From Methyloversatilis universalis (lineage in GTDB: Bacteria > Pseudomonadota > Gammaproteobacteria > Methylococcales > Methylococcaceae): DNA of 64,000 nucleotides. Both the position numbers and the translations under genes were made by a program. Numbering within the stretch: position 1 is the stretch's first letter; each line of letters starts with the position of its first letter. Shown here in pieces: positions 1 through 64,000 of this stretch. The stretch is taken from positions 1-64,000 of the forward strand of contig DYIL01000015.1 in the NCBI GenBank assembly GCA_020723665.1. The letters are read 5' to 3'. The notes below the pieces were generated by a model. It saw only the letters and a list, made by a program, of their open reading frames with translations, ran no database searches and had not been told where the DNA came from.

Positions 1-64
1 TTGGCTTACGTTTTCAACCCCTTGCGTGGCCGAAAACGACGGGCATCCCTGCCCCGTAGGAGCA

Positions 65-82
65 CCTCGACGTTTTTCGAGG
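65..82. terminator. Inverted repeat CCTCGA-cgtttt-TCGAGG (extends to 61..86 with one mismatch), downstream of fhcB
   Basis: Perfect 6-bp stem, about 90 bp past the fhcB stop; no strong T-run. Confidence 0.3.
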
Positions 83-172
83 AGCTCTAGCTACTGGGAT
101 AGGCCTTCAGGACAAGCGCCCCGAGTGCCCGCGGAACGCTCGGAGAGGTTGTGGCTATCTCGGCGCGCGGCG

Positions 173-1456
173 TCAGCCGTTCTCGCCGAGCATTCGCTCA
201 ATGGCACGCAGTACGTCGCCAGCTTTGGCGAGCGCGGACTCGCGGATTTGATACAGCGGCATGGCGACGACGTTGTCGCACCGGTACATATGGCCGGGGA
301 AGTCGATACCGGGTACGCCTACGGGGATGAATACCTCGGGCTCGGATTCAAAGCGCATTCCCGAGCGGCCGATCACGACCGTAGGCACCTGACTCGCCGG
401 GGGCGGCGTCGAGCTCAGGCTCGAAATCCAGAACAGCGCATCCGCTTCGCCGTTTGCGAGGAGCCGTGCCGCGCTGTTGTGGTAAGGATCGTATTCGGGG
501 TAACCGCGGGCGTAGCTGACGCGGGTGGGATAACCGCTGATCCAGGCGCACACTTGGCTCGCGGTGCGATCGCCGTTCTGTCCGCCCAGCGGCAGCACCG
601 CGGCGCGGGTGTCTTTATTCAGCGTCGACACCATCTGGCACAACTGCTGGACGGTCAGTTCGGCATGAGGAAAGGCGAGTTGCCCTGCCGCCCAGGTGAC
701 GACGCTGTAACGGGCTTGGCGCAGCCGTTCCACGACTGATCGCAGCTCCGAGACGGGAATGCCGGCGACCTGTTCCGCCTGAAGTTTCGCGCCTTTGGCG
801 AGAGCTGAAAGCGCTGCGGCAACGTCCGGCAGGGTTTCTTGAGCGCAAGGGATAACTTTCGGGGCGCGGCCGTCGGGCGCGGTAGCCGCCTGGCCGGTCG
901 GGGCGCGGCCGATGAAGATGATTTCGCGCTTGCTGGTGTCGCCCTCGAACAAAGTCTCTTTGTTCCAAACAAAGCGCTCGAAGAAGCGCGGGAAATCGAG
1001 TTCGATATCGGTGCCGAACGAAACCAGAACCTCTACCCGATTCTTGAGTTCGCCCAAGGTGGTCGCCATCCAGCCGGAATCGGCCAGCACCAAAAGATTG
1101 CGCAAACCGCCTTCTGCGCGCATTTGGTCGAAAACGCCGCGGCAACGGTCGATCAGGGACAGCGCCGCGCGGGTTTCATTGACATCGGTGCCGAAACCGC
1201 TGAATACCGGCAGGTGCGCGCTATTCAATATTTCCGCGGCCCGTGCGACGGCCTGGTCCAGCGTAGCCGGCTTTCCGGCGATGCGCGGAACGGTGTCGGC
1301 GATCGCCTGCTCGAAGCCGGAAATCGTTACGGCGTCACCATTCCCGATGATTTTGACCCGCTGGCCTTCGACCTCGATTTTCAGATCGTCCGAGGCAATG
1401 CCGCAAAACGGGCTGGGAACGTTTTCGAATACGCGGGTTTGGGTGCTTTCGGTCAT
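173..1456 (-). CDS. fhcB: Formyltransferase/hydrolase complex (formylmethanofuran dehydrogenase-like) subunit B
   Basis: Translation from MTESTQTRVFENVPSPFCGIASDDLKIEV resembles bacterial FhcB/FmdB; H4MPT-gene neighbourhood; start moved in from 1630. Confidence 0.85.
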   Translation of the reverse strand: MTESTQTRVFENVPSPFCGIASDDLKIEVEGQRVKIIGNGDAVTISGFEQAIADTVPRIAGKPATLDQAVARAAEILNSAHLPVFSGFGTDVNETRAALSLIDRCRGVFDQMRAEGGLRNLLVLADSGWMATTLGELKNRVEVLVSFGTDIELDFPRFFERFVWNKETLFEGDTSKREIIFIGRAPTGQAATAPDGRAPKVIPCAQETLPDVAAALSALAKGAKLQAEQVAGIPVSELRSVVERLRQARYSVVTWAAGQLAFPHAELTVQQLCQMVSTLNKDTRAAVLPLGGQNGDRTASQVCAWISGYPTRVSYARGYPEYDPYHNSAARLLANGEADALFWISSLSSTPPPASQVPTVVIGRSGMRFESEPEVFIPVGVPGIDFPGHMYRCDNVVAMPLYQIRESALAKAGDVLRAIERMLGENG

Positions 1457-1702
1457 GCCCTTCCCTAATATTTTGATACTGGAATGAATGGCGAAAAGGC
1501 TTAAGGCCCAAGGACTAAGGAGGCATTGGGAGCGGTCAAGCATAGGGTTTTCGGCCGGATTTTTCAACTTGAAACGGTCTGCGGAGTCTGGCGATCCGAG
1601 GTTTTTCACGGTCGACAAAGCGGAGACCATGCAATAGCATGTCGCTTCACGGTTACTTCTCGAGCGGAATCGTCCGCAGTTCTCCGGAAGTCGTTCTAGC
1701 CA

Positions 1703-2743
1703 ATGCCAATCAATCCTTTACCCCAGCATAAGCTTCGCGTCCGCATCGTCGCTCCGGCGCGTCTGCACATGGGCTTCCTCGACCTCAGCGGGTCCTTGGG
1801 GCGGCGTTTCGGCAGTATAGGCGTCGGCATCAATGAAATTGCGACCAGACTCTCATTAATGCCTTCGGATCGGCTGTCGGCCCATGGCCCCGGCGCGGAT
1901 CGGGCCGTCGCGGCCGTGCGCAAGTTCGTCTCCGCGTTGGGACGGGATTTCGCGGTCGAGATTCATGTCGAGGAGGCGATACCGGGCCACATCGGACTCG
2001 GCTCCGGCACGCAGCTCGAACTGGCCGTGGGTATGGCTTTGTCGCGGCTTTTCGGCCTCGACTTAGGGGTACGGGAACTCGCGCCGATCATCGAGCGCGG
2101 GGCACGTTCCGGCATCGGCATCGCGGTATTCGAACAGGGCGGCTTGGTGGTCGACGGTGGGCGCGGCGAAAACACGGTCATCCCGCCGGTCGTCACCCGT
2201 CTGGAGTTTCCCGCAGATTGGCGCCTCATTCTGGTTCTGGACGAGCGGGATCTCGGGCTTCATGGTGAGGATGAGATCGAGGCTTTCCGGGCCTTGCCGG
2301 TTTTTCCCGCCGAGGAGGCCGCGCATCTCTGCCATTTGCTGCTCATGAAGGGCTTACCCGCATTAGCCGAGCGCGACATTCGTGGTTTCGGCGAGGTCAT
2401 CGCGGAATTGCAGCGTTCGGTGGGCGATTATTTCGCGCCGGCTCAGGGCGGCCGCTTCACCAGCGCCGACGTTGCCGAGGCCTTGTCTTTCCTGGAATCG
2501 CAAGGCGCCGTCGGCATCGGTCAAAGCTCCTGGGGCCCGACCGGTTTTTGCCTGGTCGAGAACGCGGCGCTGGGGGAAACGCTGATCCGTGCGGCGCGGC
2601 GGCAGTTCGCCGCTAGGGCCGGCATCCGGTTCCTGCTGGCCACCCCGCGCAATCAAGGCGCCGATGTCGTATTCGAGCGGGCGGATGCGACGCGGGAAAA
2701 GTCTTTCGCGTGTAAAGCCGGTGCTCGGGCCGACCGGCCGTGA
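1703..2743 (+). CDS. mptG: Beta-ribofuranosylaminobenzene 5'-phosphate synthase (GHMP superfamily)
   Basis: RVRIVAPARLHMGFLDLSGSLGRRFGSIGVGI and GLGSGTQLELAVG motifs; H4MPT context. Confidence 0.85.
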   Translation: MPINPLPQHKLRVRIVAPARLHMGFLDLSGSLGRRFGSIGVGINEIATRLSLMPSDRLSAHGPGADRAVAAVRKFVSALGRDFAVEIHVEEAIPGHIGLGSGTQLELAVGMALSRLFGLDLGVRELAPIIERGARSGIGIAVFEQGGLVVDGGRGENTVIPPVVTRLEFPADWRLILVLDERDLGLHGEDEIEAFRALPVFPAEEAAHLCHLLLMKGLPALAERDIRGFGEVIAELQRSVGDYFAPAQGGRFTSADVAEALSFLESQGAVGIGQSSWGPTGFCLVENAALGETLIRAARRQFAARAGIRFLLATPRNQGADVVFERADATREKSFACKAGARADRP

Positions 2744-2759
2744 AACCGCTGATCGATCC

Positions 2760-3893
2760 TTGGGAAGCCTGCACGATTTACCGGAACGCCTGCTGCTGGT
2801 CGGCTGCTCGGCGAGAATGCTGGCGCAATCGGCGGCGCGCGCCGGAATTCGGCCGGTTTCGATCGATCTTTTCGCCGATCGGGAGACGCGCGCTTGCTCG
2901 GCATATTGCGAGACCGTCGACGCCGCCGACATCGGCTTCGAGCGGGAAAGCCTTTTGCGGGCTGCCGAGCGCCTGGCTCCCGCGGGGCGTGGGTATGCCT
3001 TGGTCTACGGCAGCGGCCTGGACGTCGATTCCGGTATTCTTGAAGAACTCGCGCGAGGGCGGATGCTGTACGGCAATCCGCCGGAAATTCTCCGTTTATT
3101 GAAAACGCCCGATACCTTTTTCGACATGCTTCGGCGACTCGGCATTCCGTATCCGGAATCCGGCCGGATACGACCGCCCGATCCGGAGAATTGGCTGCTG
3201 AAGTCTGGCCGCAGCGAAGGCGGCAAGGGCGTGCGTTTTTGCTCTCGAGCGGAACCGGGTTCGAGCGCCTATTACCAGCGCCGGCTTCCCGGCAAGGCCA
3301 TGTCCGCCTTGTTTCTCGCGAACGGAGAAGACGCGTGGATCATCGGTTTCAATACGCTGCGCACCGCTGATCATCTCGTCGGTCAGCCGTTCTTGTTCGC
3401 CGGTGCCGTCAATCGAGTGGACCTCGCGCCCAGACAGCGGCTGCAGGTGCGGACGTACGTCGAGCGCCTGGTCCGAGCGGTTCCGCTCAGAGGATTGAGC
3501 AGCCTGGATTTCATGCTCGATGGCGAAACCTGTCGGGTTCTGGAAGTCAATCCCAGGCCGAGCGCCACCATGGCCTTGTACGACGATGATTTTCCGCAGG
3601 GATTACTGGCCGCGCACATTCGAGCGTGCCGCGGCGAGATGCCGGATGCGATGGCCGCAGGCCGAGCCGTTCGGGCATTCAAGGTGTTTTTTGCGCCGTT
3701 CGATCTCGAGGTATCGGAAGGGACGAGATGGCCGGACTGGTGCACGGATACGCCGGTGACGGGTACGCGAATCGGCGTTGGCCAGCCGGTATGCACCGTT
3801 TACGCCGAGGGAGCGGACCAACAACAGGTAGAACGCCTGATCGAACGGCGGGAGAGCGAGTTGTTCGAACGATTGTACGCAGCGCGGAGTTAG
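2760..3893 (+). CDS. ATP-grasp domain protein of the H4MPT cluster
   Basis: [16 protein letters not shown] ... [29 protein letters not shown]-grasp pattern; TTG start at 2760 is a guess. Confidence 0.7.
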
Positions 3894-3940
3894 CCGGGTA
3901 CAATCACGTTTTTGTCAATAAACCGGGCAAGAGGATAACC

Positions 3941-4936
3941 ATGCAACATACTGTCAGCGTAAATGCGCACGCGCTTCCCATCGTCAAATACATGATCGCC
4001 AACGCCGACAGGCTGCGGCTCAAAGTCGACAAGCTGGGAAACGGCTGCACCGTCATCGACGCCGGCATCGATGCCGTGGGCGGTCTGGAGGCGGGGCGCT
4101 TGATCGCGGAAATCTGCATGGGCGGGCTCGGAACGGTTACGTTGACCCACTCGGCGACCTTCGGCCGCTGGCCGCTCACCGTCAACGTTCATTCCACGAA
4201 TCCCGTGATTGCCTGCCTGGGCAGCCAGTACGCCGGCTGGAGCCTGTCCCATGGAGAGGGAAAGAACGCCTTTTATGCGCTCGGTTCGGGGCCGGCGCGC
4301 GCGCTGGCGACCAAGGTCAAGGACGGCAGCGAGGAGCCCGTGGAAGAGCTCTATAAGGAATTGGGCTATCGCGACCACGGCAAGGAGACGGCCATCGTGA
4401 TGGAGGTGGACAAGGTTCCGCCGGTCGAGGTGATCGAAAAGATCGCCAAGGCGTGCAAAGTGGACACCAGCGGAGTGAACGTCATCTTGACGCCGACATC
4501 CAGCCTCGCCGGCGGCATGCAGGTCGTAGGCCGCGTACTGGAAGTCGCCTTGCACAAGGCCCATTCGCTCCATTTCCCGCTGGGCAACATCATCGACGGC
4601 ACCGGCACCGCCCCGGTTCCGCCGCCTCACCCCAATTTCGTCAAGGCCATGGGGCGGACCAACGACGCCATTCTGTTCGGCGGCACCGTGCATCTGTTCG
4701 TGAAGGGCAGCGACGAGGCGGCGGAAATGTTGGCCAACGAGCTGCCGAGTTCGGTTTCGCGCGATTACGGCAGGCCGTTTGCCGAGGTGTTCAAGGATTA
4801 CAAATACGATTTCTTCAAGGTCGATCCGATGCTGTTCAGCCCGGCCAGTGTCATCGTCACGGCCGTCGAGTCCGGTCGGAGTTTCCACGCGGGCAAGCTC
4901 GACGAAGCGCTACTGGAGCGGTCCTTCGGAGAATAA
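3941..4936 (+). CDS. mch: N5,N10-methenyltetrahydromethanopterin cyclohydrolase
   Basis: [43 protein letters not shown] ... typical Mch; RBS-like gaggat upstream. Confidence 0.92.
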
Positions 4937-4937
4937 T

Positions 4938-5852
4938 TTGGGCACTATTGCGATCATCACCGAAGATCCGGGCTGGCACGGCGCGCGCCTGCGCGAGGCT
5001 TTGGCGGCGAACGGCTATGGCCATCGTTACGTCTCCCTGACCGCCTGCCGGCTGAATCTCGAGTCCGGCGGTTTGCCGGTGATCCTGCCAGGCTTCGAGG
5101 GGGGGCTTCCCGACGGCGTTTTCGTGCGCGGCGTGCCCGGCGGATCGCTGGATCAGGTGGTGTTTTACTTGGATGTGCTGCACGCTCTGAAGCTGCTCGG
5201 GATTACGGTGTACAACGACGGCCGCGCGATCGAGCGTACCGTCGACAAGGCCATGACCAGCTTCGTGCTGCAGCGTGCCGGCATACCGACGCCGCCCACC
5301 TGGGTGCTGGGCAGCCGCGAAGAGGCGGTCGAATTGGCGGAGCGCGAGTTGCGGGCGGGCCATCAGCTCGTGTCCAAGCCCCTGTTCGGCTCCCAGGGAC
5401 AGGGTTTGCAGCGGTATGAAAAGCCGGAGGACCTGGCCCACTTGAGCGACGGCAACGGCGTCTTCTATCTGCAGCGTTTCGTCGGCTGCGGCGAGCAGCC
5501 CCACGACTTCCGCGTATTCGTCATCAGGGGCAAGGCGGTGGCCGCCATGCGGCGCTGCGGTGTCACCTGGCTGAATAACGTCGCCCAGGGCGCCCGCTGC
5601 GAGCCGGTGCGTCTCGACGACCTGCTGCTGTGCCGGCTGGCGGAGGATGCGGTGAAGGTTTTGGAGATGGGATACGCGGGGGTCGACATCATCCGCGATC
5701 ATCACGGTCGTTACAGTGTGCTCGAGGTCAACAGCATTCCGGCGTGGAAGGGCCTCCAGAGCGTCAGCAAGGTCTCGATCGCCGATCTACTGGTCGAAGA
5801 CTTCCTGGCGCTTTGCCGTCCCGAATCTCACGAGGAAATCCGGGTTCGGTGA
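4938..5852 (+). CDS. RimK-type ATP-grasp ligase (glutamate-ligase-like) in H4MPT cluster
   Basis: AIITEDPGWHGARL ... VSKPLFGSQGQGL ... VLEVNSIPAWKGLQ; TTG start directly after mch stop. Confidence 0.75.
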   Translation: MGTIAIITEDPGWHGARLREALAANGYGHRYVSLTACRLNLESGGLPVILPGFEGGLPDGVFVRGVPGGSLDQVVFYLDVLHALKLLGITVYNDGRAIERTVDKAMTSFVLQRAGIPTPPTWVLGSREEAVELAERELRAGHQLVSKPLFGSQGQGLQRYEKPEDLAHLSDGNGVFYLQRFVGCGEQPHDFRVFVIRGKAVAAMRRCGVTWLNNVAQGARCEPVRLDDLLLCRLAEDAVKVLEMGYAGVDIIRDHHGRYSVLEVNSIPAWKGLQSVSKVSIADLLVEDFLALCRPESHEEIRVR

Positions 5853-6745
5853 CGACGGTGCCTGTTCAACGGGACGCTTTATTGTCCGCTTATCTCGAGT
5901 CTTGCGAGACGGAACTTCGCGCTTTCAAACCCGGTAACGTCAGCGTTTATTCGGAAGCCCACGATATGACCGTGGAAGACTTCCGGCGCAGCGCCGCTGC
6001 GAGCGGGCCTTTCCTGTGCGACCCCGATCTTTCCCTGGGCGAGAAAATCTACCACGCGACTCGGGCCACCCGTGAGGCTGTCCCCTGCAATACCAATCTC
6101 GGCATCATTCTGTTGGCCGCGCCCCTGTTTCAGGCGGCCCAGACGATTCGCGAAGGCGAAACGCTCAGGGGTGCGTTGCAGAGAGTCCTGCTCGCCACGA
6201 CGCAAGCCGACGCGGACTGGGCTTACAAGGCCATTCGGCTGGCGCAGCCTGGCGGCCTCGGCGAAGCTCCGGAGCAGGACGTTCGCGATGCGCCGGAGGT
6301 CACTTTGCTCGAAGCCATGCGCCTAGCGGAACATCGCGATCGAATCGCTTATCAATACACTAATTCTTTTGTAGATATTTTTGAATTTGCCATTCCAAGT
6401 TATCATAAGAAATTGTCCCAGTGGGGCGATAAAGAATGGTCGGCAGTGGCGGTGTTCGCAGGCTTGCTCAAGCGTATTCCCGACAGCCACGTCGAGCGCA
6501 AATTCGGCGCTCGATATACAAGGACGATTGCCAGCCGAATGACACAGATCGATCGGGCGTTATCCGTTTCCGATAGACCAGAACATGTCATACCGCTCCT
6601 GCGCGAAGTGGATGCAGAGTTCAAGTCCTACGGAATCAATCCGGGTACGACGGCCGATCTCACAGTGGCGTGTTTGCTGGCCGCCAGGCTGGAAACGCTG
6701 CTGAGTCAGTGCCAGCGAAAGACGGGCCGTTTCCGGGAAGCATAA
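5849..6745 (+). CDS. Triphosphoribosyl-dephospho-CoA synthase (CitG/MdcB)-like protein
   Basis: [30 protein letters not shown] ... [12 protein letters not shown] motifs; GTG start overlaps upstream stop. Confidence 0.8.
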
Positions 6746-6848
6746 AGGCACGTCGGCACAAATAGGGAGTTTTGCCTCGCTTGAGGGAGGAGGATTAGGC
6801 AGTGTCGTTACTTCGAACGTTTTTACTTTTACCAAAGAGGAGTTAGCA

Positions 6849-7361
6849 ATGGGGAAAATCAATAAGATGTTGGTGGGTGAGGCTTTGTGCGGCGGCGGCA
6901 ACGAAATCGCCCACATCGACCTGATCATGGGACCGCGTGGCAGCGCTGCAGAGACGGCTTTCGCCAACTGCATCACCAATAACAAGGACGGATTCAGCAG
7001 CTTGCTCGCAGTGGTAGCGCCGAACCTGATGGCCAAGCCGAACACTGTCATGTTCAACAAGGTGACCATCAAGAACGGCAAGCAGGCTACCCAGATGTTC
7101 GGGCCGGCGCAGCGCGGCGTCGCCATGGCTGTGGCCGATTGCGTCGAAGACGGCACCATTCCTGCCGACGAAGCCGACGACATCTTTGTCTGCGTAGGCG
7201 TATTCATCCACTGGCTGGCGGAAGACGACGCGAAAATCCAGGACTATAACTACGAAGCCACCAAGCTGGCCATCAAGCGTGCCGTTGCCGGCGAGCCCAC
7301 GGCAGCCGATGTTGTGGCTCAGAAGGGACAGATCGAGCATCCCTTCGCCGCGCACAAATAA
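6849..7361 (+). CDS. fae: Formaldehyde-activating enzyme
   Basis: [51 protein letters not shown]; strong RBS aaagaggag. Confidence 0.95.
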
Positions 7362-7372
7362 TCGCGTTTATC

Positions 7373-7407
7373 GAAAAACGTTGCCCCGCTCCGGGGCAAC
7401 GCTTTTT
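7373..7407. terminator. Rho-independent terminator, probably bidirectional, between fae and the HisA-like gene
   Basis: GAAAAACGTTGCCCCGCTCCGGGGCAACGCTTTTTC: long GC stem with A-run/T-run on both sides. Confidence 0.8.
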
Positions 7408-7429
7408 CGTCCAGAACCGCGCAGTCTCG

Positions 7430-8137
7430 TCAAATCACCGCCTTCCCCAAATCCTCGATCAGCCGCGAGTCGACAGCGCCGGCATGCAGTGCACTGGCAA
7501 TCAAAACTCCGGCCGCTCTCATCGTTTTGAGCCGTCTCAGATCGTCTCCGTCCCGTACGCCGCCGGCTACGATGAAGCGCCGGTCGGGGTGCTTCAGGTT
7601 GAACGATGCTAAACGGTCGAAATCGGGACCCGCCGCACTGCCCACATGGGCGAGGTTCATCAAGATCACGCGCTCCGGCCAAAGTTCCGGACCGTCCAGC
7701 AACGACTCCGCGCCCAAGAATCGATCGCCGAGAAAGTCCAGCGACAGGATGAAGTCCGGCTCCAAGCGGGATAGAAGCGGCAAGGATTTTTCGGAAAGCG
7801 ATTCGCTGCCGACGACGGTGCGAACATTCGGCTCGGATCGAACAAAAGGTGTATTCCCAACGTTCGGGAGTCCTCGATCTATCCAGAATTCGATATTCGG
7901 AAAACGGCGCGTGAGACCGATCGCCAAATCGGTTTGGGGGGCTTTGTCCATGAGCGCATCGAGATCGGCCAGATAAATCCTTTTGAACGGATGAAAAGCG
8001 AGCAGACCGCGTATGACGGTCTCCGGTTCGGCGGTCGAGCACAATGTACTTTGCAGCGGGCGATAATGTTCGCGCCGCCCTTCCTTTGCGTGCACGGCGA
8101 GGCCGTTCATGATGTCGATGACGGGAATGATTTCCAT
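7430..8137 (-). CDS. HisA/HisF-like TIM-barrel protein of the H4MPT cluster
   Basis: MEIIPVIDIMNGLAVHAKEGRREHYRPLQS ... FIVAGGVRDGDDLRRL. Confidence 0.75.
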   Translation of the reverse strand: MEIIPVIDIMNGLAVHAKEGRREHYRPLQSTLCSTAEPETVIRGLLAFHPFKRIYLADLDALMDKAPQTDLAIGLTRRFPNIEFWIDRGLPNVGNTPFVRSEPNVRTVVGSESLSEKSLPLLSRLEPDFILSLDFLGDRFLGAESLLDGPELWPERVILMNLAHVGSAAGPDFDRLASFNLKHPDRRFIVAGGVRDGDDLRRLKTMRAAGVLIASALHAGAVDSRLIEDLGKAVI

Positions 8138-8148
8138 CGGCTGAGGGT

Positions 8149-9159
8149 ATGAGAATACTGGTTTTCGAATATATTACCGGCGGCGGCATGCTTGGCGAAA
8201 CGATTCCGCGTTCGCTGGCGCGGGAAGGGGAGTTGATGCTTACGGCACTCCTCGGGGACTTATCCGAGTTGCCGGAGGTCCGGACGGTCACGCTCAGGGA
8301 CGGACGTCTCCCCGTTTCCGATCGGGCGTTTTCCGGAACCGAGTGGATTTTTTTGGATCGGAAAGACGATCTCGAGCGTCGTCTAGATAATGAGATCGAA
8401 TGCTGCGATGCCGTCTGGCCTATTGCGCCCGAAACCGGCGGCGTTCTGGAGCGCATTTGCCGTCGGGTCGAAGCGGCCGGTAAGACACTGTTGGCCAGTT
8501 CGGGCGACGGCGTGAGCCTTGCCGCGAGCAAGTTTGCAACCGTGAAGCGCTTGGAAAAAAACGGTGTCCCGGCAATCCCGACCTTTGCGCTAGACGCATC
8601 GACGTCCTTGGAATTCCCTTTGGTAGTGAAGCCGGACGACGGCGTCGGCTGCGAAGGCGCCCGCATCGTCGAAACCGGGGACGAGTGGGAAGCTTGGGCG
8701 GCCGAAGTCGACGCCCCCACCCGTTATGTCGCGCAGCCTTTGGTCGAAGGCGAGCCGCTGAGTCTGTCCGTACTCTTTTGTCACGGAAAGGCGCGGCTTC
8801 TGAGCTGTAATCGGCAGCGGATCGTCAGGTCGCGGGGCGGGTTTAGCTTGCGTGGCTGCGAGGTCGGAGCCATCCGGACGGGCCTTGCCGCATACCAGGC
8901 CCTGGCCGATAGGCTTGCGGAAGCCATGCCGGAGCTCTGGGGCTATGTCGGGGTCGATGTGCTGCGGTGCGAACAGGGGCTCAAGGTGCTCGAGGTGAAT
9001 CCTAGATTGACCACCTCCTACGCCGGGCTGCGGCAATCCTTGGGCGTCAATCCGGCCGCGCTGGTTCTGGAATCGTGGCGGAGCGGAACCTTGCCGGAGG
9101 TCCGGCCGCTGGCGGGAAAGGCCATCGAGATTCATTTGGAGTCCTGGGATGACGGTTGA
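8149..9159 (+). CDS. ATP-grasp ligase, MfnD-like candidate
   Basis: FEYITGGGMLGE ... VVKPDDGVGCEGARIV ... DVLRCEQGLKVLEVNPRLTTSYAGL; next to the MfnF-like gene. Confidence 0.7.
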   Translation: MRILVFEYITGGGMLGETIPRSLAREGELMLTALLGDLSELPEVRTVTLRDGRLPVSDRAFSGTEWIFLDRKDDLERRLDNEIECCDAVWPIAPETGGVLERICRRVEAAGKTLLASSGDGVSLAASKFATVKRLEKNGVPAIPTFALDASTSLEFPLVVKPDDGVGCEGARIVETGDEWEAWAAEVDAPTRYVAQPLVEGEPLSLSVLFCHGKARLLSCNRQRIVRSRGGFSLRGCEVGAIRTGLAAYQALADRLAEAMPELWGYVGVDVLRCEQGLKVLEVNPRLTTSYAGLRQSLGVNPAALVLESWRSGTLPEVRPLAGKAIEIHLESWDDG

Positions 9160-10207
9160 AGTGATCGGTTGGGACATCGGGGGCGCCCATCTCAAGGCGG
9201 CCGCCTTGAACGGTGCGGGCGAGATCGTCGCGGTCATCCAAGAGCCCTGTCCCTTGTGGCAGGGGATGGATCGCTTGCACGACGCGATGGGACGGATTCT
9301 GGACACCGTTTCGCCGCAATCCGGCTGCCGTCATGCGGTGACCATGACCGGCGAACTGGCGGATTTTTTCGAAAATCGGGAGCAAGGCGTTCTCGCCTTG
9401 GTCGAAACGATGATTCAGCGCTGTCCTAAGAACACCGTAGGTATCTTCGCAGGATATGACGGATTTCTTGATGCCAAGACGATCACTCCGGAAAGCATTC
9501 CCAAGATCGCCTCGGCAAATTGGCTGGCGAGCGCGCTGTGGGTGGCGGAAAATCTGCGCGAAGCCGTGTTCATGGATATCGGGAGCACGACGACGGATAT
9601 CGCGCTGATCTGCGGCCGCCGGGTAGAAAGTCGAGGCTATACCGATTATGAACGTATGCGCTACGGTGAACTGCTTTATTCCGGGATAGTCCGCACGCCG
9701 GCAATGGCGCTCGCCGATCGGGCGCCTTTCGAAGGCGAGTGGATCGGTCTCATGGCCGAGCACTTCGCGACCGCGGCCGACGTCTACCGGTTGTGCGGCG
9801 AGTTGCCCGAGCATGCCGACCAGATGCCGGCGGCCGACGGCGGCGAAAAAACCGTCACGGGAAGCGCCAGGCGTCTCGCTCGCCTGTTCGGGCGGGACCT
9901 GGAGTCGGCATCGATGAAGCAATGGCGGCAGGCGGCCCGGTTCTTTCGCGAGCGGCAACTCGCAAAGCTTCGCTCGGCTCTGGACCGCCAGCTTTCGCGC
10001 GGTTTAATAGGCGACGACGCGCCTTTGATCGGTGCTGGCGTGGGGCGGTTTCTGGTGCGAGAATTGGCGGCGCGATCGGGTTTTTCTTATAGAGATTTCA
10101 GCGAACTGTTGCCAATGTTGACGTCGCAAAACGATTTTCACGCTGCGGATTGCGCCCCGGCTGCAACCGTAGCTTGCCTGGCGATGCGGGAGGTGGGGCC
10201 GACATGA
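9149..10207 (+). CDS. Hydantoinase/oxoprolinase-like H4MPT-linked C1-transfer pathway protein (MfnF-like)
   Basis: VIGWDIGGAHLKAAALNGAGEIV ... FMDIGSTTTDIALICGRRV ... GAGVGRFLVRELA. Confidence 0.8.
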   Translation: MTVEVIGWDIGGAHLKAAALNGAGEIVAVIQEPCPLWQGMDRLHDAMGRILDTVSPQSGCRHAVTMTGELADFFENREQGVLALVETMIQRCPKNTVGIFAGYDGFLDAKTITPESIPKIASANWLASALWVAENLREAVFMDIGSTTTDIALICGRRVESRGYTDYERMRYGELLYSGIVRTPAMALADRAPFEGEWIGLMAEHFATAADVYRLCGELPEHADQMPAADGGEKTVTGSARRLARLFGRDLESASMKQWRQAARFFRERQLAKLRSALDRQLSRGLIGDDAPLIGAGVGRFLVRELAARSGFSYRDFSELLPMLTSQNDFHAADCAPAATVACLAMREVGPT

Positions 10208-11610
10208 CGCCTAGAATCGAAGAGCTGCCTTATTTCGAGGACAGCGCCGCTCTGTTTCTGCCTTGGGCGGAGAGGCGCTGGGCGGTTTTTCTGGACAGCG
10301 GATTTCCGCATTGCCGGCAAGGGCGCTACGACATCATTGCGGCCGATCCGATTACCACGCTCGTCACGCGCGGGCCGCTCACCGAGATTCGATCGCAGGG
10401 CGCTATCACCCTGTCGCCGGAGGACCCGTTTACCCTGGTCAAGCAATTCCTCGGCGAGAAGACTCCGCAAATCCCGGGGCTGCCGTTTTGCGGCGGCGCC
10501 ATCGGATACTTCGGCTACGACTTGGCGCGAAGGCTGGAGAAGCTGCCCGAGCGGGCTCTGGATGCGGAGAACATCCCGGAAATGGTCGTCGGCATCTACG
10601 ACTGGGCGGTCGTGGTGGATCACTGGGCGCGTCGCACCTGGCTGGTCGCGCAAGGGCGCGATCCCGCCCTCGCAGTGCGCTGGCCCCACCTGGTTCAGAC
10701 CTTCAGCCAAATCCAGACCATAGGTTGGCAGCTGGCCGATTTCTATCTCTTCAGCGACGTCGTGTCGAATATGAGCCGCGCCTATTATGCAAAGGCTTTC
10801 CGACGCATTCAGCATTACATTCGCGAGGGCGACTGCTATCAGGTCAATCTGGCCCAGCGCTTTTCGGCCTATTGCACCGGCAATCCTTGGGCGGCTTACC
10901 AGCTTTTGCGGCCGTACAATCCCGCTCCGTTCAGCGCCTATCTCAACCTTCCGCAGGTTCAGGTACTGAGTTCCTCGCCGGAGCGCTTTCTCAAAGTGAC
11001 CAATGGCATCGTGGAAACCAAGCCGATCAAGGGTACCCGTCCTCGCTCGAAGGACCCTTCGACAGACGCCGCCAAGGCGCAGGAACTTCGCGATAGCATT
11101 AAGGACCGGGCCGAAAACCTGATGATCGTGGACCTGTTGCGCAACGATATCGGCAAGAACTGTGAGCCGGGCTCGGTTCACGTGCCTGGTTTGTTCGAGA
11201 TCGAAAGCTATGCCACCGTGCATCATTTGGTGAGCACCGTCCGCGGTCGATTGTCCGAAGGACATAGCGCCGTGGATCTCTTGCGCGGCTGTTTTCCCGG
11301 TGGGTCCATCACCGGAGCGCCGAAGATTCGCTCCATGGAAATCATCGAAGAGCTCGAACCGCATCGCCGAGGCGTCTACTGCGGCTCGATCGGCTATGTC
11401 GGCTTCGACGGCAACATGGACAGCAATATCGCCATCCGTACCTTGGTGCACTCGGAGGGCACGATCCGCTTTTGGGCCGGCGGCGGCATCGTGGCCGATT
11501 CGATCCTCGACCAGGAGTACCAGGAATGCTACGACAAGGCTTCGGCCCTCTTGCATCTGCTCGAGCAATTTCAAGTCCAGAGAATCGGTGCCGATCACGT
11601 GGGTCGTTAA
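10204..11610 (+). CDS. pabB: Aminodeoxychorismate synthase component I
   Basis: YFGYDLARRLEKLP ... SSSPERFLKVTNGIVETKPIKGTRPRSKDP ... VDLLRNDIGKNCEPGSV ... GGSITGAPKIRSMEIIEELE. Confidence 0.92.
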   Translation: MTPRIEELPYFEDSAALFLPWAERRWAVFLDSGFPHCRQGRYDIIAADPITTLVTRGPLTEIRSQGAITLSPEDPFTLVKQFLGEKTPQIPGLPFCGGAIGYFGYDLARRLEKLPERALDAENIPEMVVGIYDWAVVVDHWARRTWLVAQGRDPALAVRWPHLVQTFSQIQTIGWQLADFYLFSDVVSNMSRAYYAKAFRRIQHYIREGDCYQVNLAQRFSAYCTGNPWAAYQLLRPYNPAPFSAYLNLPQVQVLSSSPERFLKVTNGIVETKPIKGTRPRSKDPSTDAAKAQELRDSIKDRAENLMIVDLLRNDIGKNCEPGSVHVPGLFEIESYATVHHLVSTVRGRLSEGHSAVDLLRGCFPGGSITGAPKIRSMEIIEELEPHRRGVYCGSIGYVGFDGNMDSNIAIRTLVHSEGTIRFWAGGGIVADSILDQEYQECYDKASALLHLLEQFQVQRIGADHVGR

Positions 11611-12208
11611 GCTGGGCGGCAGCCTGGCAGGCTCGGATACGCTCCCGTTTTGGCTGGAAGCCCTGGCCGATGCGAACGTCGTCATCGTGCCGGGCGGCGG
11701 TCCTTTCGCCGATCAGGTTCGCTCGGCGCAGCGGCGCTGGTCGTTCGGCGACGAGACGGCTCACGCCATGGCGCTCCTGGCGATGGGACAATACGGTTTG
11801 ATGTTGAGCGGATTGTGCCCGAAACTCGGCACCGCGTATGACATTCGGGAACTTCGGGCTGCGGCGGAATCCGGCCGATCGACGGTGTGGCTGCCCGATT
11901 TGTCGTTGATCGACGAACCAGGCATTCCGGCATCGTGGGAGGTCACCTCGGACAGTCTTGCCGCTTGGCTGGCCGGACGTTTGAGCGCCGCGAATCTGCT
12001 CCTGGTCAAGTCGGCGGCGATACCCTCGGGTGCCGCTTCCTATGGCGAACTTCTCGCACAAGGCATGGTCGACGACGCTTTCGAATACTTTTCCGCAGGC
12101 GCCGCGTTCGTAGCCTGGCTCGGTCATCGGCAAGACCACCCACGCGCCTCGGAAGGTTTGAGAGAGCCCGCACGGGTGTTTACACGGGTGGATCGCTTCA
12201 CAGGATAA
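11588..12208 (+). CDS. Amino-acid kinase family protein (MfnE-like candidate)
   Basis: VVKLGGSLAGSD ... VIVPGGGPFADQVR ... SDSLAAWLAGRLSAANLLLVKSA; GTG start overlaps pabB. Confidence 0.75.
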   Translation: MPITWVVKLGGSLAGSDTLPFWLEALADANVVIVPGGGPFADQVRSAQRRWSFGDETAHAMALLAMGQYGLMLSGLCPKLGTAYDIRELRAAAESGRSTVWLPDLSLIDEPGIPASWEVTSDSLAAWLAGRLSAANLLLVKSAAIPSGAASYGELLAQGMVDDAFEYFSAGAAFVAWLGHRQDHPRASEGLREPARVFTRVDRFTG

Positions 12209-12331
12209 TAAGGTTTCGCTTTTGATCGAAATAAGGCAAATGCCCCTTGGAAAGCGTACGTTCCAGGAAATTCGGAGAACGGGGGGCGGCAATGTTTGGA
12301 TGTTTTATGGTGAAGACAGAGATTGACTCGC

Positions 12332-12565
12332 ATGTCGATTAGAGTGCGCTATTTCGGAAGCCTGCGGGAAAAAATGGGCCGCGTGGACGACATTCTCGCC
12401 GCCGAAGACATCGATACGGTCAGCGACGTGTGGAAAGCGGTGAGCGAGGGCGAATACCTGCCGGATCGCATCCTCTGCGCGGTGAATATGGACTATGCCG
12501 ATCCGGACGCGCCGGTCAAGGACGGCGATGAGGTTGCGTTTTTCCCGCCGGTCACCGGGGGCTGA
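12332..12565 (+). CDS. moaD: Molybdopterin synthase sulfur-carrier subunit
   Basis: RVRYFGSLREKMGR ... DEVAFFPPVTGG C-terminal GG. Confidence 0.9.
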   Translation: MSIRVRYFGSLREKMGRVDDILAAEDIDTVSDVWKAVSEGEYLPDRILCAVNMDYADPDAPVKDGDEVAFFPPVTGG

Positions 12566-12566
12566 C

Positions 12567-13007
12567 GTGCTGATCGAGCTTCGCCCCGCCGGATTCGACC
12601 CCTACGCGGAATTACAGCGCTATCAAACGGAAACACTGGGCCATGCCGGAAAATACGGCGCCACCTGCTCGTTCGTCGGCACCATGCGCGACTTCAACGA
12701 GAACGAGACGGTCCGACGCATGTTTCTCGATCATTATCCCGGCATGACCGAGCGCCAGCTCGAGCGGATCGCCGAGGAAGCCAAGACCCGCTGGCGTTTT
12801 TTGGATGCGCTCGTCATTCATCGAGTCGGCGAAATTCTCCCCGATCAGCCCATCGTGCTGGTCGCGGTGTGGTCCTCGCATCGCGGCGCGGCCTTCGATG
12901 CCTGCCGCTACATCATGGAAGAGCTGAAAAGCCGCGCGCCGTTTTGGAAAAAAGAAACTTTGGCGCTGGGCGAACGCTGGGTGGAAAAGAATACCGGCGG
13001 GTATTGA
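12567..13007 (+). CDS. moaE: Molybdopterin synthase catalytic subunit
   Basis: GATCSFVGTMRDFNENETV ... HRVGEILPDQPIVLVAVWSSHRGAAFDACRYIMEELKSRAPFWKKE. Confidence 0.92.
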   Translation: MLIELRPAGFDPYAELQRYQTETLGHAGKYGATCSFVGTMRDFNENETVRRMFLDHYPGMTERQLERIAEEAKTRWRFLDALVIHRVGEILPDQPIVLVAVWSSHRGAAFDACRYIMEELKSRAPFWKKETLALGERWVEKNTGGY

Positions 13008-13049
13008 GGGTCCGCCGGGACGCCCTGTGTTCGCCGGCGGGAATGCGAT

Positions 13050-13128
13050 AGGCAAGGCCGGAATAAGCCCTTCGACTTTGCTCAGGACAGGCTCCGCGTT
13101 TCGGGAAATGCGCTTATCCCGGCGTCGA
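13050..13128. repeat. Family C repeat (GGCCGGAATAAG ... core ... GCGCTTATCCCGGC), one core copy
   Basis: Matches 24063..24139 and 34701..34811 by eye. Confidence 0.7.
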
Positions 13129-13152
13129 ACTGGCAATACCCCAATCGCCGAT

Positions 13153-13677
13153 ATGACACGATTCGTTCTCAGTCTGGTTCTAAGCGCAGGGCTGGTTTTC
13201 CCCGCGTACGCGCGCGAAGCCACAAGTGTCGAATGCCCGTCCGCCGATACCATCAGGCGCGAATTTCTGGATGAACTGCGAGCCGTGCGCACGCACGCGA
13301 GATACTGCGGCCGGAAACCATTTCGACCGGCCAAACCGCTGCGATGGAATGAAAAGCTGTTCATAGCGGCGAAAAAACATGCCGAAGAGATGAGCCTAAG
13401 AGACCGCCTCTCCCACTGGGGCCTAGACGGGCGGAAAGCAGGGGACCGAATCGCCCGAATCGGCTATGACTGGGAGGTTTACGGCGAAAACATCGCCCAG
13501 GGACAACGTACCATCGGCGAAGCCATGCGCAGCTGGTTGGACAGCCCCGAACACTGTTCCGCCATCATGGAGCCCGATTTCGAGGACGTCGGTGTCGCCT
13601 GTGCGAGCAGCGGTGGCGGAGGCTCGCCTTACTGGGCGATGGTCTTGGCCGCTCCGCCGATACATGCCAGGCGATAG
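13153..13677 (+). CDS. CAP (SCP/PR1) domain secreted protein
   Basis: Signal peptide MTRFVLSLVLSAGLVFPAYA; HAEEMSLRDRLSHWGLDGRKAGDRIARIGYDWEVYGENIAQGQRT; PYWAMVLAAP. Confidence 0.8.
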   Translation: MTRFVLSLVLSAGLVFPAYAREATSVECPSADTIRREFLDELRAVRTHARYCGRKPFRPAKPLRWNEKLFIAAKKHAEEMSLRDRLSHWGLDGRKAGDRIARIGYDWEVYGENIAQGQRTIGEAMRSWLDSPEHCSAIMEPDFEDVGVACASSGGGGSPYWAMVLAAPPIHARR

Positions 13678-13718
13678 GACGTGATGGTCCGCCGAGGATT
13701 TCCGACCTATCGTGCGGA

Positions 13719-14660
13719 TCAAATCTTCTGCGCCAAGAGGTCGATCTGATGAACGATCAAGCCGAGCTTTCCCGCTGCCAATCGTTCGAAGCGTTCCCGG
13801 TACCACCGGTCGAGCGAGTCCCCCGAGAATTGTCCGGACCTTTCGGCTTCGTCCCGGATCATGCTCAGTAGAGCGGTGAGGCAAGTGGCGTCGCGGTTGC
13901 GATAAGCGCAGCGCGACGGCGTGATGTTCCAGTCGGAGGTGCCGTAGGCGATCACTTCGAAACCGGTTTCGCCGAGGACGCTGTGCAGCCGTCTTCCTGT
14001 ACGGGCGCCACCGCTGCTTTCGTCCCATATCCGGCGTTGTTCCATGGAGGCGTCGTACACGTCGAGGATGCGGTTTTCCAGGACCTCGTCGACGTAGACC
14101 GGAAATAGCGCGGTTTCGCCGTCGTAATTGATGGTGCTGTAGAAGACTCCCTTCGGCCGCAGCCAGCACGCTATCCGCTCGGCCATGGTCCGCAGCGGCA
14201 GAAGATCCATCACCGCGTGGGCAATGACGGCGTCATGGGAGCCGGGAGCTTCATTCGGTTGGAAATGTCGCAGGTCGCTGCAGACGAACTCCACGACGAT
14301 CTCGCGCTGCCCTTGCCGGGCGCGGATGCCGGTCGGCCTCTCGGCGACATCCGAGCCTTTCTGCCGTAATAGGTCGGCCGTTCCGGCTCGGGCAATGTCC
14401 AACAGCGCGTCGTCCCGATCCACGGCGGTGATGTGCAGATGGGCGTCCGTCGGCAGACTCAGCAGGCGCTGTACGGAGGCGCCGGTGCCGGTGCCGAGGT
14501 CGAGGCAGGTCAAGCGTGGCTTGCCGGATACCCAGCGAGCGAACTCGGTCCGGACCTCGCGGTTCAGACTGCGCTCGTCGAGCGCGAATTTGGCTTCGAG
14601 ATAGTCGTGGAAGGGAATGTCCACCGCGGCCGTTAGAGCGGCCCGCCGAAGGCCGCCCAA
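13719..14660 (-). CDS. Class I SAM-dependent methyltransferase
   Basis: LTCLDLGTGTGASVQRLLSLPTDAHLHITAVDRDDALL motif I. Confidence 0.8.
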   Translation of the reverse strand: MGGLRRAALTAAVDIPFHDYLEAKFALDERSLNREVRTEFARWVSGKPRLTCLDLGTGTGASVQRLLSLPTDAHLHITAVDRDDALLDIARAGTADLLRQKGSDVAERPTGIRARQGQREIVVEFVCSDLRHFQPNEAPGSHDAVIAHAVMDLLPLRTMAERIACWLRPKGVFYSTINYDGETALFPVYVDEVLENRILDVYDASMEQRRIWDESSGGARTGRRLHSVLGETGFEVIAYGTSDWNITPSRCAYRNRDATCLTALLSMIRDEAERSGQFSGDSLDRWYRERFERLAAGKLGLIVHQIDLLAQKI

Positions 14661-15007
14661 TCCCGCTCGCTTTCCCAGAGCTTGACTGTCATCTTGACGC
14701 CGTGCAGGGCTACCCGGTCCCTGAGTTGCTCCCAGAACACGCGGGCGAAGCGTTCGAGGCTGGGATTGATGCCGCGAAAAGGCTCCAGGTCGTTGAGCAC
14801 GCGGTCCTTGAACTCCCCGATCAGCGCCATGGCGGCCTGCTCAAGATCCACGATGTCGATCAGATAGCCGTGTCGGTCGAGCTGCTCGCCCTCGATCAGT
14901 ATTTCCGCCTTGTAGTGGTGGCTGTGCTCGCGGTTTTCGTCGCCCCAGTCTCCGCCGATCAAAAAATGGCGGGCAATGAAATCGCGGGTGATCGCAAGCT
15001 GGTACAT
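14633..15007 (-). CDS. 6-pyruvoyltetrahydropterin synthase / QueD-superfamily protein lacking cysteine
   Basis: FIARHFL ... HSHHYKAEILIEGEQLDRHGYLIDIVDLEQA ... VLNDLEPFRGINPSLERFARVFWEQL. Confidence 0.75.
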   Translation of the reverse strand: MYQLAITRDFIARHFLIGGDWGDENREHSHHYKAEILIEGEQLDRHGYLIDIVDLEQAAMALIGEFKDRVLNDLEPFRGINPSLERFARVFWEQLRDRVALHGVKMTVKLWESERDWAAFGGPL

Positions 15008-15024
15008 GGCTGTTCCTCGGATCG

Positions 15025-16050
15025 TCAGGTGTACTCGAAGACAGGCTGCAACACGCCCGCCCGTTTGCTATCGATCAGCTCGAAGGCGTCCTGGCAGGCG
15101 CTGGGCGCGAAGTGGTGGGTGATCAGTCTTTCCGCGCGGATTTCGGCAAGCCACTCCCAGGCGAGGTCGAGCCGGCGTTTCTTGCTCCACCGCCCGGCGA
15201 GACGCGGATCGATCGTGCTGACCTGGCTGGAAATCAACCGGATCCGCTGCCGGTGAAAATGGCTACCGAGATCCATCGGCGTCTCGCTCTGGCCATACCA
15301 TGAGCCGATGACGACGCGGCCGGCGAAGCCGGTCAGTTCGATCGCCTGGTTCAGGGCGGCGAGATTTCCCGAAACTTCGATGGCGGCATCCAGCCCGTCC
15401 GCTCCTTCGTAGAACAGGCAGTCCTTGAGAGCCGCGAACTCGCGCTTGACCTCGGGGTTGATGGATAAGGCGGCGCCGAGTTCGACCGACTTCTGCCGGC
15501 GCATGGCTACGGGATCGGCCGTGATCAGTTCCTCGAGCGGAAACCGGGCGAGAACGGCCGTGATGAGCAGCCCGACGATGCCTTGCCCGAAAACCATGAT
15601 CCGCTCACCCGGCAGAGGTGCCGTGTCGAAAACCAGATTCAGTGCCGATTCCATATTGGCGAGAAACAGGGCTCGTTCCGCCGGAACGTCCTCCGGAAGG
15701 ACCAGGCAATCCTTTTTATCGACCACGGCGTAGTTTTGATGGGGGTGATAGGCGAAAACCCGACGGCCCAGCCATTCCCGGTCTTCGTCCGCTCCGACGG
15801 CGGCGACCTCACCGACCAAGGCGTAACCGTATCGGAACGGATAGCTAAAACTGCCCTGAAGGCTGCCGATGGACGTGTCCTGAGGCAGATCCGAGGGCGC
15901 CTCGCCCCGGAAAATGAGCGACTCGGTGCCCGGACTGATGGCCGAGCACAAGGCTTTGATCAGCAATTCTCCGTTTCGCGGCGCGGGCAGATCGATTTCC
16001 TGCACCGTTACCGTTCTCGGGGCTACATGATAAATGGCTTTTACTCGCAT
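15025..16050 (-). CDS. Zinc-binding (MDR) dehydrogenase
   Basis: FRYGYALVGEVAAVGADEDREWLGRRVFAYHPHQNYAVVD; GERIMVFGQGIVGLLI. Confidence 0.8.
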   Translation of the reverse strand: MRVKAIYHVAPRTVTVQEIDLPAPRNGELLIKALCSAISPGTESLIFRGEAPSDLPQDTSIGSLQGSFSYPFRYGYALVGEVAAVGADEDREWLGRRVFAYHPHQNYAVVDKKDCLVLPEDVPAERALFLANMESALNLVFDTAPLPGERIMVFGQGIVGLLITAVLARFPLEELITADPVAMRRQKSVELGAALSINPEVKREFAALKDCLFYEGADGLDAAIEVSGNLAALNQAIELTGFAGRVVIGSWYGQSETPMDLGSHFHRQRIRLISSQVSTIDPRLAGRWSKKRRLDLAWEWLAEIRAERLITHHFAPSACQDAFELIDSKRAGVLQPVFEYT

Positions 16051-17363
16051 CAGAGGTAACCGACCGGACCGAAAGCGATGATATCGGAACCCAGAATATG
16101 GTACTGGCAGTCCGTGATGCTTAAGGGCGCTTGTTCGCCGGAACGGCAGAGATCGTCTATGGCTTTGAGTCCGCCTATGATTTTTGGAGTTATTGTAATC
16201 ACGCAGTAATTCACTAAATGATGTTTGAGAAAGGTGCCGATGATCTTTGATCCGCCTTCGACCATGAGGGTTCGAATGCCGAGTTCGCTTAGTTTCGCCA
16301 GTGTCTCTTTCAAGTCGACGCAGCCGTCCCCGCTTGCCCCCACCTCGAGAATTTTCGCGCCGGCCGCGAGCAGCGCCTCTCTTTTGGCCGGGTCCGATTC
16401 GCCGGTGGTCACGATGACGGGCGGTTTTTTCGACTGTCTCAGAACGCGGCAGTCCGGCGGTGTCCGCAGGGTGCTGTCGAGGATGACCGGCTGCGGGTCG
16501 TCGCCTTCGTAGTAACGGACGTTGAGCTGGGGATCATCGCTGAGAATCGTGTTGACGCCGACCAGCAGCGCGTCGTGGTGCGCCCTTAGGAAATGCGTGA
16601 GCGTCAGCGATTGCCTGGAGCTGAGGGCACAGGGAGCCTGGCTGTCGACGGCAATGCTGCCGTCTATGCTCTGGGCGTAGGTCAGAGTGACGAAGGGGCC
16701 GCCTTCGACCGATGCATGGGCCAGCGAGAGTTGGTCGATCAAGGGCTCGACAAAGGCCAGTTCGCGATGGAACGGCGTTCTTTCCCGGAACGTCAGCAAA
16801 TGAGCCAATTTCTCGGCCTTGGAGCGCAAGTATCCCGCGTTGTCGTCGTGATGACCGACTTCTATGGGTATGCGCGCTTCGACCTCGATGCCGTATTCGG
16901 TGAGTTCGTCGACCTTGCGGGGGTTGTTGGTGATGAGCCGGATCGATCGAACGCCCAGGTCCTTGAGCATCAGGGCGGCGACGCCGTAGTTCCGTTCATC
17001 CGGCTGATGACCTAGGCTGATGTTGGCCTCCACGGTGTCGAGGCCCCGGTCTTGAAGGTTGTAGGCTTCCAGTTTCTTGCGGAGGCCTATGCCGCGTCCT
17101 TCCTGGCGTAGATAAAGCAGAACGCCGCAGCGTGAACGTCCGAGGTACTGAAGCGTGTGTTTGAGCTGATCCCCGCAGTCGCAGCGCCGAGAGCCGAAGA
17201 CGTCGCCGGTCAGACATTCCGAGTGGACCCGAACGGGAACGCCGCGCTCACCGTTTACGTTCGATTTCACCAAAGCGAGGTGGTCCTTGCCATGCTCGGT
17301 GTAAAGATAAAGGGTGAATTCGCCGTAGCCGGTGGGAATTCGAGTCTTGACCAGGTTTTTCAC
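16050..17363 (-). CDS. GTP cyclohydrolase II fused to a RibD C-terminal reductase domain
   Basis: VRVHSECLTGDVFGSRRCDCGDQL ... LLYLRQEGRGIGL ... LQDRGLDTVEAN (RibA) then FVTLTYAQSIDGSIAVD ... GVNTILSDDPQLNVR ... LMVEGGSKIIGTFL (RibD_C). Confidence 0.88.
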   Translation of the reverse strand: MKNLVKTRIPTGYGEFTLYLYTEHGKDHLALVKSNVNGERGVPVRVHSECLTGDVFGSRRCDCGDQLKHTLQYLGRSRCGVLLYLRQEGRGIGLRKKLEAYNLQDRGLDTVEANISLGHQPDERNYGVAALMLKDLGVRSIRLITNNPRKVDELTEYGIEVEARIPIEVGHHDDNAGYLRSKAEKLAHLLTFRERTPFHRELAFVEPLIDQLSLAHASVEGGPFVTLTYAQSIDGSIAVDSQAPCALSSRQSLTLTHFLRAHHDALLVGVNTILSDDPQLNVRYYEGDDPQPVILDSTLRTPPDCRVLRQSKKPPVIVTTGESDPAKREALLAAGAKILEVGASGDGCVDLKETLAKLSELGIRTLMVEGGSKIIGTFLKHHLVNYCVITITPKIIGGLKAIDDLCRSGEQAPLSITDCQYHILGSDIIAFGPVGYL

Positions 17364-17567
17364 GAGAGATTTCTGCGGGGATCGCGATAAAAAGGCAAAC
17401 AGTATAAACAGCAATATTCCGCAGTCGATACCGAATGGGTTTCGTGCGCCGAGAGCGGTTGCACTCGCCACAAAATACCGGCGTGCCAGCGGGGTCGGTT
17501 CGCGTCGAACAGGCTCGAACGGACCTGCCGATCGACTTTTGAACGGAATGGAAACGCCAGTATATCG

Positions 17568-18005
17568 CTATTTCTTCCCATAATCCGGAATTAGGCCGAC
17601 GGCGTCGATTCCCGCGACCGCGCAGCTCTCGTCGAGATCGGACAGGTCGCCGCTGATTCCGACCGCCCCCATGATCCGGTTGTCCGCCGAGCGTATCAGT
17701 ACTCCCCCGGGAACCGGCATGAGGCGGCCTTCCGCCACTTCGATCAGAGCAGTGATGAAATGGGGCCGCTCCTTCGCCATTTTACCCAACTCCCGCGAGG
17801 ATACTCCCATTCCGATGGCTCCCCAGGCTTTGGCCAGAGCGATGGAACCACGCATGAAAGAGGCGCCGTCCTGCCGCTGCATCGCCTTCAAATGACCGCC
17901 ATCGTCCAAGACCGCCACGGCCAGCGGCGCCAATCTCAAGTCACGGGCTTTTCTAAAGGCGCCGTCGATGATGGCGTTGGCGATATCGAGTGTCAGAGTG
18001 CTCAT
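17568..18005 (-). CDS. GlcG/HbpS family (DUF336) heme-binding-like protein
   Basis: MSTLTLDIANAIIDGAFRKARDLRLAPLAVAVLDDGGHLKAMQRQDGASFMR ... PVPGGVLIR. Confidence 0.8.
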   Translation of the reverse strand: MSTLTLDIANAIIDGAFRKARDLRLAPLAVAVLDDGGHLKAMQRQDGASFMRGSIALAKAWGAIGMGVSSRELGKMAKERPHFITALIEVAEGRLMPVPGGVLIRSADNRIMGAVGISGDLSDLDESCAVAGIDAVGLIPDYGKK

Positions 18006-18257
18006 GGATTTTCCTTGTTGTGCCCAAATGAAAGCCGAATTTCGGTTGTGCCGAGGAGCGGGTTGCCGTTCCGCGTCGCCCTCGACAACAACAATTTTAT
18101 CCGTCTTTTCCGACATGTCATTCGGCGCGGGATATGATCGTTTCGCCGCATCTAACGGCTGCTCCGTGGCCGAAGCGCGATTAGGGTCGACTGACATTCC
18201 AAAGCACCTATGTCGGTCGATCCAACAAGCCGATCGACCCGGCTCGGGACGAACGGC

Positions 18258-19386
18258 TCATTGAGACGAGCTCGGACCGCCCGGCATCATCCCGCAGGGT
18301 TTCAACACACTCTGCCAGGCGCGGCTGTGACGTTGCAGTGCGGCGTTGAAGCCGTGCCACGGTCCTTGCTCGGATGCGGGATCAAGTGTCGCGGCGTAAT
18401 AGCTCTCGAAGGCGGGGGGAATCGCAACCTTTTGGCCTTTCTGCAACTGTTTGACGCTTTCGACCAAAGGCGAAGCGACTTGGTGTAGCCGGCTGATGTA
18501 AGGCTGGACTTCGCCGGCGTAAAACTTGACGAAGACATTGAAAAGATATTCGGCCCGTCGCCGTCGGGTTTTCTCGCCCATAGGGCACGTTCGCTCCGTC
18601 GATGCGGCTTGCTCCAGAAGCCGCCCTGCCCGGTCCAGATAAAATCCGCTGAGGCTCAGGGCGCGCACGATTTTGCCGCCGGTTTCGGCCTGGAGGCCGA
18701 AATAGTGCTGTTCGAATTCTCCCGGGGGAATCGAAGGCGCTTCCGCGAGCCTCGCGCCCGGCGAGGCGAGATACCGTATCGGACTTTCGAAACGGGCCAC
18801 GGGGACGGTCTCGTTGCATTGAAGCGGGTTTGTAGCCGTAACCATGAAAATTCGGAACTCCCTCGGCCGCGAAGGTGGCGTTCCGGAATGCCTTGGGTAA
18901 ATTGTCGGCTTTTGCTTGTAGGAGCGACTCTATTTTGCGGTCGAATTCCGGGTCTTCGTCCGAACCTCGAAGTCTCACGTCGCGTTCGGAGAGTTTCCGG
19001 AACGTATTCAGCTCGTAGAGCAAACGGCCCCTTTCCGATTGTACTCGCCCGAAAGAGCCATTGTGCGAACTGATATCGGCGATCGGCCCGCAGCGGGTCA
19101 TCTCGAGATGAGTGATGACGCCGATTCGGATATCATCGACCGGCAGCACGATGTCCCGCGCCCTCGGACAAGGCGTGACGGCGGGCATTGCGGCTGCTTC
19201 GTCGATCTCGACCTCGGTTACGTTCGAAAGGCGCTCGAGATAATTTTCGAACATCGCTTCGGGCGAATCGCCGGAACAGCCGGCCGATCCCAGAGCGAGA
19301 ACGATGACGAAAAACCGGGTGAAAGATGCTCTAAAACTACGCTTGGGGTTCGAGTTCACGGCGCCCGTGCCGACGATGGTCTCCAT
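18258..19386 (-). pseudogene. DUF3080-like lipoprotein split by one frameshift near 18.84 kb
   Basis: N-terminal half in ORF 18382..19386 (lipobox ALGSAGC), C-terminal half in ORF 18258..18845 in a different frame; contiguous. Confidence 0.6.
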
Positions 19387-19406
19387 ATCAATAAGGCATT
19401 GAGATC

Positions 19407-20342
19407 GTGAAACAAGTTCTCCTGAAATCGGGAGTGTGGCTCAATCGGCGGAGCGTGCGCTTCGTCCTGGTGCTGGCGGTGTTCGCCTTCATTTTCGCCA
19501 AAATCGATCGCTCCGCGCTGATGGCTCACCTCAGCCGCTTCGACCCGGCCATGGGCGTCGCGATCGTCGGAATCTTCCTGCTCTCGATCGCCGTGTTCGC
19601 CTCGCGCTGGTGGCAGATCAGTCGGGCTTTGGGCGTTCGGGCGCCGTTCAAGGACTTTGTGCGTGTCCTTTGGATCAGCCAGAGCGTCAGCGAGTGCGGT
19701 CCGCCGCTTGTGGTCGGCGAGTTGGCGCGGTTTCAGCTGATGCGAGGCAGCGCGGAAACCTGGCAGCTCATCATCGGCCAGGCCGTGGACCGGTTCTCCG
19801 GGAAGATCGTCCTGCTGCTCATAACGCTTGGACTGACGCCGGTTTACTTGGGGCTGTACAGCGAATTTCCCGCGCTTCAGATCGTCTTGTTCGCGCTGAT
19901 CCTGCTGTCGTCGGCAAGTGTGGCCGCCGTCGTTCTTCGGCGATTTTGGCCGATGGCGCGATCCCATACCGGGATTGTGCTCGCGATCTGCAATCCGCTG
20001 CGGTCGCCGCGCCATTACGGATTGTCTCTGCTGGTCCAGCTTCTGCTAGCGGCGAACTTCGCTCTGGCGGCCGCCGGGCTGGGCATTTCCGGCGATGCGC
20101 TGACCGTGTTCGTGCTCGGGCCGCTGTTGTTGCTGGGCGTCAGTTCGCTGCCGGGGCTAGTTTCCGATTGGGGTAAACGGGAGGCGGCCGCGGTGTTTCT
20201 GCTCGCTCCCGCCGGCCTGACGCCGGAGCAAAGCCTTGCCGTGTCTCTGATCTTCGGTGCCCTGCATTTGTTGACGGCCTTGCCGGGAGCGCTCTTGCTT
20301 CTGCTGCTGCGGCGCCGGGAAACGGTTTCCGCCCCCGAATGA
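19407..20342 (+). CDS. Lysylphosphatidylglycerol synthase TM-region / UPF0104 family membrane protein
   Basis: Multiple TM segments; FKDFVRVLWISQSVSECGPPLVVGELARFQLM ... LSSLPGLVSDWGKREAAAVFLLAPAGL. Confidence 0.75.
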   Translation: MKQVLLKSGVWLNRRSVRFVLVLAVFAFIFAKIDRSALMAHLSRFDPAMGVAIVGIFLLSIAVFASRWWQISRALGVRAPFKDFVRVLWISQSVSECGPPLVVGELARFQLMRGSAETWQLIIGQAVDRFSGKIVLLLITLGLTPVYLGLYSEFPALQIVLFALILLSSASVAAVVLRRFWPMARSHTGIVLAICNPLRSPRHYGLSLLVQLLLAANFALAAAGLGISGDALTVFVLGPLLLLGVSSLPGLVSDWGKREAAAVFLLAPAGLTPEQSLAVSLIFGALHLLTALPGALLLLLLRRRETVSAPE

Positions 20343-20695
20343 ACGGCGCTCGGCTCGATCGGCTGGAAAATCTGCTCGGCGATCCTGTTGCGGACCTGGC
20401 GGAAAAATATCGGCGCGTTCAGGAAGCCTACCGGATCGAGCTCGACTATGCCAGGAGCGCCGAAGCCTACCGGGCTGTGCTCCGGACCGGGAACGAGGAA
20501 CGTCCGGTGGATTTCCCCGGCGTCGGTCACCTGGCGCTCTACTACCGGACTCTGAACGGCCACGTATCGGGGATCTGGCGCAACGATCAGCGACGCTGGC
20601 AACGATTGTCCGGCGAGGAGAACGAGTCGATCGCCCGCGGGCTGCGCGCGGCGCGCAAGCTCGAACCGCCGCGACTGACGGTTCTGCCGCGGCCT
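20339..20695 (+). pseudogene. Truncated DUF3450-like protein (C-terminal part only)
   Basis: LAEKYRRVQEAYRIELDYARSAEAYRAVLRTGNEERPVDFPGVGHLALYYRTLNGHVSGIW resembles the C-terminal part of DUF3450; N-terminal part missing. Confidence 0.5.
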
Positions 20696-21007
20696 GGGCC
20701 CAGGTCGCCGTGTAGCCGCGGTGCGTTCTCCGCTTCCTCCGCAGCGCGGCCGTTTGGGCGCTGCTTGGGGCTTTTCCTCGGTCCGTCCTGGCCGCGCCCG
20801 AGACGCAAGCCGAACGGCCGGCCTCGCCGTCGGAAGCGGCGTTCCGGTTGACGACGGCGCTGGCGGCCAAAGAAGAATCGTTCTTGAGCATCCGCGAGAG
20901 TGCCTCTAACGTCAAACCGTATTACCGGCAACTCGCTCTGGCGGGAGATGCCGCGAGCCAGCGGCAACTGATCGACCGGCTCGCCGACCGCCGACGAACT
21001 GACGCAG

Positions 21008-21110
21008 TTGTAGGTCGGAATGAGCCCTTCGACTTCGCTCAGGACAGGCTTCTCGGCCGCCCCGCCCGCCCCACACTCCGGCCCGTCCAACTGCCTTTTC
21101 TAGGATAATC
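21008..21110. repeat. Chimeric repeat: family C left end + core + family A right end
   Basis: TTGTAGGTCGGAATGAGCCCTTCGACTTCGCTCAGGACAGG + CGGCC...GTCCAACTGCCTTTTCTAGGATAAT. Confidence 0.7.
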
Positions 21111-21158
21111 CAACCCGACTCATCCTGAACGGGCTCTTTTGACCCCTTTCTGTTGTGC

Positions 21159-22019
21159 TCAATACAGGGAAAGAGTGAGGCGATCCCGCTTCAAAACCGG
21201 CTGTGGGGTGACTTGCCGGCATCCGAACAGACCGCGCTCCGTAGGACGAAGCGCACGCAGGCGCAGCGATTCGTTCAAGGGCGGATAGGCCATGGAGACG
21301 GACCGGTCCCAGGCCTGCCACTGCGAGAAAAATTCCTGCCAAACCTGCGGCTGCCGGCGGCGCAGTATATGAATCGGGTCGAAGCCGTAGCAAGCCGCCG
21401 CCGGTTCGATCAGGCGGATGCCGTATGCCGTCGCGAGCCGTCGCAATTCCTCATGGACGCGCCGTGCCCGCTCGTACAGCACCGGCCAGTCGATCCGGTG
21501 CGCCGGAAAGAAGACTCTACGCAGCAATTCGAATTTCCAGGGCGGCAGCCGCTCGATGCTTGCCATCGGCAGCGACATCAAAACGGTCTCGCTGCGGTGC
21601 TTGGCCAGCCGATCAAGGCAGGTGTCGACCCAGGCGAGCAGTTCCGGAGCGGTGACTCCGTAAACCAGATCGTTGCCGATATCGGTTACGGCCGCGAGCA
21701 GCGGAAGACGGGTCGAACTCTGTTGCGAGAGAGCCGCCCACAATCCGCACTGAACGATGCCGGGAAGCGTTCGTCCCAGGATCCGGCTCCGGAGCCCGTA
21801 GGATCGGCCGTGCCCGAAAGCCGCCAGCACCGTGAGAGGTTCCCGCAGGCCGGCACATAGGCCGTTTACGACCAAGGGGAAGGCCCTGGCGAGATTGCTC
21901 GCCCCGATGAGGACGACGGGGCGAAAGAGTTCTTCATCGGTCAAGGTGGTCATCGATGCGGCTTCAAGGCGGCGCCCGAACGCAATAACCATGATTAGGC
22001 AGTTACGCGACGGTAACAA
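21159..22019 (-). CDS. SGNH/GDSL-type hydrolase-like protein
   Basis: VVLIGASNLARAFPLV ... AVTDIGNDLVYGVTAPELLAWVDTCLDRL. Confidence 0.6.
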   Translation of the reverse strand: MLPSRNCLIMVIAFGRRLEAASMTTLTDEELFRPVVLIGASNLARAFPLVVNGLCAGLREPLTVLAAFGHGRSYGLRSRILGRTLPGIVQCGLWAALSQQSSTRLPLLAAVTDIGNDLVYGVTAPELLAWVDTCLDRLAKHRSETVLMSLPMASIERLPPWKFELLRRVFFPAHRIDWPVLYERARRVHEELRRLATAYGIRLIEPAAACYGFDPIHILRRRQPQVWQEFFSQWQAWDRSVSMAYPPLNESLRLRALRPTERGLFGCRQVTPQPVLKRDRLTLSLY

Positions 22020-22094
22020 TAATTCGATTACAATGGCCGGCTGAGAATCGAATGGCGCCGGCCTCTTCGAAATTTTTCACACACGAGCTCTGCA

Positions 22095-23462
22095 ATGAAA
22101 AAGCCATCCTCTCTGACGCTCCTGATTGTTCTTTTCCTGTCTACGCCTTTGGCGGTTTTGGCCCAGTCCGGCCGGAATCCCGGACTGGACCGGATTCGCC
22201 ACATCGTCGTGATCTATCTGGAAAACCACAGCTTCGACAATCTCTATGGCCTATTCCCCGGAGCCGACGGATTGGCGGATGCGCCGGAGGAGACGATGCG
22301 GCAGAGGGATCGCGAAGGCCGGGTCTACACCGTGTTGCCCAGGATCATAAACACCGAGAAAAAGCCCCCGGTTCCCGACGAGCGCTTTCCGTCCGATTTG
22401 CCGAACCGGCCGTTCGAGATCAGCCAATACGTTCCGATCGACCGGAAAACCGGCGATCCGGTGCACCGGTTTTACCAGCACCGGGCCCAGATCAACGGTG
22501 GGCGCATGGACCGTTTCGTGGCGGAATCGGATGCCGGCGGTTTGACCATGGGCTATTACGACGGGCGCAAGCTTCCGCTGTGGGAGTATGCGAAAAAATT
22601 CACGCTGGCGGATCGTTTCTTTCAGGCAGCTTTCGGCGGATCGCTGCTGAACCATTTCTGGCTGGTCTGCGCCTGCACGCCGCGCCACGACGACCCGCCG
22701 CCCGAATTGACCGCGGTCCTGAACGAAAAAGGCGAGTTGATCAAGGACGGCGTGTATACGCCCGATGGCTACGCGGTCAACACCATCCAGACGATGCAGG
22801 TGCCCCACGACCCGAAGGTCACCGATTCCAGCCGGCTTCTGCCGCCGCAGATCTTCCCGACCATCGGCGACCGCCTGTCGGAGAAGAACATTTCATGGGC
22901 CTGGTATTCCGGCGGCTGGAACGATGCGATCGCGGGGCATGCCGACGACGGTTTTCAGTACCATCACCAGCCATTCGCCTATTTCGCGCGCTATGCCGAA
23001 GGGACCCGCGAAAGGGAGGGGCATCTCAAAGATGAAGCGGATTTCTTGAAGGCGGTCGAAAAAGGAACCTTGCCGGCAGTTTCCTTTTATAAGCCCATCG
23101 GTGCCCACAGCGAACATCCCGGTTACGCCGACCTCATGGCGGGAGAAACTCAGGCCGTCGAGGTGATCCGCAAGATCGAGCGAAGCCGGCTGTGGCGGAA
23201 TACCGTAATCATCGTCACCTACGACGAATACGGCGGGTTCTGGGATCATGTCCCGCCTCCACCGGGCGACCGCTGGGGACCAGGTAGCCGCGTGCCGGCG
23301 ATCATCATCTCCCCGTTCGCCAAGCGTGGGCATGTCGATCATACCGTTTACGACACCACCTCGATCCTGAAATTCATCGAAACCCGCTTTGGTCTGAAAC
23401 CGCTGGGCGAACGGGATGCCAAAGCCAACGATTTGTTGAATGCCCTGGATTTAGGATCTTAG
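22095..23462 (+). CDS. Secreted phosphoesterase / acid phosphatase (phospholipase C family)
   Basis: Signal peptide; IRHIVVIYLENHSFDNLYGLFPGADGL ... VTYDEYGGFWDHVPPP ... VPAIIISPFAKRGHVDHTVYDTTSILKFIETRF. Confidence 0.88.
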   Translation: MKKPSSLTLLIVLFLSTPLAVLAQSGRNPGLDRIRHIVVIYLENHSFDNLYGLFPGADGLADAPEETMRQRDREGRVYTVLPRIINTEKKPPVPDERFPSDLPNRPFEISQYVPIDRKTGDPVHRFYQHRAQINGGRMDRFVAESDAGGLTMGYYDGRKLPLWEYAKKFTLADRFFQAAFGGSLLNHFWLVCACTPRHDDPPPELTAVLNEKGELIKDGVYTPDGYAVNTIQTMQVPHDPKVTDSSRLLPPQIFPTIGDRLSEKNISWAWYSGGWNDAIAGHADDGFQYHHQPFAYFARYAEGTREREGHLKDEADFLKAVEKGTLPAVSFYKPIGAHSEHPGYADLMAGETQAVEVIRKIERSRLWRNTVIIVTYDEYGGFWDHVPPPPGDRWGPGSRVPAIIISPFAKRGHVDHTVYDTTSILKFIETRFGLKPLGERDAKANDLLNALDLGS

Positions 23463-23518
23463 AACCTGTCTTCAAACCCTTGTTTTCGTTTTCGAGAGAC
23501 GCCGAAGCATAAGGGAAA

Positions 23519-23907
23519 TCATAGCGATGTGGCTAAAGTATCGCGGCTTATGGATCTCGACAGCCGGTCGAGGATTTCGGCCCGAATGTCGCCCCGCTTC
23601 TGGGCGATGGCATAGGAAATGCCGTGAAACATGACCATAGCGTGGCGCGGGATGAACCGGCCGGGATGACGTTCTTCGAGCAGCCACTCGATGTGCTTGC
23701 GCAAGTGAAGCTTGGCATCGCGGACAGAATCGCGCATCTCCACGTAGTTTTCCGATGCCATATCGGCAATGGCCCCGGCGTTCGGCTTCCTCGGACTTCG
23801 AAGTCGCGATAAAGGTCTTCGAACTCCTCATGTTCGTCGAGCAGCCGGTCGAGGACGACGCAATCTTCGAAGGCGCAGTTCATGCCTTGGCCATGAAAAA
23901 GCACCAC
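23519..23907 (-). pseudogene. Kynurenine 3-monooxygenase C-terminal remnant, frameshifted
   Basis: FHGQGMNCAFEDCVVLDRLLDE then, in another frame, ENYVEMRDSVRDAKLHLRKHIEWLLEERHPGRFIPRHAMVMFHGISYA. Confidence 0.75.
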
Positions 23908-24576
23908 CGCACTTGGCGACGACGGTATTCCCCGCCGCCAGCGCGGGCGCGATTTTCCAGGTCAAGAGATAAAGCGGAAGGTTCTAGGGCGAGATATAGC
24001 CGACCACGCCGAGCGGCACGCGCAGGGTGTAATTCCATTTCTCAATCAAAAGGAAAACGTTGTAGGCCGGAATAAGCCCTTCGACTCCGCTCAGGACAGG
24101 CCCTTCGACGTTGCTCAGGACAGGCGTATCCCGGCCTACCATTAAAGAAATTTTCTTTTTGTTCGAAAAATGGAATAATTCAGCGCCTGGCTGCCCGCGG
24201 CATGAGATTCGGAAAAGAAATGCCGGATGGCGGACCTGAAAAACTGAAAATTGGCCGCGGCTCTCGGGATATCGACCTGGCGCGCCGCGCTCAGAGGCTT
24301 ACCGGCATCGGCCGATTCGGAGCGGGTGAGCACGTCGGTTTTGGCTTCGATGAGATTCGCGATTCGGCGCAGCCGTATCGATCGCTCTTCCAGCGAGGTT
24401 TCCGCCCAGGCAGGAAACGCTTTCTTCGCGGCTGCCACGGCGCGATCGACATCGGCGGAATCGGAGTCCGGCACTTCCGAAAACGAACGGCCGGTGGCCG
24501 GTTCGATGTTTTCCGGGTAGCGGCCGGAAACGGGCGGAACGAGTTCGCCGCCGATGTAGTTCGCGATTCGTTGCAT
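23908..24576 (-). pseudogene. 2-aminomuconate/2-hydroxymuconate-semialdehyde dehydrogenase-like gene, interrupted and truncated
   Basis: N-part MQRIANYIGGELVPPVSGRYPENIEPATG...QALNY; after the repeat: [40 protein letters not shown]; in-frame stop replaces the Trp of SPWNLP. Confidence 0.8.
24034..24175. mobile_element. 142-bp MITE-like element with ~25-bp imperfect TIRs (TTCCATTTYTC...) and TAA target duplication, with a nested family C repeat
   Basis: TAA|TTCCATTTCTCAATCAAAAGGAAAA ... TTTTCTTTTTGTTCGAAAAATGGAA|TAA; removing element plus one TAA restores ALNYTLR. Confidence 0.8.
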
Positions 24577-24578
24577 AG

Positions 24579-25421
24579 CTACAAGCTCATCGTACGTCCC
24601 CCGTCGACGGGTAGGTTGATCCCGGTGATATAGGAAGCCAGGTCGGACGCGAGAAAACCCGCTGCGTAGGCGATTTCTTCGGGCTTTCCGAAACGGCCCA
24701 GCGGAATCGAGCGTTTGGTTTGTTCGACCACGTCATCGATGGATTTGTTCGAGCTCCGGGCCTTGGCTTCCATGATGGCCCGCAGCCTCGCCGTCTCGGT
24801 CGCGCCCGGAAGGATGTTGTTCACCGTGATGCCGAAAGGCGCGAGCTCGCCCGCCAAAGTCTTGGCCCAGTTGGCCATGGCGCCGCGCACCGTGTTGGAA
24901 ACGCCGAGCCCCGGAATCGGCTGTTTGATCGAGGTCGAGACGATGTTGATGATCCGGCCGTGGTTCAAGCTTTTCATGCCGGGGAGCAGGGCTTGGACCA
25001 GGATATGGCTGCAGACGAGATGGCGGTTGAAGGCTTCCGTGAATTCCTCGACCTTGGCCTCGTACAGAAGCCCGCCGGGCGGCCCGCCGGTGTTGTTCAC
25101 CAGGATGTGTATCGGGAGAAGTTCCGGCAGGCGCTCTTCGAGGACTTGTTTTAGACGATCGGGCTGACCGAAATCGGCTACCAGATAACGATGTTTCTGC
25201 CCGTGCTCGGTGCCGAGTTCGCCGCAGACGAGCTTCAAGGCCGGCTCGTTGCGGCCGAGAAGAATGACCTCGGCGCCCTGCTCCGCGAAATGCAGGGCGA
25301 TGGCCCGGCCTATCCCCTGACTGCTGCCGCACACCAGCGCTTTTTTCCTTCCAGCAACCGCATCGTGCTCGCTCCTGCAGGTTTTCCGCAAAGCTAACAC
25401 GGAATGATCAGCGTGCGCCAT
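24579..25421 (-). CDS. SDR family oxidoreductase
   Basis: KKALVCGSSQGIGRAIALHFAEQGAEVILLGRN ... HILVNNTGGPPGG ... SYITGINLPVDGG; true start may be internal. Confidence 0.85.
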   Translation of the reverse strand: MAHADHSVLALRKTCRSEHDAVAGRKKALVCGSSQGIGRAIALHFAEQGAEVILLGRNEPALKLVCGELGTEHGQKHRYLVADFGQPDRLKQVLEERLPELLPIHILVNNTGGPPGGLLYEAKVEEFTEAFNRHLVCSHILVQALLPGMKSLNHGRIINIVSTSIKQPIPGLGVSNTVRGAMANWAKTLAGELAPFGITVNNILPGATETARLRAIMEAKARSSNKSIDDVVEQTKRSIPLGRFGKPEEIAYAAGFLASDLASYITGINLPVDGGRTMSL

Positions 25422-25473
25422 AGGCTTGTTTGGACAGGTTTATCCTTTCCTGGTGGCTGTGCCGGAAACGCTG

Positions 25474-25519
25474 ACGCTTATTCCGGCCTACATACCTCTT
25501 GTAGGCCGGGATAAGGCGC
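25474..25519. repeat. Core-less family C palindrome (TTCCGGCCTAC-atacctctt-GTAGGCCGG)
   Basis: Perfect inverted repeat matching family C ends. Confidence 0.6.
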
Positions 25520-25750
25520 TAGCCGTTCCCGGCGCGCAACGGAAAGGCAGGAGATCCATCGGCCGAGCCGATTGACACGCGTAACGCTCGCAGATCAACG
25601 CTCGGTGGCCTTGCTCTGATGGGTTATGGTGCGCGCCCGATCCGCCGGGTTACGCGCAGGTGGTTCGGAGGCGCACCTACCCATCCTGCGAACCCCAGGT
25701 TTCCGTCATCCGCCGACATTGAAGGCTATAACCTCCAAGCCTACTCCTGG

Positions 25751-25930
25751 TCTAAAAGCGTATCCCAATAGGCTTAAGGAAGCTCTGAGCAAGTGGATTT
25801 CGTTCATGCCCTTCGACGAGCTCAGGAGAGCGTTCGACAAGCTCACCACGAACGGAATCAATAGGTTACCGTTCGTCCTGAGCCAAGTCGAAGGGCTCAC
25901 GGCGAATGGCCTATTGGGATGGGCTCTAAG
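25751..25930. repeat. Family B repeat, copy 1 (TIR CCTATTGGGATRGGCTCTAAG)
   Basis: Near-identical in reverse orientation to 38669..38866. Confidence 0.8.
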
Positions 25931-25951
25931 TAGTCAACGAGTTCATCCGTC

Positions 25952-28882
25952 ATGACATCCGAGCTGTCTTCAAAACTTTTGACGCTGAGCCGATCGCTCG
26001 AAGGGGAGCTATTGACCGACCGGCTCTCGCGCCTGTTGTACGCCACGGACGCCTCGCCCCACCAGAAGACGCCCCTGGCCGTGGCGCGGCCCAAGCATCG
26101 GGACGACTGCGTAACGCTGATGGCATTTGCGGCGCGCGAACGACTGTCGCTGATTCCCCGCGCGGCGGGAACCAGTCTGGCGGGGCAGTGCGTCGGCGAC
26201 GGGCTGGTGGTCGATGTCAATCGCCACATGAACCGGATCGTCTCGATCGACCCCGAGCGGCGGCGGGCGCGCGTGCAGCCGGGCGTGATCCGCGACGATC
26301 TCAACGATGCGCTGAGCCCGTTCGGGCTGATGTTCGCCCCCGATCCCTCCACGGCCAACCGCTGCACGATCGGCGGCATGTTCGGCAACAACGCCTGGGG
26401 CAGCCATGCCTTGCTTTACGGCACGACGCAGGACCACGTGCTGTCAGTCGATGCGGTACTGAGCGATGCTACCGCAGTCCGGTTCGGGCCTCTCGACGAC
26501 AGCCAACTTCGGGACAAATTGGCGCTCGACAATTTGGAAGGGCGGATTTATCGCGCCGTGTTCGAGACGATCGACCGCCATCGGACGCTGATTCTCAACC
26601 GCTTTCCCCGCCCCGACGGTATTCCGCGCAATGCGGGCTATTCCCTGGACGTGTTGGCGCTCGGCCAGCCCTGGGAATCGCGGGGGCCGTTTTTCAATTT
26701 GGCTCGATTGCTGTGCGGCAGCGAAGGGACCTTGGCTCTGGTCACTGAAATCGAAGTCGGGCTCGTGCCGCTGCCCGCTCGGCACCGTTTGGTCTGCGTC
26801 CAATTCGACAGCCTGTCGCAGGCGCTCTCGGCAGTCCCCGTGGCGCTGGGCCATCGGCCCTCGGCGGTGGAACTGGTAGACCGGCATATCCTGACGCTCA
26901 CCGAGACCAATCTCGAGCAGCAACGCAACCGGTTCTGGATCGAAGGCGATCCCGCCGCCGTGCTGCTGATCGATTTCGCCGACGAAACCGGGGATGAGGT
27001 CGACGCCGCGATCGAGGGCCTGATGGCTGACTTACGTTCGCGGAACCTGGGCCATGCCCGAAAGGTGCTCGATTCCCCGCTGCGGGAACGGGCGTTGGCC
27101 TTACGCGCGGCGGGATTGGGCTTGCTCATGGGGCTGCCGGGTCCGGTCAAGGCCGTTACCGGCATCGAAGACACGGCGGTGGCGGTCGCCGATCTCCCCG
27201 CGTATGCCGAGGCGGTGCTGTCGACCATGGCCCGCCACGGCGTGGATTGCGTCGCTTTCGGTCCGGCCGGATGGGGCCTCTTGCACTTCCGCCCCCTGCT
27301 CGATCTGGGCAGCCGGGACGGCCGGTATCTTTACGAACGCATCCTTGAGGAAGTGTTCGAACGGGTGATCCGCTTCGGCGGGACGATCAGCGCCAAGCAT
27401 GGCGACGGCCGCCTGAGGGCGCCTTATCTGCCCGCTATGCTGGGCCAGGAATTGTACGGACTCTTGCGCCGGATTAAGGTCGCCTTCGATCCTCATGATG
27501 TTTTGAACCCGCACAAGATCTTCGACCCTCCGCCGCTGCTTTCGGATCTTCGGGCCCATGAGAACGGGAAACCGGTTGCCGCCTACTTCGATTGGGGCCG
27601 GGAAGCCGGGTTGAGGATTGCCGCTTCCAAGTGCAACGGCGCCGGGGCCTGCCTGAAAAGCGCCGGGCGCGGCACCATGTGCCCGTCCTATATGGCGACA
27701 CGGGAAGAAAAACACGGCACCCGCGGCCGCGCCAATGTCTTCCGGCAGGTCATGGACAGTCCCGAGCCCTGGGAGGACGCGAACCGCGAGCTTCTCCGGG
27801 AAATCCTCGACCTTTGCCTGGCCTGCAAGGGCTGCAAGGCGGAGTGTCCCGCCAACGTGGACATGGCTCGCATGAAGGCGGAATTTCTGCAACAGCATTA
27901 CGACCGAACGGGCGTGCCGTGGCGGGCGCGGATCGTAGGCAACTTCGACCGGCTCAGTCGAATCGCGGGCTTCGCACCCGCGCTGTCCAACGCGCTACTC
28001 GCGCGGCCTTGGGCCAAATCCAGGCTGGGCTTTCATTCGGAGCGTCCGTTGCCGCCTCTGGCCGACCAGCCGTTCAGCCGCTGGCTGAAACGGCGGCATA
28101 GCTGGGAACCGGCCGGTCGGCGCGGAGACGTCCTGCTGTTCAACGATCCCTTCACCGAATACTACGAACCCCGATTGGGAGTCGCGGCCTTCGAGGTTTC
28201 GAATCGGCTCGGATTTCGCATGACGGCAACGCCTTGTCTCGAATCCGGGCGGATACAGATCAGCCAGGGCCTCTTGCGCGCCGCCCGCAAACGGCTGAGC
28301 CGGGCGGTCGAGCGGCTCTACCCTTGGGCGATAACGGGCCTTTGGATCATCGGCCTGGAACCTTCGGAAGTCCTGACCTTCCGCGACGAAGCCGCGGACT
28401 TGCTGCAGGGCGAGGAGCTCAGGAAAAAGGCACGTGTGGTGGCGGATCGCGTCTTGACCTTCGAGGAATTCATCGACCGTGAGATCGGGCGGTTCGACGA
28501 AAATCCGTTCGGCGATGCGCTCGAGGGCAAGACGCTGTTGGTACACGGCCATTGCCACCAAAAGGCTCTGCTTGGCATGCAGCCCCTCTTGAAGGCGCTA
28601 TCATTGATTCCGGGCGTAGACGTTCAGCCTATTCCCTCCGGGTGCTGCGGCATGGCGGGCGTCTTCGGCTACGAGAAAGAGCACTATGCGGTCTCGCTGG
28701 ACATTGCCGAACTGGTGCTGTTTCCCGCCATCCGCGAGGCTGGAAACGATACGCTGATCGTGGCGCCCGGCACCAGCTGCCGCCGCCAAATCGCCGACGG
28801 GCTGGGGATGCGGGCTTATCATCCCGTCGAAGTCATGGGCATGGCGATGGGGCAGCACGTGTTGGGTAAACGGGTCTATTAA
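25952..28882 (+). CDS. FAD-linked oxidase / Fe-S fusion (YdiJ-like, D-2-hydroxyacid dehydrogenase type)
   Basis: PRAAGTSLAGQCVGDGLVVDVNRHMNRIV (FAD_binding_4); CNGAGACLKSAGRGTMCPSYMATREEKHGTRGRAN; CLACKGCKAECPANVDMARMKAEF; GHCHQKAL; SGCCGMAG. Confidence 0.85.
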   Translation: MTSELSSKLLTLSRSLEGELLTDRLSRLLYATDASPHQKTPLAVARPKHRDDCVTLMAFAARERLSLIPRAAGTSLAGQCVGDGLVVDVNRHMNRIVSIDPERRRARVQPGVIRDDLNDALSPFGLMFAPDPSTANRCTIGGMFGNNAWGSHALLYGTTQDHVLSVDAVLSDATAVRFGPLDDSQLRDKLALDNLEGRIYRAVFETIDRHRTLILNRFPRPDGIPRNAGYSLDVLALGQPWESRGPFFNLARLLCGSEGTLALVTEIEVGLVPLPARHRLVCVQFDSLSQALSAVPVALGHRPSAVELVDRHILTLTETNLEQQRNRFWIEGDPAAVLLIDFADETGDEVDAAIEGLMADLRSRNLGHARKVLDSPLRERALALRAAGLGLLMGLPGPVKAVTGIEDTAVAVADLPAYAEAVLSTMARHGVDCVAFGPAGWGLLHFRPLLDLGSRDGRYLYERILEEVFERVIRFGGTISAKHGDGRLRAPYLPAMLGQELYGLLRRIKVAFDPHDVLNPHKIFDPPPLLSDLRAHENGKPVAAYFDWGREAGLRIAASKCNGAGACLKSAGRGTMCPSYMATREEKHGTRGRANVFRQVMDSPEPWEDANRELLREILDLCLACKGCKAECPANVDMARMKAEFLQQHYDRTGVPWRARIVGNFDRLSRIAGFAPALSNALLARPWAKSRLGFHSERPLPPLADQPFSRWLKRRHSWEPAGRRGDVLLFNDPFTEYYEPRLGVAAFEVSNRLGFRMTATPCLESGRIQISQGLLRAARKRLSRAVERLYPWAITGLWIIGLEPSEVLTFRDEAADLLQGEELRKKARVVADRVLTFEEFIDREIGRFDENPFGDALEGKTLLVHGHCHQKALLGMQPLLKALSLIPGVDVQPIPSGCCGMAGVFGYEKEHYAVSLDIAELVLFPAIREAGNDTLIVAPGTSCRRQIADGLGMRAYHPVEVMGMAMGQHVLGKRVY

Positions 28883-28923
28883 TCAGGCCGGTAAATACCC
28901 TCCCGGTCTTTACGGGCCGCCGC
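28879..28923. repeat. Hairpin repeat D, copy 1, just past the 28882 stop
   Basis: TTAATCAGGCCGGTAAATACCCTCCCGGTCTTTACGGGCCGCCGC; matches 40231..40273. Confidence 0.6.
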
Positions 28924-29146
28924 CCAACGGGAACGCGGGCTGTATGGAAAAGCACCCAGCCGGGCGCAGGCGGGAGGAACACAACCGGTCTGTAACAGCG
29001 CAAAACCGGTCAATTTCCAGGGAGCGGAGGAAGTCTTGCATGGACAGCCATTTATGAAGGGCACACCAAATCGCTCTTCAGAGAGTAGACTTTCGGCTTT
29101 TCAAAGCCGAAACAGCGGTGTGCGAGAAAGCCGAGGAACATAGGTC

Positions 29147-30277
29147 ATGGCCGATACCATCCCAGATCTCCTCCGTTCGGTGCGTGAAGCCGAACAAACC
29201 ATGCGGATGCAAGCCGAGCGACTTCGCATCGTTCAAGACCAGGCCCCTGTCGGTATCTGTGAAATCGATCTGGAAGGCCATTATCAGCGTGTCAATGACC
29301 GCTTTTGTGAAATTACGGGTTATACGCGCGAAGAACTGCTCACCAAGCGTTTCCAGGACATCACGCATCCCGATGATGTCGCTGCCAATGTCGAAGCCTT
29401 CCGGCGTCAAGCGCACGCGGATTTCCCCTACAGGATAGAAAAACGCTACATCCACAAGAACGGGCACATCGTGTGGATCGAGCTCAATGGTTATGTCGTT
29501 CGCGATGAACAGGGCCGGCCACTATTCGGAGTCGGTATCGTCCATGACATTACCGAGCGTAAACAGGCAGAGGCGGCGCTACGAGAGGCCGACCGGCGCA
29601 AGGACGAGTTCCTCGCCATGCTCGCGCACGAACTCCGCAATCCTTTGGCGCCCATCCGCAACGCCGTCACCATCATGCGCCGACTCGATGGCTCAGACCC
29701 TAAGCTGCACTGGGCTAAAGAAGTCATCGCACGGCAGGTGAATCACCTGACGCGACTGGTCGATGATTTGTTGGATGTATCGCGCATCGTACAAGGAAAG
29801 CTAACGCTGCAAAAAACCGACGTGGATGTCGCCACCCTGATCGAGCATGCCGTTGAAGAAAGTCGACCCTTCATCGAACTTCGCCGTCATACGCTCACGG
29901 TTTCCGTACCGCCGGAACCGCTGAGGGTAAACGGAGACAACGTACGTCTGACGCAGGTCGTGGCAAACCTGCTCGACAATGCCGCCAAGTACACGCCGGA
30001 AGGCGGCCGGATATGGGTGTACGCAACGCGTGAAAAAGGAGAAGCGGTCATTTCCGTGCGGGACAGCGGCGAGGGAATCGCAGAAGATTTGCTGCCCTAC
30101 CTGTTCGACCTTTTCATTCAAGCCGAACGCACCCTGGACCGCGCAAAGGGCGGCCTCGGTTTGGGCTTGACCATCGTACGGAACATCGTGGGCATGCACG
30201 GGGGGCGAGTGGAAGTGAGCAGTCAGGGCCCCGGCAAAGGCAGCGAGTTCGTGGTGCGTTTGCCGTCGTTGAATTGA
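29147..30277 (+). CDS. PAS-domain sensor histidine kinase
   Basis: GYTREELLTKRFQDITHPDD; FLAMLAHELRNPLAPIRNAV; NLLDNAAKYTPEGG; AKGGLGLGLTIVRNIVGMHGG. Confidence 0.9.
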   Translation: MADTIPDLLRSVREAEQTMRMQAERLRIVQDQAPVGICEIDLEGHYQRVNDRFCEITGYTREELLTKRFQDITHPDDVAANVEAFRRQAHADFPYRIEKRYIHKNGHIVWIELNGYVVRDEQGRPLFGVGIVHDITERKQAEAALREADRRKDEFLAMLAHELRNPLAPIRNAVTIMRRLDGSDPKLHWAKEVIARQVNHLTRLVDDLLDVSRIVQGKLTLQKTDVDVATLIEHAVEESRPFIELRRHTLTVSVPPEPLRVNGDNVRLTQVVANLLDNAAKYTPEGGRIWVYATREKGEAVISVRDSGEGIAEDLLPYLFDLFIQAERTLDRAKGGLGLGLTIVRNIVGMHGGRVEVSSQGPGKGSEFVVRLPSLN

Positions 30278-30443
30278 GCATGGTTGGCCGGGTTGCTTCG
30301 ATAGGGAAAAACCGGTTGGTCGATGTCTCAAAGAGCGGGAGGCGTTCCTCGCCTTTACCTAGAATTTTTCCGAGCTTAGGGTTCGTGTAGTCTTCGTGAG
30401 CCTGGGCTCATCCCATGATCCTCTGATTACCCGGAGACTCGGC

Positions 30444-31532
30444 TTACCGGTAATACCGCCCGAACCGGTTCTCCAAAAAATCTTCCAGCCGAAAGCTCTC
30501 CTGCGTCACGAAGCCTCGATGGCGTTCGGCCTGGCTCGAGACCAGATCGACGATCGCGCAGAGGGCGGCCGCGGTGGTCACCTGTATGGCCGACCACAGC
30601 TTCCCATGGATCGTCTGCGGATAGATTTTCTTCACATAATTTTCTTCGTACAGCTCGCCGCGCTGTTTGCCGCTGACCGAGACGTAGATCAGCACGACGT
30701 CCTGCACGGTCTTGGGGATCGCGTTTTCGAGGATGCGCTTTAGGGTTTCCCTGTCCTTGTTCAACTTAAGGTCGCGCATCAGGAAATGAATCTTCTCGCA
30801 GTGGCCGGGATAGCGCAGGGTCTTGTAGTTCAGCGTCTTGACCCGGCCTTTGTAGGTGTCGGCCAAGGTGCCGAGGCCGCCCGAGGTGTTGAATGCCTCA
30901 TAGAGCAGCCCGTCGATCTCGATGGTTTCGTAGCCTTCCAGCGGCATCAGGACGACGTCGCGCCCGTCTTCGATGCCATAGCAGAAATTGCCGTATTCGT
31001 TGATCAAGCCGTCGGTGGACCAGGTCAGCGAGTATTTGAGGACGTTGCTGGGATGCACCGGCAGCGCGCCGACCCTAAGCTTTACGGTGTCCAGCTCTTC
31101 GAAGTGCCCCATCAGGTCGTTCGCGACGATGTTGACGAAGCCGGGCGCGAGGCCGCATTGCGGGACGAAAGCGGTTTCCGCATTCTGGCTGAGGTTCTGG
31201 ATATAGCGGGTGACGGCGACGTCTTCGGTGAGATCGAAATAATTGAGGCCCGATTCGATGGCGTACTCGGCCACCAGCGGATTGCAGTAGTATGGCAGAG
31301 CGGAAATGATCGCCTCGCACGGATAATCCGACAGGGCGTGGCGTAGCCCGCTGCCGTGGATTGCATCCACGGCGAGGGTGGAAAGGCTCTGCCCGTCGAC
31401 ATCCTCGGTGGCCCGCTTCAGGGCGCTTTCGTCGTGATCGGCCAGATAGACGGCATAGTCGCCGGATCGGGAAAGAAGACCGGCGATCAAGGAACCGATG
31501 GTGCCGGCGCCCAGTACGAACACGTGTCGCAT
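30444..31532 (-). CDS. Saccharopine dehydrogenase family protein
   Basis: HVFVLGAGTIGSLIAGLLSRSGDYAVYLADHDESAL ... QCGLAPGFVNIVANDLM. Confidence 0.85.
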   Translation of the reverse strand: MRHVFVLGAGTIGSLIAGLLSRSGDYAVYLADHDESALKRATEDVDGQSLSTLAVDAIHGSGLRHALSDYPCEAIISALPYYCNPLVAEYAIESGLNYFDLTEDVAVTRYIQNLSQNAETAFVPQCGLAPGFVNIVANDLMGHFEELDTVKLRVGALPVHPSNVLKYSLTWSTDGLINEYGNFCYGIEDGRDVVLMPLEGYETIEIDGLLYEAFNTSGGLGTLADTYKGRVKTLNYKTLRYPGHCEKIHFLMRDLKLNKDRETLKRILENAIPKTVQDVVLIYVSVSGKQRGELYEENYVKKIYPQTIHGKLWSAIQVTTAAALCAIVDLVSSQAERHRGFVTQESFRLEDFLENRFGRYYR

Positions 31533-31684
31533 ACGTTTTTCTCCATGAGTGAATCGATCCCTTTGTTTAGCTCACACGCCTCCGCGCAAGCCCTTCGCCG
31601 GAGGGAGCGTCGCAAAATTCACGACGCGTACGCCGGCATAAGCGTCAGCATTCCGGCGAACCGCACTACCTCATGCCGTCGCGG

Positions 31685-32860
31685 CTATGCCGCGCTTTGC
31701 ACGGAAGTACGAATGACGTGAGCCGCCTGTTCCGGCAGGAAATGGTTGTAGATCGGGGCGGAGTGGAGTGGATTGTCCGGTTCGTAAGCAATGTCGTACA
31801 GCGCGAAAAACCGCTCGGCGAGCGCCGGGCTCATTTCGCGGCGCGACAGAAGTTCCAGGAGCTTGGCGTTCTCGACCACGGTTTCCAAATCCGCGCCGTA
31901 AGTCCTCAAAGCCTCCCGAATCCGTTCGGGAATCTCGCGGTTCCGTTCCGGCCGGGTAAACACCTGCAACAGCAAGCGATCGGTGTAATCGCCCGTCGGG
32001 GTCATGATGGCGATGCCTTCCGCCTCCAGGGTGTGCATCAGCTTGGACAGGCCGACCGCGATCCGCCGCCCTTCCTCGAACCGCGTAGCCCGGATCGCCA
32101 GATGGTGGGCGGTATAGCCGTAAACACGATTCCAGTGCTGGATGATCTGGGTCGGATTATCGGCATCCGACTGATCGACGAACAGCCGCAGCACCTGCCC
32201 ATTTTCCAGGATCTTGTAAAGCACGTAGGCGTTCCAGCCGTCCTCGAACTGGTAGAAGTCTTCGCCCTCGACCTGTGAGGGCACATAGCCGTGATGGCGG
32301 CGCAGGTTCTCCACGACCCGTTCGGCGTCGCCACGCACGGACGAGCCGCAGCGGATCGCGAGATGATCGAAATGGACCGTCCAGCCCAGGCGCGGTGCGA
32401 TTTTCAGCAAGGTCAGGTCGGCCTGGCTGTAGAGCAGCGATTCGACCGCCTTGACTGCCACATAGACGTCGAACTGGCCGACCCAATCGCCGATCAGCTT
32501 CGCGTCGGCATCGCCTATAAAACTTCGGGCACGGGTCAGCAGGCGGTCCAGAAACTCGCGGGCGTAGGGATCCACATGCTCCATCGCGCCCGGTAAATCC
32601 TCTTCGAACGGTTTCGACTGCCTGGCATCGCGATAGGCCGCCAGCAACCCGTCGACGGTTTTGATCCCGTGAAAATAATGGCCGGCGGTCATCGGCTGCG
32701 GCTCTGCCTCGAAGGGCGTCAAATCGATGCCGACCGTGCGGCCGTCGGGGCGCGGCACCAGGAGCTTGTTTGGATGTTCCGGATCGGCGCGGAGGGTGGT
32801 GGGACCCGCGAGTACCTCGCGGACCAGGTCGTGGGCAAGGTCATCGTGTAGATTGGACAT
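31685..32860 (-). CDS. DUF1338 family, 2-oxoadipate dioxygenase/decarboxylase-like
   Basis: GWTVHFDHLAIRCG ... GYTAHHLAIRATRFEEGRRI ... PTGDYTDRLLLQVFTRPE. Confidence 0.75.
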   Translation of the reverse strand: MSNLHDDLAHDLVREVLAGPTTLRADPEHPNKLLVPRPDGRTVGIDLTPFEAEPQPMTAGHYFHGIKTVDGLLAAYRDARQSKPFEEDLPGAMEHVDPYAREFLDRLLTRARSFIGDADAKLIGDWVGQFDVYVAVKAVESLLYSQADLTLLKIAPRLGWTVHFDHLAIRCGSSVRGDAERVVENLRRHHGYVPSQVEGEDFYQFEDGWNAYVLYKILENGQVLRLFVDQSDADNPTQIIQHWNRVYGYTAHHLAIRATRFEEGRRIAVGLSKLMHTLEAEGIAIMTPTGDYTDRLLLQVFTRPERNREIPERIREALRTYGADLETVVENAKLLELLSRREMSPALAERFFALYDIAYEPDNPLHSAPIYNHFLPEQAAHVIRTSVQSAA

Positions 32861-33097
32861 TGCAGGACCTCTCTGCCTTTGTGGGAAACATGACTAACGG
32901 CGCATTCGGCAACCGTCACCGCGGCTTGGACTCGCTTCCGCGCAGGAGGGTTGGTATGGATGCCGAATCGGGGTCAGAATACACTTTTAGACAGCCGAAG
33001 TCTCGGAAGGTTGAGGAACGCATCCGTCCGTCGAACCTCTTCTTCCCGCCCCGAATCTAACCGGAGCGAGGCGCTGCGCCTCGATAGGGAGTCGCCT

Positions 33098-34639
33098 ATG
33101 CACACCCACGATATCGTTTCCCGGAATCGACTATTCGAGAACTTGCACCTTCAGGACGTCAACATCGGCAGCTACGCCGCCTATGACGGCTGGCTGGAAG
33201 CTCCGAACGCTCCGCGCCTGGAATCGTACAACCCGGCCACGGGCGAGGCTATCGCCGAGGTCACGCTGTGTTCGGAAGCCCACTACGAAACCGTGCTGGA
33301 AGAAGCCAAGAGAGCCTTCGAGGAATGGCGATTGGTTCCGGCCCCCAAGCGGGGCGAACTGGTACGCCGAATCGGCGATGTCCTGCGCGAACACAAGGAC
33401 GCGCTGGGCAGCCTGATCGCCCTGGAAGCGGGCAAGATCAAGGCGGAGGCCGACGGCGAGGTGCAGGAGATGATCGACATGGCCGATTATGCCGTCGGGC
33501 TGTCACGCATGCTGTACGGCATCACCATGCCTTCCGAGCGCCCGGGGCACCGCCTGTACGAGCAATGGCACCCGCTCGGACCGGTGGGCGTCATCACCGG
33601 CTTCAATTTCCCGGTGGCGGTGTGGTCCTGGAACGCCTTTATCGCGGCGGTGTGCGGCGATACCGTGGTGTGGAAACCTTCCCCGAAGACCCCTCTTTGC
33701 ACCGTGGCGGTTCAGCGCCTGTGCGATCGAGTCGCGGCGGAAATGGGATATCCGGGCATTTTCTCCTGCTTCTTGCCGGAAAATCCGGAGCTGCTGGACC
33801 GCTTCGTCCGTGATAGAAGGCTGCCGCTGATCTCCTTCACCGGTTCCACGGCCGTGGGCCGCCAGGTGGCGGTGAAGGTCGCCGAGCGGCTGGGGCGGAG
33901 TCTCCTGGAACTGTCCGGCAACAACGCCGTCATCGTCGACGAGACCGCCGACCTGGATCTCGCGCTCCGGGCCATCCTGTTCGGCGCCGTGGGAACGGCC
34001 GGCCAGCGTTGCACCAGCATTCGGCGGCTGATCGTCCACGAGAGCATCTGTGACGAACTGGTCGACCGTCTCGTCAAGGCTTACGCTCAGGTGCGGATCG
34101 GCGATCCCCTGGACCCGTCGACCCTCATGGGCCCCCTCATCGACCAAGCGGCGGTCGAGGCGTATCGCCAGGCGGTGGAAGAGGCCCGCCGTCAGGGCGG
34201 CGAGGTCGTTTACGGCGGACGGGTGCTCGAGCGGCCCGGCTGCTTCGTGGAACCTACCCTGATCCGGGCGGAAAACCGCTGGGATGTCGTCCAGCGGGAA
34301 ACCTTCGCGCCTATCTCGTACGTGATGAGCTACCGCCATTTGGAGGAGGCGATCGCCATGCAGAACGACGCGGCGCACGGGCTGTCCTCGGCACTGTTCA
34401 CCCTGAATCTCCGAGCGGCCGAGCGGTTCCTGTCGGCTTCCGGCAGCGACTGCGGCATCGCCAATGTCAACGCGGGCACTTCGGGCGCGGAAATCGGCGG
34501 AGCGTTCGGCGGCGAGAAAGATACCGGAGGCGGCCGCGAGGCCGGCTCCGACGCCTGGAAGATGTACATGCGGCGGCAGACCAACACCATCAACTGGGGC
34601 GAGGGCTTGCCGCTGGCGCAGGGTATTTCGTTTTTTTGA
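33098..34639 (+). CDS. Aldehyde dehydrogenase (ALDH7 / aminoadipate-semialdehyde dehydrogenase-like)
   Basis: [87 protein letters not shown]. Confidence 0.88.
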
Positions 34640-34700
34640 ATCGGATGTTGGGCAAGAGCGGTAGTTGTGCCGACCGAGCGCGCGGTGACTGCGCGTTCTG

Positions 34701-34811
34701 ACACGCCGGGATCGAGTGGAATTTAAATGAACGCAGGAAACGCGGAGCCTGTCCTGAGCAACGTCGAAGGGCCTGTCCTGAGCGAAGCCGAAGGGCTTAT
34801 TCCGGCCTACA
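34701..34811. repeat. Family C repeat with two core copies
   Basis: CCTGTCCTGAGCAACGTCGAAGGG CCTGTCCTGAGCGAAGCCGAAGGG CTTATTCCGGCCTAC. Confidence 0.7.
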
Positions 34812-34896
34812 AAAATAGCCTTTTGCCTTTGAAAAATCGCCTGCCGGTGATGTCTTAGGGGTTTGACGCGCCGGGATCGAAAGAATGGGCGAGCGC

Positions 34897-36369
34897 TTAC
34901 CCCCTGTTAGGCGCTAGGTTCGAAAGTTTACGCGACAGCGCTTTGGCGACGAATACGGCGAGATCGCGAAACAGGTCTTCGGCCAGGGCTTCCCGCTCGG
35001 CTTGCGGCCGCGCCAGCAGCGCTTCGACGCGAGCGAGCATCGCTTTCCGCTCCTTGGGCTCGGTTAGCGGCGAGAGCCGGTCGAAAAGCAGTCGATGAGC
35101 GGCTTTACGCTCCATCACCTCGATGCCGTCTAGAATCTGGCGGTGCGAGGTGCCTTCCCAGATCAGCAGAATCATCGCTTCCCGGAGCCAGCGTTCCACG
35201 CGCTGTTCGGCCAAGGTGCCGATTCCGCCGTGAACCTCCATCGCCCAGCGGGCGGTTTGGACCGCCAATTCGGCCGTCCAATATTTGGCGAGATGCGCCG
35301 TGAGGCGGAACAGATGGTAGCGCTCGGAATACGGCGGCATTTCTCGCCGGACCTCGTTCAAGCGTTCCACTGACTCCCAGGCCAGGGCGAAGGCCGCTTG
35401 CAGATCCGTCCAACGCCGTTCGAACTGGCAATGCAGCAGCGGGTGTTCGACGATGGGCTTGCCGAACGCGCGCCGGTTTTCCGCATAGCGCAGGGCATCG
35501 CACAGCGCACGCTGGACCAAGGCCGCGCCGGCGATGCCGTTCGCCACGCGGGAGATATTGAGCACTTCCAGGATCAGGTAAATGCCCCATTCGGCCTTGC
35601 CGAGCAGGAAGCCTTCGCTGTCCCTCAGCTCCACTTCGCCGGTCGGAACCGAGCGGGTGCCGATCTTGTCCTTGAGTCGCCGGATGAGGTAATTGAGGCT
35701 CCCATCCTCGCGGCGGCGGGGCAGCAGGAACAGCGCCAGCCCTCGAATGCCGGATGGCGCCCCGTCGGGCCGCGCCGCCACGACCGCAAGCTCGGCTCCG
35801 ACATTGCTCGCGAAATATTTGTCTCCGGTCAGCCGCCACCGGTCTCCGGCGGGTTTCGCGACGGTCGCGACCGCCGCGCCCAAATCCGAGCCGCCCCCAA
35901 TCTCCGTCATCCAGGTCGCCCCTTGCCAGACGGCATCGTCCTGACGCAGGAGCGACGGCAGGAACCGTTCCCTCAAGGCCGGATCACCGTATTTTTCGAG
36001 CACTACTGCCGTCGAGAGCGAAACCGTGTAAGGGCAATACAGGCCCGGATCGTGGAAAGCCGTGATATAGCCCAGTTCATAAGCCGGCAGCATCGACCGT
36101 TCTTCGAAAGCTCGCCAAACGGCGCCGGCCCGGTAGCCGTGTTCGAGCATTCGCCGATACTCGGGCGGATGGAGCATATCGTCGACGCGGTTGCCGAATT
36201 CATCGAACATACGTAGCCACGGGGTTCCCGCCCTGTCGACCGCATCCGAGATCGGCCGGCCTTCCGTTTCCCACCAGGACGCATAATCCGAGAGGAACAT
36301 CGCCTCCGAACGAGGACCGAGCATCAGATTCAGGAACGCTACTGGTGAACGGACGGGTTCAAGCGTCAT
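34897..36369 (-). CDS. Acyl-CoA dehydrogenase family protein
   Basis: WQGATWMTEIGGGSDLGAAVATV; RLTGDKYFASNVGAELAVVAARPDG; VQTARWAMEVHGGIGTLAEQRVERWLREAMILLIWEGTSHRQILD. Confidence 0.9.
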   Translation of the reverse strand: MTLEPVRSPVAFLNLMLGPRSEAMFLSDYASWWETEGRPISDAVDRAGTPWLRMFDEFGNRVDDMLHPPEYRRMLEHGYRAGAVWRAFEERSMLPAYELGYITAFHDPGLYCPYTVSLSTAVVLEKYGDPALRERFLPSLLRQDDAVWQGATWMTEIGGGSDLGAAVATVAKPAGDRWRLTGDKYFASNVGAELAVVAARPDGAPSGIRGLALFLLPRRREDGSLNYLIRRLKDKIGTRSVPTGEVELRDSEGFLLGKAEWGIYLILEVLNISRVANGIAGAALVQRALCDALRYAENRRAFGKPIVEHPLLHCQFERRWTDLQAAFALAWESVERLNEVRREMPPYSERYHLFRLTAHLAKYWTAELAVQTARWAMEVHGGIGTLAEQRVERWLREAMILLIWEGTSHRQILDGIEVMERKAAHRLLFDRLSPLTEPKERKAMLARVEALLARPQAEREALAEDLFRDLAVFVAKALSRKLSNLAPNRG

Positions 36370-37214
36370 CGGTCGTCTCCTTGTTCAGGGATCCATGCGA
36401 TGATCCGGAGCGGCGCGCCGCTGCCGCCTTCGATCTTCATCGGCAAGGCCACTACCGCGGCCCCGGTCGGAGGCAATTCGCCCAGCCGGGCGAGATTTTC
36501 GAAGATCGGAATGCCTCTCTCCGCGAGTATCCGGTGGGTCTCGAAATCGGTCGACCGGCCGTAATCGATGCTCGCGGTATCCAATCCGACCGCCTTAACG
36601 TGGCGCTGTTCGGCCAGCCAACGCGCGGCGTCGGGAGCGAGACCCGGGAAGCGGAGTTTCGCCACCGCCGCCTCGCCCCGCTCGGCCGTGCCGAGATACC
36701 GGAGGGGGTCCGGCCAAAACCGATCGTATCCCGTGCGTAGCAGCACGATCGCCTGCTCCGGTATCGGTCCGTGGGCCTTTTCCCAGGCGGCGAAATCGTC
36801 GCGGTTCGCCCGGTAATCGGGATTTGCGGCGGCCTTGGGCGAGACGTCGACGAGCACGGCGGGACCGGTCAGCCGGTCGAGCGGAACCCGGTCAACCGGG
36901 ATGCCGCGCTCGGAGAAATGGCTTGGGGCGTCCAGATGCGTTCCGCCATGCTCCGCCGCCCGGAACTGATAGGCTTCGTAATGAAAGCCCTTCTCGGTCG
37001 TACCGACGAACACGGGTTCGAGATGGAAAGGCGTCGCCGTCGGCCAGTACACGGTATCGGCGGAGAACGAATGGGTGAGGTCCACCCAGCGGCCGGAAGA
37101 CCACAGTCCGGTCTGTGACGCGCAGCCCGCCGAGACCAGCAGAACCGCCGACACGGTCAGGCGCCTCGCGAGGTGGATAGTCCAAATGAATGGGGATCGA
37201 ACGGTATCGCGCAT
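36366..37214 (-). CDS. Cyclase-family (kynurenine-formamidase-like) lipoprotein
   Basis: VSAVLLVSAGCASQ lipobox; VDLTHSFSADTVYWP; EHGGTHLDAPSHFSERGIPVDRVPLDRLTGPAVLVDVS; GLDTASIDYGRSTDFETHRIL. Confidence 0.88.
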   Translation of the reverse strand: MRDTVRSPFIWTIHLARRLTVSAVLLVSAGCASQTGLWSSGRWVDLTHSFSADTVYWPTATPFHLEPVFVGTTEKGFHYEAYQFRAAEHGGTHLDAPSHFSERGIPVDRVPLDRLTGPAVLVDVSPKAAANPDYRANRDDFAAWEKAHGPIPEQAIVLLRTGYDRFWPDPLRYLGTAERGEAAVAKLRFPGLAPDAARWLAEQRHVKAVGLDTASIDYGRSTDFETHRILAERGIPIFENLARLGELPPTGAAVVALPMKIEGGSGAPLRIIAWIPEQGDDR

Positions 37215-37413
37215 GGCTTGGCACCTCGATGATCGTTTTGGATAGCCTCTTGACGGCAGTGCGCCTGGACACCATGATTTGGATACCAGGGGCAGCAAGG
37301 CTTTTAGACTGACGTTCTTCACGTTTTTTGGGAAGGGACTCCATGAAACAACGGCGTAAGAACCGGTCCTGCGCGGGCAGCCATGCGCTGGGCGGAACAC
37401 CCGGAGGCCGACA

Positions 37414-38673
37414 TTGACGCAGCGATCGGCGGAAGAGAGGGCACGTCCGGACCGAGCCGCTCCCGGCGTTTCCCGCCTTGATCTATCGTCGCTCGGCGAC
37501 ATGTGCCGCGGTTCGCTCACCGTTCTCGACACCATCGAGGACATCGAACGCCATCGCGGAGCCATCGAGGAACTGGCGGAGCATACGGCTCATCCCAACC
37601 CGTTCTACGAACCCTGGTATTTGCTGACTTTGCTCGAGGTCCCTCGAAGGATGCGGCGATTGCGTTTTCTGCTGGTCCACGGGACCGACGACGATGGCTC
37701 GGGTGCGCCCGACACGCTGATCGGCTTTTTTCCGTTCGAGCAGAAACGTCTTCATCCCCTGTGTCCGGTGAGCTGCCTGTGCCCGTGGCTGGATACTTTT
37801 GGTTGGACGCTGCGCCGCACGCCGTTGCTCCGCGCCGGAGCGGTCGGCAACAGCCTCGCGGTACTGGGCAAATGGCTGGCGAGCCGGCTGCAGGCCCCGA
37901 AAATTCTTATTCTCGACGACCTTCCCGGCGGCAGCGAGATCGCCGACGCGGTCGAGCGTTGGTTCGCACGGGACCCGCGCTTGTGCCATGCGCTTGAAAT
38001 CCGCGAATCGCACCTCTACCGCCGGCAGTCGGATGCCGAAACTTATTTGGCGCGCGTGCTCTCGGGCAAGCGCCGCCGGCATCTGAGGCGCCTGCGCCGC
38101 CTGCTCGAGGAACTCGGACCGGTGCGGGTCGCCGATGTCGAGGGGGCCGACGATATCGACCGACTGATCGACGAATTCATCGCCCTGGAATCCAGCCAAT
38201 GGAAAGGCAGGCTCGGCACCTCCATGGCCTCCATGCCGGAGGGCGCGGCGATCGCCAAAACCATTCTCAAAAAGGCGCATCGACGCAAGCGGCTTTCGCT
38301 GCTCACCCTCAGGGTTGGCGACAGGCTGGTCGCGGCGCGCAGCGCCTTCGTCTCGCCGCCCGGCTGCTTCGGGTTCAAGATGGCGTACGACGAGAGTCCG
38401 CCCTATGCCCGCTGCGGTCCGGGTTTTCTGCTGGACATCGAGGGGATACATCGCCTGCACGACAATGCCAACCCACTGGGTGCCGGAATCGAGTGGCTGG
38501 ACAGCTGCGCCGTCGAAACGGCGACTCTGCCGCTCAGCATGAGGACGGAAGCCTTGAGGCTGCATCGATATCTGGTGGCCGTGCGCGGCGGGGTCGGCGA
38601 AATCGTGACGCGCCGGTTTTCCAAGGTCATCAAGGCGTTGCCCTGGAGAATGCGCCGGCTGTCGGCGTTTTAG
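37414..38673 (+). CDS. GNAT/CelD(BioF2)-like acetyltransferase
   Basis: YLARVLSGKRRRHLRRLRRLLEELGPVRV ... FIALESSQWKGRLGTSMAS; LRVGDRLVAARSAFVSP. Confidence 0.7.
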   Translation: MTQRSAEERARPDRAAPGVSRLDLSSLGDMCRGSLTVLDTIEDIERHRGAIEELAEHTAHPNPFYEPWYLLTLLEVPRRMRRLRFLLVHGTDDDGSGAPDTLIGFFPFEQKRLHPLCPVSCLCPWLDTFGWTLRRTPLLRAGAVGNSLAVLGKWLASRLQAPKILILDDLPGGSEIADAVERWFARDPRLCHALEIRESHLYRRQSDAETYLARVLSGKRRRHLRRLRRLLEELGPVRVADVEGADDIDRLIDEFIALESSQWKGRLGTSMASMPEGAAIAKTILKKAHRRKRLSLLTLRVGDRLVAARSAFVSPPGCFGFKMAYDESPPYARCGPGFLLDIEGIHRLHDNANPLGAGIEWLDSCAVETATLPLSMRTEALRLHRYLVAVRGGVGEIVTRRFSKVIKALPWRMRRLSAF

Positions 38674-38866
38674 AGCCTATCCCAGTAGGCTCAAGAAACC
38701 CTTCGACAAGCTTGTCCTGAGTTCAGTCGAAGGGCTCAGGACGAACGGTAACCTATTGATTCCGTTCGTGGTGAGCTTGTCGAACGCTCTCCTGAGCTCG
38801 TCGAAGGGCATAAACGGAATCCACTTGTTCAGAGCTTCCTTAAGGGTCTTCCGGGATGGGCTCCAA
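38669..38866. repeat. Family B repeat, copy 2 (inverted relative to 25751..25930)
   Basis: GGTAACCTATTGATTCCGTTCGTGGTGAGCTTGTCGAACGCTCTCCTGAGCTCGTCGAAGGGCAT is the reverse complement of copy 1. Confidence 0.8.
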
Positions 38867-38924
38867 GGCAGGGCGAACGAGATGCTTTATGATTCGCGAT
38901 CTTCGTCCCCGGCACAACCCGTCT

Positions 38925-39836
38925 TCAGGTCGTCGTGCGGTCACGGCTTTCGCGGCCCGGTTCCCGATCGCCCGGCTCAGGCGATAAGTCCTTCTCGATC
39001 AAATACAAGAAGCTGTCAAACACCTGTAACAGAACGCCGCAGATCGATAGCGCGAACCAGGCGAAGATGACGAAGCCGTAATGCAGGGGCGCAACGAAAA
39101 CCTCCTCCATGAACCAGAAAGTGTGGCCCCATTCGTTGTAACCGACGTTCGGCAGCAGCGTGAACGGGCCGACCACGGAAAAGAGGTAGGGCACGGACAA
39201 CCCCTTGGCGAAATAAGGCAGGCGCGTCTTGGCGTATAAAAAAGCCCCCCAGCCCGTGATGATGTACACGGGATAGCTCAGATAGAATACGACGATGTGA
39301 TTCGGCGTGAAGTCGGTGTCGCGCACCACCGTCTGGTGCCAGGTCGCATCCTGTTCGGTGAAGAAGCTCGTTCCCCAATAGAAGGCCCATCCGTAGGCGG
39401 CCAGCCAGATGAGGTGCGTCATGTTGCGGCGCAGTTCTTCGCGCGGGGACAAGGACACCAGGCCGCGATCGCGGGTCTTCCAGGGTATTTTCGGCAGGGT
39501 GTTCCCTTTCGCCCTGGACAAAGCCGTTTCGGTCTTGATGAAATAGGCCCAATATCGCTCCAGATTGCGATCGCGACTACGCCACAGCCATCCCCACAGA
39601 GTTGCGGCCACGAGCGTTTCCACCACGATTTCCACGTAGAAGAGATTCATCCAGTAGGTCTCGAACTCGGGAGAGAAAGCGTCCAGCCCGGTCGACCACG
39701 CGTAAGCGCCTTCATACCATCGAACTGCCAGGTATAAGCTCATATAGCCTGCCAACACGATGGTCAGTCGACTCCGGCTGAACAAGGGGGGGTCGTTCGG
39801 GGCGGCCGAGGTTTCGGTTTGTTTCGATGTTGTCAC
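38925..39836 (-). CDS. pmoC: Orphan divergent particulate methane/ammonia monooxygenase subunit C
   Basis: VRWYEGAYAWSTGLDAFSPEFETYWMNLFYVEIVVETL; LSPREELRRNMTHLIWLAAYGWAFYWGTSFFTEQDATWHQTVVRDTDFTPNHIVVFYLSYPVYIITGWGAFLYAKTRLPYFAKGLSVPYLF; NEWGHTFWFMEEVFVAPLHYGFVIF. Confidence 0.92.
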   Translation of the reverse strand: MTTSKQTETSAAPNDPPLFSRSRLTIVLAGYMSLYLAVRWYEGAYAWSTGLDAFSPEFETYWMNLFYVEIVVETLVAATLWGWLWRSRDRNLERYWAYFIKTETALSRAKGNTLPKIPWKTRDRGLVSLSPREELRRNMTHLIWLAAYGWAFYWGTSFFTEQDATWHQTVVRDTDFTPNHIVVFYLSYPVYIITGWGAFLYAKTRLPYFAKGLSVPYLFSVVGPFTLLPNVGYNEWGHTFWFMEEVFVAPLHYGFVIFAWFALSICGVLLQVFDSFLYLIEKDLSPEPGDREPGRESRDRTTT

Positions 39837-39892
39837 GAGACCACCGATCGGCGGTTCGAAAGTTCTTAATTTGGACCGCGGCGTTTGAAAAA

Positions 39893-40075
39893 CACTCCCG
39901 AACTTTTTAAGGAAGTTCTGAACACGTTGATTCCGTTCACGCCCTTCGACAGGCTCAAGAGAGCGTCCGACAAGCTCCCGCCTGCTGCCGCGCGGGTAGG
40001 CACCGCGGACGGAATCCACGCGTTACCGTTCGTCCTGAGCCCTTCGACTTCGCTCACTCTTTTGGGAGAAGGGCT
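39893..40075. repeat. Family B-related repeat variant upstream of orphan pmoC
   Basis: TTAAGGAAGTTCTGAACACGTTGATTCCGTTCACGCCCTTCGACAGGCTCAAGAGAGCGTCCGACAAGCTC resembles 25751..25930. Confidence 0.6.
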
Positions 40076-40096
40076 GGGGATGAGGGCCTGGCGCGT

Positions 40097-40203
40097 TTAA
40101 CAGGCTGTTGAAAAATTCGATGCTCCTACCATAGGTAGTGGGCAACGACGAAACTGTTAACCTACATATCGTATGCAGAATGCGTTTTTCAACACCCTGT
40201 TAA
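40097..40203. mobile_element. 107-bp MITE-like element with TIR TTAACAGGSTGTTGAAAAA
   Basis: TTAACAGGCTGTTGAAAAA ... TTTTTCAACACCCTGTTAA. Confidence 0.65.
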
Positions 40204-40230
40204 GGGTGTATCCAACTGCCGGATTTAGGC

Positions 40231-40273
40231 TTAATCAGGTCCGTAAATACCCTCCGTATTTACGGGCTGCCGC
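40231..40273. repeat. Hairpin repeat D, copy 2
   Basis: TTAATCAGGTCCGTAAATACCCTCCGTATTTACGGGCTGCCGC. Confidence 0.6.
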
Positions 40274-40372
40274 TCAGGCCGGTACACGCTTAGGCCTTGG
40301 CTCACGCGGCTTGTTAGCGCGTCGGGGTCTCTCTCTATTCCGGATTAACCCGGCCGATATTTAGAGGCCGGG

Positions 40373-42787
40373 TCAATGAAGCACTTTCAGCACCACAAGG
40401 GAAACGTCGTCATCGAAGGATCGGCTCCGGCAAAAGTTTCCGAGTTCGTCGACGACAATCCGAATGAGCTCTTGAGGGGATGCTCTAGCATGTTCGACCA
40501 CCAGATCGCAGAGACGGGCTTCGCCGAAAAATTCTCCTTGTTCGTTTCTGGCTTCGGTAACCCCATCGGTATAGAGAAGCACCGTATCGCCCTCCCTCAG
40601 GGCGAGCGTTTTCTCTTCGAAGTCCACGCCCTTTTGAACGCCCAGGATCAGCCCGTCGGCATCCAATTCTATGCAATTCCGGGCGCCTTTACGCACCAGC
40701 AGCGGCCGATTGTGCCCAGCGTTTGCGTATCGGATACGGCGGGTACCGGTATCGTAGCTCAGATAAAACATGGAGATGAAAAAGTTGGCGCGGTTCAAAT
40801 CCTCGAACAGAAGATTGTTCAAAGCCGACAGCGTTTTTCTAGCGCCGTAGCGTAATCTCGCTTGGCCTTTGCTCATCCAATGGGTTCCCAGCTTCAGGAT
40901 GCTTCGGGTCTCGGCCATGATCAAAGCGGCGCCCACCGAGTGTCCCGATACATCGGCAATCACCACGTCGACACCTCCCTCGGTGCTGAAATAGTCGAAA
41001 TAATCACCGCCGACATGGACGGCCGGCAAACAATATCCGGCGACCAACGCGCCGGCTACCTGCAGCGGAACATCCGGCAAGAGGGACAACTGGAGTTGCA
41101 TCGCGATCTCCATTTCGTGGCGTTCCTCCTCGATCCGCCGCAATGCGGTGACGTCGGTCTGGGTGCCGATGAAATGCGTCAGCCGGCCATGGTCGTCTCT
41201 CACCGGAGAGATAAACAGCTCGTTCCAAAACGGCGTGCCGTCCTTGCGGTAATTCTTCAGCGTCAAGTGGCAATCACGCTCTTCCCGAATCGCCTTCCGA
41301 ATTTCCTCCACCGCTTTCGGATCGGTTTCCGGCCCTTGCAGAAAGCGGGGATTCCAGCCGATCACTTCGTCGCGGCTGCGGCCTGCCATTTGGATGAAGG
41401 CTGGATTGGCGTAGATGATGGGATTTCCCGGCTGATGGGGATCGGTGATGATGATGCCTACGCTGGATGCCGCGATGGCCCGATCCCGAAGCCTTAGGGC
41501 ATCCTCGAAGCGTTTGCGTTCGGTGATGTCGTGATCCACCCCGCGCCACTTCAGCAAGCTGCCCCGGCGATCGGAGAGCGGGATGCCAGTGGATTCGGTG
41601 AACACTTCGCGGCCGTCCTTGCTCCGATAGCGGTTGACCAGGCGAAAAAAAGGCTCTTCGCGAGCGATCAGTTCCGGCGCCTGAGCCGCGCAACGTTCCC
41701 TGTCTTCCGGAAAAAAGAGATCGTAATAGGGCTTTCCGATGATTTCCTCGACTTCGTAGCCGAGAATATCTTTCACCGCTTCGCTCGAGTAGGTATAGCG
41801 GCCGTTGGCGTCCTGTTCCCAGATCCATTCGCGGGTCATATCGGCGATCTGGCGGAACCTGGCTTCGCTTTCCCGTAAAGACTCTTCCGCGACTTTGCTT
41901 TCGGTGATGTCCTCGATCATGTCGACGGCGAACTGGAGTTCGCCCCTGAAACCGTAGATCCCGGAAACGATCTTACGAACCCAGAGCGTTGTCCCGTTTT
42001 TCCGGATGAAGCGCTTGTCCAAGCTATAATGCTTGTAGTGCCCTTCGATCAGCCCCTTGAACCGCTCGACGCTGATCTGATAATCGTCCGGGAAGCTCAT
42101 GTCGAAGATCACCTTGCCGTGCAGTTCGTTGGCGCTGAAGCCCAGCATTTCCTGGAGGGTGAAATTGCACTCCCGGATTCGCCCCTCTTTGTCTAGGAGC
42201 GCGATGCCGATACCGGCCCGTTCGAAGATCGTCCGGAAGCGGGCTTCGCTTTCCCGCAACGCGATTTCGGTGAGCTTGCGTTCGGCGATTTCGGCGCGCA
42301 GGGTCGCTCCGGTCGCTTCCAGCTGGGAGGTTTGTGTTTGCAACCGCTGTTCGAGGTCCAAACGGCTTCCGCGCAGCGTTTCCTCGCTTTGTTTCAACGC
42401 GGCAATGGCCTGATCTTTTTCGCGGCAGATTTCGATCAGGTGCCGATTGGTCCGTACCAAACTCTCGTTGAGCAATCTGAGTCGCGCGATGGTCTCGTCA
42501 TTGCCGAGTGGCGCCCTCTCGAAAGGTGCCAGCGCCTCCCGAAAAAACTCCTCCGCCTGCAACTCGAGACCCAAGCCTTCGCCCAGAGCGATGCCTTCGG
42601 CCTTAAGACCCGTCAGCACTCGCTGGTGAATTCGGGCCAGAGCCGAAAGGCTGAGATTTTCCGCGATGGCTTGACGTCCCAGCCGGTAGGCCCGCAGCAA
42701 AGGATTCCCCTCAACGCCGGTCAAATAATCCCGCAATGCCGCAGCGTATTGCGCTGCGAGATCGCTGTACACCGTTTTGTCATTCAT
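40373..42787 (-). CDS. RsbU-like PP2C (SpoIIE) phosphatase with RsbU_N-like N-terminus and several PAS domains
   Basis: PLLRAYRLGRQAIAENLSLSALARIHQ; repeated PAS motifs; VHVGGDYFDYFSTEGGVDVVIADVSGHSVGAALIMAETRSIL; LLYTDGVTEARNEQGEFFGEARL. Confidence 0.88.
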   Translation of the reverse strand: MNDKTVYSDLAAQYAAALRDYLTGVEGNPLLRAYRLGRQAIAENLSLSALARIHQRVLTGLKAEGIALGEGLGLELQAEEFFREALAPFERAPLGNDETIARLRLLNESLVRTNRHLIEICREKDQAIAALKQSEETLRGSRLDLEQRLQTQTSQLEATGATLRAEIAERKLTEIALRESEARFRTIFERAGIGIALLDKEGRIRECNFTLQEMLGFSANELHGKVIFDMSFPDDYQISVERFKGLIEGHYKHYSLDKRFIRKNGTTLWVRKIVSGIYGFRGELQFAVDMIEDITESKVAEESLRESEARFRQIADMTREWIWEQDANGRYTYSSEAVKDILGYEVEEIIGKPYYDLFFPEDRERCAAQAPELIAREEPFFRLVNRYRSKDGREVFTESTGIPLSDRRGSLLKWRGVDHDITERKRFEDALRLRDRAIAASSVGIIITDPHQPGNPIIYANPAFIQMAGRSRDEVIGWNPRFLQGPETDPKAVEEIRKAIREERDCHLTLKNYRKDGTPFWNELFISPVRDDHGRLTHFIGTQTDVTALRRIEEERHEMEIAMQLQLSLLPDVPLQVAGALVAGYCLPAVHVGGDYFDYFSTEGGVDVVIADVSGHSVGAALIMAETRSILKLGTHWMSKGQARLRYGARKTLSALNNLLFEDLNRANFFISMFYLSYDTGTRRIRYANAGHNRPLLVRKGARNCIELDADGLILGVQKGVDFEEKTLALREGDTVLLYTDGVTEARNEQGEFFGEARLCDLVVEHARASPQELIRIVVDELGNFCRSRSFDDDVSLVVLKVLH

Positions 42788-42944
42788 GGTTTGACTCCGA
42801 GACGCTGCCGGGCGGCGTTCGGTCAGCCACACGCCGCGTCGTGACGGGACGAAACAATCGTCTGGCTTATTGGACTGTGGAACCGACGCCCAATTCAATC
42901 GGTCCCGCGGATGGTCGAGCAACGGGGGCGGGGCCGGCCGGGAC

Positions 42945-43379
42945 TCAGCGCACCCATTTGACCATTCTCACGGTCGTGCCCTTGCCGACTTCAGACACGA
43001 TATCGAACTCGTCCATCAGCCGCTTGGCGCCCGCGAGGCCCAGCCCGGCTCCGCCGCCCGTCGAATAACCCTCCTGCATGGCCAACTCGATGTCGGGGAT
43101 GCCCGGCCCTTCGTCACGAGCGAGAACAAGAATGCCTTTCGCATCGTTCTTTTCGATAACGTCCAGAACGATTTCTCCTTTCCCGGCGTATTGAAGGATG
43201 TTGAGCGCCACCTCCGAAATGGCCATGGCGATGAAGCTTTGCTCGACCGACCAAAAGCCCAGCCGTGCGGCCAAAGATCGCGCCTCACGCCGGGCGGTGA
43301 GGATTTGCGCCTCGGAGTCTATAGGTATGCATATGCGGTCGGTCATCAGCGCGCCGGTCCGTTCGCTTGAGTCATTCAT
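42945..43379 (-). CDS. RsbT-like serine/threonine kinase (anti-sigma-factor family)
   Basis: FIAMAISEVALNILQYAGKGEIVLDV; ARDEGPGIPDIELAMQEGYSTGGGAGLGLAGAKRLMDEFDI. Confidence 0.85.
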   Translation of the reverse strand: MNDSSERTGALMTDRICIPIDSEAQILTARREARSLAARLGFWSVEQSFIAMAISEVALNILQYAGKGEIVLDVIEKNDAKGILVLARDEGPGIPDIELAMQEGYSTGGGAGLGLAGAKRLMDEFDIVSEVGKGTTVRMVKWVR

Positions 43380-43504
43380 GTCGGCGTGAATTCCTCCTTT
43401 GGCTCGGTCCGTAAAGGCCAAGCGTTCACGGTCCGAGCGATCGGATTATCGTCCGCTATTCCGACCGGCGATGCCAGCGTGAGCGGATTTCGCGGCTGCG
43501 CGTT

Positions 43505-43906
43505 CTATCGGCGACGGATCAGCGCCGCCAATATGAATCCGGCAATTACGTTTCCGCCGACACTCACGATCAGTTCCCGAGTGAAAAAGGCTTGCGGTTG
43601 CATCTTGCCAAGTTTGGGATTTTTATGCTTGGCCGTGAACTCGGCGGTTCCGGCGGCTATGCCTTGTGAAATCGCCTGTACCCGATCGAGAACTTCGGCC
43701 TCGGTATGCAAGGCGGGATGGTATTTGATCAGAGAGGTTCCCGTGGTGACGTTCGGTTCGGCGTGATAGATCCCCTTCGCGCGAGCCTCCTTAAGGAGGC
43801 TTTGCTTGAGCAGCTCGGCCAGAGTCCGCTTATTTTTGATCAATGGCACCCGAATGCGGATTCGGGCCGGAACCCTGTTGTGAACGATGGCGATCGTTTC
43901 GGACAT
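43505..43906 (-). CDS. HMA-like domain membrane-associated protein
   Basis: VPARIRIRVPLIKNKRTLAELLKQSL ... NVTTGTSLIKYHPALHTEAEVLDRV; C-terminal TM segment. Confidence 0.5.
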   Translation of the reverse strand: MSETIAIVHNRVPARIRIRVPLIKNKRTLAELLKQSLLKEARAKGIYHAEPNVTTGTSLIKYHPALHTEAEVLDRVQAISQGIAAGTAEFTAKHKNPKLGKMQPQAFFTRELIVSVGGNVIAGFILAALIRRR

Positions 43907-44240
43907 TGCGTGCCTCTCGAGCCAGAATGAAAGGTCGATGTCTTTTCGAAGTGCCTTAATCCTCAGACACGAAAACGCTTGAAGAATGCCGGACGAGGCT
44001 CGGCAGTCGATGGGCGGAATCCGTGGCCGCCGCACTCGCCTAATTCCATTTCTCAATCAAAAGGGTACTGTTGTAGGCCGCCAACGGGCGAACAGTCCTC
44101 GGGACATAAACTCAACCCGGAAACGGGAAGGCGGAAAGCGCCGGATACGTGATCCACACGTCCGGCGGTGTGGGAGGACGGCGGAGGTGACCCCGCCTCC
44201 TACCCGATTCAGGGTTGGACGTCGGGCAGAAGCAGCTTGG

Positions 44241-44936
44241 TCACCAGGGAAGCTCGCTGCCGTCGTAACGAAAGAAACGGCCAGTATCGGCCAACCGGAA
44301 CTCGGCGATGCGCTCGCGCATCCCGCGCACGCTTTCTTCCGTCGACAACGGCGCGTCGATACCGCCCATACGAGTGTGCACCCAACCGGGGTGTAGCAGA
44401 AGCACTCCGATGCCGAGCGGCTTGAGTTCCAGAGAGAGTCCTTTCATCACGGCGTTCAACGCTGCCTTGCTGGACCGATAAAAGTAACTGCCGGGGCTCG
44501 TGATCTCGGAGATAGAACCCATGTGACTGCTAATCGCCACCACCAGGCGCTTTTCGCTGCGCGCCAGAGATTCGACGAATGTCTTGGTGAGGCGCAGCGG
44601 AGCCATGGTATTGACCTGAAACGTATAAGCCCAATCATCGTAATTGAGCGGCGCGTTCGGTGGCAGGAATTTCTCGGGATACACCCCGGCATTGTTGAGC
44701 AGGATGTCAATGGGGGTTTCCTTGAGTTCCTCGGCCAAGGCGACGATCTGGCCGGCGTTCGTCACATCCAGCCGATGCAGGCGGACCGACCGGTATTGGT
44801 CGGCCAACTGCGCTAATTCGACCGCCTCCTCGGGGTATCGGCAGGTGGCGAACACCCGCCATCCGGCCTCGGCGTATTGGCGGGACCATTCCAGTCCCAA
44901 TCCGCGGTTGCTGCCCGTGATGAGAATCGTAGCCAT
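44241..44936 (-). CDS. SDR family oxidoreductase
   Basis: ATILITGSNRGLGLEWSRQYAEAGWRVFATCRYP ... LLNNAGVYPEKF. Confidence 0.88.
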   Translation of the reverse strand: MATILITGSNRGLGLEWSRQYAEAGWRVFATCRYPEEAVELAQLADQYRSVRLHRLDVTNAGQIVALAEELKETPIDILLNNAGVYPEKFLPPNAPLNYDDWAYTFQVNTMAPLRLTKTFVESLARSEKRLVVAISSHMGSISEITSPGSYFYRSSKAALNAVMKGLSLELKPLGIGVLLLHPGWVHTRMGGIDAPLSTEESVRGMRERIAEFRLADTGRFFRYDGSELPW

Positions 44937-45094
44937 GATGCTCGACACTCCAGTTGCTGCAAGAAAATCTGACGATAAAACTTCCTCAACTGAGACCGCG
45001 GAATGCGTGGGCGGTTCGCAGCCGGTGCCAGCCGCCGTTTTTCGAATCATTAGGAATCACGAACTGAGCCAAACTCGTCGCTACTGAGCGGGAT

Positions 45095-45193
45095 TTAGAG
45101 CCTATCCCAATAGGCCGTTCGCCCCGAGCCCTTCGATTTGGCTCAGGACTGGCTTGTCGAAGGGTTTCTTGAGCCTAATGGGATAGGCTCTAA
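45095..45193. repeat. Short family B repeat with intact TIRs
   Basis: TTAGAGCCTATCCCAATAGGC ... GCCTAATGGGATAGGCTCTAA. Confidence 0.75.
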
Positions 45194-45321
45194 GTCGCTA
45201 TTCGAGTGGACATTACGCACGGTGGTTGGCGGAGCGTACACCGTCAAATCGACGCCGCTCGGCGGCTCAAGGGTTGGTTTGTCGCCACTGAAAGGCGGCC
45301 AGAACACTAGAGGGCAAAGCC

Positions 45322-45675
45322 ATGGCCAAAGCAAGCAAGGCAAAATACACCGAGAAACAGAAGCGGCGGGCCAGACATGTCGAGGAAGGTTGCGAGGTGC
45401 GCGGAGTTCCTGAGGAGGATGCGGAGCGGCGCGCCTGGGCGACGGTGAATAAGATTCACGGCGGCGGCAAAAAAAGCGGGGCGGAAGCGGAAAACGGGCA
45501 GACGGCGAGCCGGCGTGCAAAGGCAGCCGTCAAGACGGCGACCAATAGGCCGCATTGGATCGGGTCGAACCCGCTGAAGCCGAAAACGCCGACACCTCGC
45601 GACCGCGTTCGGGACAGTCCTTTCGACCGGGGCTCAAAATGGGCCATTCCGGTCTACACCGCGATGGCACGGTAA
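45322..45675 (+). CDS. Small basic protein often annotated as plasmid-stabilization-like
   Basis: YTEKQKRRARHVEEGCEVRGVPEEDAERRAWATVNKIHGGG. Confidence 0.65.
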   Translation: MAKASKAKYTEKQKRRARHVEEGCEVRGVPEEDAERRAWATVNKIHGGGKKSGAEAENGQTASRRAKAAVKTATNRPHWIGSNPLKPKTPTPRDRVRDSPFDRGSKWAIPVYTAMAR

Positions 45676-45729
45676 GCCGAAATAAGGCCTTGGTCGCCCG
45701 GTACCCGAAAAATCGGCCGGCGCTTTCAA

Positions 45730-45866
45730 CCTAGAAACGGCAGTTGGACGTGCTCGAGTGTGTGGCGGCTGGCAAGCCTGTCCTGAGCGGAGTCGAAGGG
45801 CGGTTCGCTTCGCTCACCGTATCCTACTTTTCCGGTGTATCGAAGCGGTCAACTGCCGTTTTAAGG
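45730..45866. repeat. Family A repeat (TIR CTAGAAACGGCAGTTGGACGTG), one core copy
   Basis: Same body as 48454..48633 with one core unit fewer. Confidence 0.75.
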
Positions 45867-45867
45867 T

Positions 45868-46851
45868 TCAATCCTCCAGCAGCCCGCTGACGGAGCCGCC
45901 GACGTGGATCTGGCGGATGGCCTCCGCGAACAGCGGCGCGATCGGAATGACCGTCAGCTTGGCACGGACCGTTTCCCGAGGAAGCCGGAACGCCGGAACG
46001 CTGTCGGTGACCGCGAGGCTGTCTAAGGCCGGATCGGAGATAACCTTTGCGGCCTCGCTCACGAACAGTCCGTGGGTCACCGCGACGTGTACGGCCGCCG
46101 CCCCCTGTTCCCGGCAGGCATGGACGGCGCGCGCCACGGTGCCGCCCGTGCTGATCAGATCGTCGACGATGAGTACGGTCTTGCCTCGTACGTTCCCGAC
46201 CACGGCCGCGCCGATCACCGCTTCATCGCTGCGGTATTTCTCCATGAGGGCGCCGCCGACGGTGGCGTCTAGCCGTCGGGCCAGTTTGCGGCGGAAGCTT
46301 TCCGCTCGTTTCAGTCCGCCTACGTCGGGCGAGACCACGGCCACGTCTCCCTCGATACGGGCGGCGAAATGCTCGACCAGGAGTTTCCCGGCCTCGAGGT
46401 GGTCGGTTCGGCAGCGAAAGGCGTTTTGAAAACCCGCCAGATCGTGTACGTCGAGCGTGACGACCCGATCCGCGCCCGCAGCCTCGAACAATTGCGCGAC
46501 GTAGCGCAGCGTGACCGGCTCGCGCGGCCGGGTTTTCCGGTCCGCGCGTGCATAAGCGAGGTACGGCACGACCGCGGTCACGCAGGCGGCGGACGCATCC
46601 TTCAGCGCGCCGATCAAGAACCATAGGCGGCAGAGTTTGTCGTTGACCGTTTTGCCAGGCTCGTCGTACAGCGACTGCACCACGAACACGTCGCAGCCCC
46701 GCACGTTTTCCGCGGGATAGGTCTTGTGTTCGCCGTCGTCGAAATCCTTTTCTTCGACTTCGGCCAAGGCCACGCCCATGCTCCGGGCGATGTTTTCTCC
46801 AAGCGCCCGGCTTTCGCTCAGGGCAAACAAGCGAAGCGGACCGCGGTTCAT
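45868..46851 (-). CDS. Ribose-phosphate pyrophosphokinase-like protein
   Basis: RADRKTRPREPVTLRYVAQLFEAAGADRVVTLDVHD; KTVLIVDDLISTGGTVARAVHACREQGAAAVHVAVTHGLF. Confidence 0.88.
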   Translation of the reverse strand: MNRGPLRLFALSESRALGENIARSMGVALAEVEEKDFDDGEHKTYPAENVRGCDVFVVQSLYDEPGKTVNDKLCRLWFLIGALKDASAACVTAVVPYLAYARADRKTRPREPVTLRYVAQLFEAAGADRVVTLDVHDLAGFQNAFRCRTDHLEAGKLLVEHFAARIEGDVAVVSPDVGGLKRAESFRRKLARRLDATVGGALMEKYRSDEAVIGAAVVGNVRGKTVLIVDDLISTGGTVARAVHACREQGAAAVHVAVTHGLFVSEAAKVISDPALDSLAVTDSVPAFRLPRETVRAKLTVIPIAPLFAEAIRQIHVGGSVSGLLED

Positions 46852-47513
46852 CGGCGCAGGTACTTCAAGAACCAGTCGCGGGCGAGTTCCTGCACCTTCT
46901 CCAGCGTGCCGGGCTCCTCGAACAAATGGGTCGCTCCCGGAACGATCTCCAGCTTGTGTACGGCATACAAACGCAAAGCCGCCTTGCGATTGAGTTCGAT
47001 GACCACATCGTCATAACCGCCGACGATCAGGAGAGTGGGCGCCCGCACTTCGGGCAAGCGCTCTTCCGCCAAATCCGGCCGTCCGCCCCGAGACACCACG
47101 GCAGCCACCGCTTCGGGGCGTTCGGCCGCGGCCCGAAGCGCCGCCGCCGCGCCGGTGCTGGCGCCGAACAATCCGATGGACAGCCCGGACGTCAGCTCGT
47201 ATTGAGTGGCCCAGTCGATCGCGCCCACCAGCCGTTCGGTCAAAAGCCGTATGTCGAAACGGAACTCGCGGGTGTATTGATCGATGTCGTGTTCCTTTGG
47301 GGTGAGGAGATCGAACAGCAGCGTGCCGAGATTGGCGCGATTGAGAAAATCGGCGACGGCGCGGTTGCGCGGGCTGAACCGGCTGCTTCCGCTGCCGTGG
47401 GCGAAGATGACGAGCCCAACTGGCTGTTCCGGAATGAACAGCGAACCGGACAGGATTACGCCCTCCCGCCCCGCCGGGAATTCAATGGAATCCGAAGGTG
47501 TAGCATGCTCCAT
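46848..47513 (-). CDS. Dienelactone hydrolase-like alpha/beta hydrolase
   Basis: PVGLVIFAHGSGSSRFSPRNRAVADFLNRANLGTLLFDLLTPKE; GLFGASTGAAAAL; GATHLFEEPGTLE. Confidence 0.85.
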   Translation of the reverse strand: MEHATPSDSIEFPAGREGVILSGSLFIPEQPVGLVIFAHGSGSSRFSPRNRAVADFLNRANLGTLLFDLLTPKEHDIDQYTREFRFDIRLLTERLVGAIDWATQYELTSGLSIGLFGASTGAAAALRAAAERPEAVAAVVSRGGRPDLAEERLPEVRAPTLLIVGGYDDVVIELNRKAALRLYAVHKLEIVPGATHLFEEPGTLEKVQELARDWFLKYLRR

Positions 47514-47541
47514 AATCTGATCTTCCTGCCAAAAGGTCTCG

Positions 47542-48198
47542 TTAAGCGGGTGATTCGCCCCAGGATCGGGCCAGAATCTCCCGGACTTCGTCATCGGTAG
47601 TCTGGGAAAAATCCCGGTATCCTTGGCCGACGGCAAAGAATGGTTCGGGGGTGGTCAGACAGACCGCCTCGTCCACTTCGGCGCGAAGGCGTGCCAACGT
47701 ATCCATGGGCGCCAACGGCACGGCGACTACGATACGGGCCGGGTTTTTCCGGCGCAGGGCGGCGAGGCCGGCGCGGATGGTCGCTCCCGTGGCGATGCCG
47801 TCGTCCACCACGATGATGCAGCGGTTCTCGAGCTCGGGATACGGGCGATCGCCGCGGTAAAGCCGTTCGCGGCGTTCCAGTTCCCGGCGCTCTTTAGCGG
47901 TGACCTTCTCGATGACTTCGTCGCTGATCCGGTAGATCGAAACCACGTCGCGGTTCAGCACCGAGGCGCCCCCGCTGGCGATCGCACCCATGGCCAACTC
48001 CGGGTTGCCGGGCGTTCCCAGCTTGCGCACGATCAAAAGGTCCAAGGGCGCTTCAAGGGCGCGGGCGACTTCGTACGCGACCGGCACTCCGCCGCGCGGC
48101 AGGCCGAGTACGATCAGGTCGGAACGCCCGGCGTAAGCACGGAGGGACTCCGCCAGTCGGCGTCCGGCGTCGGTTCGGTTTTCGAACAGTATGTCCAT
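47542..48198 (-). CDS. Phosphoribosyltransferase family protein
   Basis: DLIVLGLPRGGVPVAYEVARALEAPLDLLIVRKLGTPGNPELAMGAIASGG; CIIVVDDGIATGATIRAGL. Confidence 0.88.
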   Translation of the reverse strand: MDILFENRTDAGRRLAESLRAYAGRSDLIVLGLPRGGVPVAYEVARALEAPLDLLIVRKLGTPGNPELAMGAIASGGASVLNRDVVSIYRISDEVIEKVTAKERRELERRERLYRGDRPYPELENRCIIVVDDGIATGATIRAGLAALRRKNPARIVVAVPLAPMDTLARLRAEVDEAVCLTTPEPFFAVGQGYRDFSQTTDDEVREILARSWGESPA

Positions 48199-48258
48199 AA
48201 GACTTCTAACGCTTGAAAGCGCCGGGTTTCGTCCCCCAGCCCGGCTTGTGTTTCCGCC

Positions 48259-48444
48259 TCAAGGTATTTCCGGGCGCCCGCCACACCGCCATGCGTTCAG
48301 CTGTTCCGCGCCTGCCCGCAGTGTCTCGATCCGCTCCTTTTGCTCGATGTGGGTCACAGGCCAGGCTTCCAGCCGGTCGAGCTCGGCTTGCCATTCCTCC
48401 ATTTGCGTTTGAAATTCCCGCAAGCGGGCTTGTTTGGTATTCAT
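48259..48444 (-). CDS. Small coiled-coil hypothetical protein
   Basis: 61-aa ORF MNTKQARLREFQTQMEEWQAELDRLEAW. Confidence 0.4.
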   Translation of the reverse strand: MNTKQARLREFQTQMEEWQAELDRLEAWPVTHIEQKERIETLRAGAEQLNAWRCGGRPEIP

Positions 48445-48453
48445 GGCTGTTCC

Positions 48454-48633
48454 AATATCCTAGAAACGGCAGTTGGACGTGCTGGGGGTGTGCGGCGGGC
48501 GGGGCGGCCGGCAAGCCTGTCCTGAGCGGAGTCGAAGGGCCTGTCCTGAGCCTGGTCGAAGGGCGGTTCGCTTCGCTCACCGCATCCTACTTTTCCGGTG
48601 CATGGAAGCGGTCAACCGACGTTTCCAGGATAA
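48454..48633. repeat. Family A repeat, two core copies
   Basis: ATATCCTAGAAACGGCAGTTGGACGTG ... GGTCAACCGACGTTTCCAGGATAAT. Confidence 0.75.
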
Positions 48634-48643
48634 TTCTTCCATA

Positions 48644-49159
48644 TCAACGAGAAACCTTGTTTTTCAGGAGCTTCATGAATTCCCGCATGAATGCGGGCAG
48701 ATCCGCGGGTTGCCTCGACGTCACCAAATTGCCGTCTACAACGACCTCGCGGTCTTCGTAATGAGCGCCGGCCAGTCTCATTTCGTCCGCGACGGCGCGA
48801 TAACAGGTAGCGCGCCGGTCCCGCAGCACGCCGGCGGTAATCAGGATCTGCGGCCCATGGCAGATGGCCGCCACCGGCCGGCGGTGCTGCATGAAAATTT
48901 TGACAATCGCCAGGGCCGAAGATTCCGCCCGCAACGCGGCCGGCGCCTTGCCGCCCGGGAGTAGAAGGGCGTCATAGTCTTCCGGGGTGATTTCCGAAAG
49001 TCTTCCGTCTACCGTTACCTCGTAACCATGCTTCCCGATGATCGTTCCGGATTTGTCGGAAGCGATCTCGACCGGGATGCCTTCCTCTTTTAGGCGATAG
49101 TAGGGCACCAGGAGTTCGGCATCCTCGAAATAATCGGAACTGAGCATGAGGACTTTCAT
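48644..49159 (-). CDS. DJ-1/PfpI family protein
   Basis: MKVLMLSSDYFEDAELLVPYYRLKEEGIPVEIAS; ITPEDYDALLLPGGKAPAALR; RPVAAICHGPQILITAGVL. Confidence 0.92.
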   Translation of the reverse strand: MKVLMLSSDYFEDAELLVPYYRLKEEGIPVEIASDKSGTIIGKHGYEVTVDGRLSEITPEDYDALLLPGGKAPAALRAESSALAIVKIFMQHRRPVAAICHGPQILITAGVLRDRRATCYRAVADEMRLAGAHYEDREVVVDGNLVTSRQPADLPAFMREFMKLLKNKVSR

Positions 49160-49175
49160 CCGGCGTGCCTCTTCG

Positions 49176-49937
49176 TTAGTGGAGTGCTTCTTCCCGTTCG
49201 GAAGGCGGCGCTGGCGTGGCCTCGGTTTCGGCCCCTGGACGGGGCGGCTGGATGGCCTCGGGGCGATGACCGGCGGTGCCGGTGCTTCTACCCATGAGCG
49301 GCCTGTTGGTCACGGCGCGGAGGAGTAGGCTGGAACCCGCTAGGCCCAGAACGGCTGTGAGCGGACTCGTATGGCGCAAGGCATTGAGCGCCAGGGTGGT
49401 TCCGGTAGCGCCGGCGATCAGTCGCGTGGCCGGCGCCCAGTTCTCCTGCAAGATGTCCGGGCGTATCCGACGGCGCGGAACCCCGCCCTGAAGTTCGGGA
49501 ATCTGCTCCGCGGTCTCATGCACCTCGAGCCTGTCCTCAACCCCCTTGACGCCGCGAACCGAGGCCACGCACCGGTAGAGCGGCTTGCGCTCGTGAGCCA
49601 GAATCGGACCGGAGAGCGTCACAAAACCGTCCTGCACTTTGACGTCGATGATTTTGGGATGGGAAACGACCCGTCCCAGGTTGGAGCGTACCCGATCGAC
49701 CAGCAAGTCGTCGGGAACCGGGCCGGCCGTCAGCCACGCATTGAGTTCCGCGACCATGCCGACCGCGCGGTTGCGAAGATCGCGCAAGGCGACCTGAAGG
49801 GCATCGTCCAGGCGATTCACGGTGCTTATCGTCTTGTCGCGGAGTACCGCGCGGCGATACCGTCCGCGATCGGGATCGAGCAAATACATCAACGCGGCGC
49901 CCAACGCCGCTCCGTACAGTGCTGAGTTCCTTTTCAT
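49176..49937 (-). CDS. BON-domain membrane-associated protein
   Basis: YGAALGAALMYLLDPDRGRYRR; VSHPKIIDVKVQDGFVTLSGPILAHERKPLYRCVASVRGVKGVEDRLEVHE. Confidence 0.82.
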   Translation of the reverse strand: MKRNSALYGAALGAALMYLLDPDRGRYRRAVLRDKTISTVNRLDDALQVALRDLRNRAVGMVAELNAWLTAGPVPDDLLVDRVRSNLGRVVSHPKIIDVKVQDGFVTLSGPILAHERKPLYRCVASVRGVKGVEDRLEVHETAEQIPELQGGVPRRRIRPDILQENWAPATRLIAGATGTTLALNALRHTSPLTAVLGLAGSSLLLRAVTNRPLMGRSTGTAGHRPEAIQPPRPGAETEATPAPPSEREEALH

Positions 49938-50149
49938 GGCATTCTCCTCGGAAACTGATCCATGCTGCGCCCGCCTGATTAGTGAGACACCTCTCCCCGA
50001 AGGGAGTTGCAGAAAAGCGCTACCGAAATGAAAAGGCGGGCGAGGCGTGGCGCCGCCGCCGAAGGAATCCACGCATGGGAACGAGCGCTGGTTTTTCATT
50101 GGGCGACGGTTCGAAGCTTGTTTCAGCGCGATCTGTTCTCGGATTCACT

Positions 50150-50766
50150 TCTGGTCAGTGCCGCCCAGGCCGCCGAACAGCCAGAGGATCGAAGGTTCTC
50201 GTACGGCGGACGGCGGGACGTCGCGATAAACGCCGTTTGCCGCGACGAAGTCCACGTCGAATCCGGAATTCGCCCGGGAAGCGGTCAGGCTGAAGTTGAA
50301 CACCAACTCCACCCAGTGGTCGGTTGCGATCGGATCGGCCCAGAATCGGAGATCCAGCAGGCGATCGTCGAAAAACGTCAGCGCCGAGTTCGGATCGGTA
50401 AACGTCCGGTCAAAAGAGCGTCATCCCGTCGGCTTCAATGTCGATGCGGAAACTGTCGAATCCTTCGCAGAGGCCCACGGGGTCCAGCCAGCCGACCGGC
50501 AAATGCTGAGGTTGGCAGGTCATGGGCGGTATTAGGCATTCCATCAAAATACTCGCGGTGAACGTCTCGCCGGCGCCCGACTCCAAGTCGCCGGCGGAAC
50601 TTCCGCCCAGTGCGGCGCATGCCGAAAGACCGGTGCCGAGCCCTGCGGCGGCGTTGGGATTGCCGATTAGTCCACCGGTCACCAACGTTAACTCGGTCGG
50701 TGCTTTTGGGCGTTCGTAACGGGCTGAAAGCGGCGAGAACGGGAGGGAGGCAAAACAGATCGGCAC
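50150..50766 (-). pseudogene. Frameshifted secreted protein with a degenerate PEP-CTERM-like tail
   Basis: ORF 50410..50766 (-) ends EADGMTLF*; the next frame continues DRTFTDPNSALTFFDDRLLDL...SAVREPSILWLFGGLGGTDQK*. Confidence 0.4.
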
Positions 50767-50955
50767 GGAATGTACCCACTAAGGCATGGCGACCGGAAAA
50801 GTCGACAAGAGCTGTGCGATTTAGCATCATGGTTTATGGTGTGAGCAATTCGCCGCGGACGGGACCGGTTCCTCGCTTTCCGATAAGCCGCCGATTCCGG
50901 AGACGAGCCGCATCGCTTCCCGATGTCTCTTTATCTAAGTTGAGGAGTGCGAATC

Positions 50956-51165
50956 ATGACGGACCGTGTCTACAAACTGATCGAGATCGTCGGCACCTCG
51001 CCGCGTGGCACGGACGAGGCCATTCGGAACGCCATAGAAAAAGCGTCGAAAACGGTCAAGAACTTGGACTGGTTCCAGGTTGTCGAAACGCGGGGCCAAA
51101 TCGCCGATGGCAAAATCGCCCATTACCAAGTCGTATTGAAGGTCGGGTTTCGGATTGAGGATTGA
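50956..51165 (+). CDS. Dodecin family protein
   Basis: RVYKLIEIVGTSPRGTDEAIRNAIEKASKTVKNLDWFQVVETRGQI; gaggag RBS. Confidence 0.92.
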   Translation: MTDRVYKLIEIVGTSPRGTDEAIRNAIEKASKTVKNLDWFQVVETRGQIADGKIAHYQVVLKVGFRIED

Positions 51166-51238
51166 TTCGCCCGATCCAAGGACGGGAACGTCTACAATTG
51201 CCGTTCGCGGCCGAACGCTTTCTCTCTAGGGAATTCAT

Positions 51239-51781
51239 ATGGTTTTCAAGCCCAGATTTTATTTTCTCGCAGGGTTTCTGTTTTGTGTCGGGCTGCTCTC
51301 GGCGGCTCTATATTTTCAATTTTCCGGTGGGCTGGAACCGTGTCCGCTCTGCATATCCCAGCGTATCATGGTGTTCGCCGTCGCCTTGGTAATGCTAGTG
51401 GCGGTGCTGCACAACCCGAAAAGGACCGGCGTCAGGATTTACGCGCTTGTGGGGTTCGTCATGGCTGTATTGGGCGGATCGGTTTCGGCCCGTCATATCT
51501 GGCTGCAGCATCTGCCGCCGGAGGAGGTGCCGGCCTGCGGTCCGGGGCTGGAGTACATGTTGCGGTATTTTCCCTTGACCGAAACCCTCAAGGCGATGCT
51601 GAGCGGGACCGGGGACTGCGCCAGGGTCGATTGGAAGCTGCTCGGACTTAGCATGCCCGCCTGGGTGTTGATCAGCTTCTTCGTTCTGGCGCTGCTCAGT
51701 CTCAGCCAACTGTGGAACCGTTCGGAGACGCGCGGCGATCGGAAGTATTTTTCGGCCAAGGGCGAACTGCCTTTTCGTTGA
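51239..51781 (+). CDS. dsbB: Disulfide bond formation protein B
   Basis: EPCPLCISQRIMVF; four-TM pattern; second Cys pair region. Confidence 0.9.
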   Translation: MVFKPRFYFLAGFLFCVGLLSAALYFQFSGGLEPCPLCISQRIMVFAVALVMLVAVLHNPKRTGVRIYALVGFVMAVLGGSVSARHIWLQHLPPEEVPACGPGLEYMLRYFPLTETLKAMLSGTGDCARVDWKLLGLSMPAWVLISFFVLALLSLSQLWNRSETRGDRKYFSAKGELPFR

Positions 51782-51850
51782 ACGGGTTCGCTGGACGCTG
51801 CCGATTACCTCGGGGGATACGCGGGATTCGGCGTTGCCAGGCCGGGAAGG

Positions 51851-51868
51851 CTGTCACGGAAAGGTCAT
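51851..51868 (+). promoter_or_regulatory. Candidate Pho box upstream of phoB
   Basis: CTGTCAC-GGAA-AGGTCAT versus consensus CTGTCAT-N4-CTGTCAT. Confidence 0.5.
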
Positions 51869-51915
51869 ATGGGTAACGTAGATTGAGCGATCTTTCGGAG
51901 GAGTGATTATCGAGA

Positions 51916-52608
51916 ATGTCTGCGATCAATGTGCTTGTTGTCGAAGATGAAGACGCGATTCGTGAAATGCTCAGCTTGGTACTGGAACAAGCCGAGTTCG
52001 CCGTCAGGGCCGTTTCGGATGCCCACCAGGCACTGGCGGTCTTGAACGAATCGGTGCCCGATCTGATTTTATTGGACTGGATGCTGCCGGGTTTGAGTGG
52101 AGTCGAATGGGCGCGCCGCCTCAAGAAAGACAAGCAGTACGGCGAAATCCCCATCATCATGATCACTGCTCGCGGTGAGGAAGAGGATAAAATAAAGGGT
52201 TTGGATGTCGGGGCCGACGACTATGTCACCAAGCCCTTCTCGCCGCGCGAACTCATCGCTCGGATCAAGGCCGTGCTCAGGCGCAGCAACAAGTTAGGCA
52301 AGAGCGGAAGAATCGAGGTCGGCGGGATTGTATTGGATGTCGACGAGCATAGGGTCAGCATTTCGAACCACGACGTCGATCTGAGTCCGACCGAGTACCG
52401 ATTATTGGAATTTTTTCTCACCCACCCCGGCAAGGTTTACAGCCGCAGCCATCTGCTCGACCAGGTTTGGGGCCGAAGCTCGTTCATCGAGGAGCGCACG
52501 GTGGATGTTCATATTCGGCGCCTACGCAAGATTTTGGCCGAGTATGACCGCGAAGAGCTCATCCAGACGGTACGCGGGTTCGGGTACCGCTTTTCTGAAC
52601 AAACCTGA
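51916..52608 (+). CDS. phoB: Phosphate regulon response regulator
   Basis: VLVVEDEDAIREMLSLVLEQAEF; PDLILLDWMLPGLSGVEWARRLK; winged-helix C-terminus. Confidence 0.9.
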   Translation: MSAINVLVVEDEDAIREMLSLVLEQAEFAVRAVSDAHQALAVLNESVPDLILLDWMLPGLSGVEWARRLKKDKQYGEIPIIMITARGEEEDKIKGLDVGADDYVTKPFSPRELIARIKAVLRRSNKLGKSGRIEVGGIVLDVDEHRVSISNHDVDLSPTEYRLLEFFLTHPGKVYSRSHLLDQVWGRSSFIEERTVDVHIRRLRKILAEYDREELIQTVRGFGYRFSEQT

Positions 52609-52611
52609 TTC

Positions 52612-53937
52612 ATGGCTAGCCCCTGGCGATCGGAATTTTCTTTTCTTTTCTTGGCGCTGTTGGTCGGCGCGTTTCTCGGTAAGGTCCTCAACAGCTTCGC
52701 CGTCGCGCTTTGGTTCAGTCTGCTGGCTTATTTGGCACGGCATCTTTTTTACGCCAACCGATTGCTGGTCTGGCTGCGTAGCGGCAGAGCCGGCCAACCG
52801 CCGGAGAGTGATGGAATCTGGGAAGAAATCTATTACCTCATCTATCGGTTGCGGCGGCGCAGCAAGCGCCGCAAGAAGCAGCTCATCCGGATGCTCGAAC
52901 GTTTCCGTACCGCCACGGCGGCCTTGCCGGACGCCGCCGTGGTGCTGGGTCCGCGGGACGAAATCGACTGGTTCAACGACGCGGCCGAGCGCCTTCTGGG
53001 CTTGCGCCGTGGCGATATCGGCCAGCAGATCGGCAACCTGCTGCGCCACCCGAGATTCAGCCACCACCTGAAGAACGCCGATTATCGTGCCACGGTCAGC
53101 ATTCCGTCTCCCGTTACCGAAAATATCCAACTGGACATTCGCATCGTACCTTACGGGGAAGATCTGCGCCTCCTAGTCGCGCAAGACGTGACTCAATTGC
53201 GTTTCATGGAGCGCGTTCGCAGCGATTTCGTAGCGAACGTGTCCCACGAGTTGCGTACGCCACTGACGGTGTTGAGAGGTTATCTCGAAACGTTCGGTTC
53301 CGCGGATGGATCGTTGCCGGAGTCGTATCCGAAAATCTTTCAGCGCATGCGCGAGCAGACCGCCCGAATGGAAAGCTTGGTCGACGGACTTCTTTCGCTG
53401 ACTCGACTGGAGTCGGCGGCGCATCAGACGGTGCAGAAACGGCTCGATGTGCCAGCCATGCTGCGAAGTATCTGTGACGAGATCGAACTTTTGGCCGACG
53501 AGCATCCGGCTATCGAACTGGTCCTCCAAACCGACGCCCATGTGCAGGGCGCCGAGCAGGAATTACGCAGCGCGTTTTCGAACCTGATCGTCAATGCGGT
53601 GAAATATACGCCGGCTACGGGCCGGGTGACCGTACGCTGGCGCGACGAGGGCAAGGGCGCAAGACTGGATGTCGAGGATACCGGGCCGGGTATCGCCCAG
53701 CATCATTTGCCGCGGCTTACCGAGCGGTTTTACCGGGTGGCCGTCGAAGGATGCAACAGTAAGAGCGGCTCCGGGCTCGGATTGGCCATCGTCAAGCACG
53801 CGTTGTCGCGGCACGGCGCCGAACTCAAGATCGCGAGCACGGTCGGGAAAGGCAGCTGCTTCAGTTGTTGTTTTCCCGAAGGACGCGTGGTGCGGGTCGA
53901 TTCCCGCGCCGATTCCAAGCGCGCGCGAGGGGTGTAG
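52612..53937 (+). CDS. phoR: Phosphate regulon sensor histidine kinase
   Basis: FVANVSHELRTPLTVLRGYLETF; NLIVNAVKYTPATGRV; PRLTERFYRVAVEGCNSKSGSGLGLAIVKHAL. Confidence 0.9.
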   Translation: MASPWRSEFSFLFLALLVGAFLGKVLNSFAVALWFSLLAYLARHLFYANRLLVWLRSGRAGQPPESDGIWEEIYYLIYRLRRRSKRRKKQLIRMLERFRTATAALPDAAVVLGPRDEIDWFNDAAERLLGLRRGDIGQQIGNLLRHPRFSHHLKNADYRATVSIPSPVTENIQLDIRIVPYGEDLRLLVAQDVTQLRFMERVRSDFVANVSHELRTPLTVLRGYLETFGSADGSLPESYPKIFQRMREQTARMESLVDGLLSLTRLESAAHQTVQKRLDVPAMLRSICDEIELLADEHPAIELVLQTDAHVQGAEQELRSAFSNLIVNAVKYTPATGRVTVRWRDEGKGARLDVEDTGPGIAQHHLPRLTERFYRVAVEGCNSKSGSGLGLAIVKHALSRHGAELKIASTVGKGSCFSCCFPEGRVVRVDSRADSKRARGV

Positions 53938-53944
53938 CTCGAGC

Positions 53945-54979
53945 ATGAAAGGATGCTTTCTGGGCCGCATTCCTCGGAGCGTGTGCGAACGGCTGCGCGG
54001 TCGGTTTTCGGATCGGATCAGGTGGGGAATTCGGTTTTTCTTAGCGGTTTTGCTTTTGGCCGGGAGCATCGATACGGCACTTGGACCTGCCGAAGCCGCG
54101 AACGCGGACAGCTCGCATGCCGCCGCCGAGGAGTTCGGGGCGAGTGACCTCGGCGGTTTGGTCAGGCAATGGCTCTTCGCGTTTCAGCGGCATCACGCCG
54201 GGGCCAAGATCTGCTTGCTCCCGGCCCGCTTGCTCACTTCGCCGGCCGTCATTGGTGAGGGGTGCGACGATACGGTCTATGTCGGCTACCGCCTGAACCG
54301 TCGAGCCATCGACGGCTTCGTCCGAAGATACGGTTATAAACCGACTCCGATGCGTGTCGCGCTCGACACCGTTGCCGTTTTCGTGCATCCGGAAAACCCG
54401 ATTCACGGCATGACTCTGGCTCAGGTCGGCTCGGCTTTCTCCCGCTCGCCGATGTGTCGCGGTGGCCGGCATGCGGCGACCTGGGGCTCGCTGGGCTTGG
54501 CCGGGGAGTGGTGGTCTCGGCCGGTGCAGGTATTCGCTCTCGATTCGGCCGACGATGTGTACGACTATTTTCGCGAGCAAGTTCTGTGCGGCGGCGAATT
54601 GAGTGAACTTGTGCAGGTGCGTCCCGATTCTGCAGCGGTTGTTCGTGCCGTGAGCGGTTCGTTGAATGCCATCGGTTATGCCCGCGGCGGCGTGCGGGGC
54701 GATTCGGCGAAGACGGTTCCCTTGGCGGTGGAGGCAAACATGCCTTTCGCCGAGCCGACCGCGCGCAATGCCGTTAACGGGACCTATCCGCTGACGCGGT
54801 TGCTTCACTTGTATATCAATAAAAGGCCGAATGAGCCGCTGACCGGTTCGCTGGCCCAGTTCGTCCGTTTTGTGCTGTCTGTCGAAGGGCAGGAAATCGT
54901 CAGGCGCTGCGGTTATATCCCTCTGACCCAAGATGTTGTGAAAAGGGAACAAAGCCGTCTCGTCACGGATCGGCCCTGA
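53945..54979 (+). CDS. PstS-like substrate-binding protein
   Basis: RVALDTVAVFVHPENPIHGMTLAQVGSAFS; YPLTRLLHLYINKRPNEPLTGSLAQFVRFVLSVEGQEIV. Confidence 0.78.
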   Translation: MKGCFLGRIPRSVCERLRGRFSDRIRWGIRFFLAVLLLAGSIDTALGPAEAANADSSHAAAEEFGASDLGGLVRQWLFAFQRHHAGAKICLLPARLLTSPAVIGEGCDDTVYVGYRLNRRAIDGFVRRYGYKPTPMRVALDTVAVFVHPENPIHGMTLAQVGSAFSRSPMCRGGRHAATWGSLGLAGEWWSRPVQVFALDSADDVYDYFREQVLCGGELSELVQVRPDSAAVVRAVSGSLNAIGYARGGVRGDSAKTVPLAVEANMPFAEPTARNAVNGTYPLTRLLHLYINKRPNEPLTGSLAQFVRFVLSVEGQEIVRRCGYIPLTQDVVKREQSRLVTDRP

Positions 54980-55107
54980 AAGCCGATCGAGCCATCGAAT
55001 TGTGCGTTTTCCATGAATTCAGTTGCGCCCTGGTGAGTCCGCGACTAAGATTGTGTCTGTTGCAAGTTTTCAAATCTTGTTGGTATTTTGGCTACAGGGA
55101 GACGGAC

Positions 55108-56145
55108 ATGTTAAAAAGAATCCTAATTGCCTTGGGTCTCGCGAGCGTTCTGGCCATGACGGCGCAGGCCGAGGAGCAGTTTCTGGACGATCGGTGGTAT
55201 ATCGCGCCGTTCGGCACATATTTCAATCCCGGCGGGGATCGCAATGCAAAGGATGACTGGGGTGCTGGCGCAGGCATCGGTAAAATCATCGATGAACATT
55301 TCAATGCCGAAATCAGGGGTTTTTGGCAGCACCTGAACGGTAAAGGCTATAACGGCGATCTGACCGGCGGTACTGCCGATCTGCAATACTACTTCATGCG
55401 CGATGTCTTCTCCCCGTATGCAGTTATCGGTGCCGGCGGCATGAACACCAGCGCGGGCGGCAGAAGCGGAGCCTCGTTCATCGGCGAGGCCGGCGTCGGC
55501 GCGACCTATGAGTTGCACGACAACTTTCTGCTGCGTGGCGATGTCCGTTATCGCTACGTCTACGAAGGAAAAGGCGGCGTGTACCGGACCGAAGACGATT
55601 TCCACGATATGGTCGTCAATCTCGGTTTTGTCGTTCCCTTCGGCGAGAAGCCGAGAGCCCTGGCGGAAGCGGAACCGGAGCCAACTCCGGCGCCCGCCGA
55701 CGATTGCGCCGCCCGCGATTCCGACCGCGACGGCGTGAACGACTGCGACGACAGATGCCCCGGCACCATGGCGGGCGCGCAGGTCGACGACCAAGGCTGT
55801 CCGATAAAGATTGAGCTCAGAGGCGTCAACTTCAAATATGACTCGGCCGAACTCACCGAAAACGCGAAGAGCATTCTGGATGGCGTCGTGGAGCAACTCG
55901 TCGCTGCCAACGAAACGCGCGACATCGAAGTCCAAGGACATGCCAGCAGCGAAGGAAGCTCCAAGTACAATCTGAGGCTTTCCCAGCGCCGTGCTCAGGC
56001 TGTGGCTGATTATTTGAAGGCGGCCGGTTTGAAGAACAGGCTATATGCGAAAGGTTACGGCGAGGACTATCCGATCGCCGACAACAGCACGGAAGCCGGG
56101 CGGGAGCGGAACCGCCGCGTTCAGCTGGTCTTCATGGGTGAATAA
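55108..56145 (+). CDS. OmpA-family outer-membrane protein with Ca-binding-like repeat
   Basis: Beta-barrel N-terminus; DSDRDGVNDCDDRCPGTMAGAQVDDQGCPI; IEVQGHASSEGSSKYNLRLSQRRAQAVADYLKAAGL. Confidence 0.92.
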   Translation: MLKRILIALGLASVLAMTAQAEEQFLDDRWYIAPFGTYFNPGGDRNAKDDWGAGAGIGKIIDEHFNAEIRGFWQHLNGKGYNGDLTGGTADLQYYFMRDVFSPYAVIGAGGMNTSAGGRSGASFIGEAGVGATYELHDNFLLRGDVRYRYVYEGKGGVYRTEDDFHDMVVNLGFVVPFGEKPRALAEAEPEPTPAPADDCAARDSDRDGVNDCDDRCPGTMAGAQVDDQGCPIKIELRGVNFKYDSAELTENAKSILDGVVEQLVAANETRDIEVQGHASSEGSSKYNLRLSQRRAQAVADYLKAAGLKNRLYAKGYGEDYPIADNSTEAGRERNRRVQLVFMGE

Positions 56146-56199
56146 ACTCACCGCCGTATCAAGCGCCGAAGTTGCCTAATGGCAACCGGCCTCGACTGA

Positions 56200-56226
56200 A
56201 AACCCGCTCCCCGGAGCGGGTTTTTT
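56200..56226 (+). terminator. Rho-independent terminator after OmpA-family gene
   Basis: AACCCGCTCCCCGGAGCGGGTTTTTT. Confidence 0.85.
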
Positions 56227-56307
56227 CTGCTCGTTTTAAGACTAGAATGTCGCGAGAGCGGCCTTCGCGTCGGCCCTTTCCTCGTGTAACTGATCCATAG
56301 GTAGATC

Positions 56308-57414
56308 GTGAATAAGCGTGTCACTTTTCTCGCTGCAGTGCTCGCAGCACCTCTGATGATGCAGACGGCGACCGCCGCCGAAGTGCGGGGTTTCGTGCAT
56401 ATCAACGGTTCGAATGTGATAAGGCCGTTTGCGGATGCGGTGGCCGATCGCATCAGCAAATCCGGGAAGATCAAGCGGCCCTGGGTCGAATCGAACAGCA
56501 CCGGCGGCGGAATTCAGCTGTTCTGCCGGCCCGACACCGGCGAATCGCCAGACATCGTCAATGCCTCGCGGCCGATGAAACAAGCGGAATTCGAGGTCTG
56601 CAACGCGTCCGGCATCAACAGAATCGTCGAGCTGAAGATCGGCTACAGCGGGCTCGTCCTCGCCCATGCCAAGAAGGGGCCGGCTCTGGATCTCACCCGT
56701 AAGGAGTTGTTCCTGGCCTTGGCGAAAAATGTGCCCGATCCCGAATGCAAGACCTGCGACACACTGGTGCCGAATCCCTATAAGACCTGGAAGGACATCA
56801 ATCCGTCGCTGCCCGACACGAAGATCGAGGTGATCGCTCCGCCGTTCGGATCCGGCGTGCGCGAGTTGTTCGAAGAAGCGGTTTCGAAGGCGGGATGCGA
56901 GAGTTTTCCCTTCATCGCCGCGTGGAAGGAAACGCAGAAAAGTAAATACAAGGAAGCCTGCTTTACCCCCCGGACCGACGGCGCTTACATCGAAGAAAGC
57001 GGGGACGCGGTAGTCGGCCTGTTGGCGGAGAGCGCCGGATCGATGGGCTTCGTGCCGTACAAGCAGTACATGAACAATACCGCTCGGCTGAGCGCCGTTC
57101 GTATCGACGGGGTCGCTCCGAGTGTCGAGAGTATCGCGGCAAACCGATATCCGATCGCAAAGCCTTTGTTCGTCTATTTCAAAGCGGATCATGTCGGTAA
57201 AGTGAAGGGCATGCAGCAATATCTCGCCGAACTGACCAGTGACAAAGCCTGGGGCGAGAAAGGTTATCTGGCGCAACTGGGGCTGGTCCCGATGTCGGCC
57301 GGCGAACGCAAGCTCTATGCGGCGGACGTGAAGAATCTCAGAGCCATGCCGGCACCGACCGATACGGTCGCCGCAGGTCCAGTCTCGCGGGATGCGCCGC
57401 AGGCGGGCCGATAA
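56308..57414 (+). CDS. PstS-family phosphate-binding protein
   Basis: GFVHINGSNVIRPFADAVADRISKSGKIKRPWVESNSTGGGIQLFC; PSVESIAANRYPIAKPLFVYFK. Confidence 0.85.
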   Translation: MNKRVTFLAAVLAAPLMMQTATAAEVRGFVHINGSNVIRPFADAVADRISKSGKIKRPWVESNSTGGGIQLFCRPDTGESPDIVNASRPMKQAEFEVCNASGINRIVELKIGYSGLVLAHAKKGPALDLTRKELFLALAKNVPDPECKTCDTLVPNPYKTWKDINPSLPDTKIEVIAPPFGSGVRELFEEAVSKAGCESFPFIAAWKETQKSKYKEACFTPRTDGAYIEESGDAVVGLLAESAGSMGFVPYKQYMNNTARLSAVRIDGVAPSVESIAANRYPIAKPLFVYFKADHVGKVKGMQQYLAELTSDKAWGEKGYLAQLGLVPMSAGERKLYAADVKNLRAMPAPTDTVAAGPVSRDAPQAGR

Positions 57415-57841
57415 GATCGTCCTGGTCGTTTGCATGGGCTTGGCGCTGAGCCCAGGAGTTTCTATGTCTTTTTCGAGATTTTCGGATTGCCCGACGAGTC
57501 CCAATTGCGTATCCAGCCGTTCTAAGGATCGGGACCACCACGTGGAACCGTTTCCGTTGGTGGTCGCGCCTGAGGAAGCCTGGGAGGCGCTCAAGCGCGC
57601 AGTGAAATCGGAACCTCGTGCTCGCCTTGTCGAAGAAGACAAAGAGCGATGGTATCTTCGCGCCGAGGCCAGGAGCCGACTGTTCCGGTTTGTGGATGAC
57701 GTGGAATTCCAGCTCGTTCCGGAGGAGCGTCTGGTCCACGTTCGTTCGGCATCCCGCGTCGGCTATTGGGATTTGGGCGTCAATCGGCGGCGGGTCGAGC
57801 GATTGCGCGAAGCCTTCGAGCGGGAAGGTTTACGGCGGTAG
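57392..57841 (+). CDS. DUF1499 family protein
   Basis: [12 protein letters not shown] ... [32 protein letters not shown]. Confidence 0.85.
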
Positions 57842-57845
57842 CCAC

Positions 57846-58691
57846 ATGGGGGACGAGACGGTGGACCCGATAGACTTGAGCGAAATCGATCGTTTTCTGG
57901 AAGAGGATGTCGGTTCGGGCGATTTGACCGCTTCGATTGTTCCGGAGAACGCGAGGGCGGCGGCCAGAGTGATCACCCGCGAACCCGTGGTGCTGTGCGG
58001 GCAGGCTTGGTTTGCCGCGGTTTTCGCCCGTCTCGATGAGTCTGTGCAAATCGAGTGGCGGGTAGCGGAGGGTATGCGAGTCGAGGCGGACACCGAACTG
58101 TGCACGATGCGGGGTCCTGCTCGGGCGCTTCTCACCGGCGAGCGCACGGCGCTCAATCTTCTGCAGACGCTGTCGGCCACCGCGACCTTGGCGCGCCGCT
58201 ACGCCAAGGCCGTGGAGGGCACCCAGGCGAAGGTGCTGGACACTCGCAAGACCCTGCCGGGACTCAGGAAGGCACAGAAATATGCCGTCCGCTGCGGCGG
58301 TTGTCATAACCATCGAATGGGGCTTTATGACGGCATTTTGATCAAGGAGAACCATATCCTGGCTTGCGGGTCCATCGAAAAAGCCGTGTATGCCGCGAAA
58401 GCCCTGGGCGCGAACGTGCCGATCGAAGTCGAAGTGGAAGATCTGGATGAGCTGCGACAAGCCCTGGAGGCGGGCGCCGAGCGGATTCTTCTGGACAATT
58501 TCACCTTGGCGATGATGCGCGAGGCAGTAACCGTAGCCGCGGGCCGCGCCAAGCTCGAGGTCTCCGGCAACGTGACCCTGGATACCATCCGGCCGATCGC
58601 CGAAACCGGTGTGGATTACATTTCGGTCGGCGCGCTGACCAAGAACGTCCGAGCGATCGATTTGTCGATGCGTATCGTGATCGCCGGCTGA
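57846..58691 (+). CDS. nadC: Nicotinate-nucleotide pyrophosphorylase (carboxylating)
   Basis: [80 protein letters not shown]. Confidence 0.95.
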
Positions 58692-58813
58692 GAATTCGAA
58701 GTTATTAACGCGGCCCTCGAATACGATGTGGATTCCGTTTGGGCTCAGCCTGTCGAAGCCGTAAACGGAGCGCCGGTTGACAGGCTCATGGCGAACGGTA
58801 TTTGGACCGGATT

Positions 58814-58993
58814 AATAATCCCAGAAACGGCAGGCGACCGCTTCGATGCAGCAGAAAAGTAGGATGCGGTGAGCGAAGCGAACCGCCCTTCGACAGGCTC
58901 AGGACAGGCCCTTCGACTCCGCTCAGGACAGGCTTGCCGGCCGTCCCGCCCACCGCACGCTCGATCACGTCCAACTGCCGTTTCTAGGATAAT
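58814..58993. repeat. Family A repeat, two core copies, overlapping the 3' end of the FAD-oxidase gene
   Basis: AATCCCAGAAACGGCAG ... GTCCAACTGCCGTTTCTAGGATAAT. Confidence 0.75.
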
Positions 58994-60377
58994 CGACCAA
59001 CGGCAACGTTTTGTCCGGGTTCAGAATGCCGTTCGGATCGAACTGGCGTTTGATGGCGCGCATCAATTCGAGCGCCCAGGTGTCGATTTCCCGATCCACG
59101 TAATCCCGTTTCTCGAGGCCGACGCCATGCTCGCCGGACAGTGTCCCGTGCAGCCGCAACACCAGGGAGAACATCTCGTCCAGGCATTGGTGGGCTTTCT
59201 CGGTTTCGCCGGGTTTCTCGGGATCGAACAGCAGATTGACATGGATGTTTCCATTTCCCGCATGACCGAAGTTGACGATCGGAAGATCGAAGCGACGGGA
59301 CAGCCCATTCAGACCGGCGATCAGCGTAGGCAGTTCGGTGACCGGCACCACTACGTCCTCGTTGATCTTCTTCGGGGCAACTTTGCGTAGCGCCGGCGAC
59401 AAGGCTTTGCGCGTCTGCCACAAGGCTTCGACTTCATCGGCGGTTTCCGCGACGCGAAATTCCAAGAGCCCTTCGTTTCGGGCGGCTCGCCGCACGCTCT
59501 CGGTCTGAACGGCCAAGCCTTCGGCGAAGCCGTCCACTTCGATCATCAGCAAGGCGCCGGCGCACTCGGGGAGATCCGCGCGAGAATACCGGCGGATCAG
59601 TTCGATCGCGTTTCCGTCGATGAATTCGAGGGCACATGGAACCGCGGGCTGGGCCATGATTCGGGTAATGGCTTCGGTCGCGTGGCCCAAATCGGCATAG
59701 ATCGCCCGCATGGTGCGTTTGGCTTCGGGCAACGGCGTCAGCTTGAGCGTCGCCTCGGTAATCAGGGCGAGCGTTCCCTCCGAGCCCAACAGCAGCCGGG
59801 TCAGGTCGTATCCCACGACGCCCTTGGTGGTGACTACGCCGGTGCGGATCTCGGTTCCCTGACCGGTCACTGCCCGCAGGGCGAGGGTGTTCTCACGCGG
59901 CGTGCCGTATTTGACCGCGCGCGGCCCGGCGGAATTGTAGGCCAGATTGCCGCCGATGCTGCAAAACGCAGCGCTGGTCGGGTCGGGAGGCCAGAAAAAG
60001 CCGTGCGGCTTGAGAAAGTCCTGTAGCGCCTGGTTGGTCAGGCCCGGCTCGACTGCGATGTAGCGGTTTCCGGGCGAGAACTCCACAATCCGGTTCATGC
60101 GTTCGAACGACGCCACCACGCCGCCCCGCACAGGCACGGTCGCGCCGGTCGTGCCGGTGCCGCGCCCTCTAGCGGTCAAAGGCACTCGATGTTCGTTGCA
60201 CAGGCGGGTCAGTTCGACGGTTTGGGCGTGAGTGGCGGGGAAAACCACCGCTTCGGGCAGAGCATGGCGGCGGCTGTTGTCGTAGCCGTAGGCCCAGCAA
60301 TCGGCGGGGTCGGTGTAGAGCGAGCCGGGCGGGAAGATCTGCGCCAGCCGGCCCAAAAAGGCGCGGGATAATGCCAA
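58965..60377 (-). CDS. FAD-binding oxidase (GlcD/D-lactate dehydrogenase-like)
   Basis: LTARGRGTGTTGATVPVRGGVVASFERMNRIVEFSPGNRYIAVEPGLTNQALQDFL; GEHGVGLEKRDYV. Confidence 0.9.
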   Translation of the reverse strand: MALSRAFLGRLAQIFPPGSLYTDPADCWAYGYDNSRRHALPEAVVFPATHAQTVELTRLCNEHRVPLTARGRGTGTTGATVPVRGGVVASFERMNRIVEFSPGNRYIAVEPGLTNQALQDFLKPHGFFWPPDPTSAAFCSIGGNLAYNSAGPRAVKYGTPRENTLALRAVTGQGTEIRTGVVTTKGVVGYDLTRLLLGSEGTLALITEATLKLTPLPEAKRTMRAIYADLGHATEAITRIMAQPAVPCALEFIDGNAIELIRRYSRADLPECAGALLMIEVDGFAEGLAVQTESVRRAARNEGLLEFRVAETADEVEALWQTRKALSPALRKVAPKKINEDVVVPVTELPTLIAGLNGLSRRFDLPIVNFGHAGNGNIHVNLLFDPEKPGETEKAHQCLDEMFSLVLRLHGTLSGEHGVGLEKRDYVDREIDTWALELMRAIKRQFDPNGILNPDKTLPLVDYPRNGSWT

Positions 60378-60381
60378 GGAA

Positions 60382-60972
<591 letters not shown>

Positions 60973-61335
60973 TTAAGTCGCCTGAAAAGCGTCTTTTACC
61001 CATTTTACAGCAAGCCTGCCGTTGTCGGGGGCCAGTGCCGCCACATCGAAACGCGCCGGCCGATCCATCCGCTTTTCACGAAGGAAATGGGCGGCGCTCG
61101 CCAGGAGTTTCGCCTGCTTGCGCCGGTCCACGCTTTCCAGCGCGCCGCCGAACTGGATACTCCGCCGATAGCGGACCTCCACAAAGACTACGGCGCGCCC
61201 GTCTTCCATAATCAGATCGATTTCGCCGTATCGGCAGCGATAATTGCGCTCGATCAGCCGGAGGCCCTGAGTTTGCAAGAACGTCAGCGCTTCTTCCTCG
61301 GCGATACGTCCTTTGGTCTGGCCGAGAGTCGTCAT
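60973..61335 (-). CDS. YraN family (UPF0102) protein
   Basis: AEEEALTFLQTQGLRLIERNYRCRYGEIDLIMEDGRAVVFVEVRYR. Confidence 0.92.
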   Translation of the reverse strand: MTTLGQTKGRIAEEEALTFLQTQGLRLIERNYRCRYGEIDLIMEDGRAVVFVEVRYRRSIQFGGALESVDRRKQAKLLASAAHFLREKRMDRPARFDVAALAPDNGRLAVKWVKDAFQAT

Positions 61336-63236
61336 TCCGGGCGACTCCAGGGGAGAGCCGGGGCGCTGTCGCCCGGTCTCAGCAGCGGTGCGATTCCCCG
61401 GGGTTGCGGAACGCCGTCTTCAAACTGCGCGCAGTGGAGTTGGCGCTGAATGCGGTTGCCCGCAGCCAGCGAGAGTGTGCCGGTCGCGCCGGTGTATCGA
61501 TACTGGGGTTCGGTCTTGAATCGTTCGAGTTCCGGCAGCAAGCGATAGGCGTCGATTCCGAGCGCGATGAGTCTCACGTAATCCGGCGGCGTCTGCTGAA
61601 TGTGCTTGGTGAGTGCCTGGTAGGACAGCGGACCGTTTTCGGCAGGATCGAGCAACCATGGCGTATCGCAGAAAATAAGGCCGTTCAAGTCTCGATCGGC
61701 TTCCGAATCGGCCTTGCCGCGGTAAACGTGAGAGGTCGCGTAGACCGGAAGATGCTCGCCTTGGTGAAAGGCGAGCTGAGGCAGAATCAGATGGGCGTCC
61801 CGGGCGTCGCTGATGAGAAAGATGAAATCGCCTCTCGGTTTCTCGATCGGTGGGATTGCCGGTACGGAAAGCCGGGTATGGGCGGCGGGAGCTGCGGCCA
61901 TCAACTCTCTGATAGAGGTGGCGAAATCCTCGCTGTGATATGGGTAGGTCTTGATGGTTCGAATGCTTCCCCCGAGTTGACGCCAATAGGCTACGAAGTG
62001 CTTGATCATGCGTTGGCCGAATTGATTCGCCGGCGCCAGTACTAGAGCGTTCTGACGACCGTCGAGCCAGGCGCTCCCGGCCGCCTGCTCGACCTCGTGT
62101 TCGGGAGTGAGGCCGAACTGATAGACGCGGTCGTTGTCGATCTCCGGGATTTGATTGAGAGCCAAGACCGGGATAGGCAAGTCTCCCGTCTTGGCCAAGG
62201 TAGCCACATCGTCCTTGATCAAAGGGCCTAGGACCGCTTTGGCACCATCGTCGGCCAATTTCCGATAGAGCTGAAGGATGTCGCCCGATCGGGTATCGAC
62301 GAATCGGAGATGCGGTTTTGCCGGATTGGCATCCGCATAATAAGCCGCAAGCACGCCGGTGCGTAGGGCCTGGCCGGCGGGGGCATAGGGGCCGGACAAA
62401 GGCAGCATCACGCCGATGAAGCCGGCGGAACCCGGCACGGCTGCGGGGAGCGAAGTTCCCGCCTGAGCTTGGTCTGGACGATGCCCGTGGGCTTGCCCCA
62501 AAAGCCCTTGCAAGAATCTCCCGTCCGCCGGATGTCCGGGAAAGCGGGCCCGCCATTTGGCCAATTCCGTGTTCAAGCCGGCCGGAGGCGTGGTCTTGAC
62601 GAGCCGGGTCAGATTCATCCAGCCGCCCAGAATATCGGGCGGAGGGGGCTGCATGGCGGTCAGGATTTTTTCGGGAATCCGGGCCAATGCATCGTAAATG
62701 GCCTCGTTATTTTTCTGGACGGCGTCAGGATGCGTAAGAAGCTGGCCTAGCTTGACCCGCTCCCGGGCGCTTTCCAGCATGTTGCCCAGTTGGTTATAAG
62801 CCGAGGCGCGCAGTGTGTGATAATGCACCAGCTGCGAGGGTTCCAGCCGGCCTGCGGCAATGCCGTCGAGCTTCGCCAGAGCCTCCCGCGCCAGACCGAC
62901 ATTGAGATCGAGCCTGCTTTGTAGAAGGGTGTAATCGTACCCGTTGACGGCCTCCAGTCGGCGGGGATTTATGGCATCGGCCAGGTGTTTCGCCATTTTG
63001 CCATCGCCGGCCCGGAGCGCCGAATCGGCGGCTCGCAGCCGGTAGTAATCGGGATCTCCCGATGTTTCCGCGAGCTGCTGAAATAATCGCATCGCTCCGG
63101 TATAGTCGCCGCGCTGAAGCAGACTTTCGGCTTGCATGGCTCGCGCGTCCACGGCGCCGCGCCTCGCGGTGTCGCGGGCGCAGGCGGCCGCCATCAGCAC
63201 GAGGAGAGCGAGACAAAGGCGGATCAATAGGGGCAT
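61332..63236 (-). CDS. lpoA: Penicillin-binding protein activator
   Basis: Lipobox LMAAAC; GVMLPLSGPYAPAGQALRTGVLAAYYAD; DGAKAVLGPLIKDDVATLA; upstream of yraN, divergent from rsmI. Confidence 0.88.
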   Translation of the reverse strand: MPLLIRLCLALLVLMAAACARDTARRGAVDARAMQAESLLQRGDYTGAMRLFQQLAETSGDPDYYRLRAADSALRAGDGKMAKHLADAINPRRLEAVNGYDYTLLQSRLDLNVGLAREALAKLDGIAAGRLEPSQLVHYHTLRASAYNQLGNMLESARERVKLGQLLTHPDAVQKNNEAIYDALARIPEKILTAMQPPPPDILGGWMNLTRLVKTTPPAGLNTELAKWRARFPGHPADGRFLQGLLGQAHGHRPDQAQAGTSLPAAVPGSAGFIGVMLPLSGPYAPAGQALRTGVLAAYYADANPAKPHLRFVDTRSGDILQLYRKLADDGAKAVLGPLIKDDVATLAKTGDLPIPVLALNQIPEIDNDRVYQFGLTPEHEVEQAAGSAWLDGRQNALVLAPANQFGQRMIKHFVAYWRQLGGSIRTIKTYPYHSEDFATSIRELMAAAPAAHTRLSVPAIPPIEKPRGDFIFLISDARDAHLILPQLAFHQGEHLPVYATSHVYRGKADSEADRDLNGLIFCDTPWLLDPAENGPLSYQALTKHIQQTPPDYVRLIALGIDAYRLLPELERFKTEPQYRYTGATGTLSLAAGNRIQRQLHCAQFEDGVPQPRGIAPLLRPGDSAPALPWSRPE

Positions 63237-63272
63237 AGGCGGGATTCCGTTCGGGAATGCGAGGCATTGATA

Positions 63273-64000
63273 GTGAGGCAAACAGAATCCGGCATACTAT
63301 ACCTAGTAGCGACGCCCATCGGCAATCTAAGGGATTTTACGTTCCGGGCCGTTGAGGTTCTGCAGCACGTCGACCTCATCGCCTGCGAGGATACCCGACA
63401 CAGCCGGCCGCTTCTGGATCACTACGGGATTTCCACGCCGACCTCGCCGCTCCACGAACATAACGAGGATGTCGCTTCGTCGCGGCTGGTCGAACGCTTG
63501 CGGCAGGGTGAATCCATCGCGCTGATCTCGGATGCCGGCACGCCGCTGATCAGCGATCCCGGTTTTCCCCTGGTGCGGGCGGCTCGATCCGCGGGTATCC
63601 GCGTTGTTCCGGTTCCCGGTCCGTGCGCACTGGTAGCGGCACTTTCGGCATCCGGCCTTCCTGCCGACCATTTTGCCTTCGAGGGGTTTCTGCCGCGAAA
63701 ATCGTCGGCGCGCAAGGCCAGCTTGGAGTCGCTGCGGAACGATTCGAGAACGCTCATATTTTATGAGTCCAGTCATCGTGTAGTCGACTGCATAGCGGAT
63801 ATCGCGTCGATTTTCCCCGCTGACCGGCGATTGGTCATCGCCCGTGAACTGACCAAGCTGTTCGAAACGATAGTCGATACCCGTGTCGGCGAGGCGCTTT
63901 CGCTTCTTGAAGGCGATCCGAATATGCGAAAAGGAGAGTTCGTTCTCGTTCTGGAAGGCGCGCCTGCTCTCGGCAGAACGGAAGGGCTTACGGCTGAGGA
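63273..64000 (+). CDS. rsmI: 16S rRNA (cytidine-2'-O)-methyltransferase, 3' end outside window
   Basis: LYLVATPIGNLRDFTFRAVEVLQHVDLIACEDTRHS; SDAGTPLISDPGFPLVRAA; VPGPCALVAALSASGLPADHFAFEGFLPRK. Confidence 0.95.
   Translation, partial: MRQTESGILYLVATPIGNLRDFTFRAVEVLQHVDLIACEDTRHSRPLLDHYGISTPTSPLHEHNEDVASSRLVERLRQGESIALISDAGTPLISDPGFPLVRAARSAGIRVVPVPGPCALVAALSASGLPADHFAFEGFLPRKSSARKASLESLRNDSRTLIFYESSHRVVDCIADIASIFPADRRLVIARELTKLFETIVDTRVGEALSLLEGDPNMRKGEFVLVLEGAPALGRTEGLTAE

Follow-up and report, generated by a model that had tools for sequence, protein, structure and literature searches.

The four minus-strand genes described here form an operon, as had been proposed for them in a first-pass annotation, and it is conserved rather than a chance association, with the same gene families recurring together in many unrelated genomes. 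The operon lies in a 64,000-nucleotide stretch of DNA (the window) from a methanotroph genome of the Methylocaldum type, and we tentatively read it as the core of a widespread, undescribed route from GTP to a 2-amino-4-oxo pyrimidine- or pterin-type compound, a reading that we hold with somewhat less than even confidence. In most carriers, the compound would then receive a sugar and a methyl group and probably be linked to a phospho-alcohol. A search of open-access papers found no description of the cluster or of such a pathway.

Operon layout and protein families

The operon and one tentative accessory gene comprise the following features:

16050..17471, minus strand: RibA (GTP cyclohydrolase II, GCHII)-RibD_C reductase fusion (Pfam; conserved residues)
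15025..16050, minus strand: MDR-family dehydrogenase without catalytic zinc ligands, predicted NAD-type Rossmann domain (D179) (Pfam; residue counts)
14633..15007, minus strand: PTPS/QueD-superfamily protein (Pfam; alignments; AlphaFold model)
13719..14660, minus strand: class I SAM methyltransferase (MT) (Pfam; family alignment; model pLDDT 95.8)
19407..20342, plus strand: LPG_synthase_TM (LPG_TM) membrane protein, tentative accessory part (match to LPG_TM family)

All four operon genes annotated at first pass are present with the domains assigned to them (Pfam), and their tight arrangement is real: the fusion stop and the MDR start have one base in common (TGATG at 16050), and the MDR and PTPS genes are 17 bp apart. 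Of the reported gene-end overlaps, the one at 16050 stands, whereas that at 14633/14660 results from the longest-ORF start used for the methyltransferase, which probably begins at GTG 14624, 8 bp past the PTPS stop. The fusion probably begins at GTG 17363 (437 aa) rather than at 17471, because, in many relatives, homology sets in near ORF residues 34-37, and in genome G005 a stop codon interrupts the reading frame within the upstream extension.

The fusion matches GTP_cyclohydro2 at residues 41-202 (3e-63) and RibD_C at residues 259-436 (1e-42) in Pfam, which detected no deaminase domain in it, and scores 231 bits against NCBIfam TIGR00505 (cut-off 206). Its RibA domain keeps the full set of GCHII residues, i.e., the zinc cysteines C54, C65, and C67, and R94, Y105, D126, and R128 (E. 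coli numbering); the catalytic Tyr105 presumably predicts full deformylation. The RibD_C half bears a signature like that of fungal Rib7, TYAQSxDG...THxLRxHHDxLLVG, and the form YAQSxDG...THxLRxxHD is common to the RibD_C domains of the clusters (Gln in 83/83), resembling the Rib7-type reductase 4ha7 and differing from B. subtilis RibD.

The MDR protein matches ADH_zinc_N (Pfam, 1e-9), and its closest NCBIfam models (Zn-dependent oxidoreductase PRK10083, BchC, and Tdh) all remain under cut-off. It had been taken for a zinc dehydrogenase, a label that does not hold: the 111 cluster MDRs do not show the Cys plus GHE ligands of zinc-dependent MDR alcohol dehydrogenases, the catalytic-zinc GHE motif being GYA (Tyr in 110) and the Cys ligand being present in 40. 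An acidic residue (D/E179) is found in all 111, and from these residues we infer a zinc-less, NAD-type enzyme.

The PTPS-like protein (Pfam, 4e-25) carries the motif E24-N-x-x-H28-S-H30-H31, with Glu in place of the catalytic Cys, together with the substrate-anchoring E112; 80 of the 81 relatives belonging to this type share the Glu, and E112 is invariant in the alignment. The best PDB match of its AlphaFold model (pLDDT 90.9) is SCO6650 (3d7j, TM 0.87). The T-fold, the zinc histidines, and the pterin-anchoring Glu are common to PTPS-I (QueD), PTPS-II, and PTPS-III, but the motifs described for these respective classes (CxxxHGH, CxxxxxHGH, and ExxHGH; PMC5041015) all differ from the operon motif ExxxHSH: the latter lacks the catalytic Cys of QueD, and its Glu stands one position farther from the His than in PTPS-III, the dihydroneopterin-aldolase bypass. 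A second PTPS, with CxxxHGH, is encoded elsewhere in the genome.

The methyltransferase matches Methyltransf_25/11 (Pfam), and a PDB fold search with its model returned generic class I enzymes only, with no specific relative. The LPG_TM protein matches the LPG_TM family adjoining SCO6650-type clusters (1e-34), and Methylocaldum sp. 14B, too, has it linked to the operon; as the family is large, it is counted as a pathway part only tentatively; an initial classification as unrelated (no match to a first LPG HMM) was dropped after this match. Genes for a GT4-like glycosyltransferase and a CDP-alcohol transferase are not in the 64-kb window. Such a pair is encoded away from the operon in its own genome (contig C30), and is linked to the operon in a sister genome (G006) and in other family members.

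Distribution and related clusters

The MDR gene served as the anchor for 46 well-flanked loci, of which 45 have RibD_C, 44 PTPS, 40 RibA, and 32 CDP-alcohol transferase, together with GT4-like proteins in 43 and MT in 34. The latter two are large families, and GT4 matches lying within 10 kb may in some cases have nothing to do with the cluster. MDR, PTPS, RibD_C, RibA, and CDP-alcohol transferase show pairwise distances that correlate with each other (r 0.87-0.92; 0/500 permutations). A PTPS-anchored search of 369 genomes of the class gave four matches of at least 130 bits (the operon's own genome, G571, G344, and G505), all adjoining an MDR gene, and the next matches reached at most 76 bits. 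A single-sequence PTPS search of the phylum returned mostly QueD-like proteins. The loci fetched from it matched no further gene of the cluster over 1.5 kb, and extending some of them to about 8 kb mostly turned up none either, so they were set aside. Carriers belong to the Gammaproteobacteria and several other phyla, and include Pseudohongiella, Anaerolineales, Streptomyces, and haloarchaea, in the last case on plasmids. The gene set is not indispensable, since two genomes (G017, G018) have MDR, RibA-RibD_C, and MT with no PTPS between them, and G016 lacks the RibA half.

The SCO6650/SCO6655-type Streptomyces cluster contains a PTPS homologue with a solved structure (3d7j) and a RibA paralogue, and a Streptomyces fungicidicus plasmid unites MDR, PTPS, GT4, MT, CDP-alcohol transferase, LPG_TM, and RibA. 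The operon likewise has MDR, PTPS, MT, and RibA in one locus, but not GT4 and CDP-alcohol transferase. No RibA-RibD_C fusion occurs in the Streptomyces cluster, whose RibA has Met105 and an adjoining creatininase (as in S. fungicidicus) where the operon RibA has Tyr105. SCO6655 reportedly releases the formylated pyrimidine. PTPS chemistry may also differ between the two types, because in the Streptomyces motif AxxxHGA both the Cys position and one zinc-His position of ExxxHSH are occupied by Ala.

The clusters on plasmids of haloarchaea (in Natrarchaeobaculum, Haloarcula, Haladaptatus, and Halomicrococcus) have MDR, mostly followed by PTPS of the operon type (38-43% identity), and GT4 and/or MT. 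RibA and RibD_C had no match in the haloarchaeal stretches fetched; on two of the plasmids, the non-homologous GCH III is encoded beside MDR where RibA would be, confirmed by Pfam in one (PF05165, Natrarchaeobaculum). In H. marismortui, a creatininase lies near MDR-PTPS-GT-MT, and a creatininase-family member of S. meliloti deformylates the GCHII intermediate (PMC9478397). A strict rule that FAPy-type cyclohydrolases go with creatininase was ruled out, as creatininase also accompanies Tyr-type RibA (three loci: L189, L197, L199).

Relation to riboflavin and H4MPT synthesis

The riboflavin pathway (RibA/RibD/RibE/RibH) likewise combines a GCHII first step with a RibD_C-type reductase, but Pfam and NCBIfam searches of the four operon proteins found neither a deaminase domain nor RibE or RibH, and the reductase is Rib7-like. 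A ToxE-like deaminase-reductase, ToxC, and ToxD mark toxoflavin-type GCHII pathways; as for the first of these, Pfam detected no deaminase in the fusion. Separate ribD, ribE, ribH, and ribBX genes are present in a normal nrdR-ribD-ribE-ribBX-ribH-nusB operon; together with the co-occurrence in unrelated genomes, this indicates that the operon taken in its entirety is not the riboflavin pathway. The earlier statement that it does not make riboflavin is therefore upheld for the whole but is too strong for its RibA part. The only other GCHII homologue found in the genome is of the RibBX type (described in PMC10012899) and carries C54N, C65H, C67V, and R94D, with the zinc cysteines lost. By sequence, the fusion is thus the only intact GCHII found in the genome, which is half of one outcome that the first-pass annotation had named as refuting its reading, the other half being riboflavin auxotrophy upon loss of the gene.

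The fusion could then be a housekeeping ribA with a spare reductase, the other three genes being unrelated passengers. It is the only intact GCHII found also in two further genomes (G005, G006), all three encoding RibBX, and relatives without MDR or the operon PTPS type keep the fusion with RibA intact and RibD_C eroded. We nevertheless consider this reading improbable, given the complete riboflavin gene set elsewhere, the co-divergence of RibD_C, MDR, and PTPS, the second intact GCHII in three carriers (G001, G007, G017), and the two haloarchaea with MDR beside GCH III. Because those relatives retain RibA but not an intact RibD_C, the fusion RibA probably also supplies riboflavin synthesis in the operon's species.

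The tetrahydromethanopterin (H4MPT) cluster noted nearby is real, an island of beta-RFAP synthase, mch, MptN-like, and TIGR03123 genes at 1.7-12 kb; the proximity is common to a sister genome (G007), and H4MPT genes also flank the cluster at two other loci (L058, L224). It is nonetheless very improbable that the operon is a branch of H4MPT synthesis: the tested island genes had no matches in the remaining cluster loci that were fetched, among them that of Methylocaldum sp. 14B, where none were seen within 10 kb; the MDR is missing from half of the methanotroph family; and the carriers Streptomyces, Anaerolineales, Pseudohongiella, and haloarchaea are not known for such a use of H4MPT.

Candidate pathway and its significance

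For the preferred GTP-derived route, five steps can be proposed, namely, I) the RibA domain, as its conserved catalytic residues suggest, would convert GTP to 2,5-diamino-6-(5-phosphoribosylamino)-pyrimidinone; II) the Rib7-like RibD_C would use NADPH to reduce C1', yielding the ribityl form, with no prior deamination; III) the zinc-less MDR would oxidize the C2'-hydroxyl with NAD+ to a 1'-deoxy-2'-ketose, the one formed internally in GTP cyclohydrolase I (GCH I) by Amadori rearrangement, upon which the 5-amino group would close onto C2' to give 7,8-dihydroneopterin 3'-phosphate; IV) the Glu-type PTPS would act on the side chain; and V) the product would be decorated by the MT and by two enzymes with genes elsewhere in the genome, the GT4 and the CDP-alcohol transferase. 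The choice of C2' as the MDR target is a chemical inference. As GCH I is already present in the genome, making a plain dihydropterin by another route seems redundant, unless the product differs.

In its fullest form, the proposal is a GCH I-independent pterin route in Bacteria and Archaea. C1' reduction and C2' re-oxidation of the GCHII product would replace the Amadori step, a new subfamily of PTPS would act next, and sugar, methyl, and phospho-alcohol would then be attached, giving membrane-linked or secreted pterin-like metabolites of a new class; we regard this as possible, with roughly one chance in three. It is less likely than the preferred route, though quite possible, that the conserved pathway involves no closure to dihydroneopterin, with the MDR oxidizing another hydroxyl or acting later (e.g., on a glycosylated intermediate) to yield an 8-substituted pterin, a lumazine-like compound, or an open pyrimidine, lipid- or sugar-linked. 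The frequent cluster neighbours GT4, MT, CDP-alcohol transferase, and LPG_TM, and YceI in 16 loci, point to a decorated, possibly membrane-linked product, and some carriers have FAPy-type first steps (GCH III, Met-RibA). However, Tyr105 of the operon RibA, with its predicted deformylation, speaks for closure, as does the PTPS, T-fold proteins with the conserved Glu usually binding closed pterins.

A gene set found across several bacterial phyla and haloarchaea, with no product found described, would mean that knowledge of cofactor metabolism has a real gap. If the proposed route is true, pterins can be made without GCH I, a PTPS subfamily gains a function, and many annotations as "6-carboxytetrahydropterin synthase" and "zinc-binding alcohol dehydrogenase" are wrong. 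The fusion may also explain a possible source of GTP cyclohydrolase II in methanotrophs with a degenerate RibBX.

The operon and its enzymes

The window comes from a Methylocaldum-type methanotroph (nearest named relative Methylocaldum sp. 14B; MDR dehydrogenase identity 89%), and the four minus-strand genes reported in the first-pass annotation do form one tight operon:

17471 to 13719, minus strand: RibA-RibD_C fusion, MDR dehydrogenase, PTPS-superfamily protein, class I SAM methyltransferase (MT)

The fusion and MDR genes have one base in common (TGATG), and MDR and PTPS are spaced by 17 bp. Because many relatives can be aligned with the fusion only from about residue 34, and a stop lies inside its upstream extension in the single-contig relative G005, GTG 17363 is predicted as the likelier fusion start. 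A PTPS/MT overlap at 14633/14660 had also been described; it results from taking the longest-ORF start and is probably not real, GTG 14624 being a likelier MT start than TTG 14660. Upstream of the operon (window 18382-20851), the gene for an LPG_synthase_TM membrane protein (LPG_TM) is flanked by a DUF3080 frame matching only the first half of its profile and a DUF3450 frame matching only the last half; both look truncated or frameshifted. The nearby H4MPT cluster was recovered as a biosynthesis island at window 1703-11607 (beta-RFAP synthase, mch, MptN-like ligase, HisA/F-related, MfnD-like ATP-grasp, TIGR03123, and pabB).

The operon RibA keeps every catalytic residue tested. Rib7-type reductases work prior to deamination. 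The RibD_C signature (YAQSxDG...THxLRxxHD) is as in the Rib7-type reductase of PDB entry 4ha7, unlike B. subtilis RibD. The MDR has lost its zinc motifs, and with them the earlier "Zn" label, and keeps an acidic NAD-type residue. The PTPS has Glu in place of Cys and retains E112; the best structural match of its AlphaFold model is the Streptomyces homologue SCO6650 (TM 0.87). It does not fit the published PTPS motifs I-III (PMC5041015); further subfamilies, one with unclear function, are mentioned there, so the operon type may be one of these.

Conservation and co-divergence

MDR is present in 19 of 38 family genomes, most of which share the order RibAD (the fusion)-MDR-PTPS-MT. Scanning the collection with an MDR profile gave 80 named loci, and in the 46 with enough flank the neighbours were RibD_C (45), PTPS (44), GT4-like (43), RibA (40), MT (34), and CDP-alcohol transferase (32), the GT4 and MT counts being upper limits because these families are big. 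In a class-level PTPS-anchored search, all four matches of at least 130 bits adjoin MDR, and the next best reach at most 76 bits. The four families grouped in the first-pass annotation co-occur in many unrelated genomes. Among the loci tested, 20 carry RibA and RibD_C as a fusion and 50 as separate genes. In the carriers G017 and G018 (loci L009/L010, about 820-1510), the stretch separating MT from MDR is a different sequence, and the cluster-type PTPS is absent.

Pairwise distances among MDR, PTPS, RibD_C, RibA, and CDP correlate at r 0.87-0.92 and those of GT and MT at 0.95, whereas GT or MT against the former five gives 0.44-0.80, which suggests a core module with an exchangeable decorating pair. 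Methylocaldum 14B and several other family members have homologues of GT4 and CDP-alcohol transferase close to the operon; in the window's own genome these two adjoin each other on contig C30 (about 35.0-36.8 kb). The membrane-type neighbours weakly suggest a lipid-linked or exported final compound.

Proposed first step and product

Haloarchaea carry MDR on plasmids, where PTPS, GT4 and/or MT usually come next. In Natrarchaeobaculum (Pfam-confirmed) and Haloarcula pelagica, a GCH III gene lies directly upstream of MDR:

L225 8243-9004: GCH III adjoining the same MDR, haloarchaeal plasmid
L232 7172-7954: GCH III adjoining the same MDR, haloarchaeal plasmid

Neither kind of GCH was annotated or matched in the Haladaptatus, Halomicrococcus, and Natronorubrum stretches examined, so a gene at another site may supply their first step. 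Creatininase-family and CDP-alcohol transferase genes lie nearby in H. marismortui, and Streptomyces fungicidicus carries CDP-MDR-PTPS-GT4-MT plus an LPG_TM frame, creatininase, and RibA with Met105; the MDR matches of Methylosinus, Allorhizobium, and divergent Gammaproteobacteria group with this type. The S. meliloti creatininase-family protein is a deformylase of the GCHII intermediate (PMC9478397). The same opened GTP appears to be supplied by different enzymes in different carriers, which supports the proposed first step; creatininase also accompanies Tyr-type RibA, so its pairing with GCH type is not strict.

Reduction at C1' and then oxidation at C2' would give the ketose that GCH I forms internally, and ring closure would yield dihydroneopterin phosphate. 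We infer this scheme on chemical grounds: every conserved enzyme acts a single time, the redox steps balance, and no deaminase is required; the main rival to dihydroneopterin phosphate is an 8-substituted or open product. GCH I and a separate PTPS with CxxxHGH are also present in the genome.

Riboflavin supply and the role of RibA

Of the riboflavin genes sought elsewhere in the genome, ribD, ribE, and ribH were found (nrdR-ribD-ribE-ribBX-ribH-nusB), but the sole other GCHII homologue in the assembly (93.9% complete) is RibBX, without zinc cysteines (C54N, C65H, C67V, R94D), a type devoid of GCHII activity where tested (PMC10012899). G005 likewise has the fusion plus RibBX, and the sister genome G007 has one extra intact GCHII. 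In G004 (L263), G015 (L279), and G024-G030 (Methylococcaceae, some complete), the only GCHII match is of the RibBX type without zinc cysteines.

Relatives lacking MDR (G009-G014) retain RibA, in most followed by a RibD_C remnant; in the two scanned, RibA is intact and RibD_C is reduced to a 26-bit half match:

L246 1468-2676: orphan RibA-RibD_C fusion, RibA intact, RibD_C decayed, genome without MDR
L248 1468-2676: orphan RibA-RibD_C fusion, RibA intact, RibD_C decayed, genome without MDR

In the RibA tree, these fall among Methylococcaceae cluster RibAs. Given intact RibA beside eroded RibD_C in MDR-less relatives, we read the sequences as indicating that riboflavin synthesis is what retains RibA, and that RibD_C is retained by the operon pathway alone.
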